DNA from: a virus
IMG/VR virus record: IMGVR_UViG_3300009177_001479
Coordinates: 1 to 42,963 of that record
DNA length: 42,963 nucleotides
Direction: 5' to 3' (one strand)
The position numbers and the translations under genes are program-made. Shown here one piece after another: positions 1-42,963 of the stretch. The notes beneath the pieces were generated by a model, which did no database searches, was not told where the DNA came from, and saw nothing but the letters and a program-made list of their open reading frames with translations. Within the stretch, counting starts at the first letter, position 1; each line of letters begins with the position of its first letter.

Positions 1-555
1 GTGTCTGTTGGGTTCAAAGAGGCGCTTGAGCGCGAAATCGCGGACTTAGAAAAGTCGCTGGAGGCTGATCCGCGCTTCATCAAGCTGCGCGAGCTTCAGC
101 GTGTCGCGAGCCTCTACACCCCGACCGCACAAGTAATGGACGCCTTCAAAGGGATAGTTGGGTCCATCGCTATGGTGGGTCCGGTTCGCTCAGGTGCCGC
201 GACGCGTCACTATGGTGGCGGCGAGGCAGTGGCAGTTTCGGACGGTCAGCGTCGGATCAGTGCTGCTGTGAGGCAGAAGGTGCTGGAAGACGCCGAGAAC
301 ATCCTACGCGGGCGCTCAGAACCCACTAGGACAGCCGACCTGTATGACAGCCTGATCGTGCTGGGGCACGAGATCGGCGGGGATGATCCGAAAAATAACC
401 TTTCGGCCATGCTCTCAAAGTCGCCTCTTTTCCGCTCTCACAAACGGGCAGGCTGGACCCTTACAGAGACGGAGACCTCGGCTACCGAGAGCGGTCCCGA
501 TGAGAACGAAGAGGATGCTGCGCCGCTTGAACATAGTGGTGAGCACGATGCTTAG
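1..555 (+). CDS. HARE-HTH-like DNA-binding protein
   Basis: Soluble 184-residue protein read from a GTG at the first base of the window, so an earlier in-frame start cannot be excluded. Residues 1-40 are a charged helical, possibly coiled-coil segment. Residues about 85-155 resemble a HARE-HTH winged-helix: a helix ending in ENILRGR, then TADLYDSLIVLG, NLSAMLSKSPLF and a closing GWTL. The tail after residue 155 is acidic. HARE-HTH domains are thought to sense or bind DNA in restriction or chromatin-related proteins. The role here is unknown. It is followed by a strong intrinsic terminator. The domain call is moderately sure; the biological role is not known. Confidence 0.7.
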   Translation: MSVGFKEALEREIADLEKSLEADPRFIKLRELQRVASLYTPTAQVMDAFKGIVGSIAMVGPVRSGAATRHYGGGEAVAVSDGQRRISAAVRQKVLEDAENILRGRSEPTRTADLYDSLIVLGHEIGGDDPKNNLSAMLSKSPLFRSHKRAGWTLTETETSATESGPDENEEDAAPLEHSGEHDA

Positions 556-562
556 AATAGAA

Positions 563-603
563 AGAGCGTCCCACCCTGAGCGGGACGCTCTATCAGTTTT
601 TCC
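563..603 (+). terminator. Intrinsic terminator after the HARE-HTH gene
   Basis: A perfect 10-bp stem, AGAGCGTCCC (563-572) with GGGACGCTCT (582-591), is followed by ATCAGTTTTT. It lies 8 bases after the stop codon of the first gene. Confidence 0.85.
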
Positions 604-783
604 TCACTCGACCTCAATGGAGGGATTTGCCGATCCCTTTGAGACGAGCGAGACACAAGCCTTCGGCAGTGCGTTAATCGGACGCTCTGCGCGAAGACCG
701 GCGCATCTCTGCGCTTCGTCTCCTGTGCAAGGTGTGCGTAGCAAAAGGGAGCGCCGGATTCAACATGGCAAAGGATACACGCC

Positions 784-909
784 ATGAGGCCCGAACCCGA
801 CCACTACATCTACAGGCCCTACATCACTCGTAAGGGCAAGCGCATCTACCGTAAGAACGGGGGGCTCTTCCGCATCCCGATCTACAAGGACGATGGCAAC
901 CCGTCGTAA
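784..909 (+). CDS. Small basic protein, 41 residues
   Basis: Short gene MRPEPDHYIYRPYI... of 41 residues, rich in Arg, Lys and Tyr, with an ITRKGKRIYRKNGGLFRIPI segment. An AAAGGA Shine-Dalgarno lies about 8 bases before the ATG, and a strong stem-loop follows 12 bases after the stop. Both support a real transcription unit despite its size. The family was not recognised; the pattern resembles short conserved alphaproteobacterial proteins of unknown function. The 180 bases upstream (604-783) hold no other gene that I can support. Confidence 0.6.
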   Translation: MRPEPDHYIYRPYITRKGKRIYRKNGGLFRIPIYKDDGNPS

Positions 910-920
910 GACGGACTGGA

Positions 921-957
921 CGATGGGAGGCAGGTTGCCGCTTGCCTCCCATCGTTT
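921..957 (+). terminator. Terminator-like hairpin after the 41-residue gene
   Basis: A 12-bp inverted repeat, CGATGGGAGGCA (921-932) with TGCCTCCCATCG (943-954), is followed by TTTC. The T tract is short, but its position directly behind the small gene fits a terminator. Confidence 0.65.
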
Positions 958-983
958 CACGTCGATCGTGTCCAACCACGACA

Positions 984-1181
984 TCACTGAAGGGGCAGGG
1001 TCATCTGCCGTGCGTCCCGGCAAGGCGGCTCAGGGGCTTCGAGATGCGAATAGACTAGCGATGCTAGTTCGTCCGCCGCGCGCTCACGTATGCGCTCATC
1101 CGGTGCGGTGAGACCAGCGCGGCACCAGCCCGGTGACTCGACAAGCAAAAGCTCTGCGATGCGTTCAGGAGTAATCGCCAT
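984..1181 (-). CDS. DUF6771-like small protein
   Basis: 65-residue acidic protein, MAITPERIAELLLVESPG... with the pattern LTAPDERIRERAADELA and an LPL-type C-terminus. This matches my memory of the DUF6771 family of short proteins common in sphingomonads; its function is unknown. It is convergent with the preceding small gene. No clear Shine-Dalgarno precedes the ATG. The match is the main hint that the host is a sphingomonad. Confidence 0.65.
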   Translation of the reverse strand: MAITPERIAELLLVESPGWCRAGLTAPDERIRERAADELASLVYSHLEAPEPPCRDARQMTLPLQ

Positions 1182-1273
1182 CGGAAGAACATGATAGGAA
1201 CATCCGAGTCGGTCAAGCTGCCATTGGCTCTCCGCTTCATGGCATGCAAACAGCCAAATAGGTTGATGCTAAA

Positions 1274-1304
1274 GAGGGCGCGCATGGGCTAGACGCGCGC
1301 CCTC
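1274..1304. repeat. GC-rich hairpin
   Basis: GAGGGCGCGC (1274-1283) pairs with GCGCGCCCTC (1295-1304) across an 11-base loop. There is no T tract on either side, so a terminator function is uncertain. Confidence 0.55.
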
Positions 1305-1446
1305 ACGGGGTCTAACTAAACATCAACCCCGGCGATCCGCTAATAACGCGGCTTGCCACATGGGTTTCTCGCTTTCTCCTGTGCCGACATAGCCGGGATT
1401 GGCGACATAAGCGGCGACGGGTGCCAGCCCTTAACCGCTCGGCTCT

Positions 1447-1472
1447 GCCGGGGCTGATCACTCAGCCCCGGC
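1447..1472. repeat. Perfect 11-bp hairpin
   Basis: GCCGGGGCTGA (1447-1457) and TCAGCCCCGGC (1462-1472) enclose a TCAC loop. Without a T tract it could be a factor-dependent terminator or a protein site. Confidence 0.55.
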
Positions 1473-1547
1473 TGCCACCTCATTGCTCCTGACGGGAACT
1501 TGGCGCAAGTCACTTTTTAAGTTGACGGGCGATTTTCGTGCGTATTG

Positions 1548-1563
1548 TTGACGGCGCCGTCAA
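1548..1563. promoter_or_regulatory. 16-bp palindromic operator candidate
   Basis: TTGACGGCGCCGTCAA is a perfect palindrome. A half site TTGACGG occurs 20 bases earlier (1522-1528), and GTCAA recurs near 1703. Such symmetry upstream of a gene suggests a dimeric repressor site; the protein is unknown. Confidence 0.5.
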
Positions 1564-1983
1564 TAGCTCGGTTATTTCCGCGATTTCCGAAGATAGTTGT
1601 TTCAATCAATTTAGGGACTCGTTTCGGTTATCGTTTTGGTGAGTGAGAAGTGATCTTCGATTTAACTCACTTACGTTGCGGTATTCGGCGTCATTCAAGC
1701 GTGTCAACTTTTGAGTCACTTTTCAATGCCACCTTTTCAGTCATGTTATGCAGCATCAAGTTAACGCTGCTAAAAACTTCAGCAGCGAGTGGTGATGCGG
1801 ATGGTTGGAGTGATGGTTACAAAGCCGCTTTGAATTGGGTCGCTTGAATGATCGCCTTTCGATCATACGGTTCGTGGTGCTGAGCGGTGGGGCAATCGTT
1901 GCGATCCACCAGCATTGATCTTTTATCTCTCGCTATCTCGGATGGTCTTGGCTTGCATCAGTTCGAGCGTTTATCGTTTCGGT

Positions 1984-2670
1984 ATGTGTAACCGCGCCCG
2001 CATGCTCAACGAACCCGAAACGCTGTGGAGTTCGGCCACCAAGCTGTTCAGCGAGCGTCCCCGAGATAACCGTTTCGACCCGCGCGAGCTACGGCCCAAA
2101 AGCCGAAACTATGTGGTGCGTGAGCAAGACGGCAAACGCGCATGGGATGTGATGTCGTGGAACGTGCTTGGCGGGCAAGCCAAGTGGGCGATGACCAATG
2201 TTCGCAACCTGAGCCTGCCGCAGTGGCGCAAGCTTGCTGAGAAGCCTGAGAACCGATGCATCGTGCCTCTTACTGAGTTTTGTGAGTTCACGCCTGAGAA
2301 GCACGATCTCGGAGATGGGAAGCCGCCGCTCAAGGGTGAGATGTGGTTTCAGGTCAAAGACCAGCCCGTCTTTCCTGTCGCGGGTTTTTGGCAGCGGACC
2401 AAGGAAGGAAACGGCTTCACAATGGTGACATGTGATCCCAACGAATTGGTCGCGCCGATCCATCCCAAGGCGATGATCACGATCCTTGAGCCCGAGGATG
2501 TGGATACATGGCTACGCGGCTCATTTGAGGATGTGGCGGCATTGCAGAAGCCGTATGATGCGGCGAAGATGACCGTTCGGGGTCCGGTATTCCCTACTCG
2601 CCGCAAGGAAAAACGATGGACGACTTGGACGAAAAGCTCTGCCCCGATTGCGGGGCCAATATGTCGCTGA
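1984..2670 (+). CDS. SRAP-domain DNA-protein crosslinker (YedK/HMCES family)
   Basis: 228-residue protein. It starts at the ATG giving MCNR, because family members expose Cys2 after Met removal; this Cys crosslinks covalently to abasic sites in single-stranded DNA. Other family signatures are SWNVLG, a TEFCEF glutamate motif near residue 100 and HPKAMITIL with the catalytic His near residue 160. The length matches the family. No good Shine-Dalgarno is visible. The 3' end overlaps the next gene by 55 bases in another frame. It probably protects abasic sites during phage or host replication; SRAP genes also occur in phages. Alternative upstream starts would bury Cys2 and are unlikely. Confidence 0.92.
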   Translation: MCNRARMLNEPETLWSSATKLFSERPRDNRFDPRELRPKSRNYVVREQDGKRAWDVMSWNVLGGQAKWAMTNVRNLSLPQWRKLAEKPENRCIVPLTEFCEFTPEKHDLGDGKPPLKGEMWFQVKDQPVFPVAGFWQRTKEGNGFTMVTCDPNELVAPIHPKAMITILEPEDVDTWLRGSFEDVAALQKPYDAAKMTVRGPVFPTRRKEKRWTTWTKSSAPIAGPICR

Positions 2671-2870
2671 ATGAAGATGATGAATGGGAGTGCGATGGTC
2701 CTGATTGCACGGCTCATCTGGACCGCATGAGCTTCGATGATGAAGACCATGACGACGATGACGAGGAAGAAGAGGACCAAGACGAGGCGGGAAGCGATCC
2801 CGACTTCATCAACAATGATCCTCGCCCGCGTGAGGAAAGAGACATCCCGTGGTCTGACATGCCCGGTTGA
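2616..2870 (+). CDS. Acidic zinc-ribbon protein
   Basis: 84-residue protein. A zinc-ribbon-like N-terminus, with CPDCG (residues 9-13) and later CDGPDC, gives four cysteines for one metal. A very acidic stretch of Asp and Glu follows (about residues 42-60). AAGGA lies 7-8 bases before the ATG, inside the end of the SRAP gene, so the two are probably co-expressed. The function is not known; acidic zinc ribbons often contact nucleic-acid enzymes. The tail is hydrophilic. Confidence 0.75.
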   Translation: MDDLDEKLCPDCGANMSLNEDDEWECDGPDCTAHLDRMSFDDEDHDDDDEEEEDQDEAGSDPDFINNDPRPREERDIPWSDMPG

Positions 2871-2896
2871 GGGTTCTAGTGGGGGCCTACCTACAA

Positions 2897-3421
2897 ATGT
2901 CGGATGTGATCGGCATCGCGACGATCGCCGTGGGCATTGGTGCGATCATCGGCGCTGTTTACGTCGGCATCCGACAGGCGGGCATTGCCGCTCGCCAAGC
3001 TGATATCCTTGCGCGCCAAGTCAGCCTTGAAGAGACGAAGCTAAAGGCCGATTTATTTGAAAAGCGTTTGGCCACCTATGAGGCCACAGCGGCGTTCCTT
3101 TACCACATAGGCGACTTGGGAGACACCCCAGAGGGTGAGGCAAGAATCTCTCACTTCGCCACCAAGTTCAGGGAGAGCCGCTTCCTCTTCGGTGCTGATG
3201 TGCATGCCGCACTCATGGAGATTTGGGAGAAAGGGAACGAGATCAGAGTTGCGCGCGCGATCTCGATCTCCAACCACGAGGAGCAACTGCCGCGTGATCC
3301 GCGACATACTGAGCAGATTACAAGCGGCCTCACTTGGTCACTCCAACGCGCAGCCGTGATCCATGAAATCTTTGAGCCCTATCTTGAACTCGACTCCCGC
3401 AATCTGAGGATAACCGTCTGA
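2897..3421 (+). CDS. Membrane-anchored coiled-coil protein of unknown function
   Basis: 174-residue protein. Residues 4-24 form one hydrophobic transmembrane helix, followed by a helical stretch rich in RQA repeats and the pattern ADLFEKRLATYEAT, common to a family of bacterial proteins with one N-terminal helix and a cytoplasmic domain. The ATG at 2897 is chosen because it follows GGGGG and starts just before the membrane helix. A TTG at 2867 overlapping the previous stop is the alternative. It ends head-to-head with the lysis genes with no gap. Function unknown. Confidence 0.7.
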   Translation: MSDVIGIATIAVGIGAIIGAVYVGIRQAGIAARQADILARQVSLEETKLKADLFEKRLATYEATAAFLYHIGDLGDTPEGEARISHFATKFRESRFLFGADVHAALMEIWEKGNEIRVARAISISNHEEQLPRDPRHTEQITSGLTWSLQRAAVIHEIFEPYLELDSRNLRITV

Positions 3422-3799
3422 TTAGTCCTTCAGCGACACGCTCCGAAGCTCCCGCAAGCTTTCAATGATCTCAGCGCGGCCTTTCTCGCCATCGGCTTCC
3501 ATCTTCTCAAGCTGGTGTTCGATGCGCTCTTGACCCTTTTCGAGGTTCTGGAGGTTTGTCTCCAGCCTCACCGTTCGCTCAATGTGCTTCTGATGCTCCC
3601 GCTCGATCGAGTCCATGCGCGTGGCGACACTCGCGAGCTTGTGCCCCTGATTGCTGATGGTGAGGTTCAGCGCTCGCTCGCTATCAGAGACCTTCTCAGT
3701 GACAAAGGCGGCGCACCAGCGCGCGATTGCAATTGGTCCGCCAAGACCCGCCGACAGAACGCCAAGCATGCCAGCGACTTCAAGCACTCCGATATCCAT
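3422..3799 (-). CDS. Coiled-coil membrane protein of the lysis pair (spanin-like or holin accessory)
   Basis: 125-residue protein. It has one N-terminal hydrophobic segment (about 8-33) and then a long predicted coiled coil (about 35-125) rich in Glu, Arg and Leu. The start is set at MDIG because the holin-like gene upstream ends in TGATG, where stop and start overlap. A single-membrane-helix protein with a coiled coil, translationally coupled to a holin, fits an inner-membrane spanin or a holin regulator. No lipoprotein partner was seen. The family is not firmly recognised. Confidence 0.6.
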   Translation of the reverse strand: MDIGVLEVAGMLGVLSAGLGGPIAIARWCAAFVTEKVSDSERALNLTISNQGHKLASVATRMDSIEREHQKHIERTVRLETNLQNLEKGQERIEHQLEKMEADGEKGRAEIIESLRELRSVSLKD

Positions 3800-3996
3800 C
3801 AAACTTCGGCCTTGCCACTGGTAGGCACCAAGGCTCCGATTACGCCAGCAATGGCGGCAGCGTAGGACCATGGAGATGGAAGGGCAGACGCGCCCACCAC
3901 TCCAGCGCTGATTGCAGCCCATGTGCTGCGCTCGTTGAGACGAGCCTTTGTGTAAGTGACGAGTTGGCAGAAGCCGCTGAGAACCTTCGAGAACAT
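3799..3996 (-). CDS. Putative holin
   Basis: 65-residue protein with a basic N-terminal helix containing YTKARLNERSTWAA, followed by two hydrophobic segments (about 26-40 and 44-58) separated by a short turn. This resembles small class II or III type holins that permeabilise the inner membrane. TAAATA stands 4 bases before the ATG and no Shine-Dalgarno is present. It is the first gene of a two-gene lysis unit. No endolysin is recognisable nearby, so assignment rests on size, topology and position after the tail genes. Confidence 0.6.
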   Translation of the reverse strand: MFSKVLSGFCQLVTYTKARLNERSTWAAISAGVVGASALPSPWSYAAAIAGVIGALVPTSGKAEV

Positions 3997-4000
3997 ACCC

Positions 4001-4006
4001 TATTTA
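4001..4006 (-). promoter_or_regulatory. TAAATA late element of the holin gene
   Basis: TAAATA followed by GGGT and the ATG: a 4-base gap and no separate ribosome site. Confidence 0.7.
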
Positions 4007-4031
4007 GACGGACGAACCGCAGCGGGGTGCG

Positions 4032-4547
4032 TTAAGCCGCTGTGACAGTGCTCCATTCGATAGCCATCGCGGTGCTGATCTCAGCAAGGTTCGTCGCCGA
4101 CATGATCGCCGACTTCGCACCCATTCTCAGGGCCTCGATGCGCGAGCCGATCACAGTCCATAGCGCGACCCTCGCCGTCACCTCAGAGGCGAGATCGACG
4201 ACGGTCATCGCTCGCGCCTCCGCCTCCGCATTGAGGAACGGAACGCTTGCCGAGGCATCAGCCAAGTATGCCGCCGCTTCCGCCGCCTTATACTGGTAGG
4301 TGAGCATCTGCCCCGCGCCATCCGAGACAAAGCGCAGGCGGAAGGCTTCTGCCGCACGATCGACATGCCCGGTGGCTAGTGCCTTGATGAGTTCGAGATC
4401 GATGTCAGCACCTTTGAGCGCCTCTTGCGGCACCACCATCGTCGCGAGCCCATCTTCGAGCACTTGGATAGCGGCGGAGCCCTCCGGCCCTTGCCCGCGC
4501 CATTTAACCTCACCCGACAGCTTGTCGAAAACTACATAGAATTCCAT
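4032..4547 (-). CDS. Tail-fibre assembly or DUF4376-like protein
   Basis: 171-residue protein. The N-terminal half is a short beta-rich section (FDKLSGEVKWRGQG). The C-terminal half (about 75-171) is helical, with a YQYKAAEAAAYL region and an Ala-rich helix, as in DUF4376 and related tail-fibre-associated proteins. It lies directly after the tail-tip gene, the usual place for fibre chaperones or fibre parts. TAAATA stands 4 bases before the ATG. The family call is tentative. Confidence 0.6.
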   Translation of the reverse strand: MEFYVVFDKLSGEVKWRGQGPEGSAAIQVLEDGLATMVVPQEALKGADIDLELIKALATGHVDRAAEAFRLRFVSDGAGQMLTYQYKAAEAAAYLADASASVPFLNAEAEARAMTVVDLASEVTARVALWTVIGSRIEALRMGAKSAIMSATNLAEISTAMAIEWSTVTAA

Positions 4548-4551
4548 CAGC

Positions 4552-4557
4552 TATTTA
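4552..4557 (-). promoter_or_regulatory. TAAATA late element of the fibre-assembly-like gene
   Basis: TAAATA, then GCTG, then ATG. Confidence 0.7.
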
Positions 4558-4572
4558 GGCGTGTGCTTCAGC

Positions 4573-7500
4573 TTACCGTTTGATCTCGTGAATCTTTAAG
4601 ATGCTGCCCGCTTCAGCGTAGGTCTGCGCATCGTTCTCAAGCGAGAGGTAGTCGATGGCGATGGTGTAGATTCCCGGTGTCCAACCCGTGGCAATCCAGT
4701 TCAACGCGATAGGAACTTGGAAGTTATCGTTCGCACCAATCATAGTGATGGGAAATGTGTCTTCGATGTTCCCGTTGTTAAGATTTGTGACGCGGAACGA
4801 GCCAACGATGTCATCACCGGATTTCATTCGAATGTTGGCATAGAGATCGATTGAACTCTCTTGAACATATTTCTGGAACGTCAATTGGACGATCCGGGTA
4901 GACTGCCCATAAGACAAAAGCTGCTGATTAGAGGTTCGGGCAAACTGGACGGACTGAGCGGCATTGCTGTCGAGCTTGGCGGTGCGCACCGTGCCGCCCA
5001 CGAGCACGTCGCCGCTTACGGTCAAGTCGCCTACAATATCTACGCCAGCGCCACCGTTGGCCTCCGCAAACACTCGAAGCTGAGCGCGATTGTTCGGGCT
5101 TACGGTAGTGGTGGACCAATAGGCCCCGACCTTGCCGTTAATGTTGCTGATCGCGCCTTCAGTGGTGCTCACGCGCCCCGTAAGGCCGTTGTAGCTGGCT
5201 TCGAGAGAGGTGGTGCGGCTTGCAATAGCGGCTGTCTGCCCCGCCGCTGCCGTCGAAACTTCCTCGATCCGAGCGCTTGCCCGCGCCAATCCCGCCCCGC
5301 CGCCGCTCGCACGGTAGTTCGACGGAACGGTCTGATCAGCGGTCGCCAGCGCCAGCATCGGACGAAGCATCATCGCCCACGAAAGATCATTGGCAGGGTT
5401 CGAAAGGTAGGGGCCTTTGATCAGGGCAAGGCGGGCGAAGCGAGCGTCTGTCGGTGCCTGCGCCTTCGTCCAGACGCGCGCCCAACCGTCTAGGTTCTCC
5501 CATCCCCTCGGGCCATCGACTGTGGAGCTATCAGCGGCATCGGAGAGGTAGCCGCCACTTCCATCGCCCCATTGGAGTCGAAGCAAAGCAGTGCATTCAC
5601 GGGACGCCAACCACGCTGATATCTGCACCCATGCACCGGGAGTGACGGCCACCCAATCGCTTACGACAGAACCGCCAATGTCGCCGTTGGGCTGCTTGCA
5701 TAGCAAGCCCATGTAGTGCTCGCCGGTCACGGTGAACTCGGCGTTGTTGGTGGCGAAGTTGAACTCTTGCGGCGTCTGAGTGACGAGACCCCAACCCGCC
5801 GTGCCGTTGGCGAAATCGCTACTTGGAAGAAGATTGCCGCCGATCTCTGCGGCTGCAACCCGGTTGATCTCTTGCGCGACGGTAGAATCGGCAGGGATGT
5901 TGCCGATGAGCGATTCTAGCTCGGCGATAGTCGCGTGGGCTGCTTCGATGCGCGCCACAACCTGATTGCCGGTGGATGATCCGACCGGAGTATCGCCGGG
6001 GGCACCAACGGTGGCATTGTCGGCGGGCTTTCCGGGACCGGTGACGCCATTCCATGTGCTCAGCGTCGCCGCCTTCGCGGCATTGGCGGCAGCGAGCGCG
6101 GCGATAGCCTGTCGCGCATCGAAGAAACGCCCGTTGAAGGCGATGCGATCAATGGGAGTATCGACCGCCGTGTTATCCCAAGCCGGGGACAAGCCGCTCA
6201 AGTAGGCAGTGAGCGCATTGAAGCTCGCCACCATAGCCGACTTGTCCACCCCGAGCGCATCCGCTCGCGCCCCGTGCTCAGTCACATCCGCCCCAATGGC
6301 TGCATACTCGCGAAGGATTTGGGGCTTCTCAGCGCGATCAAGCACCCCGTCTGCGCTGATCGAAGCGATGCGGATGTTCGCCGCTGTAGCATCGGCTTGA
6401 GCCTCTGCCGCCGCGTCTGCGGCATCCTGAGCGGCCTGTGCCACAGCATAAGCATCATCGCTCACGCTGCTCAGCGCGGGGCTCACCTCACTGCCGCTCA
6501 TCACGCGCCAAGATGGGCGGTTGCCGATCGTCACCCGGTAAACTGGTGAGGGCGCTTCCTTGATCGTGCTGCTGAGAAGGTGAAGCTCGCTCGATCCATC
6601 AGCGCTGAGCGGTTTGGTGGTGCTTGCTCCGAAGAAGTCACCGGCTCGGAATGCCCCGGTGCTCGACGGAATGAGGTAGCCACCCACTTGGCTGAGTGCA
6701 TCGCGAACGACATCACCAACGCTGGATTGAGCGGTGGTGAAGTAGCACCACTCCTCCGAATGCGCCGCGAAGCTGGTGCTATCGATCGCCGATGGGAGCA
6801 CGCCAGCTTGCTTGATCAGGTGTGGGGCGATCGTGGCGAGCGTTGCGGGGTAGCTCGCGCCATCAAGAGCACCCCGAACATCAGCGGTGATCGTGCCCTT
6901 CGGCTGATTGGCGAGGCGGAACATCCCCACGGCGGGAGCCGCTGCCCATGTCCCCTTGGCGAGCGTGAGACTGGCAAGAGCCGAATAGCTGGCGGCAGTC
7001 TGCGCAGGGGCACCAAGGCTCAGCGCAGCTTCAAAGACGTTATCGACCGCCTGAGTGGGGCCGTAGCCGTGATATTGGTAGATGAGCTTGGCAGGGTCGA
7101 TCAGCACGGGCTCGATGTTGAGGCAGTTTCCGCTCGCCCAAGGCTTGAGCTTACCCTTGAGCCCGCTGCCGCCCTCAGCCCCTCCGGTTCCGACATAGGA
7201 AGCGTTGAGCAACGGTTGTTCAAGATCGGCTTCAAGGCCAAGCAGCGTGACGGTAGCGAGCCCGCCATCAACGGCGATCGGCCCACATCGGCCTTCGAAG
7301 ATCGGTTTGTAGGAGGCGAACGGGTCGCCCATATTACCTACGAAGCACCGGCCATAAGCGCCCGTCCACACATAGTCGGCGAGCGCCCGGTTGTCGGTGA
7401 TCACGAAGCTGAGGGAGCCGTGCGAGACGCTGATTGGCGATAGCTCGCCGTTGGAGGTGAGCGAGATCGAGCGTTCCGGCCAATCGATCATTGCGGGCAC

Positions 7501-7620
7501 CCACTCGAAGCCGTCTAGCTGAGTGCCAAAGGCGTTGGCCTCAATGGCGGAGAGCCGAACTGTAACGGTGGTGCCGGTCGCCTTGTTGGTGGGCGTTACC
7601 TCAAATAGAATGTTCCTCAC
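4573..7620 (-). CDS. Tail-tip / host-specificity protein
   Basis: 1015-residue late structural protein, probably the distal tail hub and receptor-binding component. The N-terminal 350 residues are beta-rich and hub-like. Residues about 395-560 are Ala-rich helical repeats. Next comes a carbohydrate-binding-module-like segment beginning GGNLLPSSDFANGTAGWG (about 595-760), a helical connector, and a beta C-terminus after DLTVSGDVLVGGTVRTAKLD. This order is typical of lambda J-like proteins in alphaproteobacterial phages. It starts with GTG, 5 bases after TAAATA. The receptor cannot be told from the sequence. Confidence 0.8.
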   Translation of the reverse strand: MRNILFEVTPTNKATGTTVTVRLSAIEANAFGTQLDGFEWVPAMIDWPERSISLTSNGELSPISVSHGSLSFVITDNRALADYVWTGAYGRCFVGNMGDPFASYKPIFEGRCGPIAVDGGLATVTLLGLEADLEQPLLNASYVGTGGAEGGSGLKGKLKPWASGNCLNIEPVLIDPAKLIYQYHGYGPTQAVDNVFEAALSLGAPAQTAASYSALASLTLAKGTWAAAPAVGMFRLANQPKGTITADVRGALDGASYPATLATIAPHLIKQAGVLPSAIDSTSFAAHSEEWCYFTTAQSSVGDVVRDALSQVGGYLIPSSTGAFRAGDFFGASTTKPLSADGSSELHLLSSTIKEAPSPVYRVTIGNRPSWRVMSGSEVSPALSSVSDDAYAVAQAAQDAADAAAEAQADATAANIRIASISADGVLDRAEKPQILREYAAIGADVTEHGARADALGVDKSAMVASFNALTAYLSGLSPAWDNTAVDTPIDRIAFNGRFFDARQAIAALAAANAAKAATLSTWNGVTGPGKPADNATVGAPGDTPVGSSTGNQVVARIEAAHATIAELESLIGNIPADSTVAQEINRVAAAEIGGNLLPSSDFANGTAGWGLVTQTPQEFNFATNNAEFTVTGEHYMGLLCKQPNGDIGGSVVSDWVAVTPGAWVQISAWLASRECTALLRLQWGDGSGGYLSDAADSSTVDGPRGWENLDGWARVWTKAQAPTDARFARLALIKGPYLSNPANDLSWAMMLRPMLALATADQTVPSNYRASGGGAGLARASARIEEVSTAAAGQTAAIASRTTSLEASYNGLTGRVSTTEGAISNINGKVGAYWSTTTVSPNNRAQLRVFAEANGGAGVDIVGDLTVSGDVLVGGTVRTAKLDSNAAQSVQFARTSNQQLLSYGQSTRIVQLTFQKYVQESSIDLYANIRMKSGDDIVGSFRVTNLNNGNIEDTFPITMIGANDNFQVPIALNWIATGWTPGIYTIAIDYLSLENDAQTYAEAGSILKIHEIKR

Positions 7621-7625
7621 CTACC

Positions 7626-7631
7626 TATTTA
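7626..7631 (-). promoter_or_regulatory. TAAATA late element of the tail-tip gene
   Basis: TAAATA, then GGTAG, then GTG. The element lies inside the inverted repeat CTACCT/AGGTAG (7621-7639) and in the 51-bp gap between two divergent start codons. Confidence 0.7.
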
Positions 7632-7671
7632 TCAGGTAGTCGAGGGAATTGTTTGGAGAGTGGGGGCGAGC

Positions 7672-8220
7672 ATGGCGCAGAAAGAGAAACAGGCAGTGCT
7701 CCGGCACGTGCCAGCTTTCACCGGCTCGATTGACGCGAAGGTGCCTGCCGAGAATGTGGAGTTGACCCACTACCTTGCCGAGACTGGCAGGTGGGTGGCC
7801 TACAGCAAGGCATCAGATGGCCGCGTCTTTTTCGGAAATGGTGCAACAGAGCCATTGGCGCGGCGAGCAGCGGGATTACGCACGCTTGCTCATCTTGAAG
7901 GACGAGCCTCTGGGGAAGTCGAAGGTCTTTCGACAGAGGAAATCAGTAAGACGCGGGACGAACTTGCCCGAGAATTAGCGAAACTTCGCGTGCTCGTTAT
8001 GACCAGCAACATGCCTTTCCCGGTTGGCTATCCCAAGGATGTAATCTTAGCCGAGTTGAAGGCTGCTCACGACATTGTGCTTGCCACCGATGAACGGGGT
8101 CTCATTGCCCGGTGGGGCCTGCCGACACTGCTCTTCCTCGCAGGCGGCTTCGCCAACGGGATAATCGGTAAAGCGGCAGAGAGATCACTGGAGCTTCTTG
8201 GAGCGCTACTAGCCGGTTAG
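7672..8220 (+). CDS. Cargo protein with C-terminal membrane segment
   Basis: 182-residue protein on the strand opposite to the tail genes. The N-terminal 80 residues are soluble (LTHYLAETGRWVAY, DGRVFFGNG), then a coiled-coil-like helix (about 85-105), and a hydrophobic C-terminal region (about 145-181, LPTLLFLAGGFANGIIG). The ATG at 7672 is chosen for the GGGG sequence 7-8 bases upstream; a GTG four codons earlier is possible. No TAAATA is present, so it is probably expressed outside the late programme. Possibly a superinfection-exclusion factor, but this is inference; the family is not recognised. Confidence 0.7.
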   Translation: MAQKEKQAVLRHVPAFTGSIDAKVPAENVELTHYLAETGRWVAYSKASDGRVFFGNGATEPLARRAAGLRTLAHLEGRASGEVEGLSTEEISKTRDELARELAKLRVLVMTSNMPFPVGYPKDVILAELKAAHDIVLATDERGLIARWGLPTLLFLAGGFANGIIGKAAERSLELLGALLAG

Positions 8221-8260
8221 AGGGGAATGGCTTTATGGGTGACGGGAAGCCCGCACGCTC

Positions 8261-9013
8261 TTAGGGCGCGAGAGCCGTGATTTGTAGGTTCGCCACCCAC
8301 CAGTCATAGGCGGCGGCTTGCCCGCTGGCGGTGCTGGTGATCCGACCAAAGATCATGTCGCTCTGTGACTGTGCCTGATCGTCGGCGACGAACAACAAGC
8401 CCTTGTGCCTCCCGACTGAGCGCAAGAGCGGGTTCCACTTCGTCCGCCAGTCATCATTGCTAATCCGGGACATCTTGAACTTCCACGAGGTGAGCGTCGG
8501 ATATTCCTCGAAGGCGCTGTAGCTCTGCCCGTCGATCGCGAGCGAGGTATCCTCGAAGGACTGCTCGGCGTCATAGTCGAGCCCATCGCTGGTGACGCTC
8601 TGCCCCACCACAAGGCGCTGAGCAGTGACGGCGCGGGCAGTGGGGAGCGTGATCGTGACGCGCACGAAGCGGAATGCCTGAGCGGGGAGCGCGAGATAGG
8701 TGATCGTGCTCGCTCCGGGAGCCACGAACCCGGTGATCGCCGCCTTGTTCACCGGGGTGGCACTGCCAAGCGCGGCCTGAGTGGCTGCGGTGCGAACGGA
8801 GATCGTATCTGCGGCGGTGAGATCGCTTCCGCAGAGCGCCACGGTATCGATGGTGGAGGCGTCGCCTTGGATGTCGATCACCAGCGTGGTGTCGGAAGTC
8901 GATCGCCAAACACGGCCCGGATGATCAAGCCCGAGGTTGGTAGCCGGTGCCGTCGAAAGTGCGGGGGCGCTCAGCACCGTGAACTGCTTAGGAGCCGTGA
9001 GGAACGCTCCCAT
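8261..9013 (-). CDS. Minor tail protein
   Basis: 250-residue protein, mostly beta-rich, with many Thr, Ala and Ser (FVAPGASTITYLALPAQAF) and a more charged C-terminus including KMSRISNDDWRTKWNPLL. Its start overlaps the stop of the previous gene (TGATG), so the two are translationally coupled. It lies between the tape measure and the tail-tip gene, where distal tail and hub proteins are encoded. The family was not recognised with certainty. Confidence 0.72.
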   Translation of the reverse strand: MGAFLTAPKQFTVLSAPALSTAPATNLGLDHPGRVWRSTSDTTLVIDIQGDASTIDTVALCGSDLTAADTISVRTAATQAALGSATPVNKAAITGFVAPGASTITYLALPAQAFRFVRVTITLPTARAVTAQRLVVGQSVTSDGLDYDAEQSFEDTSLAIDGQSYSAFEEYPTLTSWKFKMSRISNDDWRTKWNPLLRSVGRHKGLLFVADDQAQSQSDMIFGRITSTASGQAAAYDWWVANLQITALAP

Positions 9014-9375
9014 CAGCCTGCCCTCACAATCATCGTGGTTGTGCCAGCCTTGTAGCTCACGGTGGCGGAGATCGCCTTGCACGAGAGGTTCACGGCATTG
9101 AGCTTAGGTTCGTTCAGGGTGAACGTCGGGGGCGCTAGCCAGTCCTCAAGCTCAAGCGTTCCCCGGAAGGTAAGCTCAAAGTAGCGCTTGGGCACCTTGA
9201 ACTCAGCGAGGTAGGCGCTCGCGAACGACGCGGCAGCGGCTTCGCTGGCGAGGTTCGTGTCGAGGGTGATTTCGCGCGCGTCTGAGTAGGTGGCTTTCAC
9301 CGCGTTGTCGGTTGCGCTCACATGGCGGTAGGCGCTCTGGACGAAGGCGGCGCGGGCAGGATCAAGATCGGGCAT
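9013..9375 (-). CDS. Tail protein, 120 residues
   Basis: Small mixed alpha/beta protein starting MPDLDPARAAF; the start is fixed by TAAATA 4 bases upstream rather than by an earlier in-frame ATG. A VPKRYFELTFRGTLE section and a beta C-terminus resemble minor tail proteins of related siphophages. It forms a two-gene unit with the following 250-residue protein. The function is inferred from position only. Confidence 0.68.
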   Translation of the reverse strand: MPDLDPARAAFVQSAYRHVSATDNAVKATYSDAREITLDTNLASEAAAASFASAYLAEFKVPKRYFELTFRGTLELEDWLAPPTFTLNEPKLNAVNLSCKAISATVSYKAGTTTMIVRAG

Positions 9376-9379
9376 CCAG

Positions 9380-9385
9380 TATTTA
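9380..9385 (-). promoter_or_regulatory. TAAATA late element of the minor tail pair
   Basis: TAAATA, then CTGG, then ATG. It decides the start at MPDLD. Confidence 0.7.
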
Positions 9386-9514
9386 GGACGCTGGCTAGAA
9401 CAACAAGCAATCAAGAAATTACCGGGTAGTTTGAAACGGAAGGGCTCGCTATCCGCGCATCAAGCCTTATTGAGGCTCATACCTTGTGTGAGTGGAAAGC
9501 GGACGCGGAAGCCT

Positions 9515-10366
9515 ATGCCTTACTTTAATGCCATTATCGGTTTCTTTGACGGCAGCGGCACATCTGAGGTTTCGACTAGCCGGTTTTACTCGCTCAAGGG
9601 CGGTGGCGATAAGTTCAAAGGCCAATCTCCCGATGCGGGGACCCTGAAGTCGCGGATTATGTCGATCCCTACGATCTTCACTGACGAGATTTCCGCTAAT
9701 AAGGTGCCGATGGCGCGGATCGGTTGGATTACTAATATTGTCCAGAGTGGTCGCAGCTACAAAATAACCTATCATTTGCCATCCGGGATACTCCCAATCC
9801 CCGCAGATAAGATTGCTGACGCGGTTGGATTAACTAACCCGGATCGGGGCATAGGTGATATGCAGCATAGTCATTGGTCTATAATCGAGGGTGATCTTTT
9901 CCTGAAGCTTCTGAGTGCTGGCCTCATGGAGAGCACCAAACCTTCGGTTTTCCATCCAGTGCTCGAAGGAAACCGCGTCAATCTCGTCTCGGCGATGATG
10001 CCATTTAGCGGTGAGTTCTCGGGTGTTTACAACGCGATCAAAGAGGCGAGCGAGGAAGTAGGAGCCGATTGTCAGCGTGCAGATAACATCTGGGAGCACA
10101 GCACGGTCATACAAGATATCTATTCACTGATCCACAAATCGAGCGTGGTGGTTTGTGACTTCTCTGGAAAGAATCCTAATGTCTTCTATGAAGCTGGTAT
10201 AGCTCATACTCTGGGCCGGGATGTTGTGCCCATCGTTCAGCACGCAAGCGACATACCCTTCGATCTTCAGCACCACAGGTATATCAAGTATCTCAATAAT
10301 GCCGAAGGTCTCATCAAGCTGAAAGCTGATTTGACATCTCGCCTGCAAACGCTCCTTCATAGGTAG
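9515..10366 (+). CDS. TIR-like / nucleoside 2-deoxyribosyltransferase-like protein
   Basis: 283-residue protein on the strand opposite to the tail genes. The C-terminal domain (about 155-283) has the hallmarks of the TIR-like and nucleoside deoxyribosyltransferase superfamily: VVCDFSGKNPNVFYEAGIAH with the putative catalytic Glu226, then VPIVQ and IPFDLQHHRYIKY. The N-terminal domain (1-135) is separate and unrecognised. Proteins of this kind are often NAD- or nucleotide-cleaving effectors in anti-phage immunity. The start is set at MPYF, preceded by GGAAG; no TAAATA is present. As a cargo gene between tape measure and minor tail genes it is a good prophage-encoded defence candidate. The substrate is unknown. 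Confidence 0.8.
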   Translation: MPYFNAIIGFFDGSGTSEVSTSRFYSLKGGGDKFKGQSPDAGTLKSRIMSIPTIFTDEISANKVPMARIGWITNIVQSGRSYKITYHLPSGILPIPADKIADAVGLTNPDRGIGDMQHSHWSIIEGDLFLKLLSAGLMESTKPSVFHPVLEGNRVNLVSAMMPFSGEFSGVYNAIKEASEEVGADCQRADNIWEHSTVIQDIYSLIHKSSVVVCDFSGKNPNVFYEAGIAHTLGRDVVPIVQHASDIPFDLQHHRYIKYLNNAEGLIKLKADLTSRLQTLLHR

Positions 10367-10400
10367 GCTTCTCAAGCCCTAAAAGTGTTAGGATGCGGGC

Positions 10401-13400
10401 TTAATAAGCCGAGACATACTGCCCGTTCACGGCTCGCGTGGTGCTGCCTCCGTAGATCGCGGCGGCACCATTCGCCGCCATCATCTCAGTGATCTGGCGC
10501 AGGTAGTCGTTCGTTAGCACCGCCTGCCCAAGCTGATCACTCAGCACGGCTGTTTGCGCGGTAAGCTGATCGGCCTGCGCCTTCGCGTCAAAGTTATCGC
10601 CCGTAACCTGAAGGGCCTTCGCCACATCGCTGTTAAGGCGAGCAAAGATGTCCTGAGCCTGAGAGGTGGAGGTGCCGTAGACATCACCGGCAAGCCCCTT
10701 CACCGCTTCCACGGTCTTCGAGAAAGCATCCTGATCGATGGTCTTGCCGCTGCTCAAATCGGCCTCGAAGGCGGTGAGAGCCCCCAGCTTGGCGGTAAGC
10801 TGATCAAGGGCGCTCACGCCCGTGTCGGTGCCGAATAGGCCATCCTGTAGATCGCGCAGCGTGGCAAGCTGCTCATCCTTGGCCTTCTTGAGCATCTCGG
10901 TGCGGTAGCGATCCACATTGTTGAGATCGGCGGTGGACGCCCCCAGCTTCACCATGGATTTGCGCAGCGCGTCGATCGGCTTGGTGATGCTCTCAACGAT
11001 GCCTGCGATGGGATCGTCGATCGAGCGAAGCTCTTTCAGCACATTCTCATAGTTGGCCGCGATCTTGGTGGCGGCATCGATGTCGGTGGCGGATTTGAGC
11101 ACCTGAGCCGAGAAGGCCGAAATGCCGGTGAGCACGCCATCCTTGAGCGCGTCCTGAATCGCGTAAGCGATGGCATCCTCAGCACCGTCCTTGCCGAAAT
11201 CCTTCACGGTGCTCGACTTCTTGGTCTTGCCCGAGCCGGTCGTATCGACGCGATACTTGCCATCACGCAGGCCGATCGAGACAGAGGGGGTGCCGGTTAG
11301 CTCGCCCCCGAGCGCATCGGCGATCGTCTGGAGACCCGAGATTACTGAGCCTGCCGCACCGCTGGCGGCTTCCTTCATCTTCGATGAGTTACCGGTGAGC
11401 GAGGTGGTATCGAGATTGCCGTAGCCGTTGAAGCCGATCGTCGCCGATCCCTTCTTCGTCTTTTTGAACAAGCCGCCCACGATGCTGCCAACGACAGAAG
11501 CGGCAGCGGCAATCAGGGGGTTACCCGTGAGCCCGCCGATCGCGCCGCCAATCTGAGCGCCCGTGTTCGAAGTCTTGAGGCCGATCGCCTTGAGCAATGG
11601 GTTCGCCACCTGAGCGGTCATGCTGCCGATCTGAGCACCCGCCCCAGCGTTGCCGAGCACGCTGCCCAAGCTCTTGGTGAAGTCGCCCCCCTTGGTGAAG
11701 AGCCCCTTGATGTCGGAGCCCATCTTGTTGAGGCCGTCCTTCAGCCCGCCAAGCTTCGCCTTGCCGGTAAGCTGATCGAGCATGCTGGCGTTGGCCTTCG
11801 ACACGGCATCGCCGATGGCGTTGTTGTTGCCGTTGCTGTCCTTGCCAATCAGGTTGGCGATGCTGCCGAGAAGGCCGGTGCCGAGCGATTTGCCGCCTGC
11901 CGCCTGAGTGAGGGCTTGGAGACCCTTCGCGAGGCCCTGAATGACTGAGCCGAACTTGCCGCCAAACTGGCTGGCGAGATCGCTGATGGTGTCGCTGAAC
12001 TGGACGCGGGCTTCATTGCCGATGCTGCGCTCGGCGTCGGCCATACCGCGCAACACGCTCGCCTGAACGCCTTTGCTGATGCCCTGAGCTTCAGCGGCCT
12101 TGAGGTAGTCCTTGCGATCCGTCGCGATGGCATCAAGTCGGCCCTGCCGCTCAGCGTCCGGGCTATACTTAGCCGAGATGTCCTTGAGACGGCCAAGCGC
12201 TGCCGCCTGAGCGTCATAGACGCCCTTGGTGCGAAGCGCGGTAGCGAGACGCTGTTCATCGGCCTTCCAAGTCTCGGTCGCGAGATCGGCAAGCGTCGCA
12301 CCAGCATTGAGGGCATCAACCCGGCGAGAGGCCAGCGCATCCTCGATCTTCTGCTCAACCTCGCTCAGGCCGGTGCGCTTCTGAGCGGTGATCAGATTCT
12401 CGTTGTCGAGCTTGCGGGTGGTCTCGCGCATGTCGGTGATCGACTTGTTGAGCGCGATTTCCTGAAGCTTCGCGGCGATCTTCCCCTTGGCGGCTTCGAG
12501 CGCGGCCTTGTCCTGCTCCGTGAGCTTGTCACCGTAGAGCTTCTGTAGCTCCTGCCACTTGGTGAGCTTTTCGGCTTCAAGGGGGAGTAGCTTGCTCGCA
12601 TCAACCGCGTTGTTGAGGGTCTTCCAATATTCTTCGATCGACTTGGCACGCTGAGCCGCAGCCGCCGCGTCCTTATCCTTCTTGTCCTTTCCCGATCCCG
12701 CTGCGCTCGCACCGGGGACAACGCTGCCTCCGGCGAAGTCATCAATCTTCGAGGTGCTCTTGCCGCGTCCGGTGAGGCGATCGAGAGCCGCTTGGTTGCC
12801 CTTTGTATCGCTAGCGATCTTGGACGCTTTGGCGACAATGCCGTCCATCACGCCCGCGCTGCTCTTAAAGCTGGTGGCGAACGCTGAGCCGACATCCTTG
12901 AGGGCGCTGAGGTCGCCGGAGAGCAGACGCGAGACGATCGACCCGAGTGAGCCGAACAGCTTCTTCACGTCCTCGAAGGCAGCGGCGAAAAGCTGGGGGA
13001 TCGCACCAGCCACGAATTTTACGCTGCGCAGGATACCGACGAAGCTGAGCCCCACGCTGCCCGCGACTTGGGGGGTGATGCCGGTGAGCCAACCGAAGGC
13101 ATCGCCGAACATCGAGCGCAAGCCGCCCGTCACCCACGAGATCACATTGGCGACGCCCCGGAAGGCCGAACCGATGAGATCGCCCACGACGCCCACGGTT
13201 TGGCCGATCACATTGAAGGTCGCCCCAAGCGCTTGCATGAGCGTGATCGAGCCAGAGCCCTCACCAGTGATCGCGCCGAAGATCGAGGTTATGCCCGTCA
13301 CGGTTTCGGCAGCGAAGTTGAGGATGCCGCCGATTATCTGCCCGATGCCGACAAGCACCGGCTGAACATTCTGGAGCCCCGTCGCGAGGCTGGTGATGAT

Positions 13401-14318
13401 CTTGGTGAGCGCGGTAGCGAAGCCGCCTTCACCCATCTTGGCGAACGCGAGGAAGATGTTGTCGCTGAGCGAGGAGATCGCGCCAGAGATGGTCGCGGCC
13501 TGCCGTTCCATGCCACCAGCAAACTTGGTGTTGCCAATGCCGATCAGAAAATTCTGAATGTCCTCGCTAGACTTCTTAACCTTTGTGGTGACGTTTTGGA
13601 AGGTAAAGCTGACGCTATCGCCTTGCTGCTTCGATTTTATCCCAAATTCTTTCAGTCGCTCAAATTCACCGGTAGTGGCATCGGCGACAGCTTCGACCAT
13701 CTGCTCTAGCGTTTTACCCATGGCGGCAGAGGTGTTGCCGTAGCTGGTGAGCGCTTCTTCGGTTGGCTTGAGGCCCAATGCTTTGAGCTTCACAAAGCCA
13801 TTCACCGCCTGATCGAGTGTGAAGGGGGTCTTGGCCGCAAAGGAGGCGAGTGCGTTAAACGCCTGTGATGCCTTGCCAGCATCGCCGATGATCGTGGTGA
13901 GGCTGGCCTTGTATGCCTGCACCTTGGCGGTGGCATCGGCCATCTGACTGCCAACCACGAAGGCGGCTGTGCCGATCGCTGCGATGCCGCCCGCGACGGC
14001 AAGGCCCCCGAGCCCCGCGAAGGAAGTGCCGAGGCTGGTGGCCTGTCCCGCAACGCCACTGAGCGCGGCCTTGAGTTTCCCGAACAGGCCCACGCCCGCG
14101 CTGGCGTTGTTGTTTGCCGCGTTGAGGGACTGAGCGAGGCGCTGTGCCGCGCCACCAGTCTGGACGATCGAACCCGAGACGCCGTTGAGCGCGCCTTGTA
14201 GGCGAGTTGCGCCAGCGGCACCGCCGCCAACTGTCGAGTTGAGTTTGGCCGCGAACGCTGCCGCACGCTGTTCCGCTTCACGGGTATCGAGGACGATTTT
14301 GACGACAGGCTGAGTCAC
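10401..14318 (-). CDS. Tail tape measure protein
   Basis: 1305-residue protein, the longest gene in the window. It sets tail length and is thought to line the tail tube. The N-terminus has a helical region, a hydrophobic segment (about 101-125) and the common tape-measure pattern around TTIIGDAGKASQAFNALASF and AAKTPFTLDQAVNGF. Several Gly/Ile-rich hydrophobic stretches follow (about 320-450, 860-990), with coiled-coil stretches between. It follows the two tail chaperone genes, as expected. It starts with GTG, 5 bases after TAAATA; the TAA of that hexamer is also the stop codon of the preceding chaperone frame. Confidence 0.95.
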   Translation of the reverse strand: MTQPVVKIVLDTREAEQRAAAFAAKLNSTVGGGAAGATRLQGALNGVSGSIVQTGGAAQRLAQSLNAANNNASAGVGLFGKLKAALSGVAGQATSLGTSFAGLGGLAVAGGIAAIGTAAFVVGSQMADATAKVQAYKASLTTIIGDAGKASQAFNALASFAAKTPFTLDQAVNGFVKLKALGLKPTEEALTSYGNTSAAMGKTLEQMVEAVADATTGEFERLKEFGIKSKQQGDSVSFTFQNVTTKVKKSSEDIQNFLIGIGNTKFAGGMERQAATISGAISSLSDNIFLAFAKMGEGGFATALTKIITSLATGLQNVQPVLVGIGQIIGGILNFAAETVTGITSIFGAITGEGSGSITLMQALGATFNVIGQTVGVVGDLIGSAFRGVANVISWVTGGLRSMFGDAFGWLTGITPQVAGSVGLSFVGILRSVKFVAGAIPQLFAAAFEDVKKLFGSLGSIVSRLLSGDLSALKDVGSAFATSFKSSAGVMDGIVAKASKIASDTKGNQAALDRLTGRGKSTSKIDDFAGGSVVPGASAAGSGKDKKDKDAAAAAQRAKSIEEYWKTLNNAVDASKLLPLEAEKLTKWQELQKLYGDKLTEQDKAALEAAKGKIAAKLQEIALNKSITDMRETTRKLDNENLITAQKRTGLSEVEQKIEDALASRRVDALNAGATLADLATETWKADEQRLATALRTKGVYDAQAAALGRLKDISAKYSPDAERQGRLDAIATDRKDYLKAAEAQGISKGVQASVLRGMADAERSIGNEARVQFSDTISDLASQFGGKFGSVIQGLAKGLQALTQAAGGKSLGTGLLGSIANLIGKDSNGNNNAIGDAVSKANASMLDQLTGKAKLGGLKDGLNKMGSDIKGLFTKGGDFTKSLGSVLGNAGAGAQIGSMTAQVANPLLKAIGLKTSNTGAQIGGAIGGLTGNPLIAAAASVVGSIVGGLFKKTKKGSATIGFNGYGNLDTTSLTGNSSKMKEAASGAAGSVISGLQTIADALGGELTGTPSVSIGLRDGKYRVDTTGSGKTKKSSTVKDFGKDGAEDAIAYAIQDALKDGVLTGISAFSAQVLKSATDIDAATKIAANYENVLKELRSIDDPIAGIVESITKPIDALRKSMVKLGASTADLNNVDRYRTEMLKKAKDEQLATLRDLQDGLFGTDTGVSALDQLTAKLGALTAFEADLSSGKTIDQDAFSKTVEAVKGLAGDVYGTSTSQAQDIFARLNSDVAKALQVTGDNFDAKAQADQLTAQTAVLSDQLGQAVLTNDYLRQITEMMAANGAAAIYGGSTTRAVNGQYVSAY

Positions 14319-14323
14319 GCCTG

Positions 14324-14329
14324 TATTTA
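14324..14329 (-). promoter_or_regulatory. TAAATA late element of the tape measure gene
   Basis: TAAATA, then CAGGC, then GTG. Its first three bases are the stop codon of the upstream reading frame. Confidence 0.7.
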
Positions 14330-14665
14330 TTTGACGCTGTTGTCCTGCCGCCGCTTCGCCTCACCCAAATACCAAGCATCCACTCTCTTGATCACCTTGA
14401 TGAGGCGATCGGATGCAATCTGTGAGAAGCCCCAATACTCCGCGTATTCGGCAATCTTGGAGAATGGGATTGGTAGCGCGCCAGCCATCGCTTGGGGGCG
14501 TTCTGTCGTTAGATCGAAGAACGCTTCCCAATAGAGGATCGAAGCCGGGTCGAGCTTAGGTCCGCCCTCAATATACGCCACCGCTATCGCGGCACCCGGC
14601 GACGCATCCGGGTTCATATCCGCCGCCTGAGCGTCCTTCAGCATCTCGCCATATTCGGGCGACAT
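14327..14665 (-). CDS. Tail assembly chaperone, frameshifted C-terminal part (lambda T equivalent)
   Basis: 112 residues from the first ATG (MSPEYG). It is most likely made mainly as the C-terminal extension of the upstream chaperone through a -1 frameshift at 14689-14695. After the slip the frame reads LISVLNFQ and continues into MSPEYG without a stop. It has a helical DUF1799-like character (ASILYWEAFFDLTTER, YAEYWGF). In siphophages this extension lets the chaperone recruit the tail tube protein to the tape measure. No TAAATA and no good ribosome site precede the ATG, in keeping with frameshift expression. Confidence 0.85.
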   Translation of the reverse strand: MSPEYGEMLKDAQAADMNPDASPGAAIAVAYIEGGPKLDPASILYWEAFFDLTTERPQAMAGALPIPFSKIAEYAEYWGFSQIASDRLIKVIKRVDAWYLGEAKRRQDNSVK

Positions 14666-14685
14666 CTGAAAGTTGAGGACGGAGA

Positions 14686-15114
14686 TCAGTTTCCCGCGAT
14701 GGCCTCTGCCGTGCCGACATAGTGCGTCACGTCGCTGGCGTATTCGTCGAGCTTCTCGCGCACGAATGGATAGAGGGTGAGATACTCGATCGCGTCGGCG
14801 CGTGTGAACGGGATGGCCTTGCCGTCCTCGCCCTCAAGCTCCCAATCGATCAGCGACATATCGACGAAGAACTCTGCGGCAATCTTGTTGATGACATTGC
14901 GGTCCTTCTTCTGATCGGCACTAAGGGTGCGCTGCAAGACCGAAAGACGCTTGTTCACGCCCTCAAGTGCCGACAGGTAACGTGGCGAGTGCTTATCCTG
15001 TAGCAAGCACACGAACGCGCCGTAGTGGTTGGCGTGCTCATCATATACGTCGAACTTTACGCCCTCATTTGCGAGAGTCTCATCAAAGCGGGTGATCTTC
15101 TTAAACTTAGCCAT
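14686..15114 (-). CDS. Tail assembly chaperone (lambda G equivalent)
   Basis: 142-residue helical protein with the tail-chaperone pattern DWELEGEDGKAIPFTRADAIEYL and a helical C-terminus. It coats the tape measure before tube polymerisation. The last codons are GCG GGA AAC TGA, which contain the slippery heptamer GGGAAAC directly before the stop. The start follows a hairpin whose 3' arm carries GAGG as Shine-Dalgarno, itself downstream of TAAATA. The order after the tail tube gene and before the tape measure is canonical. Confidence 0.88.
   Translation of the reverse strand: MAKFKKITRFDETLANEGVKFDVYDEHANHYGAFVCLLQDKHSPRYLSALEGVNKRLSVLQRTLSADQKKDRNVINKIAAEFFVDMSLIDWELEGEDGKAIPFTRADAIEYLTLYPFVREKLDEYASDVTHYVGTAEAIAGN
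14689..14695 (-). other. Programmed -1 ribosomal frameshift site GGGAAAC
   Basis: Read on the minus strand as G GGA AAC in the zero frame, it fits X XXY YYZ and is close to the lambda G-T site GGGAAAG. The stop TGA follows immediately (14688-14686). A -1 slip continues as CTG ATC TCC into the open second chaperone frame. Confidence 0.9.
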
Positions 15115-15141
15115 TTTATCCTCGCATGGATTGTTGCGAGG

Positions 15142-15147
15142 TATTTA
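15142..15147 (-). promoter_or_regulatory. TAAATA late element with hairpin, tail chaperone
   Basis: TAAATA is followed at once by CCTCGC (15141-15136), which pairs with GCGAGG (15125-15120). The GAGG in the second arm is the Shine-Dalgarno, 5 bases before the ATG. Confidence 0.7.
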
Positions 15148-15212
15148 TTCAAACGAAGGGGCAGCCGAGCCGAAGCCCGACTGCCCCCCCTACGCTGCCA
15201 GCCTTGCGAGGA

Positions 15213-16139
15213 TTACAGGCGCGTAACTTGGAGGTCGGTGCCAGCGGTGTTGTCGAAGCCCGCGACGAAATCGACGCTGATCAACTGCTTGCTGTTGTCT
15301 TCCACATCTGCCGGGAGCGCGGTGTAAGCGGCCGGAAGGGTGAAGGTGTAGCCGGTGCCAACACCGCCAAGGGTGAACGAGATTGTGTTAGGGGTGTCCG
15401 TTTCGACCGTCGCAAGTGCCGAGTTGAGCGCTGCCGTGCGGTAGAACTGAACGTTGCCTGTCACCTTGCGGAAACCGCTGGTGCCGACGCTGGATGGGTT
15501 TGCCTGTCCAAACTGATCGCGGCCTTCACGGTCATGCTCGACACTCAGCGTGAGCGCCCGCGCGACAAGGCCAGATACGCCGCTGATCGAGACCGAAGTC
15601 ATGTCGAGACCGGTGAGGGGCAGTGTGGCGGACGGCAATGCGTATGTCGCACCCGTGATGATCGTGGATGCTGCCGGGTCGCGAGCAAGGCCGATCAGGT
15701 CGAAGGAAGCCTTGGCGATCTCGGAAGCCGAGACATCAAGCTGGAACTTGCTCACCTGACAGCCCCGGAAGCGGTGATAGATCGGGGTGGTGCCGTCGAG
15801 CATCTTCTTCTCGATCGTCACGCTGGTGTCGGTGATGCCTGCCTTGATGACATTTGCAGCCCAAGCCCCAGACGAGAGGGCGGACGGCAACAGCAACTCG
15901 ATCGCGGCATCGCGCTTGAAGTGAACATCGAGCCCACCCTCGACGCGGAACGCAAGCTTGCGCTGTCCTGCGCTGGCGCGGTTTGGCTTGATGGTCGGCG
16001 AGGTGAGAACATCACTGACATAGGTGGGGGTATTGCCGGGAATGAAGTCCATGCGCAGCATGGCCGGAGTTGCGGGGGTTGTGCCCTCAACCGTCTCAGC
16101 GATGATTGCGTAAGTGGTATCAGATGGGTTGATAGCCAT
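15213..16139 (-). CDS. Major tail tube protein
   Basis: 308-residue protein that forms the tail tube. The N-terminus MAINPSDTTYAIIAETVEGTT and the following PGNTPTYVSDVLTSPTI region match siphophage tail tube proteins. The C-terminal 90 residues look like an extra immunoglobulin-like or beta domain. It lies between the tail terminator and the tail chaperones as expected. The leader from TAAATA is about 56 bases long, with a hairpin whose second arm holds AGGAG; high expression is expected. Confidence 0.9.
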   Translation of the reverse strand: MAINPSDTTYAIIAETVEGTTPATPAMLRMDFIPGNTPTYVSDVLTSPTIKPNRASAGQRKLAFRVEGGLDVHFKRDAAIELLLPSALSSGAWAANVIKAGITDTSVTIEKKMLDGTTPIYHRFRGCQVSKFQLDVSASEIAKASFDLIGLARDPAASTIITGATYALPSATLPLTGLDMTSVSISGVSGLVARALTLSVEHDREGRDQFGQANPSSVGTSGFRKVTGNVQFYRTAALNSALATVETDTPNTISFTLGGVGTGYTFTLPAAYTALPADVEDNSKQLISVDFVAGFDNTAGTDLQVTRL

Positions 16140-16148
16140 GCGGAAAAA

Positions 16149-16173
16149 GCTCCTAAGTTAAAGTCAAAGGAGC
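16149..16173 (-). other. Leader hairpin with embedded ribosome site, tail tube gene
   Basis: GCTCCT (16173-16168) can pair with AGGAGC (16154-16149). The second arm is the only good Shine-Dalgarno, so it may be masked when the hairpin forms. Confidence 0.6.
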
Positions 16174-16195
16174 CGGGTCGTGCCTTCTCCGCCCG

Positions 16196-16201
16196 TATTT
16201 A
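16196..16201 (-). promoter_or_regulatory. TAAATA late element of the tail tube gene
   Basis: TAAATACGGGCG begins a leader of about 56 bases before the ATG. Confidence 0.7.
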
Positions 16202-16235
16202 TTTGCTGGACGGGAGTTCGGCGGATTTTACGCGA

Positions 16236-16643
16236 TCAATACTGGTGTAGGCTTTCCCACGGAACGCTGATCTTTACCTGATACCAGTCAGGTTCATTAT
16301 CGATCGGCTGAACATCGGGGGTGCCGCAGGTGAGAAAGTCGGCACCACTCTGCCAACGCCAGTTGCGGAAGATCGCGGCGCAAGCGTCGGCGAGTTCGAG
16401 AGCCTCAGCGTCACCGGCTTGGCGTGGCACGAAGATGCCAAGGTGAACGCGGCCAATCGTGAGTTCACGGGGGTTTGGCCCCATGTTGTCACGAGTGCTG
16501 CTCATCGGCCCCATGGAGAACCTGATGAATGGTGCATCCGGCTTCGGGTTGGTCGTCGGAGCGTTTGGGTAGAGGACAAGCACGCCAGTCGGAGCGTTCG
16601 CCACGAATCGGGAGCGCAAAGTGAGGATGTCGAGCTTCGCCAT
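16236..16643 (-). CDS. Tail terminator-like protein
   Basis: 135-residue alpha/beta protein (DILTLRSRFVANAPTGV, FIRFSMGPMSS, GIFVPRQAGDAEALELADAC) resembling the DUF4128 and lambda U type tail terminators that cap the tail tube. The position between the connector genes and the tail tube gene fits. TAAATA stands 5 bases before the ATG; its TAA is the stop codon of the upstream gene. No Shine-Dalgarno is seen. Confidence 0.78.
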   Translation of the reverse strand: MAKLDILTLRSRFVANAPTGVLVLYPNAPTTNPKPDAPFIRFSMGPMSSTRDNMGPNPRELTIGRVHLGIFVPRQAGDAEALELADACAAIFRNWRWQSGADFLTCGTPDVQPIDNEPDWYQVKISVPWESLHQY

Positions 16644-16648
16644 GCTGG

Positions 16649-16654
16649 TATTTA
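16649..16654 (-). promoter_or_regulatory. TAAATA late element of the tail terminator gene
   Basis: TAAATA, then CCAGC, then ATG. The same spacer occurs at 39459-39464. Confidence 0.72.
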
Positions 16655-16948
16655 TTTCGTGTGGCGATCGACAGCCGCTTCGATGAAGCCAGCGGGGGCC
16701 TGAGCCGAGTGCCCGTCGTTGAGCTTGGCGATGTATTCGACATTGTTGGTGATCTCGACGACGCCTCCCGCATCATCGATTTGCCAACCGTTTCGCGCCT
16801 TGCCGGTATCAACCGGCGTGGTGAGGACGAGATCGTTGAAGATATCGAGCGCAACCTTGTTGCGAACATCTTGAAGCTCAGCGACGCTCTGCTTGACGAT
16901 CTCCGGGAGCTTGCGCGTGAGGTCGCTGAGATCGAGGGTGATCTTCAT
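16652..16948 (-). CDS. HK97 gp10-like neck protein
   Basis: 98-residue protein with the gp10-family pattern TPVDTGKARNGWQI and VEITNNVEYIAKLNDGHSAQAPAGFIE. These proteins join head and tail at the neck. The start overlaps the stop of the previous gene by four bases (ATGA), suggesting coupled translation. The stop codon TAA is part of the TAAATA element for the next gene. Confidence 0.88.
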   Translation of the reverse strand: MKITLDLSDLTRKLPEIVKQSVAELQDVRNKVALDIFNDLVLTTPVDTGKARNGWQIDDAGGVVEITNNVEYIAKLNDGHSAQAPAGFIEAAVDRHTK

Positions 16949-17286
16949 CGCTTGAGCACCGCGCGATAGAGCACCGGGGCATCGCCACTTGGCGCGACCA
17001 CCTCGACGCTCGCAACTGTGTAGCGTGTCGCGCCGATCTTGAGACCGTCGCCGATCTTGGGCTCATCCTGAAGCGTGGCGATGGTTTGAGTGGTGAGCCG
17101 CCCGTCTTGGCTCACCAGCGTGCGGGTGCTCAGCGTGGCACGGCTCATCGTGATCGTCTCAGAAGCGATTACAGAGCCAGTCAGGGGATCGTAGGCGCGG
17201 GATGCGGCGCTCAGGGTGGCGTCACCCCCGAACCGGCTCAAAAGGCGCGCAGTAAGCCCTCGCATGCGATCATCAAACGCGCTCAC
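16945..17286 (-). CDS. Head-closure / head-tail joining protein
   Basis: 113-residue small beta protein (MSRATLSTRTLVS, DGLKIGATRYTVASVEVVAPSGD, then YRAVLKR). This is the general pattern of head-tail connector stoppers such as lambda FII or SPP1 gp16. It sits between the adaptor and the gp10-like neck gene and overlaps the latter. No TAAATA is seen, so it probably shares the transcript starting near 17691. Confidence 0.75.
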   Translation of the reverse strand: MSAFDDRMRGLTARLLSRFGGDATLSAASRAYDPLTGSVIASETITMSRATLSTRTLVSQDGRLTTQTIATLQDEPKIGDGLKIGATRYTVASVEVVAPSGDAPVLYRAVLKR

Positions 17287-17685
17287 TCAGATGACCGCCT
17301 TAGCGCTCTGGAAGCTACCACCGTGGCGGATGGCAACGCCCCTCAGCATGGCGGTGATGGCCGGGAAGGGATCGACGGGCGCTTTGCCGTAGGCGATCTT
17401 ACCGACGCCATCGGCCTCCTCGCTCACTACATCGGCGACAGCGGCTTCTGCGAGCGTGCTGGTAAGCGCGTGCGCGGCAAGTGCGCATGTCGCCTGTTTG
17501 ATGATCAGGCTGGTGCGATCGACGCCCTGAGCGAGCGTGTAGCGCGCCGTGATGTAGTCGGTGGCCCGAACGCACGCGGCCTCACGCACTGGCTGAGCGC
17601 TGGTGGTCCAATCGGGTGTGAGGCGATCTGCGTGGTAGGCGTCGGCCTCAGCCAAGGTGACATTGCTGTTATCTGCGGTGAGCAT
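17287..17685 (-). CDS. Head-tail adaptor
   Basis: 132-residue helical protein. It starts at MLTADNSNVTLAEADAYHADR, chosen because TAAATA lies 5 bases upstream; an earlier in-frame ATG would overlap that element. The pattern ADAYHADR, CVRATDYI and later helices match the DnaT-like / gp6-like head-tail adaptors common after the capsid gene. The gap to the next gene is 0 bases. Confidence 0.8.
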   Translation of the reverse strand: MLTADNSNVTLAEADAYHADRLTPDWTTSAQPVREAACVRATDYITARYTLAQGVDRTSLIIKQATCALAAHALTSTLAEAAVADVVSEEADGVGKIAYGKAPVDPFPAITAMLRGVAIRHGGSFQSAKAVI

Positions 17686-17690
17686 GCCGA

Positions 17691-17696
17691 TATTTA
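17691..17696 (-). promoter_or_regulatory. TAAATA late element of the head-tail adaptor operon
   Basis: TAAATA, then TCGGC, then ATG. It lies directly downstream of the capsid gene terminator and so restarts transcription. Confidence 0.75.
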
Positions 17697-17711
17697 TCCG
17701 CCGCATGCGAA

Positions 17712-17738
17712 GAGCCCCGGCTTTGAGGGCCGGGGCTC
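17712..17738 (-). terminator. Terminator-like hairpin after the major capsid gene
   Basis: A 10-bp perfect stem GAGCCCCGGC / GCCGGGGCTC with a 7-base loop is followed by TT. It separates the highly expressed capsid gene from the connector genes. Confidence 0.7.
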
Positions 17739-17765
17739 AGTGCGTCTCAGGGGTGGGAGACGAGA

Positions 17766-18773
17766 TCAGCCGTTGGTCTTGATCTGGACCAGCGGAATCA
17801 TCTTGCGTGCCATCACGCGATCCCAAGTCGCAGCCGCCGAAAGCTCAGCGTTGGTCTGCGAGATGCCGTTGGTGGGCGCAACCTTGTTGGTGAAGCCCAA
17901 AGCATGCAGAAGGTAGCGGCGACGACCAAGGATGGTGTCCTGTCCCGAGCCCATACCGGCGAGTTCATCGCGAACATCAACGAGCGGCTTATCGACGGTT
18001 GCCGAACCGTAACCGAACAGGCCCGGAGCGACGAAGTAGGACGAGTAAACCGGGTAGCTCGCGACGGTGGTATCGATGCCGACATTATCGGTCTCGATGA
18101 TGCGATAGCCGTAGTAGGTATCGAAGCCGATATCGGTGCGTGATGCCGGAACGAAGGCGTTGCCTTCCAACTGGCGCAGGTTGTTCACGACATCCGAGTG
18201 CATGACCACGAACGAAAGCTGCGAACCCACGTCACCAAGCTGGCGGCGAGCGTCGATCAGGAGGCTGCCCGACATTTTGTTAGCGGCTGCGATGGTGCCG
18301 GTGGTGATCGACTTCACATAGCGCATGTCGCCAGAGTCGTTCGCCACGTTATCGGCGATCAGGCCGTTGAGGGTGGCGAGGAGAACGGATTCTTCGTCCG
18401 AAACCCAAAGGCGAGCAAACTGCGAAGCCGCATAGTCGATCGCTGCGGAATCCGACGCATAGTCGGCGATATCCATGGCAGAGAAGGACTTCGAACGCGA
18501 CAGAACGCGAGCGGTCATGCTGCCCTGAGTGACCTTGGACGGGGTGCTCTTTACGGAAGCGTCGTCCGACATCGTGTCGGCTTCACCGCCAGCGGGAGCG
18601 TTCCAAAACGGTAAGGTGGTTTCGAAGCCTGCCGATGCGGCTTTGGCCTGAATACGGGGATCAGCGACAACAACGCCGCTCTGACGGAACTTCGAGTTTT
18701 CGATGATCTTGCCCTCGACGATCTTTGCGAAAGTCTTGACGGGGACGACATCGGTAAGGCGGGTGTATGCCAT
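17766..18773 (-). CDS. Major capsid protein
   Basis: 335-residue protein, expected to form the icosahedral shell with the HK97 fold. It lies directly after the scaffold gene and is followed by a terminator. Segments include a helical FSAMDIADYASDSAAIDYAASQ region (about 108-130) and a C-terminus with LGRRRYLLHALGFTN. The ATG at 18773 (MAYTRL) is chosen over an earlier in-frame start because the leader from TAAATA at 18867 is about 93 bases and carries a long hairpin. GGAG lies 13 bases upstream, a weak ribosome site. Confidence 0.88.
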   Translation of the reverse strand: MAYTRLTDVVPVKTFAKIVEGKIIENSKFRQSGVVVADPRIQAKAASAGFETTLPFWNAPAGGEADTMSDDASVKSTPSKVTQGSMTARVLSRSKSFSAMDIADYASDSAAIDYAASQFARLWVSDEESVLLATLNGLIADNVANDSGDMRYVKSITTGTIAAANKMSGSLLIDARRQLGDVGSQLSFVVMHSDVVNNLRQLEGNAFVPASRTDIGFDTYYGYRIIETDNVGIDTTVASYPVYSSYFVAPGLFGYGSATVDKPLVDVRDELAGMGSGQDTILGRRRYLLHALGFTNKVAPTNGISQTNAELSAAATWDRVMARKMIPLVQIKTNG

Positions 18774-18834
18774 GTTGCTTATAGTCTCCAAACTAAGTCG
18801 ATTGATGAGACCGACCAAGCCTGTGACTTGCTGT

Positions 18835-18866
18835 CGGACACTGAGGCCCGAGAGCTTCAGCGTCCG
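18835..18866 (-). other. 5' hairpin of the capsid leader
   Basis: CGGACGCTGA (18866-18857) pairs with TCAGTGTCCG (18844-18835), 10 bp with one G-T pair and a 12-base loop. It starts directly after TAAATA. Confidence 0.65.
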
Positions 18867-18872
18867 TATTTA
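18867..18872 (-). promoter_or_regulatory. TAAATA late element of the major capsid gene
   Basis: TAAATACGGACG opens the leader of about 93 bases that precedes the capsid start codon. Confidence 0.7.
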
Positions 18873-18897
18873 TTTGCGCGGTATTGTTGGGGCTCAT

Positions 18898-19563
18898 TTA
18901 GAGATCAGATGCGAGATCATCTCGACCAACTTGCTGCGCGATCGACTTGGCTAGAGCGGGATCGCTCTTGGCGAGCGCCGCCCATTCGCCGATGCGAGTG
19001 TCGAAGGTCTCTTTGGTGAAGGTGTGCGCGGGGCGCGTGCTGGTGGAGCCGGTTGCGCCCGCTCCCGTGTTGTTCGGTGCGGAGACGAAGTGCTTGCCTT
19101 CATCACCCGTAAGAAAGGCTTTGGCGAAGTCCGCGATCGGCTGATCACCGACAAGGCCCACGCCATCCTTGAGTGTGGCATCGGCCTTGAGCATCGCGGT
19201 GACGGCCTTGGCGAATACAGGGTTCGTCACGCCGTTCGCGGTGAGTGCGTCCTTGATCCCGCCATCGATCACCAGCGCGTTTAGCTGCTTGGTGCTGGCC
19301 TCGTTCGCGGCAGTGAGATCAGCGATTTGCTTGGAGTATTTGCGCTCAAGCGACTTCTCTAGAGCTTCGAGATCGTTGCCCTTGCGAGCGGCTTCTTCAG
19401 CGGCGGTCTCGCGAGCATCCTCAGCCTCATCAGCCTTGAGCTTGGCCTTCTTCTCGCGCTCGATAAGCTCAGCGTTTTTGGTGGTGAGCTTCTCAATGGA
19501 GGCGAGTGCCTTGTTGAGCTTGTCGTTCAGTTCTTCAACGGAAGTTTCGGTCTTGTCAGTCAT
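18898..19563 (-). CDS. Capsid scaffolding protein
   Basis: 221-residue protein with a long N-terminal coiled coil rich in Glu, Lys and Ala (about 5-95), then a compact helical part (about 100-150) and a Gly/Thr-rich linker before a helical C-terminus. This matches siphophage scaffold proteins that guide capsid assembly and then leave. AAGGAG lies just upstream of the ATG at 19563; the GTG codon before it is an alternative. It lies between the head morphogenesis and capsid genes. Confidence 0.88.
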   Translation of the reverse strand: MTDKTETSVEELNDKLNKALASIEKLTTKNAELIEREKKAKLKADEAEDARETAAEEAARKGNDLEALEKSLERKYSKQIADLTAANEASTKQLNALVIDGGIKDALTANGVTNPVFAKAVTAMLKADATLKDGVGLVGDQPIADFAKAFLTGDEGKHFVSAPNNTGAGATGSTSTRPAHTFTKETFDTRIGEWAALAKSDPALAKSIAQQVGRDDLASDL

Positions 19564-19614
19564 CACTCTCCTTTGGCCGGTAGCCTATGTGAGTTGCGCC
19601 GGGAGCGCGGTTTG

Positions 19615-19631
19615 TGTCGGCGGAGCCGACA
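19615..19631 (-). other. 5' hairpin of the scaffold leader
   Basis: TGTCGGC and GCCGACA form a perfect 7-bp stem with a TCC loop, 3 bases downstream of TAAATA. Confidence 0.65.
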
Positions 19632-19634
19632 GGC

Positions 19635-19640
19635 TATTTA
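19635..19640 (-). promoter_or_regulatory. TAAATA late element of the scaffold gene
   Basis: TAAATAGCC followed by a perfect hairpin; the leader is about 71 bases with AAGGAG at its end. Confidence 0.7.
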
Positions 19641-19678
19641 GTCTGCGGATCAAGGTTCACTGGAAGTGGAGCGCTGAA

Positions 19679-20452
19679 TTGCTGCCAATCGAGAAAGTTA
19701 TAGAACGGGCAAAAGCGTCAGGATTTGATGCTGAACTCGCGGCAGCGAGCACCTTCGTAAAGCTAGGCTTCAGCGTGAACCACAACGTCTACTACATCGA
19801 CAAAGATGAGGGTAAGGGGCGCGAATTCGACATTGATGCTCACTATGCCGCCGTAGATTGTGGAGGGACGCCAGAGGTTACGTGCCGAGTGTTTCTCTGT
19901 GTAGAGGTGAAGAGGACTCAAGAGCCGTTTATCTTCTTTTCTAATGAGATGAGTAAGGTGGTTGAGGGAGGAGGCGGGTTTAGCGTCCTACATTGGAAAA
20001 AGAGGATCGATGGAAAGCTGCTGACTTACAAGCAACTTGAGAGAAAAAGGCCCTTTGCCGACATCAAGCGGATGGCCCGATCTTACTCGGCATTCAAGGA
20101 TGCTAGGGAGCAGCATATAAAGAGCGCCGTCCTCTCAGCGTTCAAGGCTGCACTTCACAAGAAGGACAACATAAACGAAGAATACTCTGATGTTTCGCAT
20201 GACATGGTTATCATCGTCCCGCTTGTCGTGGTGGATGGCCCCATCTACGAGTGCTTCTTCGCGGAAAGTGGAGAGCTTACAGCGCAGCAGGTCGATTCGG
20301 TGGTATACCTACAAAATTACATGTCCGAGAGTTATGGTAGCCAGTCTGTGAGAGTCGTAGTTACAACTGCTGAATCACTGCCGTCTGTGGCAAACAGTTA
20401 CAAAGCTTGGATCGATGATCTTCTGCAAGCAATCAAGAGCAACGTAGATTAG
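19679..20452 (+). CDS. PD-(D/E)XK nuclease-like cargo protein
   Basis: 257-residue protein on the strand opposite to the head genes. The N-terminal 85 residues look like a PD-(D/E)XK nuclease core: a helix with FDAELAAASTFVKLGF, then GREFDIDAHYAAVD, then CVEVKRT, giving Asp51, Glu76 and Lys78 as likely catalytic residues. The rest (about 90-257) is mixed and unrecognised. The start is a TTG at 19679 with GTGGAG 8 bases upstream; longer upstream frames are antisense to the scaffold gene. No TAAATA is present. Such stand-alone enzymes in prophages often act in defence, but the target is unknown. Confidence 0.75.
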   Translation: MLPIEKVIERAKASGFDAELAAASTFVKLGFSVNHNVYYIDKDEGKGREFDIDAHYAAVDCGGTPEVTCRVFLCVEVKRTQEPFIFFSNEMSKVVEGGGGFSVLHWKKRIDGKLLTYKQLERKRPFADIKRMARSYSAFKDAREQHIKSAVLSAFKAALHKKDNINEEYSDVSHDMVIIVPLVVVDGPIYECFFAESGELTAQQVDSVVYLQNYMSESYGSQSVRVVVTTAESLPSVANSYKAWIDDLLQAIKSNVD

Positions 20453-20479
20453 CGAATTATTTGTAAAATCGGGTCCTTA

Positions 20480-20695
20480 TCAGGCGAGATCGTCGGATGT
20501 GATGTCGCCGGTATAGCTCGGATCGGTGATGATCAGCGTAATCGCCTCATCAACCCACCCGCGTTGCTCGAAGGCGTCCTCCAGCGGCAGCTTGGTGGTG
20601 AGCCAGTCAAGCTCACGCAAATCGTCGCGCGAGATCGCGTCACCGCGCTCACGGACAAGCTCAAGCATCGCCTCAAGCGGCTGTGCGTTTACCAT
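20480..20695 (-). CDS. Small protein after the head morphogenesis gene
   Basis: 71-residue acidic protein (MVNAQPLEAMLELVRERGD, LREIDW-like region, SYTGDITSDDL). It overlaps the end of the head morphogenesis gene by 23 bases, with GAGG about 9 bases before its ATG. It is probably translated from the same mRNA. The family is unknown; small helical proteins are common at this place in siphophages. Confidence 0.6.
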   Translation of the reverse strand: MVNAQPLEAMLELVRERGDAISRDDLRELDWLTTKLPLEDAFEQRGWVDEAITLIITDPSYTGDITSDDLA

Positions 20696-22808
20696 CGATC
20701 AAATCCTCAATCAGTTTAACTGCCTCGACGCTCGCCATGTCCTTTCTGCCCATGAAGTAGAGGGCGAACTGTTCAGCAAACCACTCTTTGCTGTTCGTGA
20801 ACGCATACTTCGACCGTATTTGACTTGTCGCTTCCTTGTCGATCCGAACTTTTGCCCAAATGTGATCGAGCAACCGTTCAATCGGTGGAGCCCCATAAAC
20901 GTTCCGGTGCCCACGCTGTGCGTAGGTCTGGTGAACATGGTGCCCCATTTCATGATACATGACTGAGCGCGCGCGATCCATACCGCTGAAGTAATGATCG
21001 ACGGTATGCGGGCGCTTGGTAAGATCATCACCGGGCATCCACTCGGATGGCTTGAACTCAGCGGCGCTCCCCACTTTCTGTGCCTGTCGCTTGGCCTCGA
21101 AAGCCTTTTTGCTGATGAGGTGATATTCCTTGTAGAGCTTGCTCTGCTCAGCGCTGAGTTTGGCGATCAGAGCACGGTCGGGTTCCGCGTTGTCATAGAG
21201 CGCCCTGATCTCCGTCCTGAGATCGTCGATCCGCTCAGCCAGTGCGGCTGCTTTCCCGGAAAGATCGGCGGCTTTCGCCGCAACCGTGTCGTCGGTCTTG
21301 CCGATCTTACCCGCGAAGGCGTTCAAGTGGGGTGGATTAAGCCCGAGCACGCCATCGCCCATGTTCGCCACGGTGCCGCCACCTGTGATGGTGCGAACCG
21401 CCCGGAGCTTCGGGACGTGAAACTTGACGGCGAGCGCGTCTAGCTCGGGGAGGATCGCCGCCACCATGCTAGTAGCCTCATCTGTGAACGCGGTTGAGAA
21501 GCTCGACTTGCCGAATGCGGACGGCTGAACACCACGAAACTGAGGGCGAGGATCGTAACGGAAGTCCTTCGCATTTCCTGCAAGCTCCTCCGAGAGGCGC
21601 TTCTGAATGGCAAGGCGGGGCTCGACGGTGATCGTCTCATCAGTGACGGCAGGGTTGCGGATGTCTGTGCTGATCGGCTCTGGGGTGGGCTCAGGAGCGA
21701 TCTCAGGCTCGGGCGTGATCACAGTGGCGGTGCCGGTCGTCACCACACCCTCAGCGGCCCTTAGATCGGCAATCGAGCGGTAGCCGCCTTGATCGTTGAA
21801 CAACTGCCGCCACGAAACCTTGCCGGTGCGGAATAGCTCAGCCCGCGCTTCGCTCTTGAGCGCAACGGCTTGCCGCTCAGGTGGCTGAGCGCTCACCCAA
21901 GCTTCCATGTCGGTATCACCCGCGACTTGCCCATCCATGCTGGCGCGAGCGGCAGGAGCTACTTCGTCACGATCAACGCCAAGCTCCTTAAAGCTCTTGG
22001 TGACCGGGATGAGGATCGAGCGGCAACGCGGGTGTGCCGGGGGCTGGGGGAAGGTCTCGCCGATCGGGTAAACGGTGCCGTCGCGGCTCTGGCAGATGGG
22101 TGTGGTGCGCGTGTCGAGTGTGGCGATCCATTTGAGGGCCTTGATCAGCCCTGAGCGCTTGTAGCTCTCAACTCGCGCATTGTTCGCCACTGTTGCAGAT
22201 GCGGTGAGCACCAGCGTTTGGCAGGATCGCCGCGATATCTGGAGGATGCCATCTTCGTAGCGGGCAGCTTTCGTGCCCATGATACGGGCGACGATCTTGT
22301 CGGTGTTCTCGCCCTGTAGGAGCCCGAGCCGGATCGCTTGCTCAACGCGGCCTTGCCGGTTGGCGCTCATGTGATCGGTCCAGCTTGCTAGGAGATGGCC
22401 GTCGATCGGCGAGTTGTTCACGAGCGTGCGGAGGAACGGTGCCGGGGGAAGATCGACCCGGCTCTTGAGGCTCAAGGTGCGTTCTAGCGTGGTGCCAGCC
22501 CACGAGGCTTCATAGGCCGCGCGATCGATAAGCTCGCCCTCAAGCTTCTTGCCCACGCGGCTGTAGACCGCTGAGTTGATCGCCCGCACTTCGGTGAGCA
22601 TGTCGTTGAGGCGATTGGTGGTGGCAGGCCCGAGATCGCTGCCGCGCTCGGTGATCTTGACTAGGCGTCGAGCGAGCGTGTCGCTGATATCCTCATCGGC
22701 TGAGTTGAGCAGTTTGCCGATACGCGCGCTTGTCTCAGCGTCATAGTCCGCCGCATGAAGAGCGTGCCTGATGGCTTCGTCGCGTAGAGTGTCGTTGGCG
22801 GGCTTCAC
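20673..22808 (-). CDS. Head morphogenesis protein (Mu F / SPP1 gp7 type) fused to a zincin-like domain
   Basis: 711-residue minor head protein. Residues about 60-265 form the Mu F-like domain, ending in the signature LDTRTTPICQSRDGT and PPAHPRCRSI, which acts with the portal early in head assembly. A linker of about 100 residues follows (rich in Pro and Glu near 375-395). The C-terminal domain has YHEMGHHVHQ (His619, His623) and a later WFAEQFA (Glu679), the layout of a gluzincin-type metallopeptidase. It may process a virion protein, or be a non-catalytic fold. It starts with GTG, 4 bases after TAAATA. Confidence 0.85.
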   Translation of the reverse strand: MKPANDTLRDEAIRHALHAADYDAETSARIGKLLNSADEDISDTLARRLVKITERGSDLGPATTNRLNDMLTEVRAINSAVYSRVGKKLEGELIDRAAYEASWAGTTLERTLSLKSRVDLPPAPFLRTLVNNSPIDGHLLASWTDHMSANRQGRVEQAIRLGLLQGENTDKIVARIMGTKAARYEDGILQISRRSCQTLVLTASATVANNARVESYKRSGLIKALKWIATLDTRTTPICQSRDGTVYPIGETFPQPPAHPRCRSILIPVTKSFKELGVDRDEVAPAARASMDGQVAGDTDMEAWVSAQPPERQAVALKSEARAELFRTGKVSWRQLFNDQGGYRSIADLRAAEGVVTTGTATVITPEPEIAPEPTPEPISTDIRNPAVTDETITVEPRLAIQKRLSEELAGNAKDFRYDPRPQFRGVQPSAFGKSSFSTAFTDEATSMVAAILPELDALAVKFHVPKLRAVRTITGGGTVANMGDGVLGLNPPHLNAFAGKIGKTDDTVAAKAADLSGKAAALAERIDDLRTEIRALYDNAEPDRALIAKLSAEQSKLYKEYHLISKKAFEAKRQAQKVGSAAEFKPSEWMPGDDLTKRPHTVDHYFSGMDRARSVMYHEMGHHVHQTYAQRGHRNVYGAPPIERLLDHIWAKVRIDKEATSQIRSKYAFTNSKEWFAEQFALYFMGRKDMASVEAVKLIEDLIDGKRTAA

Positions 22809-22812
22809 CGTC

Positions 22813-22818
22813 TATTTA
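22813..22818 (-). promoter_or_regulatory. TAAATA late element of the head morphogenesis gene
   Basis: TAAATA, then GACG, then GTG. Confidence 0.7.
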
Positions 22819-22866
22819 GGCGGCGATCACCGGGGTAAGCGCTCACTCCAGCCCCGGTGACCCGGA

Positions 22867-24228
22867 TCAAATCATATCCGTGGGAGGCCGATCGATGTTG
22901 GTCCGCTCCTGCCGAGCTTGTTCCTCATCCCAAGTGAGAGCGTCGGAGACAAGCTCACCGGCCTTCATCATGTCGAAGAAGGTCTCAGCGGACATGCGGC
23001 CTGCCTGAACCACTGCCAGCATGCTGGACAGGTCTTGCGCGGTCATCGGGGTGGGGAGGAAGTCGGTGTTGAGCGTGAAGCTCACGGGCTCCGTCGCCAT
23101 CCAACCCATCGCGATGTTGAGCGCCTGAGTGATCCCGCCGCTCACGCAAGTGGTGACCGCTGCCAAGATCGAGTTCTCAGCCGAGCGGCGGATCAACAGC
23201 GTTTCAGCGGCTTCGCCCACGAGCTTATCGCTCTGTAGGATTTTGGAGCCGATGTTCGCCATCTGCTTTTCGATCGCGTCAACATAGTTGCTGAGCGATG
23301 CCACGCCTTGGCCGCTGTGCTCGCTGATATCGACCTTAACCTCTTGGCCGTCCTTGCCGCCTTTGAACTGCCAGATAGAATCAACGGCGACGCGGAACTC
23401 AGTTTCAAAATCGTCGAGGCCGGTGACATAGCGGATGGGTGCCCCGATGTAGTTGAGCACATTGTTGAGCCGTGCCTGAGCCCGGTAATGGGAGACGTTC
23501 AAGCGGCAGAGATCGTCGAACGGAGCTTTAGGCGGGGTGAGCGTGTTCGGCTCTGTGGTGATGATCTTGAGCGGGATGGCGTTGAGTGGTTTGCCATCCT
23601 TGAGCGGGGTGATCGTCTCGCCCTGAAACCATGTGCCGCCAATGAGCCGGTGCATCGTGACGCTGTAGACGCCTTCCTCAAGCCGTAGCTCGCGAATGGT
23701 GTTGAGATCATCAAGCAGGCGAGCACCCACGATGGCGCGGCGGTTGCCGATGCGGGCGAACGCGACATCAAGGATCGCCTCAGCCTTGTAGAGTGCGAGA
23801 CGGGGGACAAGGCCAAGCTCGAATGCCTGAGCCTTGCTGATCGACCCTTCTGGCATCGTGGGATGATCGACAAGTAGCGCCGTCCAGTTGGTGATCATCG
23901 TTTCCGAAAGGAGCACGCGGGCAAGCTGCTCAAGGTTGAGCGCGTCGGTGACGGTCTCGAAGTAGTCAGCGAGGCCAGCGGGTGCGGTGAAGCTGGCGGG
24001 CTTGCGGAACACAAGGCCGATGTTGGCCTCAAGCGTGCGGCAAGCGCCGGGGAAGTAATCGACGCTATCGACATATGCGAGGTAGGCGCTGTCGGACTGT
24101 CCGTTGATGCGCTTGAGGTAAGCTTCGCCAGCGGCTTTGATTTCATCTTCGCCCGCGATGACGTCACGGTTGCGCTGCCAGCGCTTAGCCGCTGCGAGGT
24201 ATTCGGGATTACGGGCGTCGATCGTCAT
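22867..24228 (-). CDS. Portal protein (DUF4055-like)
   Basis: 453-residue protein of the DUF4055 / SPP1 gp6-like portal group. It forms the dodecameric DNA channel at the head vertex. The N-terminal RWQRNRDVIAGEDEIKAAGEAYL and later DYFPGACRTLEANIGLVFRKP are typical. The central part contains the stem and wing region and the C-terminus is helical. It follows the large terminase with 11 bases between. TAAATA stands 4 bases before the ATG and no Shine-Dalgarno is visible. Confidence 0.9.
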   Translation of the reverse strand: MTIDARNPEYLAAAKRWQRNRDVIAGEDEIKAAGEAYLKRINGQSDSAYLAYVDSVDYFPGACRTLEANIGLVFRKPASFTAPAGLADYFETVTDALNLEQLARVLLSETMITNWTALLVDHPTMPEGSISKAQAFELGLVPRLALYKAEAILDVAFARIGNRRAIVGARLLDDLNTIRELRLEEGVYSVTMHRLIGGTWFQGETITPLKDGKPLNAIPLKIITTEPNTLTPPKAPFDDLCRLNVSHYRAQARLNNVLNYIGAPIRYVTGLDDFETEFRVAVDSIWQFKGGKDGQEVKVDISEHSGQGVASLSNYVDAIEKQMANIGSKILQSDKLVGEAAETLLIRRSAENSILAAVTTCVSGGITQALNIAMGWMATEPVSFTLNTDFLPTPMTAQDLSSMLAVVQAGRMSAETFFDMMKAGELVSDALTWDEEQARQERTNIDRPPTDMI

Positions 24229-24232
24229 CGAC

Positions 24233-24238
24233 TATTTA
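24233..24238 (-). promoter_or_regulatory. TAAATA late element of the portal gene
   Basis: TAAATA, then GTCG, then ATG. The same hexamer and spacer occur before the terminase gene. Confidence 0.75.
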
Positions 24239-24239
24239 T

Positions 24240-25607
24240 TCAGCCCCAGAACCCCTCCGCAGGTGAGGCACGGCCCACCTTCGGGATCGCTGCCCTGTCG
24301 GTGAGTGCGGTGACACCCCAGACGAGAGAGTCGAGGCGATCGGGCGAACCCGATTTCGAGCGATTGAACGATGAGTGAAAGGCGAACATTTGCCGCTCAA
24401 GGGTAGGGAACTCGCCCACGTGCTTGATCTTGCCATCCGTGTAGAGGATCGAGACAGGCTCAGCGCGGATGACCTTGCCCCGGCTCGCGCGCACGGGTTT
24501 GATGGGCAGATAGGCGTTGATGTGCCGAAGCGGTTCTTTGACAAGATCGCCGCCTTGGTTCTCTTCAATTACGATGAAGTCCGCCCGCCATTCGAGATAA
24601 GCTTGCTCCACGGCTGTGGCCCAATCGGTAGGGGAGCCTCGAAGCGAGTAGTCGGCGAGCACATAGACGATGCCGTCCTCATCGATCCCGGTGACGGTAA
24701 TGCCGTGTTCGTCGGACTTCTCGTGCGAGGAGACGGCAGGATCGACATTCACCCCGATGCGCACCAGCGGCGGGATGGCGGCTAGGCGTTCCTCGATCGA
24801 AGCTGAGGCGGCGACCGGCACCCGATTGGCGTTGACGATGCTCGGCTTGAACATCGAATATTCGCGTTCGGAACGCCAGTAGCCGGTGACGAACCGCTGC
24901 ACCTTCTCGTCGGACATGCGGCGCGCACGCTGGAGGTAGTTGGCCGCAACATGCGTGGCGTCCTCAGCGAGGTTCATCTGCAAGGATGCGTAATCGGCGG
25001 GATCGTCGAGCGGCATGTTGCGCGCCGGATCGAGCCCCTTTTCCCAGATTGCGAAGGTCCAGTCCTCGACATCAGGGTTGAGATCGAGAAACATGAGCGG
25101 CTTGAGAACCTTGCCGCTCGCCTTCGCGGTTTGTCCCGATAGACGGGTGCTCAGCGTCTCAAAGTCATCGTATTCAAATTCAGTGCATTCGTTCATCCAT
25201 ATGGTGTCGAACTCCTGTCCGAGCACGCGATCACGGTTGTTGTCATCGAAGCCATAGAAGCCGATCACTGAGCCGTTGCTAAGCTCAATCGACATTTCTT
25301 CTTTATTGATCGTGCAGTTCTTGGGGTTGCTGAGAAAGCCGGGGAAGGCGAGGTCGCACGCTTTGCGGAAGGCGACCTTGAACAGCGTGTCCTTGGCGGC
25401 GACGGCGCTGCGCCTGAAAATACCATGGCGCGAACCGGGCGAGGTCATCGCCCGCATCAGGATCATGTAACTGATCACGATCGACTTGCCCGATCGTCCG
25501 CCACCGTAGAACAAGAGGTTCGTGGCAGTGGTAGACTTCACAAGGTCCATCGCAGCTTGCTGCAATGGGATAGGGGCGAACTGTGATGGTTGGTCGGCGA
25601 GCTTCAC
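24240..25607 (-). CDS. Terminase large subunit
   Basis: 455-residue packaging motor. Walker A is GGGRSGKS (residues 35-42). Walker B is FDTIWMNE (133-140) with Glu140 as likely catalytic base. The C-terminal nuclease has VNVDP (Asp289), VIEENQGG (Glu348/349) and PDRLDSLVW (Asp423/426). It cuts and pumps phage DNA into the prohead. It begins with GTG, 4 bases after TAAATA. The small subunit lies about 4.6 kb away on the same strand, with regulators and recombinases between, which is unusual; the genes are normally adjacent. Confidence 0.95.
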   Translation of the reverse strand: MKLADQPSQFAPIPLQQAAMDLVKSTTATNLLFYGGGRSGKSIVISYMILMRAMTSPGSRHGIFRRSAVAAKDTLFKVAFRKACDLAFPGFLSNPKNCTINKEEMSIELSNGSVIGFYGFDDNNRDRVLGQEFDTIWMNECTEFEYDDFETLSTRLSGQTAKASGKVLKPLMFLDLNPDVEDWTFAIWEKGLDPARNMPLDDPADYASLQMNLAEDATHVAANYLQRARRMSDEKVQRFVTGYWRSEREYSMFKPSIVNANRVPVAASASIEERLAAIPPLVRIGVNVDPAVSSHEKSDEHGITVTGIDEDGIVYVLADYSLRGSPTDWATAVEQAYLEWRADFIVIEENQGGDLVKEPLRHINAYLPIKPVRASRGKVIRAEPVSILYTDGKIKHVGEFPTLERQMFAFHSSFNRSKSGSPDRLDSLVWGVTALTDRAAIPKVGRASPAEGFWG

Positions 25608-25611
25608 CGAC

Positions 25612-25617
25612 TATTTA
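25612..25617 (-). promoter_or_regulatory. TAAATA late element of the large terminase gene
   Basis: TAAATA, then GTCG, then GTG. Confidence 0.75.
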
Positions 25618-25698
25618 ATCAGACGCGATTACATGCTCGGCTTGACTTCAGTATATGGCTGGAGCGAGGACGCGGCTCTTCGTTTCAGGAGTGCCGGG

Positions 25699-26145
25699 AT
25701 GATCAAGATGCTAGTTGCCGCAGCCGCCTTGGCGTTCGCCATGCCAGTGATGGCGGCTCCGGGATCGCCAATGGTGGGCAAGCTGACGGTGGGTATGACG
25801 CGCGCGGAAGTGATGGTGGCATACCCCGACGCCTATAAGGGGCGCACGAGCCCGAGCGTGCTTGGCACCGCAGATGGCGACCAATCCAAGACCTACATGA
25901 GCTATGATGCTCAGGACCGGCTTCTTGAGGCTCGCGTCGTAGGATATCAGGTCGAGTCTATCGAGGCATCTTTGATCGCCAAGTATGGCGAGCCGCGTGT
26001 CGAGGCGAGGACCTTCACCTACCCCGTGCGCGATAGCGCCACGGTGCTCAACTGGCAGAAGGATGGCGTGGCGATCAGCTTGGATAAGCGCCAGAACATC
26101 TACTATCTCACCTACCGCGCGATCGAAGCGGTGGAGGGGCTTTAG
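25699..26145 (+). CDS. Exported BamE-like protein
   Basis: 148-residue protein with a signal peptide: Lys3, a hydrophobic core LVAAAALAFAMPV and an Ala-Xaa-Ala type cleavage site near residue 20. The mature part carries VGKLTVGMTRAEVMVAYPD and later KYGEP, which resembles BamE/OmlA-type small periplasmic domains. AGGAG lies upstream of the ATG at 25699. It is plus-strand cargo next to the terminase gene and lacks TAAATA. It could alter the cell surface or block superinfection, but no family function is sure. An earlier in-frame ATG is antisense to the terminase and unlikely. Confidence 0.75.
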   Translation: MIKMLVAAAALAFAMPVMAAPGSPMVGKLTVGMTRAEVMVAYPDAYKGRTSPSVLGTADGDQSKTYMSYDAQDRLLEARVVGYQVESIEASLIAKYGEPRVEARTFTYPVRDSATVLNWQKDGVAISLDKRQNIYYLTYRAIEAVEGL

Positions 26146-26170
26146 GCTCGATCCAATGGAGGCATTCGCA

Positions 26171-26356
26171 ATGAGCTACCACAATCGCATCCGCCGCTAT
26201 GGGCAGGGTTCCACCCGGACGGTCCCCGCGCTGCTCAGCCCCGAAGATGTCGCCGCGATCTTCGAGGCCAACTTCGACAAGGTTGATCAGGTTGGCGATG
26301 GCCTGTGGCCGTCACGCTCTCAGCACGACGGCCACAAGGCTCCCGACGATCGTTGA
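26171..26356 (+). CDS. Small basic protein, 61 residues
   Basis: 61-residue hydrophilic protein (MSYHNRIRRYGQGSTRTVPAL...), with an LLSPEDVAAIFEANFDKVD segment that looks like a short helical repeat. GGAGG stands 8 bases before the ATG at 26171, a strong ribosome site, making it more likely than the ATG five codons earlier. It probably forms an operon with the exported protein. The function is unknown. Confidence 0.62.
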   Translation: MSYHNRIRRYGQGSTRTVPALLSPEDVAAIFEANFDKVDQVGDGLWPSRSQHDGHKAPDDR

Positions 26357-26368
26357 AACGGCTAGCCG

Positions 26369-26875
26369 TTACTCAGCGCTGGTGGGCTCAGTCGCCTTCG
26401 ACACTGCCTTCCGGGGCTTGCGAGCCTTCTTAGGCGGCTCAGCCGGGGCCTCCGGCTCTGGCGCGACAGGGGCAGCTTCCTTGGGCTTGCGCCCCAACCC
26501 GATCGTCTTGGCAAGCTCGCTGCGCCGTGCTGCATAGCCGGGAGCCACCATCGGGTAATCGGCTTTGAGGCCGAAGGCTTCGCGGTAGCTCTCAGGGGTG
26601 TAGCCGTGAAGGGTGATGTGCCGCTTGAGCGTTGAGTATGGCTTGCCGTCGATCATCGAGATGATCTTCGCGGGATCGGAGAGGCTCTTCCGGGCGGTCA
26701 CTTTCCCTTCCATGGGGAACGGGACCTCCGGCCCGCTCGCCGCCTCTTTGCCAAGCTGCGCGAGAGCTTCATGAACGCCTTTGATGAGATCAGGGAGGCT
26801 AGCGGTTTCAACGCTATTATGAGAGACATGAGCAGTAATGATTTCAGCCGTGAGGGCCTTGAGATCGACGGACAC
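26369..26875 (-). CDS. MucR/Ros family regulator with a degenerate zinc finger
   Basis: 168-residue protein. The N-terminal LTAEIITAHVSHNSV, DLIKGVHEALAQLG, the KRHITLHGYTPESYREAFGL region and YPMVAPGYAARRSELAKTIGLGRK are clear MucR/Ros signatures. This family represses or activates genes in alphaproteobacteria by binding AT-rich DNA. The usual cysteine of the CLEDG motif is replaced (SMIDG), so the finger probably lacks normal zinc binding; some Mesorhizobium Ros homologues fold without zinc. The C-terminus is a Pro/Ala/Lys-rich tail. The GTG at 26875 is chosen because GGAG lies 7 bases upstream. Confidence 0.88.
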   Translation of the reverse strand: MSVDLKALTAEIITAHVSHNSVETASLPDLIKGVHEALAQLGKEAASGPEVPFPMEGKVTARKSLSDPAKIISMIDGKPYSTLKRHITLHGYTPESYREAFGLKADYPMVAPGYAARRSELAKTIGLGRKPKEAAPVAPEPEAPAEPPKKARKPRKAVSKATEPTSAE

Positions 26876-26925
26876 TATTTTCTCCACTTGCGACAGTCGC
26901 GATCTAGGCGGTGAGTGGAAATAGC

Positions 26926-27999
26926 TCAACCCGCGCCGGGAGTAATCGCATTCCAAAGAGTGGTTCGCCCCTCGCGACAAAGTTTGTCCCTCACCGTTGC
27001 GGACAATGCCGCATCGGCACGCATTCGGTCCCTAATGCGCAAGAAGTATTTTGATCTCTCCTGAACAAGCAGTGCGAAAGCTCGCTGGAGCGCCGCGTCC
27101 TGTTCAGGGTCGTCGGTCGCGGCGGGGGCTCTGAACTCCGGGAGTGGCTTGGCGAAGTGGCTGGGCCCTTGCTGAGGCTGAGCGGCATCATACCAAGCGG
27201 CATGGTCGGCGCTTTGCGCACGATACCGTTCTCCGTCGCGGCGCTTCAAGGCGACTGAGATTGCCCTGTCGATGGCTTTGGACTCCCGGTAAAACGCTTC
27301 CCGTTGTTCAGCCAAAGCGTCTTTCCCGACTTTCGCGGTTACCTGTGCTTGCTCGACGAATGAGTTCACATCGCTGATGGCCTTCCCGATGCCCGCCAAA
27401 GCATCGGAAAGGTTGAACGGCTTGGACTTGACGGCACTCTGGGGCGGGGGGTTCAGCTTCAGTTCGCTGCTCCGCATAATCTTCGCGACTGCGGCTTGAG
27501 CATCGGCGAATATGTCCTGTGCCGGAATGCGGATAACAGCGAAGCCTTGCCCATGAAAATAATTATCACGGCCCAAGTCTCTCTTCACCGAATGCTCTGA
27601 AGAGTGGTAAGTTTTGCCGTCCACCTCAACAATGATCTTGTCGTTGATCAGGAAATCGACCCGGTAGGGCTTCATCGGCACTTGGAGCCGCAGCTTCAAA
27701 ATTCGAGATTGTAGCGTGCCGTCATGCGGCGTGAGGCCGTATGACTCGACGAAGGCATGAAGCAGTTCGATTTCGGGTGGGGAGTCGCAGAGATCGTCAA
27801 AGAGGTCTAGCCAGTTAGGGTTGGCAGTGGTGACTGTCTGCCAGTCAGTCTCGGGAGTCAGCCCTAACAACGCTTGCTGCGTGGCAAGGTTGGCGCGCTG
27901 AACTGCCTCGCCCCGAGCGATCAGAACCTTGAAAATCTTTCCGATCGGCAACGCATTTTCTCCGAACAAAGAAGGCATCGTGTGTCGCCGCGCCTCCAT
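26926..27999 (-). CDS. DUF559-type endonuclease-like protein
   Basis: 357-residue protein. Residues about 100-180 form a Vsr-like PD-(D/E)XK core of the DUF559 kind: YRVDFLINDKIIVEVDGKTYH, then RDNYFHGQGFAVIRIPAQDIF. The likely catalytic Asp and Glu lie in VDFL and VEVDG. The N-terminal 95 residues and the long helical C-terminus are unrecognised. The start is taken at the first ATG; the ATG at 27978 (MPSLFG) is an alternative, and neither has a convincing ribosome site. It may act in DNA repair, packaging-related cleavage or defence; context does not decide. Confidence 0.78.
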   Translation of the reverse strand: MEARRHTMPSLFGENALPIGKIFKVLIARGEAVQRANLATQQALLGLTPETDWQTVTTANPNWLDLFDDLCDSPPEIELLHAFVESYGLTPHDGTLQSRILKLRLQVPMKPYRVDFLINDKIIVEVDGKTYHSSEHSVKRDLGRDNYFHGQGFAVIRIPAQDIFADAQAAVAKIMRSSELKLNPPPQSAVKSKPFNLSDALAGIGKAISDVNSFVEQAQVTAKVGKDALAEQREAFYRESKAIDRAISVALKRRDGERYRAQSADHAAWYDAAQPQQGPSHFAKPLPEFRAPAATDDPEQDAALQRAFALLVQERSKYFLRIRDRMRADAALSATVRDKLCREGRTTLWNAITPGAG

Positions 28000-28053
28000 A
28001 GCGGCTTTAGTGGATCAAGGCTTAATCTGATCTCAACGACCCGCCATCGCCTG

Positions 28054-28284
28054 TCATTGGTTTTCGCCATTCTCGTGGACATCGGTGAAGAGGCACTTGC
28101 TCCGCTCGATCGAGAATAGCCAGACGCGCTGGCGCTCACCGCGTGCATTCACGAGATCAAAGCGCGACTGACCGACGCCATAGAGAATACGCCCGCCGTG
28201 CCGAAGGCTGCGGACGCGAAGCTGATCGGAGATTTCGTAAAGCCCCTCATACCCCGCCACCGGGAACCATATTTCAGTAGTCAT
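28054..28284 (-). CDS. NUMOD4-domain protein without a nuclease domain
   Basis: 76-residue protein whose N-terminal half reads WFPVAGYEGLYEISDQLRVRSL, the NUMOD4 DNA-binding motif usually fused to HNH homing endonucleases. No HNH residues follow, so it is a stand-alone NUMOD4 or the remnant of a homing endonuclease. TAAATA stands 4 bases before the ATG, so it belongs to the late regulon. The role is unknown; a DNA-binding accessory protein is plausible. Confidence 0.75.
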   Translation of the reverse strand: MTTEIWFPVAGYEGLYEISDQLRVRSLRHGGRILYGVGQSRFDLVNARGERQRVWLFSIERSKCLFTDVHENGENQ

Positions 28285-28288
28285 GAGG

Positions 28289-28294
28289 TATTTA
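28289..28294 (-). promoter_or_regulatory. TAAATA late element of the NUMOD4 gene
   Basis: TAAATA, then CCTC, then ATG. It borders an AGGTAGAATGG repeat. Confidence 0.7.
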
Positions 28295-28429
28295 GGTAGA
28301 ATGGTGCTTTTCAGCGCCTTACAGGCCCATCAACTCATTTCTGCCGGGTAATATACACGCGAAGGTAGAACGGCGGATCTCTGCGGGTTTCAGAAAGCGT
28401 GTTTTTGGCAGATTTCTGCCGTTCTACCT
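28294..28429. repeat. AGGTAGAAYGG repeats and a 12-bp inverted repeat
   Basis: AGGTAGAATGG (28294-28304) and AGGTAGAACGGC (28363-28374) are direct copies, and GCCGTTCTACCT (28418-28429) is the exact inverted copy of the second. The 12-bp inverted arms are 43 bases apart, and the interior carries a further weaker pairing (GATCT/AGAT). The region lies 0.9 kb from the small serine recombinase and in the gap between divergent genes; it may be an operator or a recombination site. Confidence 0.6.
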
Positions 28430-28506
28430 ACTTTGAGCGTTTTGAAAGGTCGTTTTAAGAGAACGCCGTCATAGAAGCTTCGTCCCATGACCGATTGCAC
28501 CGACCG

Positions 28507-29187
28507 ATGAGTTTCCCGAAGGCGGCTTACACGGCATTCCTCTTCCTGATCGGCCTGATTGCATTCTTGAGTGCTGTGGTGGTCCGAGGCTGGTTAAGTG
28601 CGCCATTCACCGTCGTGGCTTGGGGTGTAGCCTACTTGGTTGAGAACTCCGTTCGCCGAGGCGAGGTGGATGATTGGAAGGGCTACTTGGGGCTTCCGAT
28701 ATTCTGCTTTGTCCTTTTCGCTCTTGGCCTTCCTTCGGTGATCAAACGGGAGGAAACGCAGGACGAGCACATCGTCTCCTTCGATAAGCTCCGGGTATCA
28801 CAGGGAGTCCTCAAGAAGGGCGTGTCGGGTGACATGACCCTCATCAGAGATAACAAGCCGAGCTTGTCATTGCTCTGTGGCGATAACGCCGGGAAGGGAT
28901 CGCACCAGACCTGTATCCGGGATGGCTTGTCACAGGCTTTCGGGAAGCGAGTGACTGTCTACCACGAGCCCGAGTTCAAGAGGGTGGTGCCGCGTGCGAT
29001 CATCTATGAAGTTCGCTACAATGGGCAGCGTCTGATTAGCTATGATAGGATCGTGAAGAACCACATCTATCGCCGGAAAAGAAGGGCGGAGTCGGAGCAC
29101 GATTTGACGATTATGCTCTTTGTTTCGACGATCTGCGGAATGATTTACGTGGCACTTCGACGGCGAGAGCAGCTTCGGAGTCAGTAG
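28507..29187 (+). CDS. Polytopic membrane protein of unknown function
   Basis: 226-residue protein with three hydrophobic helices near the N-terminus (about 7-27, 30-48, 62-80), a soluble loop (about 85-195) containing KLRVSQGVLKKGVSGDM and YHEPEFKRVVPRAIIYEVRYNG, and a C-terminal hydrophobic helix (about 200-217). The ATG at 28507 overlaps the TGA of a seven-codon frame starting at 28487, which may be a leader peptide. No family was recognised. It is plus-strand cargo next to the recombinase and lacks TAAATA. Confidence 0.65.
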   Translation: MSFPKAAYTAFLFLIGLIAFLSAVVVRGWLSAPFTVVAWGVAYLVENSVRRGEVDDWKGYLGLPIFCFVLFALGLPSVIKREETQDEHIVSFDKLRVSQGVLKKGVSGDMTLIRDNKPSLSLLCGDNAGKGSHQTCIRDGLSQAFGKRVTVYHEPEFKRVVPRAIIYEVRYNGQRLISYDRIVKNHIYRRKRRAESEHDLTIMLFVSTICGMIYVALRRREQLRSQ

Positions 29188-29284
29188 ATCGACCTTGGGT
29201 CGCACCTTTGAAAAACGGTTTAGAACCGAGCCGGAGAATGGCCGGTTGCCTCGATTTTCCGAAAGGGGGGTGACGGGGGTGGGG

Positions 29285-29971
29285 CTAGGTCGATCGTCCC
29301 GGTTCGATCCTCGCCAGCAAGTTGCTCACCGACTTTGCGTGCCACCGTCCACCACGGGGCGTGCGGATGGTCCGCTCGTTCAACGCGGTGGCGATCCCGT
29401 TCAGGCTCGTAGTGCCGGTCGCGCGAATGGCGGCGATCACGGTCACGAGATCGTGGGCATGAGCGTTGGCTTTCGCGGTGATGGTGGAGAGTGCGGCCTG
29501 ATTGCCCTTCTGAGCCCTTCTCAGCGCTGCGGCACCGTTGGGGTTGCCGAGCTTCGCCCCGCGCGCCTTAGCGGCTCGTAGGGCTTCCTTGGTCCGTGTG
29601 GAGGTGGCCTCACGCTCTTGCTGAGCGATCAGGGCCATGATGCCGATGGTGAGGCTGTTCGCATCCGGCATATCGGCTGCGACGAACTCGGTGCCGCTGT
29701 CCTTGAGTGTCATGAGGAACGCGGCATTTCTGCTCAATCTGTCCAGCTTTGCAATCACGAGTGTCGCGCCGGTCACCTTCGCATGATGAAGTGCTCGCGT
29801 AAGCTCGGGGCGGGCGTTGTTCTTGCCGCTCTCGATCTCTGTGTATTCGGCAAGCATGTCGCACCCGCGTGCCGCGCAAAAATTCTCGATCGCGTGGCGT
29901 TGAGCTTCAAGCCCAAGACCCGATCGACCTTGTTGCGACGTTGAGACACGGTAGTAGTGGATGGTTCTCAT
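29285..29971 (-). CDS. Small serine recombinase (resolvase/invertase)
   Basis: 228-residue recombinase. The N-terminal catalytic domain begins RTIHYYRVSTSQQG with Ser10 as nucleophile and includes KLDRLSRN with the conserved Arg. The long E helix region follows EREATSTRTKEALRAAKARG. The C-terminal DNA-binding part ends with SLNGIATALNERTIRTPRGG and WHAKSVSNLLARI. It is larger than classic Tn3 resolvases but of that family. It starts at the ATG overlapping the previous stop (ATGA). It may resolve dimers, invert a segment or mobilise a nearby element; the repeat at 28294-28429 is a possible target. Confidence 0.92.
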   Translation of the reverse strand: MRTIHYYRVSTSQQGRSGLGLEAQRHAIENFCAARGCDMLAEYTEIESGKNNARPELTRALHHAKVTGATLVIAKLDRLSRNAAFLMTLKDSGTEFVAADMPDANSLTIGIMALIAQQEREATSTRTKEALRAAKARGAKLGNPNGAAALRRAQKGNQAALSTITAKANAHAHDLVTVIAAIRATGTTSLNGIATALNERTIRTPRGGRWHAKSVSNLLARIEPGRST

Positions 29972-30159
29972 ATCCAACCATCCACGATTTGCTTGATCGC
30001 ACTCTTCTTGGTCGCAAAGCGTTGAAGCGGTTCTGCCCCCTCATATAGCTGCCACGGTAAATGCGGCATCGCGTCATCGCGCATAAGCACAAAGTATCGC
30101 TGATCGCAGTTGATCTCGTAGAAGCCCCACCGGCCTGCGATCATGTAAGGAAGCGCCAC
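29968..30159 (-). CDS. Small protein upstream of the recombinase
   Basis: 63-residue protein (MIAGRWGFYEINCDQRYFVL..., then YEGAEPLQRFATKKSAIKQIVDGW). It appears to be a compact alpha/beta protein that may be a regulatory or accessory subunit. Its stop overlaps the recombinase start by four bases (ATGA), indicating coupled translation. The start is a GTG at 30159; the ATG at 30144 is the alternative. No ribosome site is clear. The family is unknown. Confidence 0.6.
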   Translation of the reverse strand: MALPYMIAGRWGFYEINCDQRYFVLMRDDAMPHLPWQLYEGAEPLQRFATKKSAIKQIVDGWI

Positions 30160-30242
30160 AAGGCACGCGATACCACGTTGAATAAAACGGCGCTACATCC
30201 GTTAGGCAGTCTTACAAACTTTCCGAACTGTGCGTTTCGGAC

Positions 30243-30743
30243 TCAGAATTGATCAGCATCCGGGGGCAAGATGTAAGCCACCGCCTGCCGAATATCGATT
30301 TGCTGCCGATCGGAGAGGTTGCGGTTCATCGTCCGGGCATATCGATCCAAGACCGCCACCTTGAGCTTCGAGCGCTCGACGGGTTCGTTCTCATTCCACG
30401 CCACCTGAAACATGCGTTCGAACAGCGTGCTTGCCCCCATCTCCTGAGCGCGGGTGAGACGGGCACGGAACACATCGTCATCAATGGCGCGCTGGTAGAC
30501 GCTGCCGGAGGCGATCCCGAGTTCCTCGCATACCGCGACGATGAGATCGCCGCTGGCGACGCGCACAAGGATCAGTTCGAGGTGCGCTTCCGTGACCTTG
30601 CGGTTGCAAATCGCGGGGGTGAGCGTCGCCTTAGCCATCTCGCTGATCAGTTTGCGAGCGTTAGGCTGTCCAGCGCTCTGTGCAAGGGTCTTTTTGGCCT
30701 TGGGAGTGAGCGGGACAGGCGCGGAAGGGTTCTTGCGGGGCAT
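30243..30743 (-). CDS. Terminase small subunit
   Basis: 166-residue protein. The N-terminus is a basic linker (about 1-50). A helix-turn-helix DNA-binding section follows (about 52-100: ELILVRVASGDLIVAVCEELGIASGSVYQRA), then an oligomerisation helix (about 105-150). It resembles the helix-turn-helix small terminases that recognise the packaging site and feed DNA to the large subunit. TAAATA stands 5 bases before the ATG. It is separated from the large subunit by about 4.6 kb of unrelated genes. Confidence 0.8.
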   Translation of the reverse strand: MPRKNPSAPVPLTPKAKKTLAQSAGQPNARKLISEMAKATLTPAICNRKVTEAHLELILVRVASGDLIVAVCEELGIASGSVYQRAIDDDVFRARLTRAQEMGASTLFERMFQVAWNENEPVERSKLKVAVLDRYARTMNRNLSDRQQIDIRQAVAYILPPDADQF

Positions 30744-30748
30744 GGTCT

Positions 30749-30754
30749 TATTTA
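30749..30754 (-). promoter_or_regulatory. TAAATA late element of the small terminase gene
   Basis: TAAATA, then AGACC, then ATG. Confidence 0.72.
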
Positions 30755-30815
30755 GCGGACGGTGCCCTCAGAGCGTCAGTGCTGAGATCAGTTGATTTTC
30801 TGCGGCTTTCCAGCT

Positions 30816-31006
30816 TCAAACCGTCGATTTACCCGGATTAAGGCCGCGAATTTGGGCCATCCTGCGTCCAACGTCTTTGATCGACTGCTTCCCGAGCGCC
30901 ACCATAAGCACTCCGGGGTGCTTCTCGACAATCTCAGCTATCGATTGGCTGCCATCGACGCCAATAAGGGATGGGGCAGGTATGGTGGCGGGGCAAAGTC
31001 GGGCAT
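30816..31006 (-). pseudogene. Frameshifted or unusually started small gene before the small terminase
   Basis: TAAATA (31017-31012) and GAGAT precede an ATG at 31006 that opens only 22 codons. Another frame, offset by one base, is open from near 31000 to a stop at 30816 and has protein-like composition (VDGSQSIAEIVEKHPGVL, then DVGRRMAQIRGLNPGKSTV), but it has no ATG, GTG or TTG at a suitable place. A -1 frameshift, a sequencing error, or an ATT start near 30965 would explain this. The product and function are unknown. Confidence 0.4.
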
Positions 31007-31011
31007 ATCTC

Positions 31012-31017
31012 TATTTA
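31012..31017 (-). promoter_or_regulatory. TAAATA late element before the frameshifted small gene
   Basis: TAAATA, then GAGAT, then ATG. The element follows the same rule although the reading frame is short. Confidence 0.62.
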
Positions 31018-31104
31018 GGAGCTTGAGGCACCTTAACAGCAGTCTTCCGATGTGTTCAACAGTCAGGTAGAGTGCGATATTTCGAGTGACAAAGAGAGTA
31101 TAAG

Positions 31105-31272
31105 ATGATTCCTGAACAAGATTATACACCTGCAATGCGAAGGCTCCTCGACATCATAAATGATGGGCAGGGAGAAGCACCATTCAACCTTGACGGCTTT
31201 GAAGATAAGCATGGCAAGCTTCACCTTGTGATGACACCCAACCCAAAGTTTGAGAAAGAGGATGACGAATAG
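31105..31272 (+). CDS. Small acidic protein, 55 residues
   Basis: Short gene with MIPEQDYTPAMRRLLDIIND at the N-terminus and PNPKFEKEDDE at the C-terminus. A GAGAG sequence lies about 9 bases before the ATG. It opens the plus-strand run of accessory genes; the gap to the next gene is only 20 bases, so an operon is likely. The divergent TAAATA element at 31012-31017 reads the other way. No family was recognised. Confidence 0.55.
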   Translation: MIPEQDYTPAMRRLLDIINDGQGEAPFNLDGFEDKHGKLHLVMTPNPKFEKEDDE

Positions 31273-31292
31273 TCACCCGAGCGTGAGGTTAA

Positions 31293-31487
31293 ATGACATA
31301 CTACATCGAGTGGAAGCTGCCGAACGGTCACACAGAGCAGGAGACATTTGCCGATTTGGGCGACGCAAAGATCGAGGCCACTTATCGAGCTAACAAATTC
31401 GCGATAGAACACGGCAGTTGTGAGATACTGATCACCGATGAAACCGGTCAAGCTCACCTTATCCAAACCAATTCTTACCACGGCTAG
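31293..31487 (+). CDS. Small protein, 64 residues
   Basis: 64-residue alpha/beta protein with MTYYIEWKLPNGHTEQETFA and EILITDETGQ sections. GAGG lies 6 bases before the ATG. It is the second gene of the accessory operon, 8 bases upstream of the next gene. It looks like a small soluble protein without a known family; an antitoxin-like or adaptor role is possible but not shown. Confidence 0.6.
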   Translation: MTYYIEWKLPNGHTEQETFADLGDAKIEATYRANKFAIEHGSCEILITDETGQAHLIQTNSYHG

Positions 31488-31495
31488 CTTGAAGC

Positions 31496-32266
31496 ATGGC
31501 TAAGAAGATCGGTAAGAGCAAAAAGCGTGACGATTACGTTTACGGCATCGTGAACGTCACCGATGGCTTTGTGGATATCCGGTATGATGAGCAGTCGGGC
31601 AAGATCGAGCTTGTCGGCGCGGAACCCGGCTCCACGAAGGTCGAGCGGAGCTACAAGCGTGAAGGTGGAAAGGGCGATAAGGTAGTCGCTTCCGTTCCTC
31701 ATGATCCGGGTGCTCCCTTTGATCCCGATGATGCCTTGAAGAGCTTTGAGAATGTCGTGATCATGGACACGAATAAGCGGACCATCGCTGGTAAGGATTG
31801 CGCTGTCTGCTTCTCTTACAATATTCCGGTTAAGCTCACTGAGCATGAGGGCGGCATACCCTATGGCCCTCTCGCAGCCTACTTCATCGTTGGCATTAAG
31901 AAAGGCGTGAACCCCGAGCGGATTGGCTGGCACTTAACTCTCTCGAACAGCATAAGCTCAGAGTATAACCCTCGCGTTCATGGGCGCTTGGCCGTCGTCA
32001 CTGACAGTGAGTTAGGCTTACACCCGGACATCAACCGACAAAGGGTTCCTTACTACGCCGATCATACGCTGCCTGAGTGGGCGAAGCTCGTCTACGCATC
32101 TGACAAGGAGACCGACACGCTTGGTGGCGAGATCATCAAAGCTTGCCATAAGGGCGCGACATTGGTGATTGAAGAAATGCGGAAACGAGCAAATCCGTTC
32201 GACAACCTTGCGGATGGTGATGATAACTTCGAAGGCTACAAACAGATATTTTTCTCGACGCAATAA
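31496..32266 (+). CDS. Unknown protein of the accessory operon, 256 residues
   Basis: 256-residue soluble protein with a basic N-terminus (MAKKIGKSKKRDDY) and a body of mixed alpha/beta. Segments such as NVVIMDTNKRTIAGKDCAVCFSYN and RLAVVTDSELGLHPDIN carry Asp residues in strand-like positions that could suit an RNase H-like nuclease fold, but this is a guess. It lies 8 bases after the 64-residue gene and 15 bases before the HEPN-like gene, so it is likely co-transcribed. I do not recognise the family. Confidence 0.65.
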   Translation: MAKKIGKSKKRDDYVYGIVNVTDGFVDIRYDEQSGKIELVGAEPGSTKVERSYKREGGKGDKVVASVPHDPGAPFDPDDALKSFENVVIMDTNKRTIAGKDCAVCFSYNIPVKLTEHEGGIPYGPLAAYFIVGIKKGVNPERIGWHLTLSNSISSEYNPRVHGRLAVVTDSELGLHPDINRQRVPYYADHTLPEWAKLVYASDKETDTLGGEIIKACHKGATLVIEEMRKRANPFDNLADGDDNFEGYKQIFFSTQ

Positions 32267-32281
32267 AGCTCTGGGATCGAT

Positions 32282-32941
32282 ATGGCGAACGACGTAACTG
32301 ACGCAGCCGACGAAGAACCCGGCTACTACAGCTTATCGGAGGAACACTTCCACCTTCTTCCCAAAGAGCTTCGCAGCCAGTTTGAAGCCATGGCAGCGGA
32401 TGGGCGAACCATCTTGGACTCTGTCGAAAAGGAGTTGGATCGTCTCACCAAGATATCCACATCGATGGCGACCCTTGCCTCTTTGCGTTATATCTATGAT
32501 CGCCTTTCGAAGCATCAGTTTTCGCCAGACGAAGAATGGATGCTAGAACTTGACATGCTCACGACGGCGTTCCTTGTGACTTACGTTCGCCTTCATCAAG
32601 GCAAAGCAGGTAGCGGCTTTGATCGTAGCCACCTTCCCGAGCATCTACGCGCAAAGCATGATGAAGTTCTTGAGCTTAGGAATAAACGGTTTGCGCATAC
32701 CGACTTCCATCCATCTGTCCGCAATATGATGGAAATCAGCTTCAAGGACGGGGTGTTCATAGCTGCGCCGAGCCTAAGCCTTGGATATTTTGTCGGCGGT
32801 GCGACTGAGTGGAAGGAACTGGTCGAGTCAGTCGAGGCCATCTACTATGATCAAAAAGAGAAGCTGATGGCGCGCCTTACCCATAAGACCGCATATCAAT
32901 GGAAGCTTATTGAGGGACCGCCCCCCGATGACGCCGGTTAG
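32282..32941 (+). CDS. HEPN-like protein
   Basis: 219-residue mainly helical protein. The region ELRNKRFAHTD contains Arg133 and His139 with Asn next to the Arg, the RX4-6H motif of HEPN ribonucleases. Proteins with this motif act as RNA-cleaving toxins or defence effectors; others are inactive helical scaffolds. The protein starts MANDVTDAADEEPG with an acidic N-terminus. It overlaps the following gene by 14 bases, so the two are probably coupled. The direct target is unknown. Confidence 0.65.
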   Translation: MANDVTDAADEEPGYYSLSEEHFHLLPKELRSQFEAMAADGRTILDSVEKELDRLTKISTSMATLASLRYIYDRLSKHQFSPDEEWMLELDMLTTAFLVTYVRLHQGKAGSGFDRSHLPEHLRAKHDEVLELRNKRFAHTDFHPSVRNMMEISFKDGVFIAAPSLSLGYFVGGATEWKELVESVEAIYYDQKEKLMARLTHKTAYQWKLIEGPPPDDAG

Positions 32942-33605
32942 CCCGGTGCCCTTTGGCTTGTGGGAGTTAGTGCGCGAGCGGCCCTTCATCGGCCATGCCA
33001 CAACCAAGCAAGTCGAGGCGGGGCGATACGTTATCGGCGATATGCCAACCGACGCTCAAGTTGGCTTCGATGTCGCGAGCGATCTTCTAGCGGTTCGATC
33101 TTATGTGATCGGGCTACTGGATAGCCTCTATCGCCGGGGCATTGAGGCACATCCTCGGGAAGCGATGTGGTGGGTTGTCCGGGAAGCATCCCGTGATCCT
33201 CTTATCTTTGCAGCTATCCGGCGCTGGAGCCGCAACCGATACAACGAAGATCGCGGTCCCGCCAGCGTTGGCGCTACTCGCTACTTCGATGAGCTTAGCC
33301 GTGTTGCGATCGAGAATTGCCGCGCCGCCTTGCCGTCAGAGATCGAGAACATCGCTGTGCGGAATGCCGCGTTAAGGGCTTGTGGTCTCGGGCGCTTGAT
33401 CTCCGCTGCGTCGCCAACCATCCATTATCGCAACGGGGGCGAGGTCACGGTGCGAATGCTCTCTGATGTCGTGTTGAGTAGCCGTTGGCCGTGGTGGGCT
33501 TACTGGCTGATCAAAGCGCCAACGTTCATTTCGGTAGAAGCATTCTGCCATTTCAGAAATGAGCAACGGACCTTCTCTGCATCGAACATACAGCACGCCG
33601 GTTAA
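32928..33605 (+). CDS. Unknown helical protein, 225 residues
   Basis: 225-residue protein starting at MTPVSPVPFGLWELVRERP within the end of the HEPN-like gene. It is rich in helices and Arg (EAMWWVVREASRDPLIFAAIRRWSRNR) with a C-terminal hydrophobic section SRWPWWAYWLIKAPTFIS that could touch a membrane. No family was recognised. Its position between the HEPN-like and DUF4238 genes suggests that it acts with them. The next gene starts 11 bases later. Confidence 0.62.
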   Translation: MTPVSPVPFGLWELVRERPFIGHATTKQVEAGRYVIGDMPTDAQVGFDVASDLLAVRSYVIGLLDSLYRRGIEAHPREAMWWVVREASRDPLIFAAIRRWSRNRYNEDRGPASVGATRYFDELSRVAIENCRAALPSEIENIAVRNAALRACGLGRLISAASPTIHYRNGGEVTVRMLSDVVLSSRWPWWAYWLIKAPTFISVEAFCHFRNEQRTFSASNIQHAG

Positions 33606-33616
33606 TCGCTACCATC

Positions 33617-34543
33617 ATGACCGCTCCCCTAATCGGCGCAGCCGCCAAGCATCATTATGTGCCCGAGTTCTATCTTCGCTGGTGGACTGGCGCAGATCGC
33701 AGGCTCGAACGCTACACCAAGCCGCATCCATCCAAGATCACCGTGCGGCGCGTCTTCCCGAGCGAGACAGGCTTCGAGATGAACCTATACCGCTCTCCCG
33801 ATGATGAGCGGCTCGGAACGCCTTGGCTGGAGACGAGCATCTTTCAACGCCTAGACGACCTTGCCGCCCCGGTGCTGAGGAAGCTCAATGCCACCCCGGT
33901 GGCACGGCTCACGGATGCGGAGCGCTCAGCTTGGAGCGTGTTCGTGCGGGCGCTGTTCTATCGCACCCCCGCCACATTGCAGGCCGTTAAGGAGTCAGGC
34001 GTCTATGACTGGCGTAAGGTTGTCGAGAGTGTGGGCGACCGCTACTTGGCGATCAAAGGGCCGAATGCCCCCCCGACGCTGGAGGAGTATATCGCCAACC
34101 AATCAACGCTCGACATCGAAGGTGCCATCCTGCGTGTGCTCCCTTCGGTCCTCGTCGGCGAAAAGGTGGGCCAAGTGCTGAATGACCTTCACTTGCGAGT
34201 GATAGTCACGCCGCCTGATGTTCCGAGCTTCTTGATCTCGGATGACTTTGTGTTGCGCACGAATGGGATCACCGTGCCGGGTGGGCATCTCGCCCTGCCG
34301 ATCTCACCGCGCCGATTGGTTATCATGGCTTGGGAGAAGAGCACCGTAAACGACATAGCGGCGATGAAACCCCGTCACTTGGTCACTCAGGTAAATCAAT
34401 GGATCGTGGGGAGTGCCCGCCATTTCGTCGCAGCTATCGACCAGACACAAGACCGCTTCATTCGAAACCGCTTCGGCAACGATCTCAAGGAGCCGATGTC
34501 GAAGCGAAGTGAGACCTCGCTAGTCAAGCTGTGGAGGCTATGA
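33617..34543 (+). CDS. DUF4238 protein
   Basis: 308-residue protein with the DUF4238 signature at the N-terminus: KHHYVPEFYLRWWTG and then RLERYTKP. The remainder includes WSVFVRALFYRTPATLQAV and LISDDFVLRTNG, also family-like. DUF4238 proteins have no confirmed activity and occur in accessory and defence-like settings. It is the last gene of the run that begins at 31105 and is followed by 140 bases without a convincing gene. Confidence 0.82.
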   Translation: MTAPLIGAAAKHHYVPEFYLRWWTGADRRLERYTKPHPSKITVRRVFPSETGFEMNLYRSPDDERLGTPWLETSIFQRLDDLAAPVLRKLNATPVARLTDAERSAWSVFVRALFYRTPATLQAVKESGVYDWRKVVESVGDRYLAIKGPNAPPTLEEYIANQSTLDIEGAILRVLPSVLVGEKVGQVLNDLHLRVIVTPPDVPSFLISDDFVLRTNGITVPGGHLALPISPRRLVIMAWEKSTVNDIAAMKPRHLVTQVNQWIVGSARHFVAAIDQTQDRFIRNRFGNDLKEPMSKRSETSLVKLWRL

Positions 34544-34683
34544 AAGCACGTGGGAACGGCCTGACCGGCGCGACGCGCGATCGGTAGCAGGAAGATCAGC
34601 GAGAGGTGTGAAGAGGAATAGGCAATTTTTGTTGATTGGAACCGCATGGCCGAACCGCCATTTGCTATCTGGGGGCGAGTCAA

Positions 34684-34947
34684 ATGGCTGGAGCCTATAT
34701 GCAAGATAGTTGGTGTGCGCCGATCGTCAGTCGGCATGGAAATACCGTCAGCGGTGGTGCGGCTCGTAACGTCCGTATCGCAGCCGCTGGTGGCATGGAT
34801 ACGATCGTTCAAAGTGTTGCTAGCTGGGCACTTCAGCAAGCAGAGGACGCCGTGCGACGGCAGCGCAAGAGCGCAAAGAAGCTCATGGCCCTTCCCGCGC
34901 AACAGCCATCGGCCAAGCAGCGCCGACTTGAGCAACGGGTCCATTGA
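34684..34947 (+). CDS. Small basic protein, 87 residues
   Basis: 87-residue protein (MAGAYMQDSWCAPIVSRHGN..., with an SWALQQAEDAVRRQRKSAKK helix and a basic C-terminal tail). GGGGG lies 8-9 bases before the ATG at 34684. Its position before the repeat region suggests an accessory or DNA-binding role, but no family was recognised. The frame is moderately supported by composition. Confidence 0.5.
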   Translation: MAGAYMQDSWCAPIVSRHGNTVSGGAARNVRIAAAGGMDTIVQSVASWALQQAEDAVRRQRKSAKKLMALPAQQPSAKQRRLEQRVH

Positions 34948-35044
34948 GGTAACTGCACCCGATGAACCGACCTGCGTAGGCGCTCCCTTCCGCAAGCACG
35001 ACATCGGGCGCAATGCCCCCGCTCATGCCCTCGATCATTTTTTA

Positions 35045-35141
35045 AGACGCGCAAGCCTCGTGACTTCGAGCCAGATTGATACCTTGGACTTCGAGCACGA
35101 AACAAAATTTCAGACGCGCAAGCCTCGTAGTGACTTCGAGC
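35045..35141. repeat. Pair of 27-30 bp direct repeats
   Basis: AGACGCGCAAGCCTCG, then an optional TAG, then TGACTTCGAGC, occurs at 35045-35071 and 35112-35141. A partial third copy, GACTTCGAGCA, is at 35088-35098. The repeats could be iterons or protein sites. Confidence 0.7.
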
Positions 35142-35162
35142 AGGCATGTGAGCGCAGCGAGC

Positions 35163-35253
35163 TTGTCTTGTGTATTATACATAAGCCCGCTCGGGCTGGT
35201 GTCTTGTGTATTATACCAATTAACTAAGACATCACTGGTATAATACACAAGAC
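35163..35253. repeat. Three copies of a 16-bp site, two direct and one inverted
   Basis: GTCTTGTGTATTATAC occurs at 35165-35180 and 35201-35216, and its exact inverse GTATAATACACAAGAC at 35238-35253. The last two form an 18-bp inverted repeat (with CCA/TGG) around a 19-base spacer. Between the first two lies AGCCCG-CT-CGGGCT. The composition and arrangement fit an origin, partition, resolution or operator site. Confidence 0.7.
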
Positions 35254-35257
35254 AATA

Positions 35258-36172
35258 TCAGCCCCCCGATTGCGCGATACGCCCCGTGGCCCATGTCTGC
35301 ATCTTCGTCGATTGGAGATCGGTTGCGCGCGACTGTCCCACCACTGTGCTGTGGCGTGGTCCAGAGCGGGTCTCCTTGGTGGTCATCTTGAACGGCTTAC
35401 CCGCACCGTCGAGTGTCGAGCACGCAGGCAGGAGACAGGCGCTATCCGGTCCTGTGACCAGCATGATCGCCTCCACCGTGCGCGCCTCGATCTCAGCGGC
35501 GGAGATTAGGGCGTAATGGTAGGGATGCCAGTGCGTGCCACCACCGGCCTTTGCCGATCGCTTCACGCACAGTCGCGCTATCAATAGCCCCTTGGCTTCT
35601 GCACCCGGTAGCACTTGCTCGACAAGGAACCGCATCTCCTCCGGGTCCATCGCCTTCCACGCTCGCTTCAATCGCGCACGGATTTGGTCTGCGGTGAATA
35701 GGTCGCCGACATTCGCGTAGAAGTCGGGCTGCTTCGTGGTGAGCGGGGTTCGATGTCCCGCCACACTGGCGCGAACGCTTACCGCATATCTGGCGGGACG
35801 CTCCCGGCTATTATCGCCCTCAGCCTTGGTCCGCTGACCGTGAGGTTGGTTGTCCCAGATGCTCAACTCGACGGTGCCGGGATGTGCGGGGAACGCCTTG
35901 AGCGACACCGGCATGGGCGCATCCTTGAAACGCTTGGTAAAGCGTGCCTGAAAGACGCCTGCAAGGGCGCTGTCAGCGTCGATGGCTTTTTCGATGTGGT
36001 CGAGCATCGCTGCGAAGCTCAACGCACCTGTAGGGGCTCCTACGGGGCTTGGGGCGGTATCGTTAGCGGGCTCTCGCGCGGCAAGCATCGCACGCAGTCG
36101 TGTGGTGGCATTTTGGCTTAGTGGCGGCGGAGCGTAAGCGTCGGCTTCGTCGGCCTCTTCGTTATAGTTCAT
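35258..36172 (-). CDS. Unknown protein behind an attenuator-like leader, 304 residues
   Basis: 304-residue soluble protein. The N-terminus is acidic (MNYNEEADEADAYAPPPL), then a helical region with FAAMLDHIEKAIDADSALAGVFQ (about 57-79), and a longer mixed part with LTTKQPDFYANVGDLFTADQIRARLKRAWKAM and VKRSAKAGGGTHWHPYHYA. The ATG at 36172 is preceded by AAGGA at 8 bases. A TAAATA element and a terminator-like hairpin lie upstream. The family is not recognised. It ends against the repeat array, so a role in replication or in binding those repeats can be imagined but is not shown. Confidence 0.65.
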   Translation of the reverse strand: MNYNEEADEADAYAPPPLSQNATTRLRAMLAAREPANDTAPSPVGAPTGALSFAAMLDHIEKAIDADSALAGVFQARFTKRFKDAPMPVSLKAFPAHPGTVELSIWDNQPHGQRTKAEGDNSRERPARYAVSVRASVAGHRTPLTTKQPDFYANVGDLFTADQIRARLKRAWKAMDPEEMRFLVEQVLPGAEAKGLLIARLCVKRSAKAGGGTHWHPYHYALISAAEIEARTVEAIMLVTGPDSACLLPACSTLDGAGKPFKMTTKETRSGPRHSTVVGQSRATDLQSTKMQTWATGRIAQSGG

Positions 36173-36185
36173 GACACAATCCTTC

Positions 36186-36244
36186 AGACAAGAAAAAGCG
36201 CCCGGTAGGGTCATGGTCCCACCGAGCGCCGAGTCTTCTTGTCT
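36186..36244 (-). terminator. Attenuator-like terminator in the leader of the 304-residue gene
   Basis: In the gene's direction, GCGCTCGGTGGG (36229-36218) pairs with the second arm (36210-36198), about 12 bp with two G-T pairs, and is followed by TTTTT. The outer arms AGACAAGAA (36244-36236) and TTCTTGTCT (36194-36186) can extend or compete with the stem. AAGGA and the ATG follow. Confidence 0.7.
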
Positions 36245-36276
36245 AAGGAAGTGCGCCCCACTGTAAGGCACGCAAC

Positions 36277-36282
36277 TATTTA
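36277..36282 (-). promoter_or_regulatory. TAAATA element of the attenuated leader
   Basis: TAAATAGTTGCG lies 104 bases before the ATG at 36172 and upstream of the terminator-like hairpin. Confidence 0.6.
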
Positions 36283-36330
36283 GCTCAATAATTCCTTTGC
36301 TCGCCAAGGGCCATGACTCCCCAAGCCTCG

Positions 36331-36336
36331 TATTTA
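36331..36336 (-). promoter_or_regulatory. Second TAAATA element with a nine-codon frame
   Basis: TAAATACGAGGC is followed by GGGGAG and an ATG at 36314 that opens nine codons (MALGEQRNY) ending at 36285, just before the next TAAATA. It may be a leader peptide or chance. Confidence 0.45.
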
Positions 36337-36427
36337 GCAAGGATGCGCCAAGCGACGCTTAGTTCGCAATATTAAAAGAGGAAGGGTGTTTTTAGACCCT
36401 TATCAAGCGCTGATTTAGCCACTGGCG

Positions 36428-36433
36428 TAAATA
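36428..36433 (+). promoter_or_regulatory. TAAATA element with hairpin before the small membrane protein
   Basis: TAAATA is followed at once by CCAACGGGAC (36434-36443), which pairs with GTCCCGTTGG (36450-36459). The GGAG ribosome site at 36458-36461 overlaps the second arm. Confidence 0.7.
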
Positions 36434-36469
36434 CCAACGGGACACGCACGTCCCGTTGGAGAACTCACG

Positions 36470-36643
36470 ATGTCTACTACCATTACTACCATACTGGCGA
36501 TCAGCATCGCCATATTCTTGTTCCGCGCCTTGATGCGCCAAACTCTTCGAGCCGATCGGGCTGAAGCCGCTTTCGCGAGAGTTGAAGCCACGATCAGGGA
36601 ATGTGAGCGCGCTACGGCCACTAAGCCGAAGGCGGGAGCGTAA
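36470..36643 (+). CDS. Small membrane protein, 57 residues
   Basis: 57-residue protein with one N-terminal membrane helix (MSTTITTILAISIAIFLF) followed by a helical, Glu/Arg-rich tail. GGAG lies 8 bases before the ATG, partly inside a hairpin. The stop overlaps the start of the endonuclease gene (TAATG), so they are translationally coupled. It resembles single-helix phage accessory proteins such as holin-like or spanin-like parts, but nothing is specific. Confidence 0.65.
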   Translation: MSTTITTILAISIAIFLFRALMRQTLRADRAEAAFARVEATIRECERATATKPKAGA

Positions 36644-37242
36644 TGGCTCGCCCTCGCAAGCACCCTCTGCCGACGATCGCCGAGCTTCGTTACTGCTTCG
36701 ACTACGATCCGCAATCCGGTGAAATCCGCACGCGAGCGCGTGAGGGGGACGACGCTTACATCCTCGCGTTCAACCGCCGCTATGCCGGTCGCGTCGTCGG
36801 TTCCGTGATGAACACTGGCTATCGCTGGATCAGGGTGCCCGGTTACGGGACTATGCTGGGGCACCGGCTTGCATGGGCGATCCACCATGGGCGGTGGCCT
36901 ACCGAGATCGACCACCGCGACGGCGATAAGCTCAACAACCGACTCGACAACCTACGCGAGGTCACACGCGCACAGAACAATCACAATCGGCCAACGCGGG
37001 CTCGAAGCGGCTACAAGGGCGTGAAGGCACGCGGCAACAAGTGGGTGGCGTCACTCAAGGCGAACGGCCGCCACCGGCATCTAGGAACCTTTGAGACCCG
37101 CGAGCTTGCTCACGCCGCTTACCAACGGGCTGCACGAGAGCATCACGGTGACTACCTTAACCTTCGCGTGATCCCAGTGGGCTTGGTCTCAGCCGCTTTC
37201 GCAATCAGCATCGCTTCTCAGGGCCGCAGCACCATGCGCTAG
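36643..37242 (+). CDS. HNH endonuclease with AP2 domain
   Basis: 199-residue homing-endonuclease-like protein. The HNH core is at about 68-120: HRLAWAIHHGRWPTEIDH, DGDKLNNRLDNLREVT, RAQNNHN. An AP2-type DNA-binding domain follows (about 124-170): SGYKGVKARGNKWVASLK then RHLGTFETRELAHAAYQRAA. Such genes are often mobile and cut specific sites. It is coupled to the membrane protein gene before it. The last 20 residues are hydrophobic and probably extra. No group I intron was seen around it. Confidence 0.9.
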   Translation: MARPRKHPLPTIAELRYCFDYDPQSGEIRTRAREGDDAYILAFNRRYAGRVVGSVMNTGYRWIRVPGYGTMLGHRLAWAIHHGRWPTEIDHRDGDKLNNRLDNLREVTRAQNNHNRPTRARSGYKGVKARGNKWVASLKANGRHRHLGTFETRELAHAAYQRAAREHHGDYLNLRVIPVGLVSAAFAISIASQGRSTMR

Positions 37243-37356
37243 ATAGCCTTCTAGAAGCTGAGTTCAAAGCGGGCATGGATGACTTACGATTCGAAAATCT
37301 ATAATCAATTATAACTGATTTGCAGTTCGCCTCTTTCCAAAGTCTTCTTAAAAGAT

Positions 37357-37533
37357 TTGACAGGTCGTGGAAATCTGGTAGGTTGCCGCTCGTATAGTTA
37401 GAGCCGATTTACAGGCTCGCGAGCCGCCGTCTCGTCCAAAGCAATGCACGGCACCCCGCTCCTGATCGAATGATCAGGTCGGCTGCGCCGTGGGCAATCC
37501 TGCTTCCGGTCAACGCTTTGGACGGAGATGAAT
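37357..37533 (+). promoter_or_regulatory. Promoter and structured leader of the DUF5131 gene
   Basis: TTGACA (37357-37362) is a possible -35, but no well spaced -10 is evident; TATAGT (37393-37398) is another candidate. The leader has alternative hairpins at GAGCC/GGCTC and GGCTCGCGAGCC (37414-37425), then a long stem CGTCCAAAGC (37433-37442) with GCTTTGGACG (37515-37524) that ends next to GGAG. Inside it, CACGGC/GCCGTG (37447-37452 with 37487-37492), CCG/CGG and CCTGATC/GATCAGG around a GAAT loop make a nested hairpin. No tRNA or known riboswitch was recognised. Confidence 0.6.
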
Positions 37534-38877
37534 ATGTCCAAGAAGTCCGTGCCTTTTGGTTCGTCCGCGATCGAGTGGACCGATGCAACGTGGAACCCCG
37601 TGGTTGGCTGCACCCGCCACTCCGCTGCCTGTGACAACTGCTACGCTATCCGAATGTCGGCGCGACAGCAGGGAATGAACAGTGGCGCTAAGCTGGCTGG
37701 AACTCGCCCGCAATATAGCGGAGTGGTCAAACAGGGTGATTGGACGGGCGTTATCAATGCCGCGCCAGAGCACATCTGGACGAAGCCGTTGCGCACGAAG
37801 AAGCCGACCACCTACTTTTCGAACTCGATGTCCGACCTCTTCCACCAGAACATGGAGGATAAGTGGATCAAGCGCGCCTTCGAGATCATGAATCGCTGCC
37901 CACAGCACAACTTTCAAGTTCTAACGAAGCGTCCATCACGCGCGGTAGCAGCGACAGAGCGCCTTGGTCTCAACTGGTCGGATAACATATGGTTCGGAGC
38001 GTCGATCGGGGAAAACAAGTTCGCGATCAGCTTTGTTCGAGAGCTTCTGAAGGTGCCTGCGGCCATCCGCTTCGTCTCGGCGGAGCCACTGATTACAGCG
38101 CTACCCGATCTTGATGTTTCCGCCGTCGATTGGGTGATTGCAGGAGGGGAAAGTGGTCCTGTTTCTGGTGACCTTCGCCCCGCCGATCCCGATTGGCTGC
38201 GCGATTTGCGAGATCGTTGCGCCGCAGCGGGCACCCCGTTCTTCTTCAAACAGTGGGGCTCTCACAACGCCCTTGGCGAGTTCGTCGGGAAGGCTGATGC
38301 CGGTCATATGCTCGATGGAAAGGAAATCTGGCAGATGCCTGCGAGCGTGTTCGACCGTATGAGCACGATCAATCCCCGTTGGACACGGGTTGCAAGCTCT
38401 ACTGTGAACCGGGCAAAGCAGGGCGTGGTGGCGCTTCGCCCTTACGATCGTGACCTTCTTCGCGACGGTGAATTCTTGTTGGTGGAGCCCGAGGATGGCG
38501 AGCTCGGAACGGTCATAGCGACCGATGATGCGGTTGAGCATTTAGTGCATAAGCTCGGCGCAGCGTCACCTGATGATGCCGCGATGGATAACCCCAATGA
38601 TCAGCATCATACCCGCTATTCGCAAGCAGTGCTCTCCGCCCTTGGGGAGCGGGAGCAGACAGTGGCCGAATTGGTGCGAGTGACGGGCCTGTCTGGCCCT
38701 ACGGTCGCCACACATGCACGGCGATTGGCGCTTGCCGGGAAGGCGATCAAGACCAAGGATCGCCCGCTGAGCTTCGCAGCGATGCCATCGGCTCAGGCGA
38801 TCATCCAGATGCGGTCTCAAGCCGAGGCGATGCTGCAAGAGGCCACAAAATTGCTAGCCTCGCTGGCAGGAGTTTGA
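37534..38877 (+). CDS. DUF5131 (phage Gp37/Gp68 family) protein with a C-terminal winged helix
   Basis: 447-residue protein. The N-terminal 250 residues are DUF5131: IEWTDATWNPVVGC, then the Cys trio C26-x6-C33-x2-C36 ending in NCYA, plus YFSNSMSDLFH and LTKRPSR. The Cys pattern resembles a radical-SAM-like metal site, but no activity is established. An extra C-terminal part has a winged-helix (about 365-415: VLSALGEREQTVAELVRVTG, then GPTVATHARRLALAGKAI) and a helical tail. The ATG at 37534 is used because GGAG lies 6-9 bases upstream; the ATG two codons earlier is too close. It is preceded by a structured leader. Confidence 0.85.
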   Translation: MSKKSVPFGSSAIEWTDATWNPVVGCTRHSAACDNCYAIRMSARQQGMNSGAKLAGTRPQYSGVVKQGDWTGVINAAPEHIWTKPLRTKKPTTYFSNSMSDLFHQNMEDKWIKRAFEIMNRCPQHNFQVLTKRPSRAVAATERLGLNWSDNIWFGASIGENKFAISFVRELLKVPAAIRFVSAEPLITALPDLDVSAVDWVIAGGESGPVSGDLRPADPDWLRDLRDRCAAAGTPFFFKQWGSHNALGEFVGKADAGHMLDGKEIWQMPASVFDRMSTINPRWTRVASSTVNRAKQGVVALRPYDRDLLRDGEFLLVEPEDGELGTVIATDDAVEHLVHKLGAASPDDAAMDNPNDQHHTRYSQAVLSALGEREQTVAELVRVTGLSGPTVATHARRLALAGKAIKTKDRPLSFAAMPSAQAIIQMRSQAEAMLQEATKLLASLAGV

Positions 38878-38903
38878 GCATACCCGACTGGGGACGATCG
38901 TGA

Positions 38904-38947
38904 TGCGAGGGTGACGGGTAGCGTATGTTCTTCCCGTCACCATCGCA
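38904..38947. terminator. Bidirectional terminator-like hairpin
   Basis: GGTGACGGG (38910-38918) pairs with CCCGTCACC (38933-38941), extended by TGCGA/TCGCA after one mismatch. It lies between two convergent genes. T tracts are poor, so a rho-type or simple end stem is possible. Confidence 0.6.
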
Positions 38948-38967
38948 CAAAAGCGGTTAGGCGTAGA

Positions 38968-39453
38968 TCACTGCCAGTTGACGGTGATCGCGCTGCCGTT
39001 CTGAAGCCTCGCGAACCTTAGCACCCGATAGATGCCATCCCCATCGGTATCCACGACATCGCTGGAGATGATATCGCTGAAGCCGAGCCCGCCCACTGTC
39101 ACGGCCTGTGGGGTGCCCCAAGTGCTGGGATAGGCGAGATAGGGGTAACGTCCGCCTGCGCAGTCATAGGTGACCGTCTTGGTGAAGCCGGTGGCTGTCT
39201 CGCTGCTCAGCGCTTTGACATCGATTGCGTCGAGGCTGGTCTTGGATGACACTCCCCAAAAGCGCTTTTGCGGAGCGAGGCTGATACCTGCGGCGAATGC
39301 GTCGCGTGCCGCATCAGTTGCGAAGGTGAGGATGATCCGGGTCCGGTCAACGGGATCAAGTGCCGAAGTCGCTCCCGCCAACATCGCTGAAATGACAGCC
39401 GGGGTGAGGGTGCCGGAGTCGTCGTAAAAAGGGAGTGAGATCGTTCGTGCCAT
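38968..39453 (-). CDS. Putative virion protein, 161 residues
   Basis: 161-residue protein with a strand-rich, low-charge composition (PFYDDSGTLTPAVISAMLAG, LTFATDAARDAFAAGI, GGLGFSDIISSDVVDTDGDG), typical of small tail or head decoration proteins. TAAATA stands 5 bases before the ATG with the same CCAGC spacer as the tail terminator gene, which supports late virion expression. The family was not recognised. Confidence 0.65.
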   Translation of the reverse strand: MARTISLPFYDDSGTLTPAVISAMLAGATSALDPVDRTRIILTFATDAARDAFAAGISLAPQKRFWGVSSKTSLDAIDVKALSSETATGFTKTVTYDCAGGRYPYLAYPSTWGTPQAVTVGGLGFSDIISSDVVDTDGDGIYRVLRFARLQNGSAITVNWQ

Positions 39454-39458
39454 GCTGG

Positions 39459-39464
39459 TATTTA
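39459..39464 (-). promoter_or_regulatory. TAAATA late element of the 161-residue gene
   Basis: TAAATA, then CCAGC, then ATG, identical to the site at 16649-16654. Confidence 0.72.
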
Positions 39465-39490
39465 TTACTGCGCCGCGATCCTCAGTGATT

Positions 39491-39496
39491 TAAATA
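39491..39496 (+). promoter_or_regulatory. TAAATA late element of the repeat-protein gene
   Basis: TTTAAATAAAGGAGCATG: here the spacer is 7 bases and contains a good Shine-Dalgarno, unlike most copies. Confidence 0.65.
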
Positions 39497-39503
39497 AAGG
39501 AGC

Positions 39504-40448
39504 ATGATCTATTCGCCATCGTTCTGCCGCCTGCTTACGGAGCTTGAGCAATTCCAGCTTCCGCCGCGCCGCAGAGTAGAAGCGGGCGATTGCGTGAAGG
39601 GGCGGGTGAAGGCTCAGGCGATCATCACCGCAACGGCAACCGGAGCGGTAGCCGTGCCACCCGTTCTAGGAACGATAAGCGCCACGATCAGCATGAGAGC
39701 CGTGCTACGCTCGCGCCAGCGCTCAATCCCGCTCAAGGTCAAGAAGCCCACTGAGTGGAGACCGTCCCGCCCCAAAGTGCCTCGCAAGGCGAAGGAGAGC
39801 CGCATTTCAGGCGAGGTGCTGCCTCGCCCGAAACGCTCGCAAGCCGCCATCGATGCCGCCGCTCAAAAAACACGGGCGCAGCGTGAGGCGAGAGTAGCCG
39901 CCCTCCTTCCACTTGTGGCGGAAGCTAGGGCTCAAGGAGCGGTCTTGCTCAAGGACATCTGCCTCTACCTCGATAGCGTCGGCCACAAACCCCAGCGAGG
40001 GAAGCGGTGGTCAACAGGCACTCTGTCATCAATGCTTCCCGGCGAGGATGACCGAAGGGCCAGAGAAGCCACCTTCGTGGCCTTAATCTCACAGGCAAGT
40101 GGCGAAGGGGCTGCGAACACCGCTGAGATTGCAGCTTGGCTCAACGATCAGGGGCATCGCACGATGCAGGATCGAGCTTGGACATCTGGCAACGTTTATA
40201 GCTTCATCAAAACGCGGCCTGAGTGCTGGAGCACCGCTGCGCTTTTGGTGCTAGTCCCCGGTAAAGACGAGCGTAAAGCGCGCGACGCCGCCATCATAAG
40301 CCTTGTTGAGCAAGCCCGCCGTGAGGGCGCTCAGTCCAATGGGGACATCGCTGTTTGGCTCAACGAGCGAGGGCACCGCACTACAAAGAACGTCCAGTGG
40401 ACCCGCTTCAATCTTCATTCCGTCCTCGCGCGCATCGGCGATGGCTAA
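39504..40448 (+). CDS. Protein with three tandem recombinase-type HTH repeats
   Basis: 314-residue protein. The first 120 residues are basic and low complexity. Then three tandem units of about 65 residues occur (about 131-177, 193-239, 253-309), each with a helical part and the pattern IAxWLNxxGHRTxxxxxWTxxNVxSxx or a close variant. This is the pattern of the DNA-binding segment that follows the catalytic domain in serine recombinases, for example SLNGIATALNERTIRTPRGG in the small recombinase here. A protein made only of three such units without a catalytic domain is unusual. AAGGAG precedes the ATG. The function is unknown; DNA binding is inferred. Confidence 0.75.
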   Translation: MIYSPSFCRLLTELEQFQLPPRRRVEAGDCVKGRVKAQAIITATATGAVAVPPVLGTISATISMRAVLRSRQRSIPLKVKKPTEWRPSRPKVPRKAKESRISGEVLPRPKRSQAAIDAAAQKTRAQREARVAALLPLVAEARAQGAVLLKDICLYLDSVGHKPQRGKRWSTGTLSSMLPGEDDRRAREATFVALISQASGEGAANTAEIAAWLNDQGHRTMQDRAWTSGNVYSFIKTRPECWSTAALLVLVPGKDERKARDAAIISLVEQARREGAQSNGDIAVWLNERGHRTTKNVQWTRFNLHSVLARIGDG

Positions 40449-40451
40449 ATA
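40446..40451 (+). promoter_or_regulatory. TAAATA late element of the virion-fibre-like gene
   Basis: TAAATA, then AAAGT, then ATG. Its first three bases are the stop codon of the repeat-protein gene. Confidence 0.7.
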
Positions 40452-40456
40452 AAAGT

Positions 40457-40828
40457 ATGAGCAAGATCACCGGCACCAACCTCGCAGCCCCCATCGTCCC
40501 TTACGATTCGGCAGATACCTACCCCACGCACATGGCGGCTCTCGGCAAGGGCGGCTGGCGCTCCGTCGCGAACATCGATGCCCGCAATGCCATCCCTGCT
40601 GATCGTCTGGAGGAGGGTGCCGCGTGCTATGTAAACGAGAACCGCACCCCGTATGTCTACCTGAGTGGCGTGTGGACCGAGTTCGCTGATGCTGATCGTA
40701 GCATTGTTGCTGCATTTGATGAGATCGCCACGCGCCTTGATGGCGAGACGATCCGAAACGCGACCGCGATCATCGGTATGCAGGCCATGATGGTAGGCAT
40801 GCGCAACGAGTTGAACGGCAAGCTGTGA
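40457..40828 (+). CDS. Virion / tail-fibre base-like protein, 123 residues
   Basis: 123-residue protein with MSKITGTNLAAPIVPYDSAD, GKGGWRSVANIDARNAIP, RLEEGAACYVNENRTPYVYL. This matches the recurring N-terminal module of phage fibre and baseplate proteins (GKGG-R-V, then R-A-I-P, then A-x-Y-V). It probably attaches to the virion. Its C-terminus is helical. It belongs to the late group with the neighbouring TAAATA genes. Confidence 0.75.
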   Translation: MSKITGTNLAAPIVPYDSADTYPTHMAALGKGGWRSVANIDARNAIPADRLEEGAACYVNENRTPYVYLSGVWTEFADADRSIVAAFDEIATRLDGETIRNATAIIGMQAMMVGMRNELNGKL

Positions 40829-40863
40829 GCCGAGACTATTGCGAGCGAGTTGAGCCCGCTGTA

Positions 40864-40869
40864 TAAATA
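40864..40869 (+). promoter_or_regulatory. Full TATAAATA element of the small RNA candidate
   Basis: TATAAATA (40862-40869) is the complete T4-like octamer, followed about 36 bases later by an intrinsic terminator and no coding frame. Confidence 0.7.
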
Positions 40870-40939
40870 AGAGTGTAGTGGTTCTCCACTTTTGCTCGAT
40901 ACCCGCCCCCTGAGTGAGTCCCCCACTCAGGGGGTTTTT
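40870..40939 (+). ncRNA. Candidate late small RNA of about 65-70 bases
   Basis: The RNA would start 5-6 bases after TATAAATA and end at the strong terminator CCCCCTGAGTG (40906-40916) / CACTCAGGGGG (40924-40934) with TTTTT. A short hairpin GTGG-TTCT-CCAC lies near its 5' end. No start codon with a ribosome site lies inside. The next gene has its own TAAATA directly after the terminator. Confidence 0.55.
40906..40939 (+). terminator. Strong intrinsic terminator
   Basis: An 11-bp perfect stem, CCCCCTGAGTG with CACTCAGGGGG, a 7-base loop and a TTTTT tract. Confidence 0.85.
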
Positions 40940-40941
40940 CG

Positions 40942-40947
40942 TAAATA
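40942..40947 (+). promoter_or_regulatory. TAAATA late element after the terminator
   Basis: TAAATA, then CGAT, then GTG. It sits 2 bases after the T tract of the terminator and sets the GTG start. Confidence 0.68.
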
Positions 40948-40951
40948 CGAT

Positions 40952-41245
40952 GTGCGCCTGATAGATCACCTCAACCACGACCTTGCGTGGGCGTCAGCCC
41001 GAAGTGAGCGGAAGGCGATCCGCCTCCAGTATTTTCGCGCTGCCGTAGAGACGATGATCAGCCGATCGCTCACCAGCCTCCCCAAGCCACGCGCACAGCG
41101 CATCAACCGCAAGCCGAATGATCCTGTGGTGATCGTGGGTTATGTCAATTTCTGGAACCGTCGCACCGACAATGAGCTAGCGGAGCTATTCGAGCACCTC
41201 GCCCCATACTTCACCCATCACACCAATCGCGGCACGCGGTTCTAG
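40952..41245 (+). CDS. Small basic late protein, 97 residues
   Basis: 97-residue helical basic protein (VRLIDHLNHDLAWASARSER, then RLQYFRAAVETMI). It starts with GTG, 4 bases after TAAATA; a longer frame would run through the terminator and is rejected. It overlaps the end of the integrase gene on the other strand, sharing the CTAG of both stops. No family was recognised. A small late protein, possibly head-related. Confidence 0.62.
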   Translation: MRLIDHLNHDLAWASARSERKAIRLQYFRAAVETMISRSLTSLPKPRAQRINRKPNDPVVIVGYVNFWNRRTDNELAELFEHLAPYFTHHTNRGTRF

Positions 41246-42963
41246 CCGCGAACCGGCTCGGCGATGGCGGCGAGCGTCTCCCGGATGCCGCTAAGGGTCA
41301 TCGGGTGGAGCTTGAGCGCATCGATCGTCTCGGCTTGCGGGAAGGTGAGCAGCTTATCCGCTCCATCGGGATTCGCATCGCTGAGATCGTATGAGCGCAG
41401 AAGGCTCCCATTCGCGAAGGTGTAGAGCTTCAAGCCTCCGCGCAACGTCACGCCGAAGGTCTTGTCGGGATGGAACTCAACCCGGTCGATCACTTGGCGA
41501 AGGGCGGCAGCGAGCTTGGCGCGCATATCGAAAAGCGCCTCGCCTTCGAGGGTTGCCATTTCATCCCGTAGGTTGCGGACAGCTACCCGGCGACCGTCCA
41601 GCGTGCTGCGCTTCGTAGCGCGCACGGTCTCTGACAGGCTAGCGATCTCTTCCTCGATCTTCGGCAGAGCGGCGCTGTAGCGCTGGACTGAGGTGTAGAG
41701 CATCGTCTTGAGTGCTTGGTCGTCCTCGCTCTCCCACTTGGCGAAGGCAGCGTTGAGGCGACGCTTGGTATCGTCGCGCTCCGCTTCCTTGCCAGCGAGC
41801 TTGATCGCGGCAACGCCCGCCTTGTTTGCCTCAGCATCACTGACCTTGATGTCGGTGACCCAATCGAGCACCGCCCGCTCAAGCTCGCCATAAGGGAAGC
41901 GAGCGTCGTTGCTGCAAACGTGGCCGCGACGATTGCCCGAGCAAGTGAGGAAGATCGATCCGGGGCTGGGGCGTTTGCCCTGTCGATCGCGATATTCCAT
42001 TACCCGCCCACATTGGCAGTGAGCGATACCGACGAAGATGTTGGGCACCTTGCCGGTGCGGCTTGGCGAAGCGCCGCAGTGGCGCTTGGCAATCTCGGCT
42101 TGTGCCCGGTAGAAAATCTCTTCCGAGACGACAGGCGGGAAATAGCCCTTGATGGGCTCGCCGATGGGGCGGCGAGGACCACCCACCTTCGTGCATAGTT
42201 GAAGCTCACCGATGGTGCGCCGGTCCTTTAGAAGTTCAGCGACCGCCGACATCCCCCAGCCATCCCCGTGCTTAAAGGGTGGCACGCCTCGCGCATTCAG
42301 GCGACGCGCGATAGCTTCCTTGCCAAGGCCCTCAACGCACATTTCGAAGATGTCGCGGACGATAGGCGCGCGGTCATTGAAGCGCCATTCACCGACCAGA
42401 GGCTCGCGAGGATCGTCAGGAATGAGATCGAGCCAGCCCGGACCTTGGCGAGTGAGCTTGCGCCGTCCGCCACCTTCTACTTCTGCACGCTTCTCGGCCC
42501 ACACCTCTTGCAGGCGATCAGCCTTGTCCTTGGACTCCCGGTGCCCCTTTGTGAGCGCCGCTTGAAGGGTGGTCATCAGTTCGGCGCGGTTGCGAAGGCG
42601 ATCGAGGCTGTAGACCATATCATCAACGAGCGAGACGACCGTGATCTCCGCGCCAATGATCTTCTGCACCATACCAAGCGCATCCCACGGGTTCTCACGT
42701 GAGAGCCGATCGATGTTCTCGACGATCAGATAGGAACCGCGCGCGATCTCGCCGCCTTCGATCTTGGCGAGAAAGGAAGCGAGCGCGCCCTTTTTCCGGT
42801 GAGCGCCTTTGTATGCGCTCAGTCCTGTATCACGCAGAGAACTGTCAAGAGTCAGCCCGTGCTCCGCTGCGTAGCGCTCCGACTTCCTCAACTGGCGACG
42901 CAAGGAGTCGCCCTTCAATTGCGCGGGCGTAGAGAACCGGATGTAGGAGTAGGCAGTCGTCAT
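41242..42963 (-). CDS. int: Large serine integrase
   Basis: 573-residue recombinase of the large serine type used for phage integration. The catalytic domain (about 1-160) has YIRFSTPAQLKGDSLRRQ with Ser11 as nucleophile and ENIDRLSREN. The Recombinase domain follows (about 180-300), then a zinc ribbon with HCQCGRVMEYRD and a distal cysteine pair (about 318-360), and a coiled coil (about 395-470) for synapsis. The ATG is the last codon of the window, so promoter and attP lie just outside. Convergent with the preceding 97-residue gene. Confidence 0.95.
   Translation of the reverse strand: MTTAYSYIRFSTPAQLKGDSLRRQLRKSERYAAEHGLTLDSSLRDTGLSAYKGAHRKKGALASFLAKIEGGEIARGSYLIVENIDRLSRENPWDALGMVQKIIGAEITVVSLVDDMVYSLDRLRNRAELMTTLQAALTKGHRESKDKADRLQEVWAEKRAEVEGGGRRKLTRQGPGWLDLIPDDPREPLVGEWRFNDRAPIVRDIFEMCVEGLGKEAIARRLNARGVPPFKHGDGWGMSAVAELLKDRRTIGELQLCTKVGGPRRPIGEPIKGYFPPVVSEEIFYRAQAEIAKRHCGASPSRTGKVPNIFVGIAHCQCGRVMEYRDRQGKRPSPGSIFLTCSGNRRGHVCSNDARFPYGELERAVLDWVTDIKVSDAEANKAGVAAIKLAGKEAERDDTKRRLNAAFAKWESEDDQALKTMLYTSVQRYSAALPKIEEEIASLSETVRATKRSTLDGRRVAVRNLRDEMATLEGEALFDMRAKLAAALRQVIDRVEFHPDKTFGVTLRGGLKLYTFANGSLLRSYDLSDANPDGADKLLTFPQAETIDALKLHPMTLSGIRETLAAIAEPVRG

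Follow-up and report, generated by a model that had tools for sequence, protein, structure and literature searches.

The DUF5131 gene of this virus record is preceded by a nested, multi-stem structure whose outer stem runs into the ribosome-binding site, and the computed fold is more stable than its shuffled counterparts and partially buries the GGAG. We tentatively read the element as an orphan, phage-specific 5' leader that may lower and gate translation of the DUF5131 gene.

Genomic setting and architecture of the leader

The window, by which we mean the whole stretch of DNA analysed, is a virus record of 42,963 bases with phage genes. In addition to the terminase, portal and integrase genes (Table 1), a major head protein and tail genes are present, and accessory genes occupy about 28 kb to 41 kb. 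A pattern scan found no relative of the portal protein among viral contigs, and its identity to named phages was at most ~30% among the matches listed, which suggests that the record comes from an orphan phage or prophage, without close relatives. A search for tRNA and tmRNA genes returned none. Near the serine integrase, a 314-residue protein (39504-40448) showed a C-terminal match to the Recombinase and recombinase-like HTH families; a resolvase catalytic domain was looked for in this protein and none was found.

The gap of 285 nt that follows the HNH gene is partly AT-rich, and its AT-rich stretch holds a possible promoter, whose TTGACA hexamer is perfect and lies about 40 bases upstream of the leader. 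We consider the promoter candidate weak, because its -10 element matches only three of six positions and hence went unscored by the consensus scanner.

The initial annotation had described a 10-bp outer stem ending beside the GGAG, a three-part inner hairpin and overlapping arms further upstream, and all of these were located in the sequence. The outer stem pairs CGTCCAAAGC (37433-37442) with GCTTTGGACG (37515-37524), the last G of which is the first G of the GGAG, and it extends outwards through one bulge (GTCTC/GAGAT), taking in all of the GGAG and enclosing the first ATG (37528). Its interior is two-branched, containing the inner hairpin, built from CACGGC/GCCGTG (37447-37452/37487-37492), CCG/CGG and CCTGATC/GATCAGG (37461-37467/37472-37478), and a small side hairpin (37493-37504) that completes the branch. 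Upstream of the outer stem lie GAGCC (37401-37405), GGCTC (37414-37418) and GAGCC (37421-37425), and the segment 37414-37425, GGCTCGCGAGCC, is a perfect palindrome of 12 bp.

The DUF5131 gene likely starts at ATG 37534 and not at ATG 37528 of the longest open reading frame, because the GGAG lies six bases before the former and zero before the latter. A start at 37534 also brings the N-terminus closer to that of the relatives, most of which begin a few residues ahead of IEWTD.

Table 1. Coordinates of the leader, its elements and the genes referred to in the text (positions in the window)
Feature	Position	Strand	Remark
Portal gene	22867-24228	-	
Terminase gene	24240-25607	-	
HNH + AP2 endonuclease gene, upstream neighbour	36643-37242	+	ends ~285 nt before the DUF5131 reading frame
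Possible promoter	37357-37384	+	TTGACA 37357-37362, 16-nt spacer, TAGGTT 37379-37384
Small upstream hairpin	37401-37425	+	middle arm can pair with either side, giving two mutually exclusive hairpins
Main structured element	37428-37530	+	outer stem CGTCTCGTCCAAAGC / GCTTTGGACGGAGATG; MFE about -50.7 kcal/mol, 104 nt
Three-part inner hairpin	37447-37492	+	CACGGC..CCG..CCTGATC GAAT GATCAGG..CGG..GCCGTG; sequence and fold
Ribosome-binding site GGAG	37524-37527	+	predicted fold
DUF5131 gene	37534-38877	+	likely start ATG 37534; longest reading frame from 37528
GTCCAAG, start of coding region	37536-37542	+	can pair with the 3' outer arm CTTTGGAC as an alternative, if 37433-37442 is held open
Large serine integrase gene	41242-42963	-	

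Stability of the fold and accessibility of the ribosome-binding site

For the segment 37395-37530 (136 nt) the MFE was -60.8 kcal/mol, whereas its 200 shuffled versions averaged -45.2 (sd 3.9; z = -3.99) and were all less stable; a second, independent run of 60 shuffles on the same leader gave z = -4.2. Of 200 segments of 136 nt drawn at random from the window, only one reached z <= -3.9. When the window was scanned with a sliding 110-nt frame, 13 of 1072 positions, in about 11 places, lay at z <= -4, the lowest being -8.2; the leader's own grid windows, which cut its stem, fell outside the top 25. Perfect 10-bp inverted repeats with a loop of up to 100 were found about seven times per shuffled copy of the window. 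Given these other folds at z <= -4 and the chance occurrence of 10-bp repeats, the stability of the leader is above chance, yet not exceptional for this phage. The suggestion that the element is more structured than an ordinary 5' region has to be was thus borne out against shuffled sequence, and failed against other intergenic stretches of the window. Both strands folded equally well (minus, -50.9; plus, -50.7), and the stability is therefore no mark of RNA rather than DNA.

Three of the places at z <= -4 were read in the sequence, and proved to be two intergenic hairpins (881-990 and 40841-40950), the second carrying a T run, and a repeat cluster (35164-35254). At 40906-40940 a strong hairpin, CCCCCTGAGTGAGTCCCCCACTCAGGGGG, is followed by TTTTT and is an ordinary intrinsic terminator. 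The cluster, between convergent genes, comprises three identical copies of TGTCTTGTGTATTATAC, direct at 35164 and 35200 and inverted at 35238-35254, and the fold of 35150-35270 (z -7.6) is much stronger than that of the DUF5131 leader. This 17-mer occurred in IMG/VR as only two single copies, the chance level for a 17-mer; the cluster could serve to bind a regulator, or could represent a small repeat element. Just before it, where the gene 34646-35227 ends, are degenerate direct repeats of the GACGCGCAAGCCTCGTGACTTCGAGC type (35041-35140).

In the predicted ensemble of the leader, the unpaired probabilities of the four GGAG bases were 0.45, 0.45, 0.11 and 0.001, a mean of 0.25 that was independent of the length of flank folded. 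The GGAG is therefore paired in the ground-state fold, as in an operator that sequesters the ribosome-binding site, with burial being partial, and ATG 37534 itself is mostly unpaired (~0.85). Computational removal of the 5' arm raised the unpaired probability of the GGAG. Holding this arm open, at a cost of ~11 kcal/mol, left the GGAG largely exposed, and the 3' arm then paired with GTCCAAG. The energy required to open the ribosome-binding site was 15.5 kcal/mol, compared to a mean of 10.8 (sd 3.3) in 128 DUF5131 relatives, a rough comparison in that the relatives' starts were picked by a simple rule; the leader lies 1.4 sd above the relatives' mean and under their 95th percentile (16.3). Burial of the GGAG, as predicted by these folds, appears to be real but moderate.

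Distribution of the leader and properties of the DUF5131 protein

The initial annotation had recognised no RNA class, and indeed a search of the whole window against Rfam 15 gave no match at gathering score; up to E = 10 the only match, to positions 37317-37357 of the minus strand, was at chance level, its 15 bits falling short of a gathering score of 43. Comparison of the leader DNA with plasmid and phage collections gave two chance matches in one search and none in the other. In viral contigs, the outer-stem pattern of 8+8 bases had at least 119 chance matches, with the leader's context absent among those checked, and the pattern joined to ACGGAG had none. Against 299 Sphingomonadaceae-family genomes, only fragments of 17-50 nt, near chance level, were found, and the best 20 fall in unrelated reading frames. 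No second copy of the leader was present in the window. That the leader arose by copying of the start of the DUF5131 gene was considered and rejected, since 45 of 500 shuffles reached the alignment score.

We built a covariance model (R1) from the single leader sequence, which recovered its own source at 4e-34. R1 did not find the leader in ~160 DUF5131 loci, nor in genome draws at order level (299) and at class level (385; together 684, partly overlapping), its reach being limited by derivation from one sequence and by stricter filters on genomes, such that distant relatives could be missed. The genomes searched were sphingomonads/alphaproteobacteria, a guess at the host from the best DUF5131 matches, which weakens this negative result.

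DUF5131 genes are very common. Among 129 upstream regions of such genes, the window included, the mean z was -0.35, and values of z <= -3.9 were seen in two, the window and L079; structured leaders are not general to DUF5131 genes. The leader did not recur upstream of other DUF5131 genes (129 upstream regions, 160 loci). The closest relative of the protein (L316, a genome from the Sphingomonas cavernae family draw) is 55-58% identical over about residues 6-308, and its intergenic region of ~100 nt is divergent and has an exposed AAGGAG. No fold comparable to the leader was seen in L316, and R1 found nothing in that genome. The lack of such a structure in the closest relative argues that the leader is not part of the conserved equipment of the DUF5131 gene. 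At a further locus (L335), a divergent DUF5131 gene (3074-4063) directly follows a reverse-transcriptase-like reading frame, and the locus resembles a diversity-generating retroelement.

The protein of 449 residues carries an N-terminal DUF5131 domain (PF07505, E 8e-83) with an invariant Cx6Cx2C, and it matched 'radical SAM mobile pair protein A' in part, at a score below threshold. The domain also matches the PADLOC candidate defence families PDC-M41B and PDC-M30B. The structure predicted for the protein has a mean pLDDT of 72, with values >80 over most of the DUF5131 domain and mostly <50 in the tail; its best PDB match was spore photoproduct lyase, a DNA-repair enzyme of the radical-SAM type (E 1e-4, with a low TM-score of ~0.3-0.4). 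A radical-SAM-like function may thus be proposed for the protein. The C-terminal part gave a weak ArsR-like HTH match (E 0.02, below the cut-off), and autoregulation through this tail can be put forward as speculation. Scans of viral contigs, of plasmids and of 385 genomes at class level found no relative of the C-terminal part (38344-38874), and a literature search for DUF5131 found no mention.

Interpretation of the leader and alternatives

Gating of translation is the reading we prefer, though with less than even confidence. It is favoured because the z-score is close to -4 with no shuffle as stable; because the GGAG is mostly paired irrespective of the flank chosen, and becomes more accessible when the 5' arm is removed or opened; because the opening energy is above the relatives' mean; and because a 285-nt gap with a perfect TTGACA precedes the leader. 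In the nascent RNA the upstream and inner hairpins would form first, and as the 3' arm emerged the outer stem would close and cover the GGAG, leading to poor ribosome loading. If the 5' arm were occupied or melted, the 3' arm would be released and the GGAG would become more accessible; the released arm could then pair with GTCCAAG, leaving GGAGAUGAAU mostly in a loop. Both this two-state picture, which follows from the predicted folds, and a regulatory role for the leader are plausible; that the leader is transcribed, that it has a regulatory effect, and the nature of any trigger we infer. The reading is weakened because no homologue of the leader was found and the closest DUF5131 relative lacks the structure, because the opening energy is below the relatives' 95th percentile with ATG 37534 mostly unpaired, and because equal or stronger folds occur elsewhere in the window, the minus strand is as stable and the promoter is weak.

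Some phage and bacterial mRNA leaders act as translational operators by sequestering the ribosome-binding site, and those of T4 have been reviewed (PMC3014915). As in such operators, a stem of the present leader closes over the ribosome-binding site, shortly upstream of the start codon; unlike them, its predicted burial is partial, it is without conserved relatives, and it is a candidate without a known ligand, protein or trigger. It also resembles the riboswitch and leader families of Rfam in being a multi-stem 5' leader of ~130 nt, and differs from them in reaching the gathering score of no Rfam 15 family.

It is possible, and would be no great surprise, that the structure is incidental, a generic GC-rich hairpin without a dedicated role that at most slows translation or shields the 5' end of the transcript. 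The leader is conserved in no sequence searched, equally stable hairpins occur elsewhere in the window, and it is absent in DUF5131 relatives. However, an incidental origin sits poorly with a z of about -4 and nested arms that end at the ribosome-binding site, and z -3.9 was reached by only one of the 200 random stretches and one of 128 other DUF5131 upstream regions.

An unlikely reading is that the site acts at the level of DNA, the palindromes GGCTCGCGAGCC and CTGATCGAATGATCAG being candidate operators bound, for example, by the DUF5131 protein through its HTH-like tail or by another phage regulator, and the RNA fold a by-product. The position of two palindromes between the promoter-like sequence and the start, the symmetrical folding of both strands and the weak ArsR-type match in the C-terminal part would agree with this, but neither palindrome was found to recur exactly in the window, the tail model is of low confidence, and an outer stem ending at the GGAG would be left unexplained.

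Like translational attenuators of the erm type, the present leader is long, allows alternative pairings that exclude each other, and contains a short reading frame. A ribosome translating MHGTPLLIE (ATG 37444, stop 37471-37473) would be placed on or beside the 5' arm, freeing the GGAG; the short reading frame begins just 3' of this arm and ends in the apical hairpin, and an opened 5' arm does expose the GGAG. Unlike in the erm-type leaders, however, the reading frame begins after the blocking arm and not before it, and has no convincing ribosome-binding site, the poor one before it being inside a stem that needs prior opening. As nine-codon reading frames are also frequent by chance, we consider attenuation improbable. 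Also improbable is a new class of phage leader RNA, alternating between the closed outer stem and a hairpin of the 3' arm with the coding start, through which a signal or the protein itself would gate a radical-SAM-like DUF5131 protein.

The element lies downstream of the HNH gene in the same direction, but a role as transcription terminator or processing site of that gene is very unlikely: no U run follows any stem, a GC-rich stem followed by a T run or other terminator-like site was not found in 37200-37600, and the element, which begins only after the promoter-like stretch, ~160-190 bases past the HNH stop, runs up to the ribosome-binding site of the next gene. A retron non-coding RNA was rejected, as the flanking genes tested encode HNH/AP2, DUF5131 and unrelated proteins and no adjacent reverse transcriptase.

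The leader alone says little until relatives or experiments exist. If gating of translation is correct, the leader would add to the phage mRNA leaders that keep the translation of an accessory gene low. The DUF5131 gene is of some interest, given its matches to PADLOC candidate defence families and a predicted fold nearest to spore photoproduct lyase, and it would make sense for a gene of this kind to be tightly controlled.
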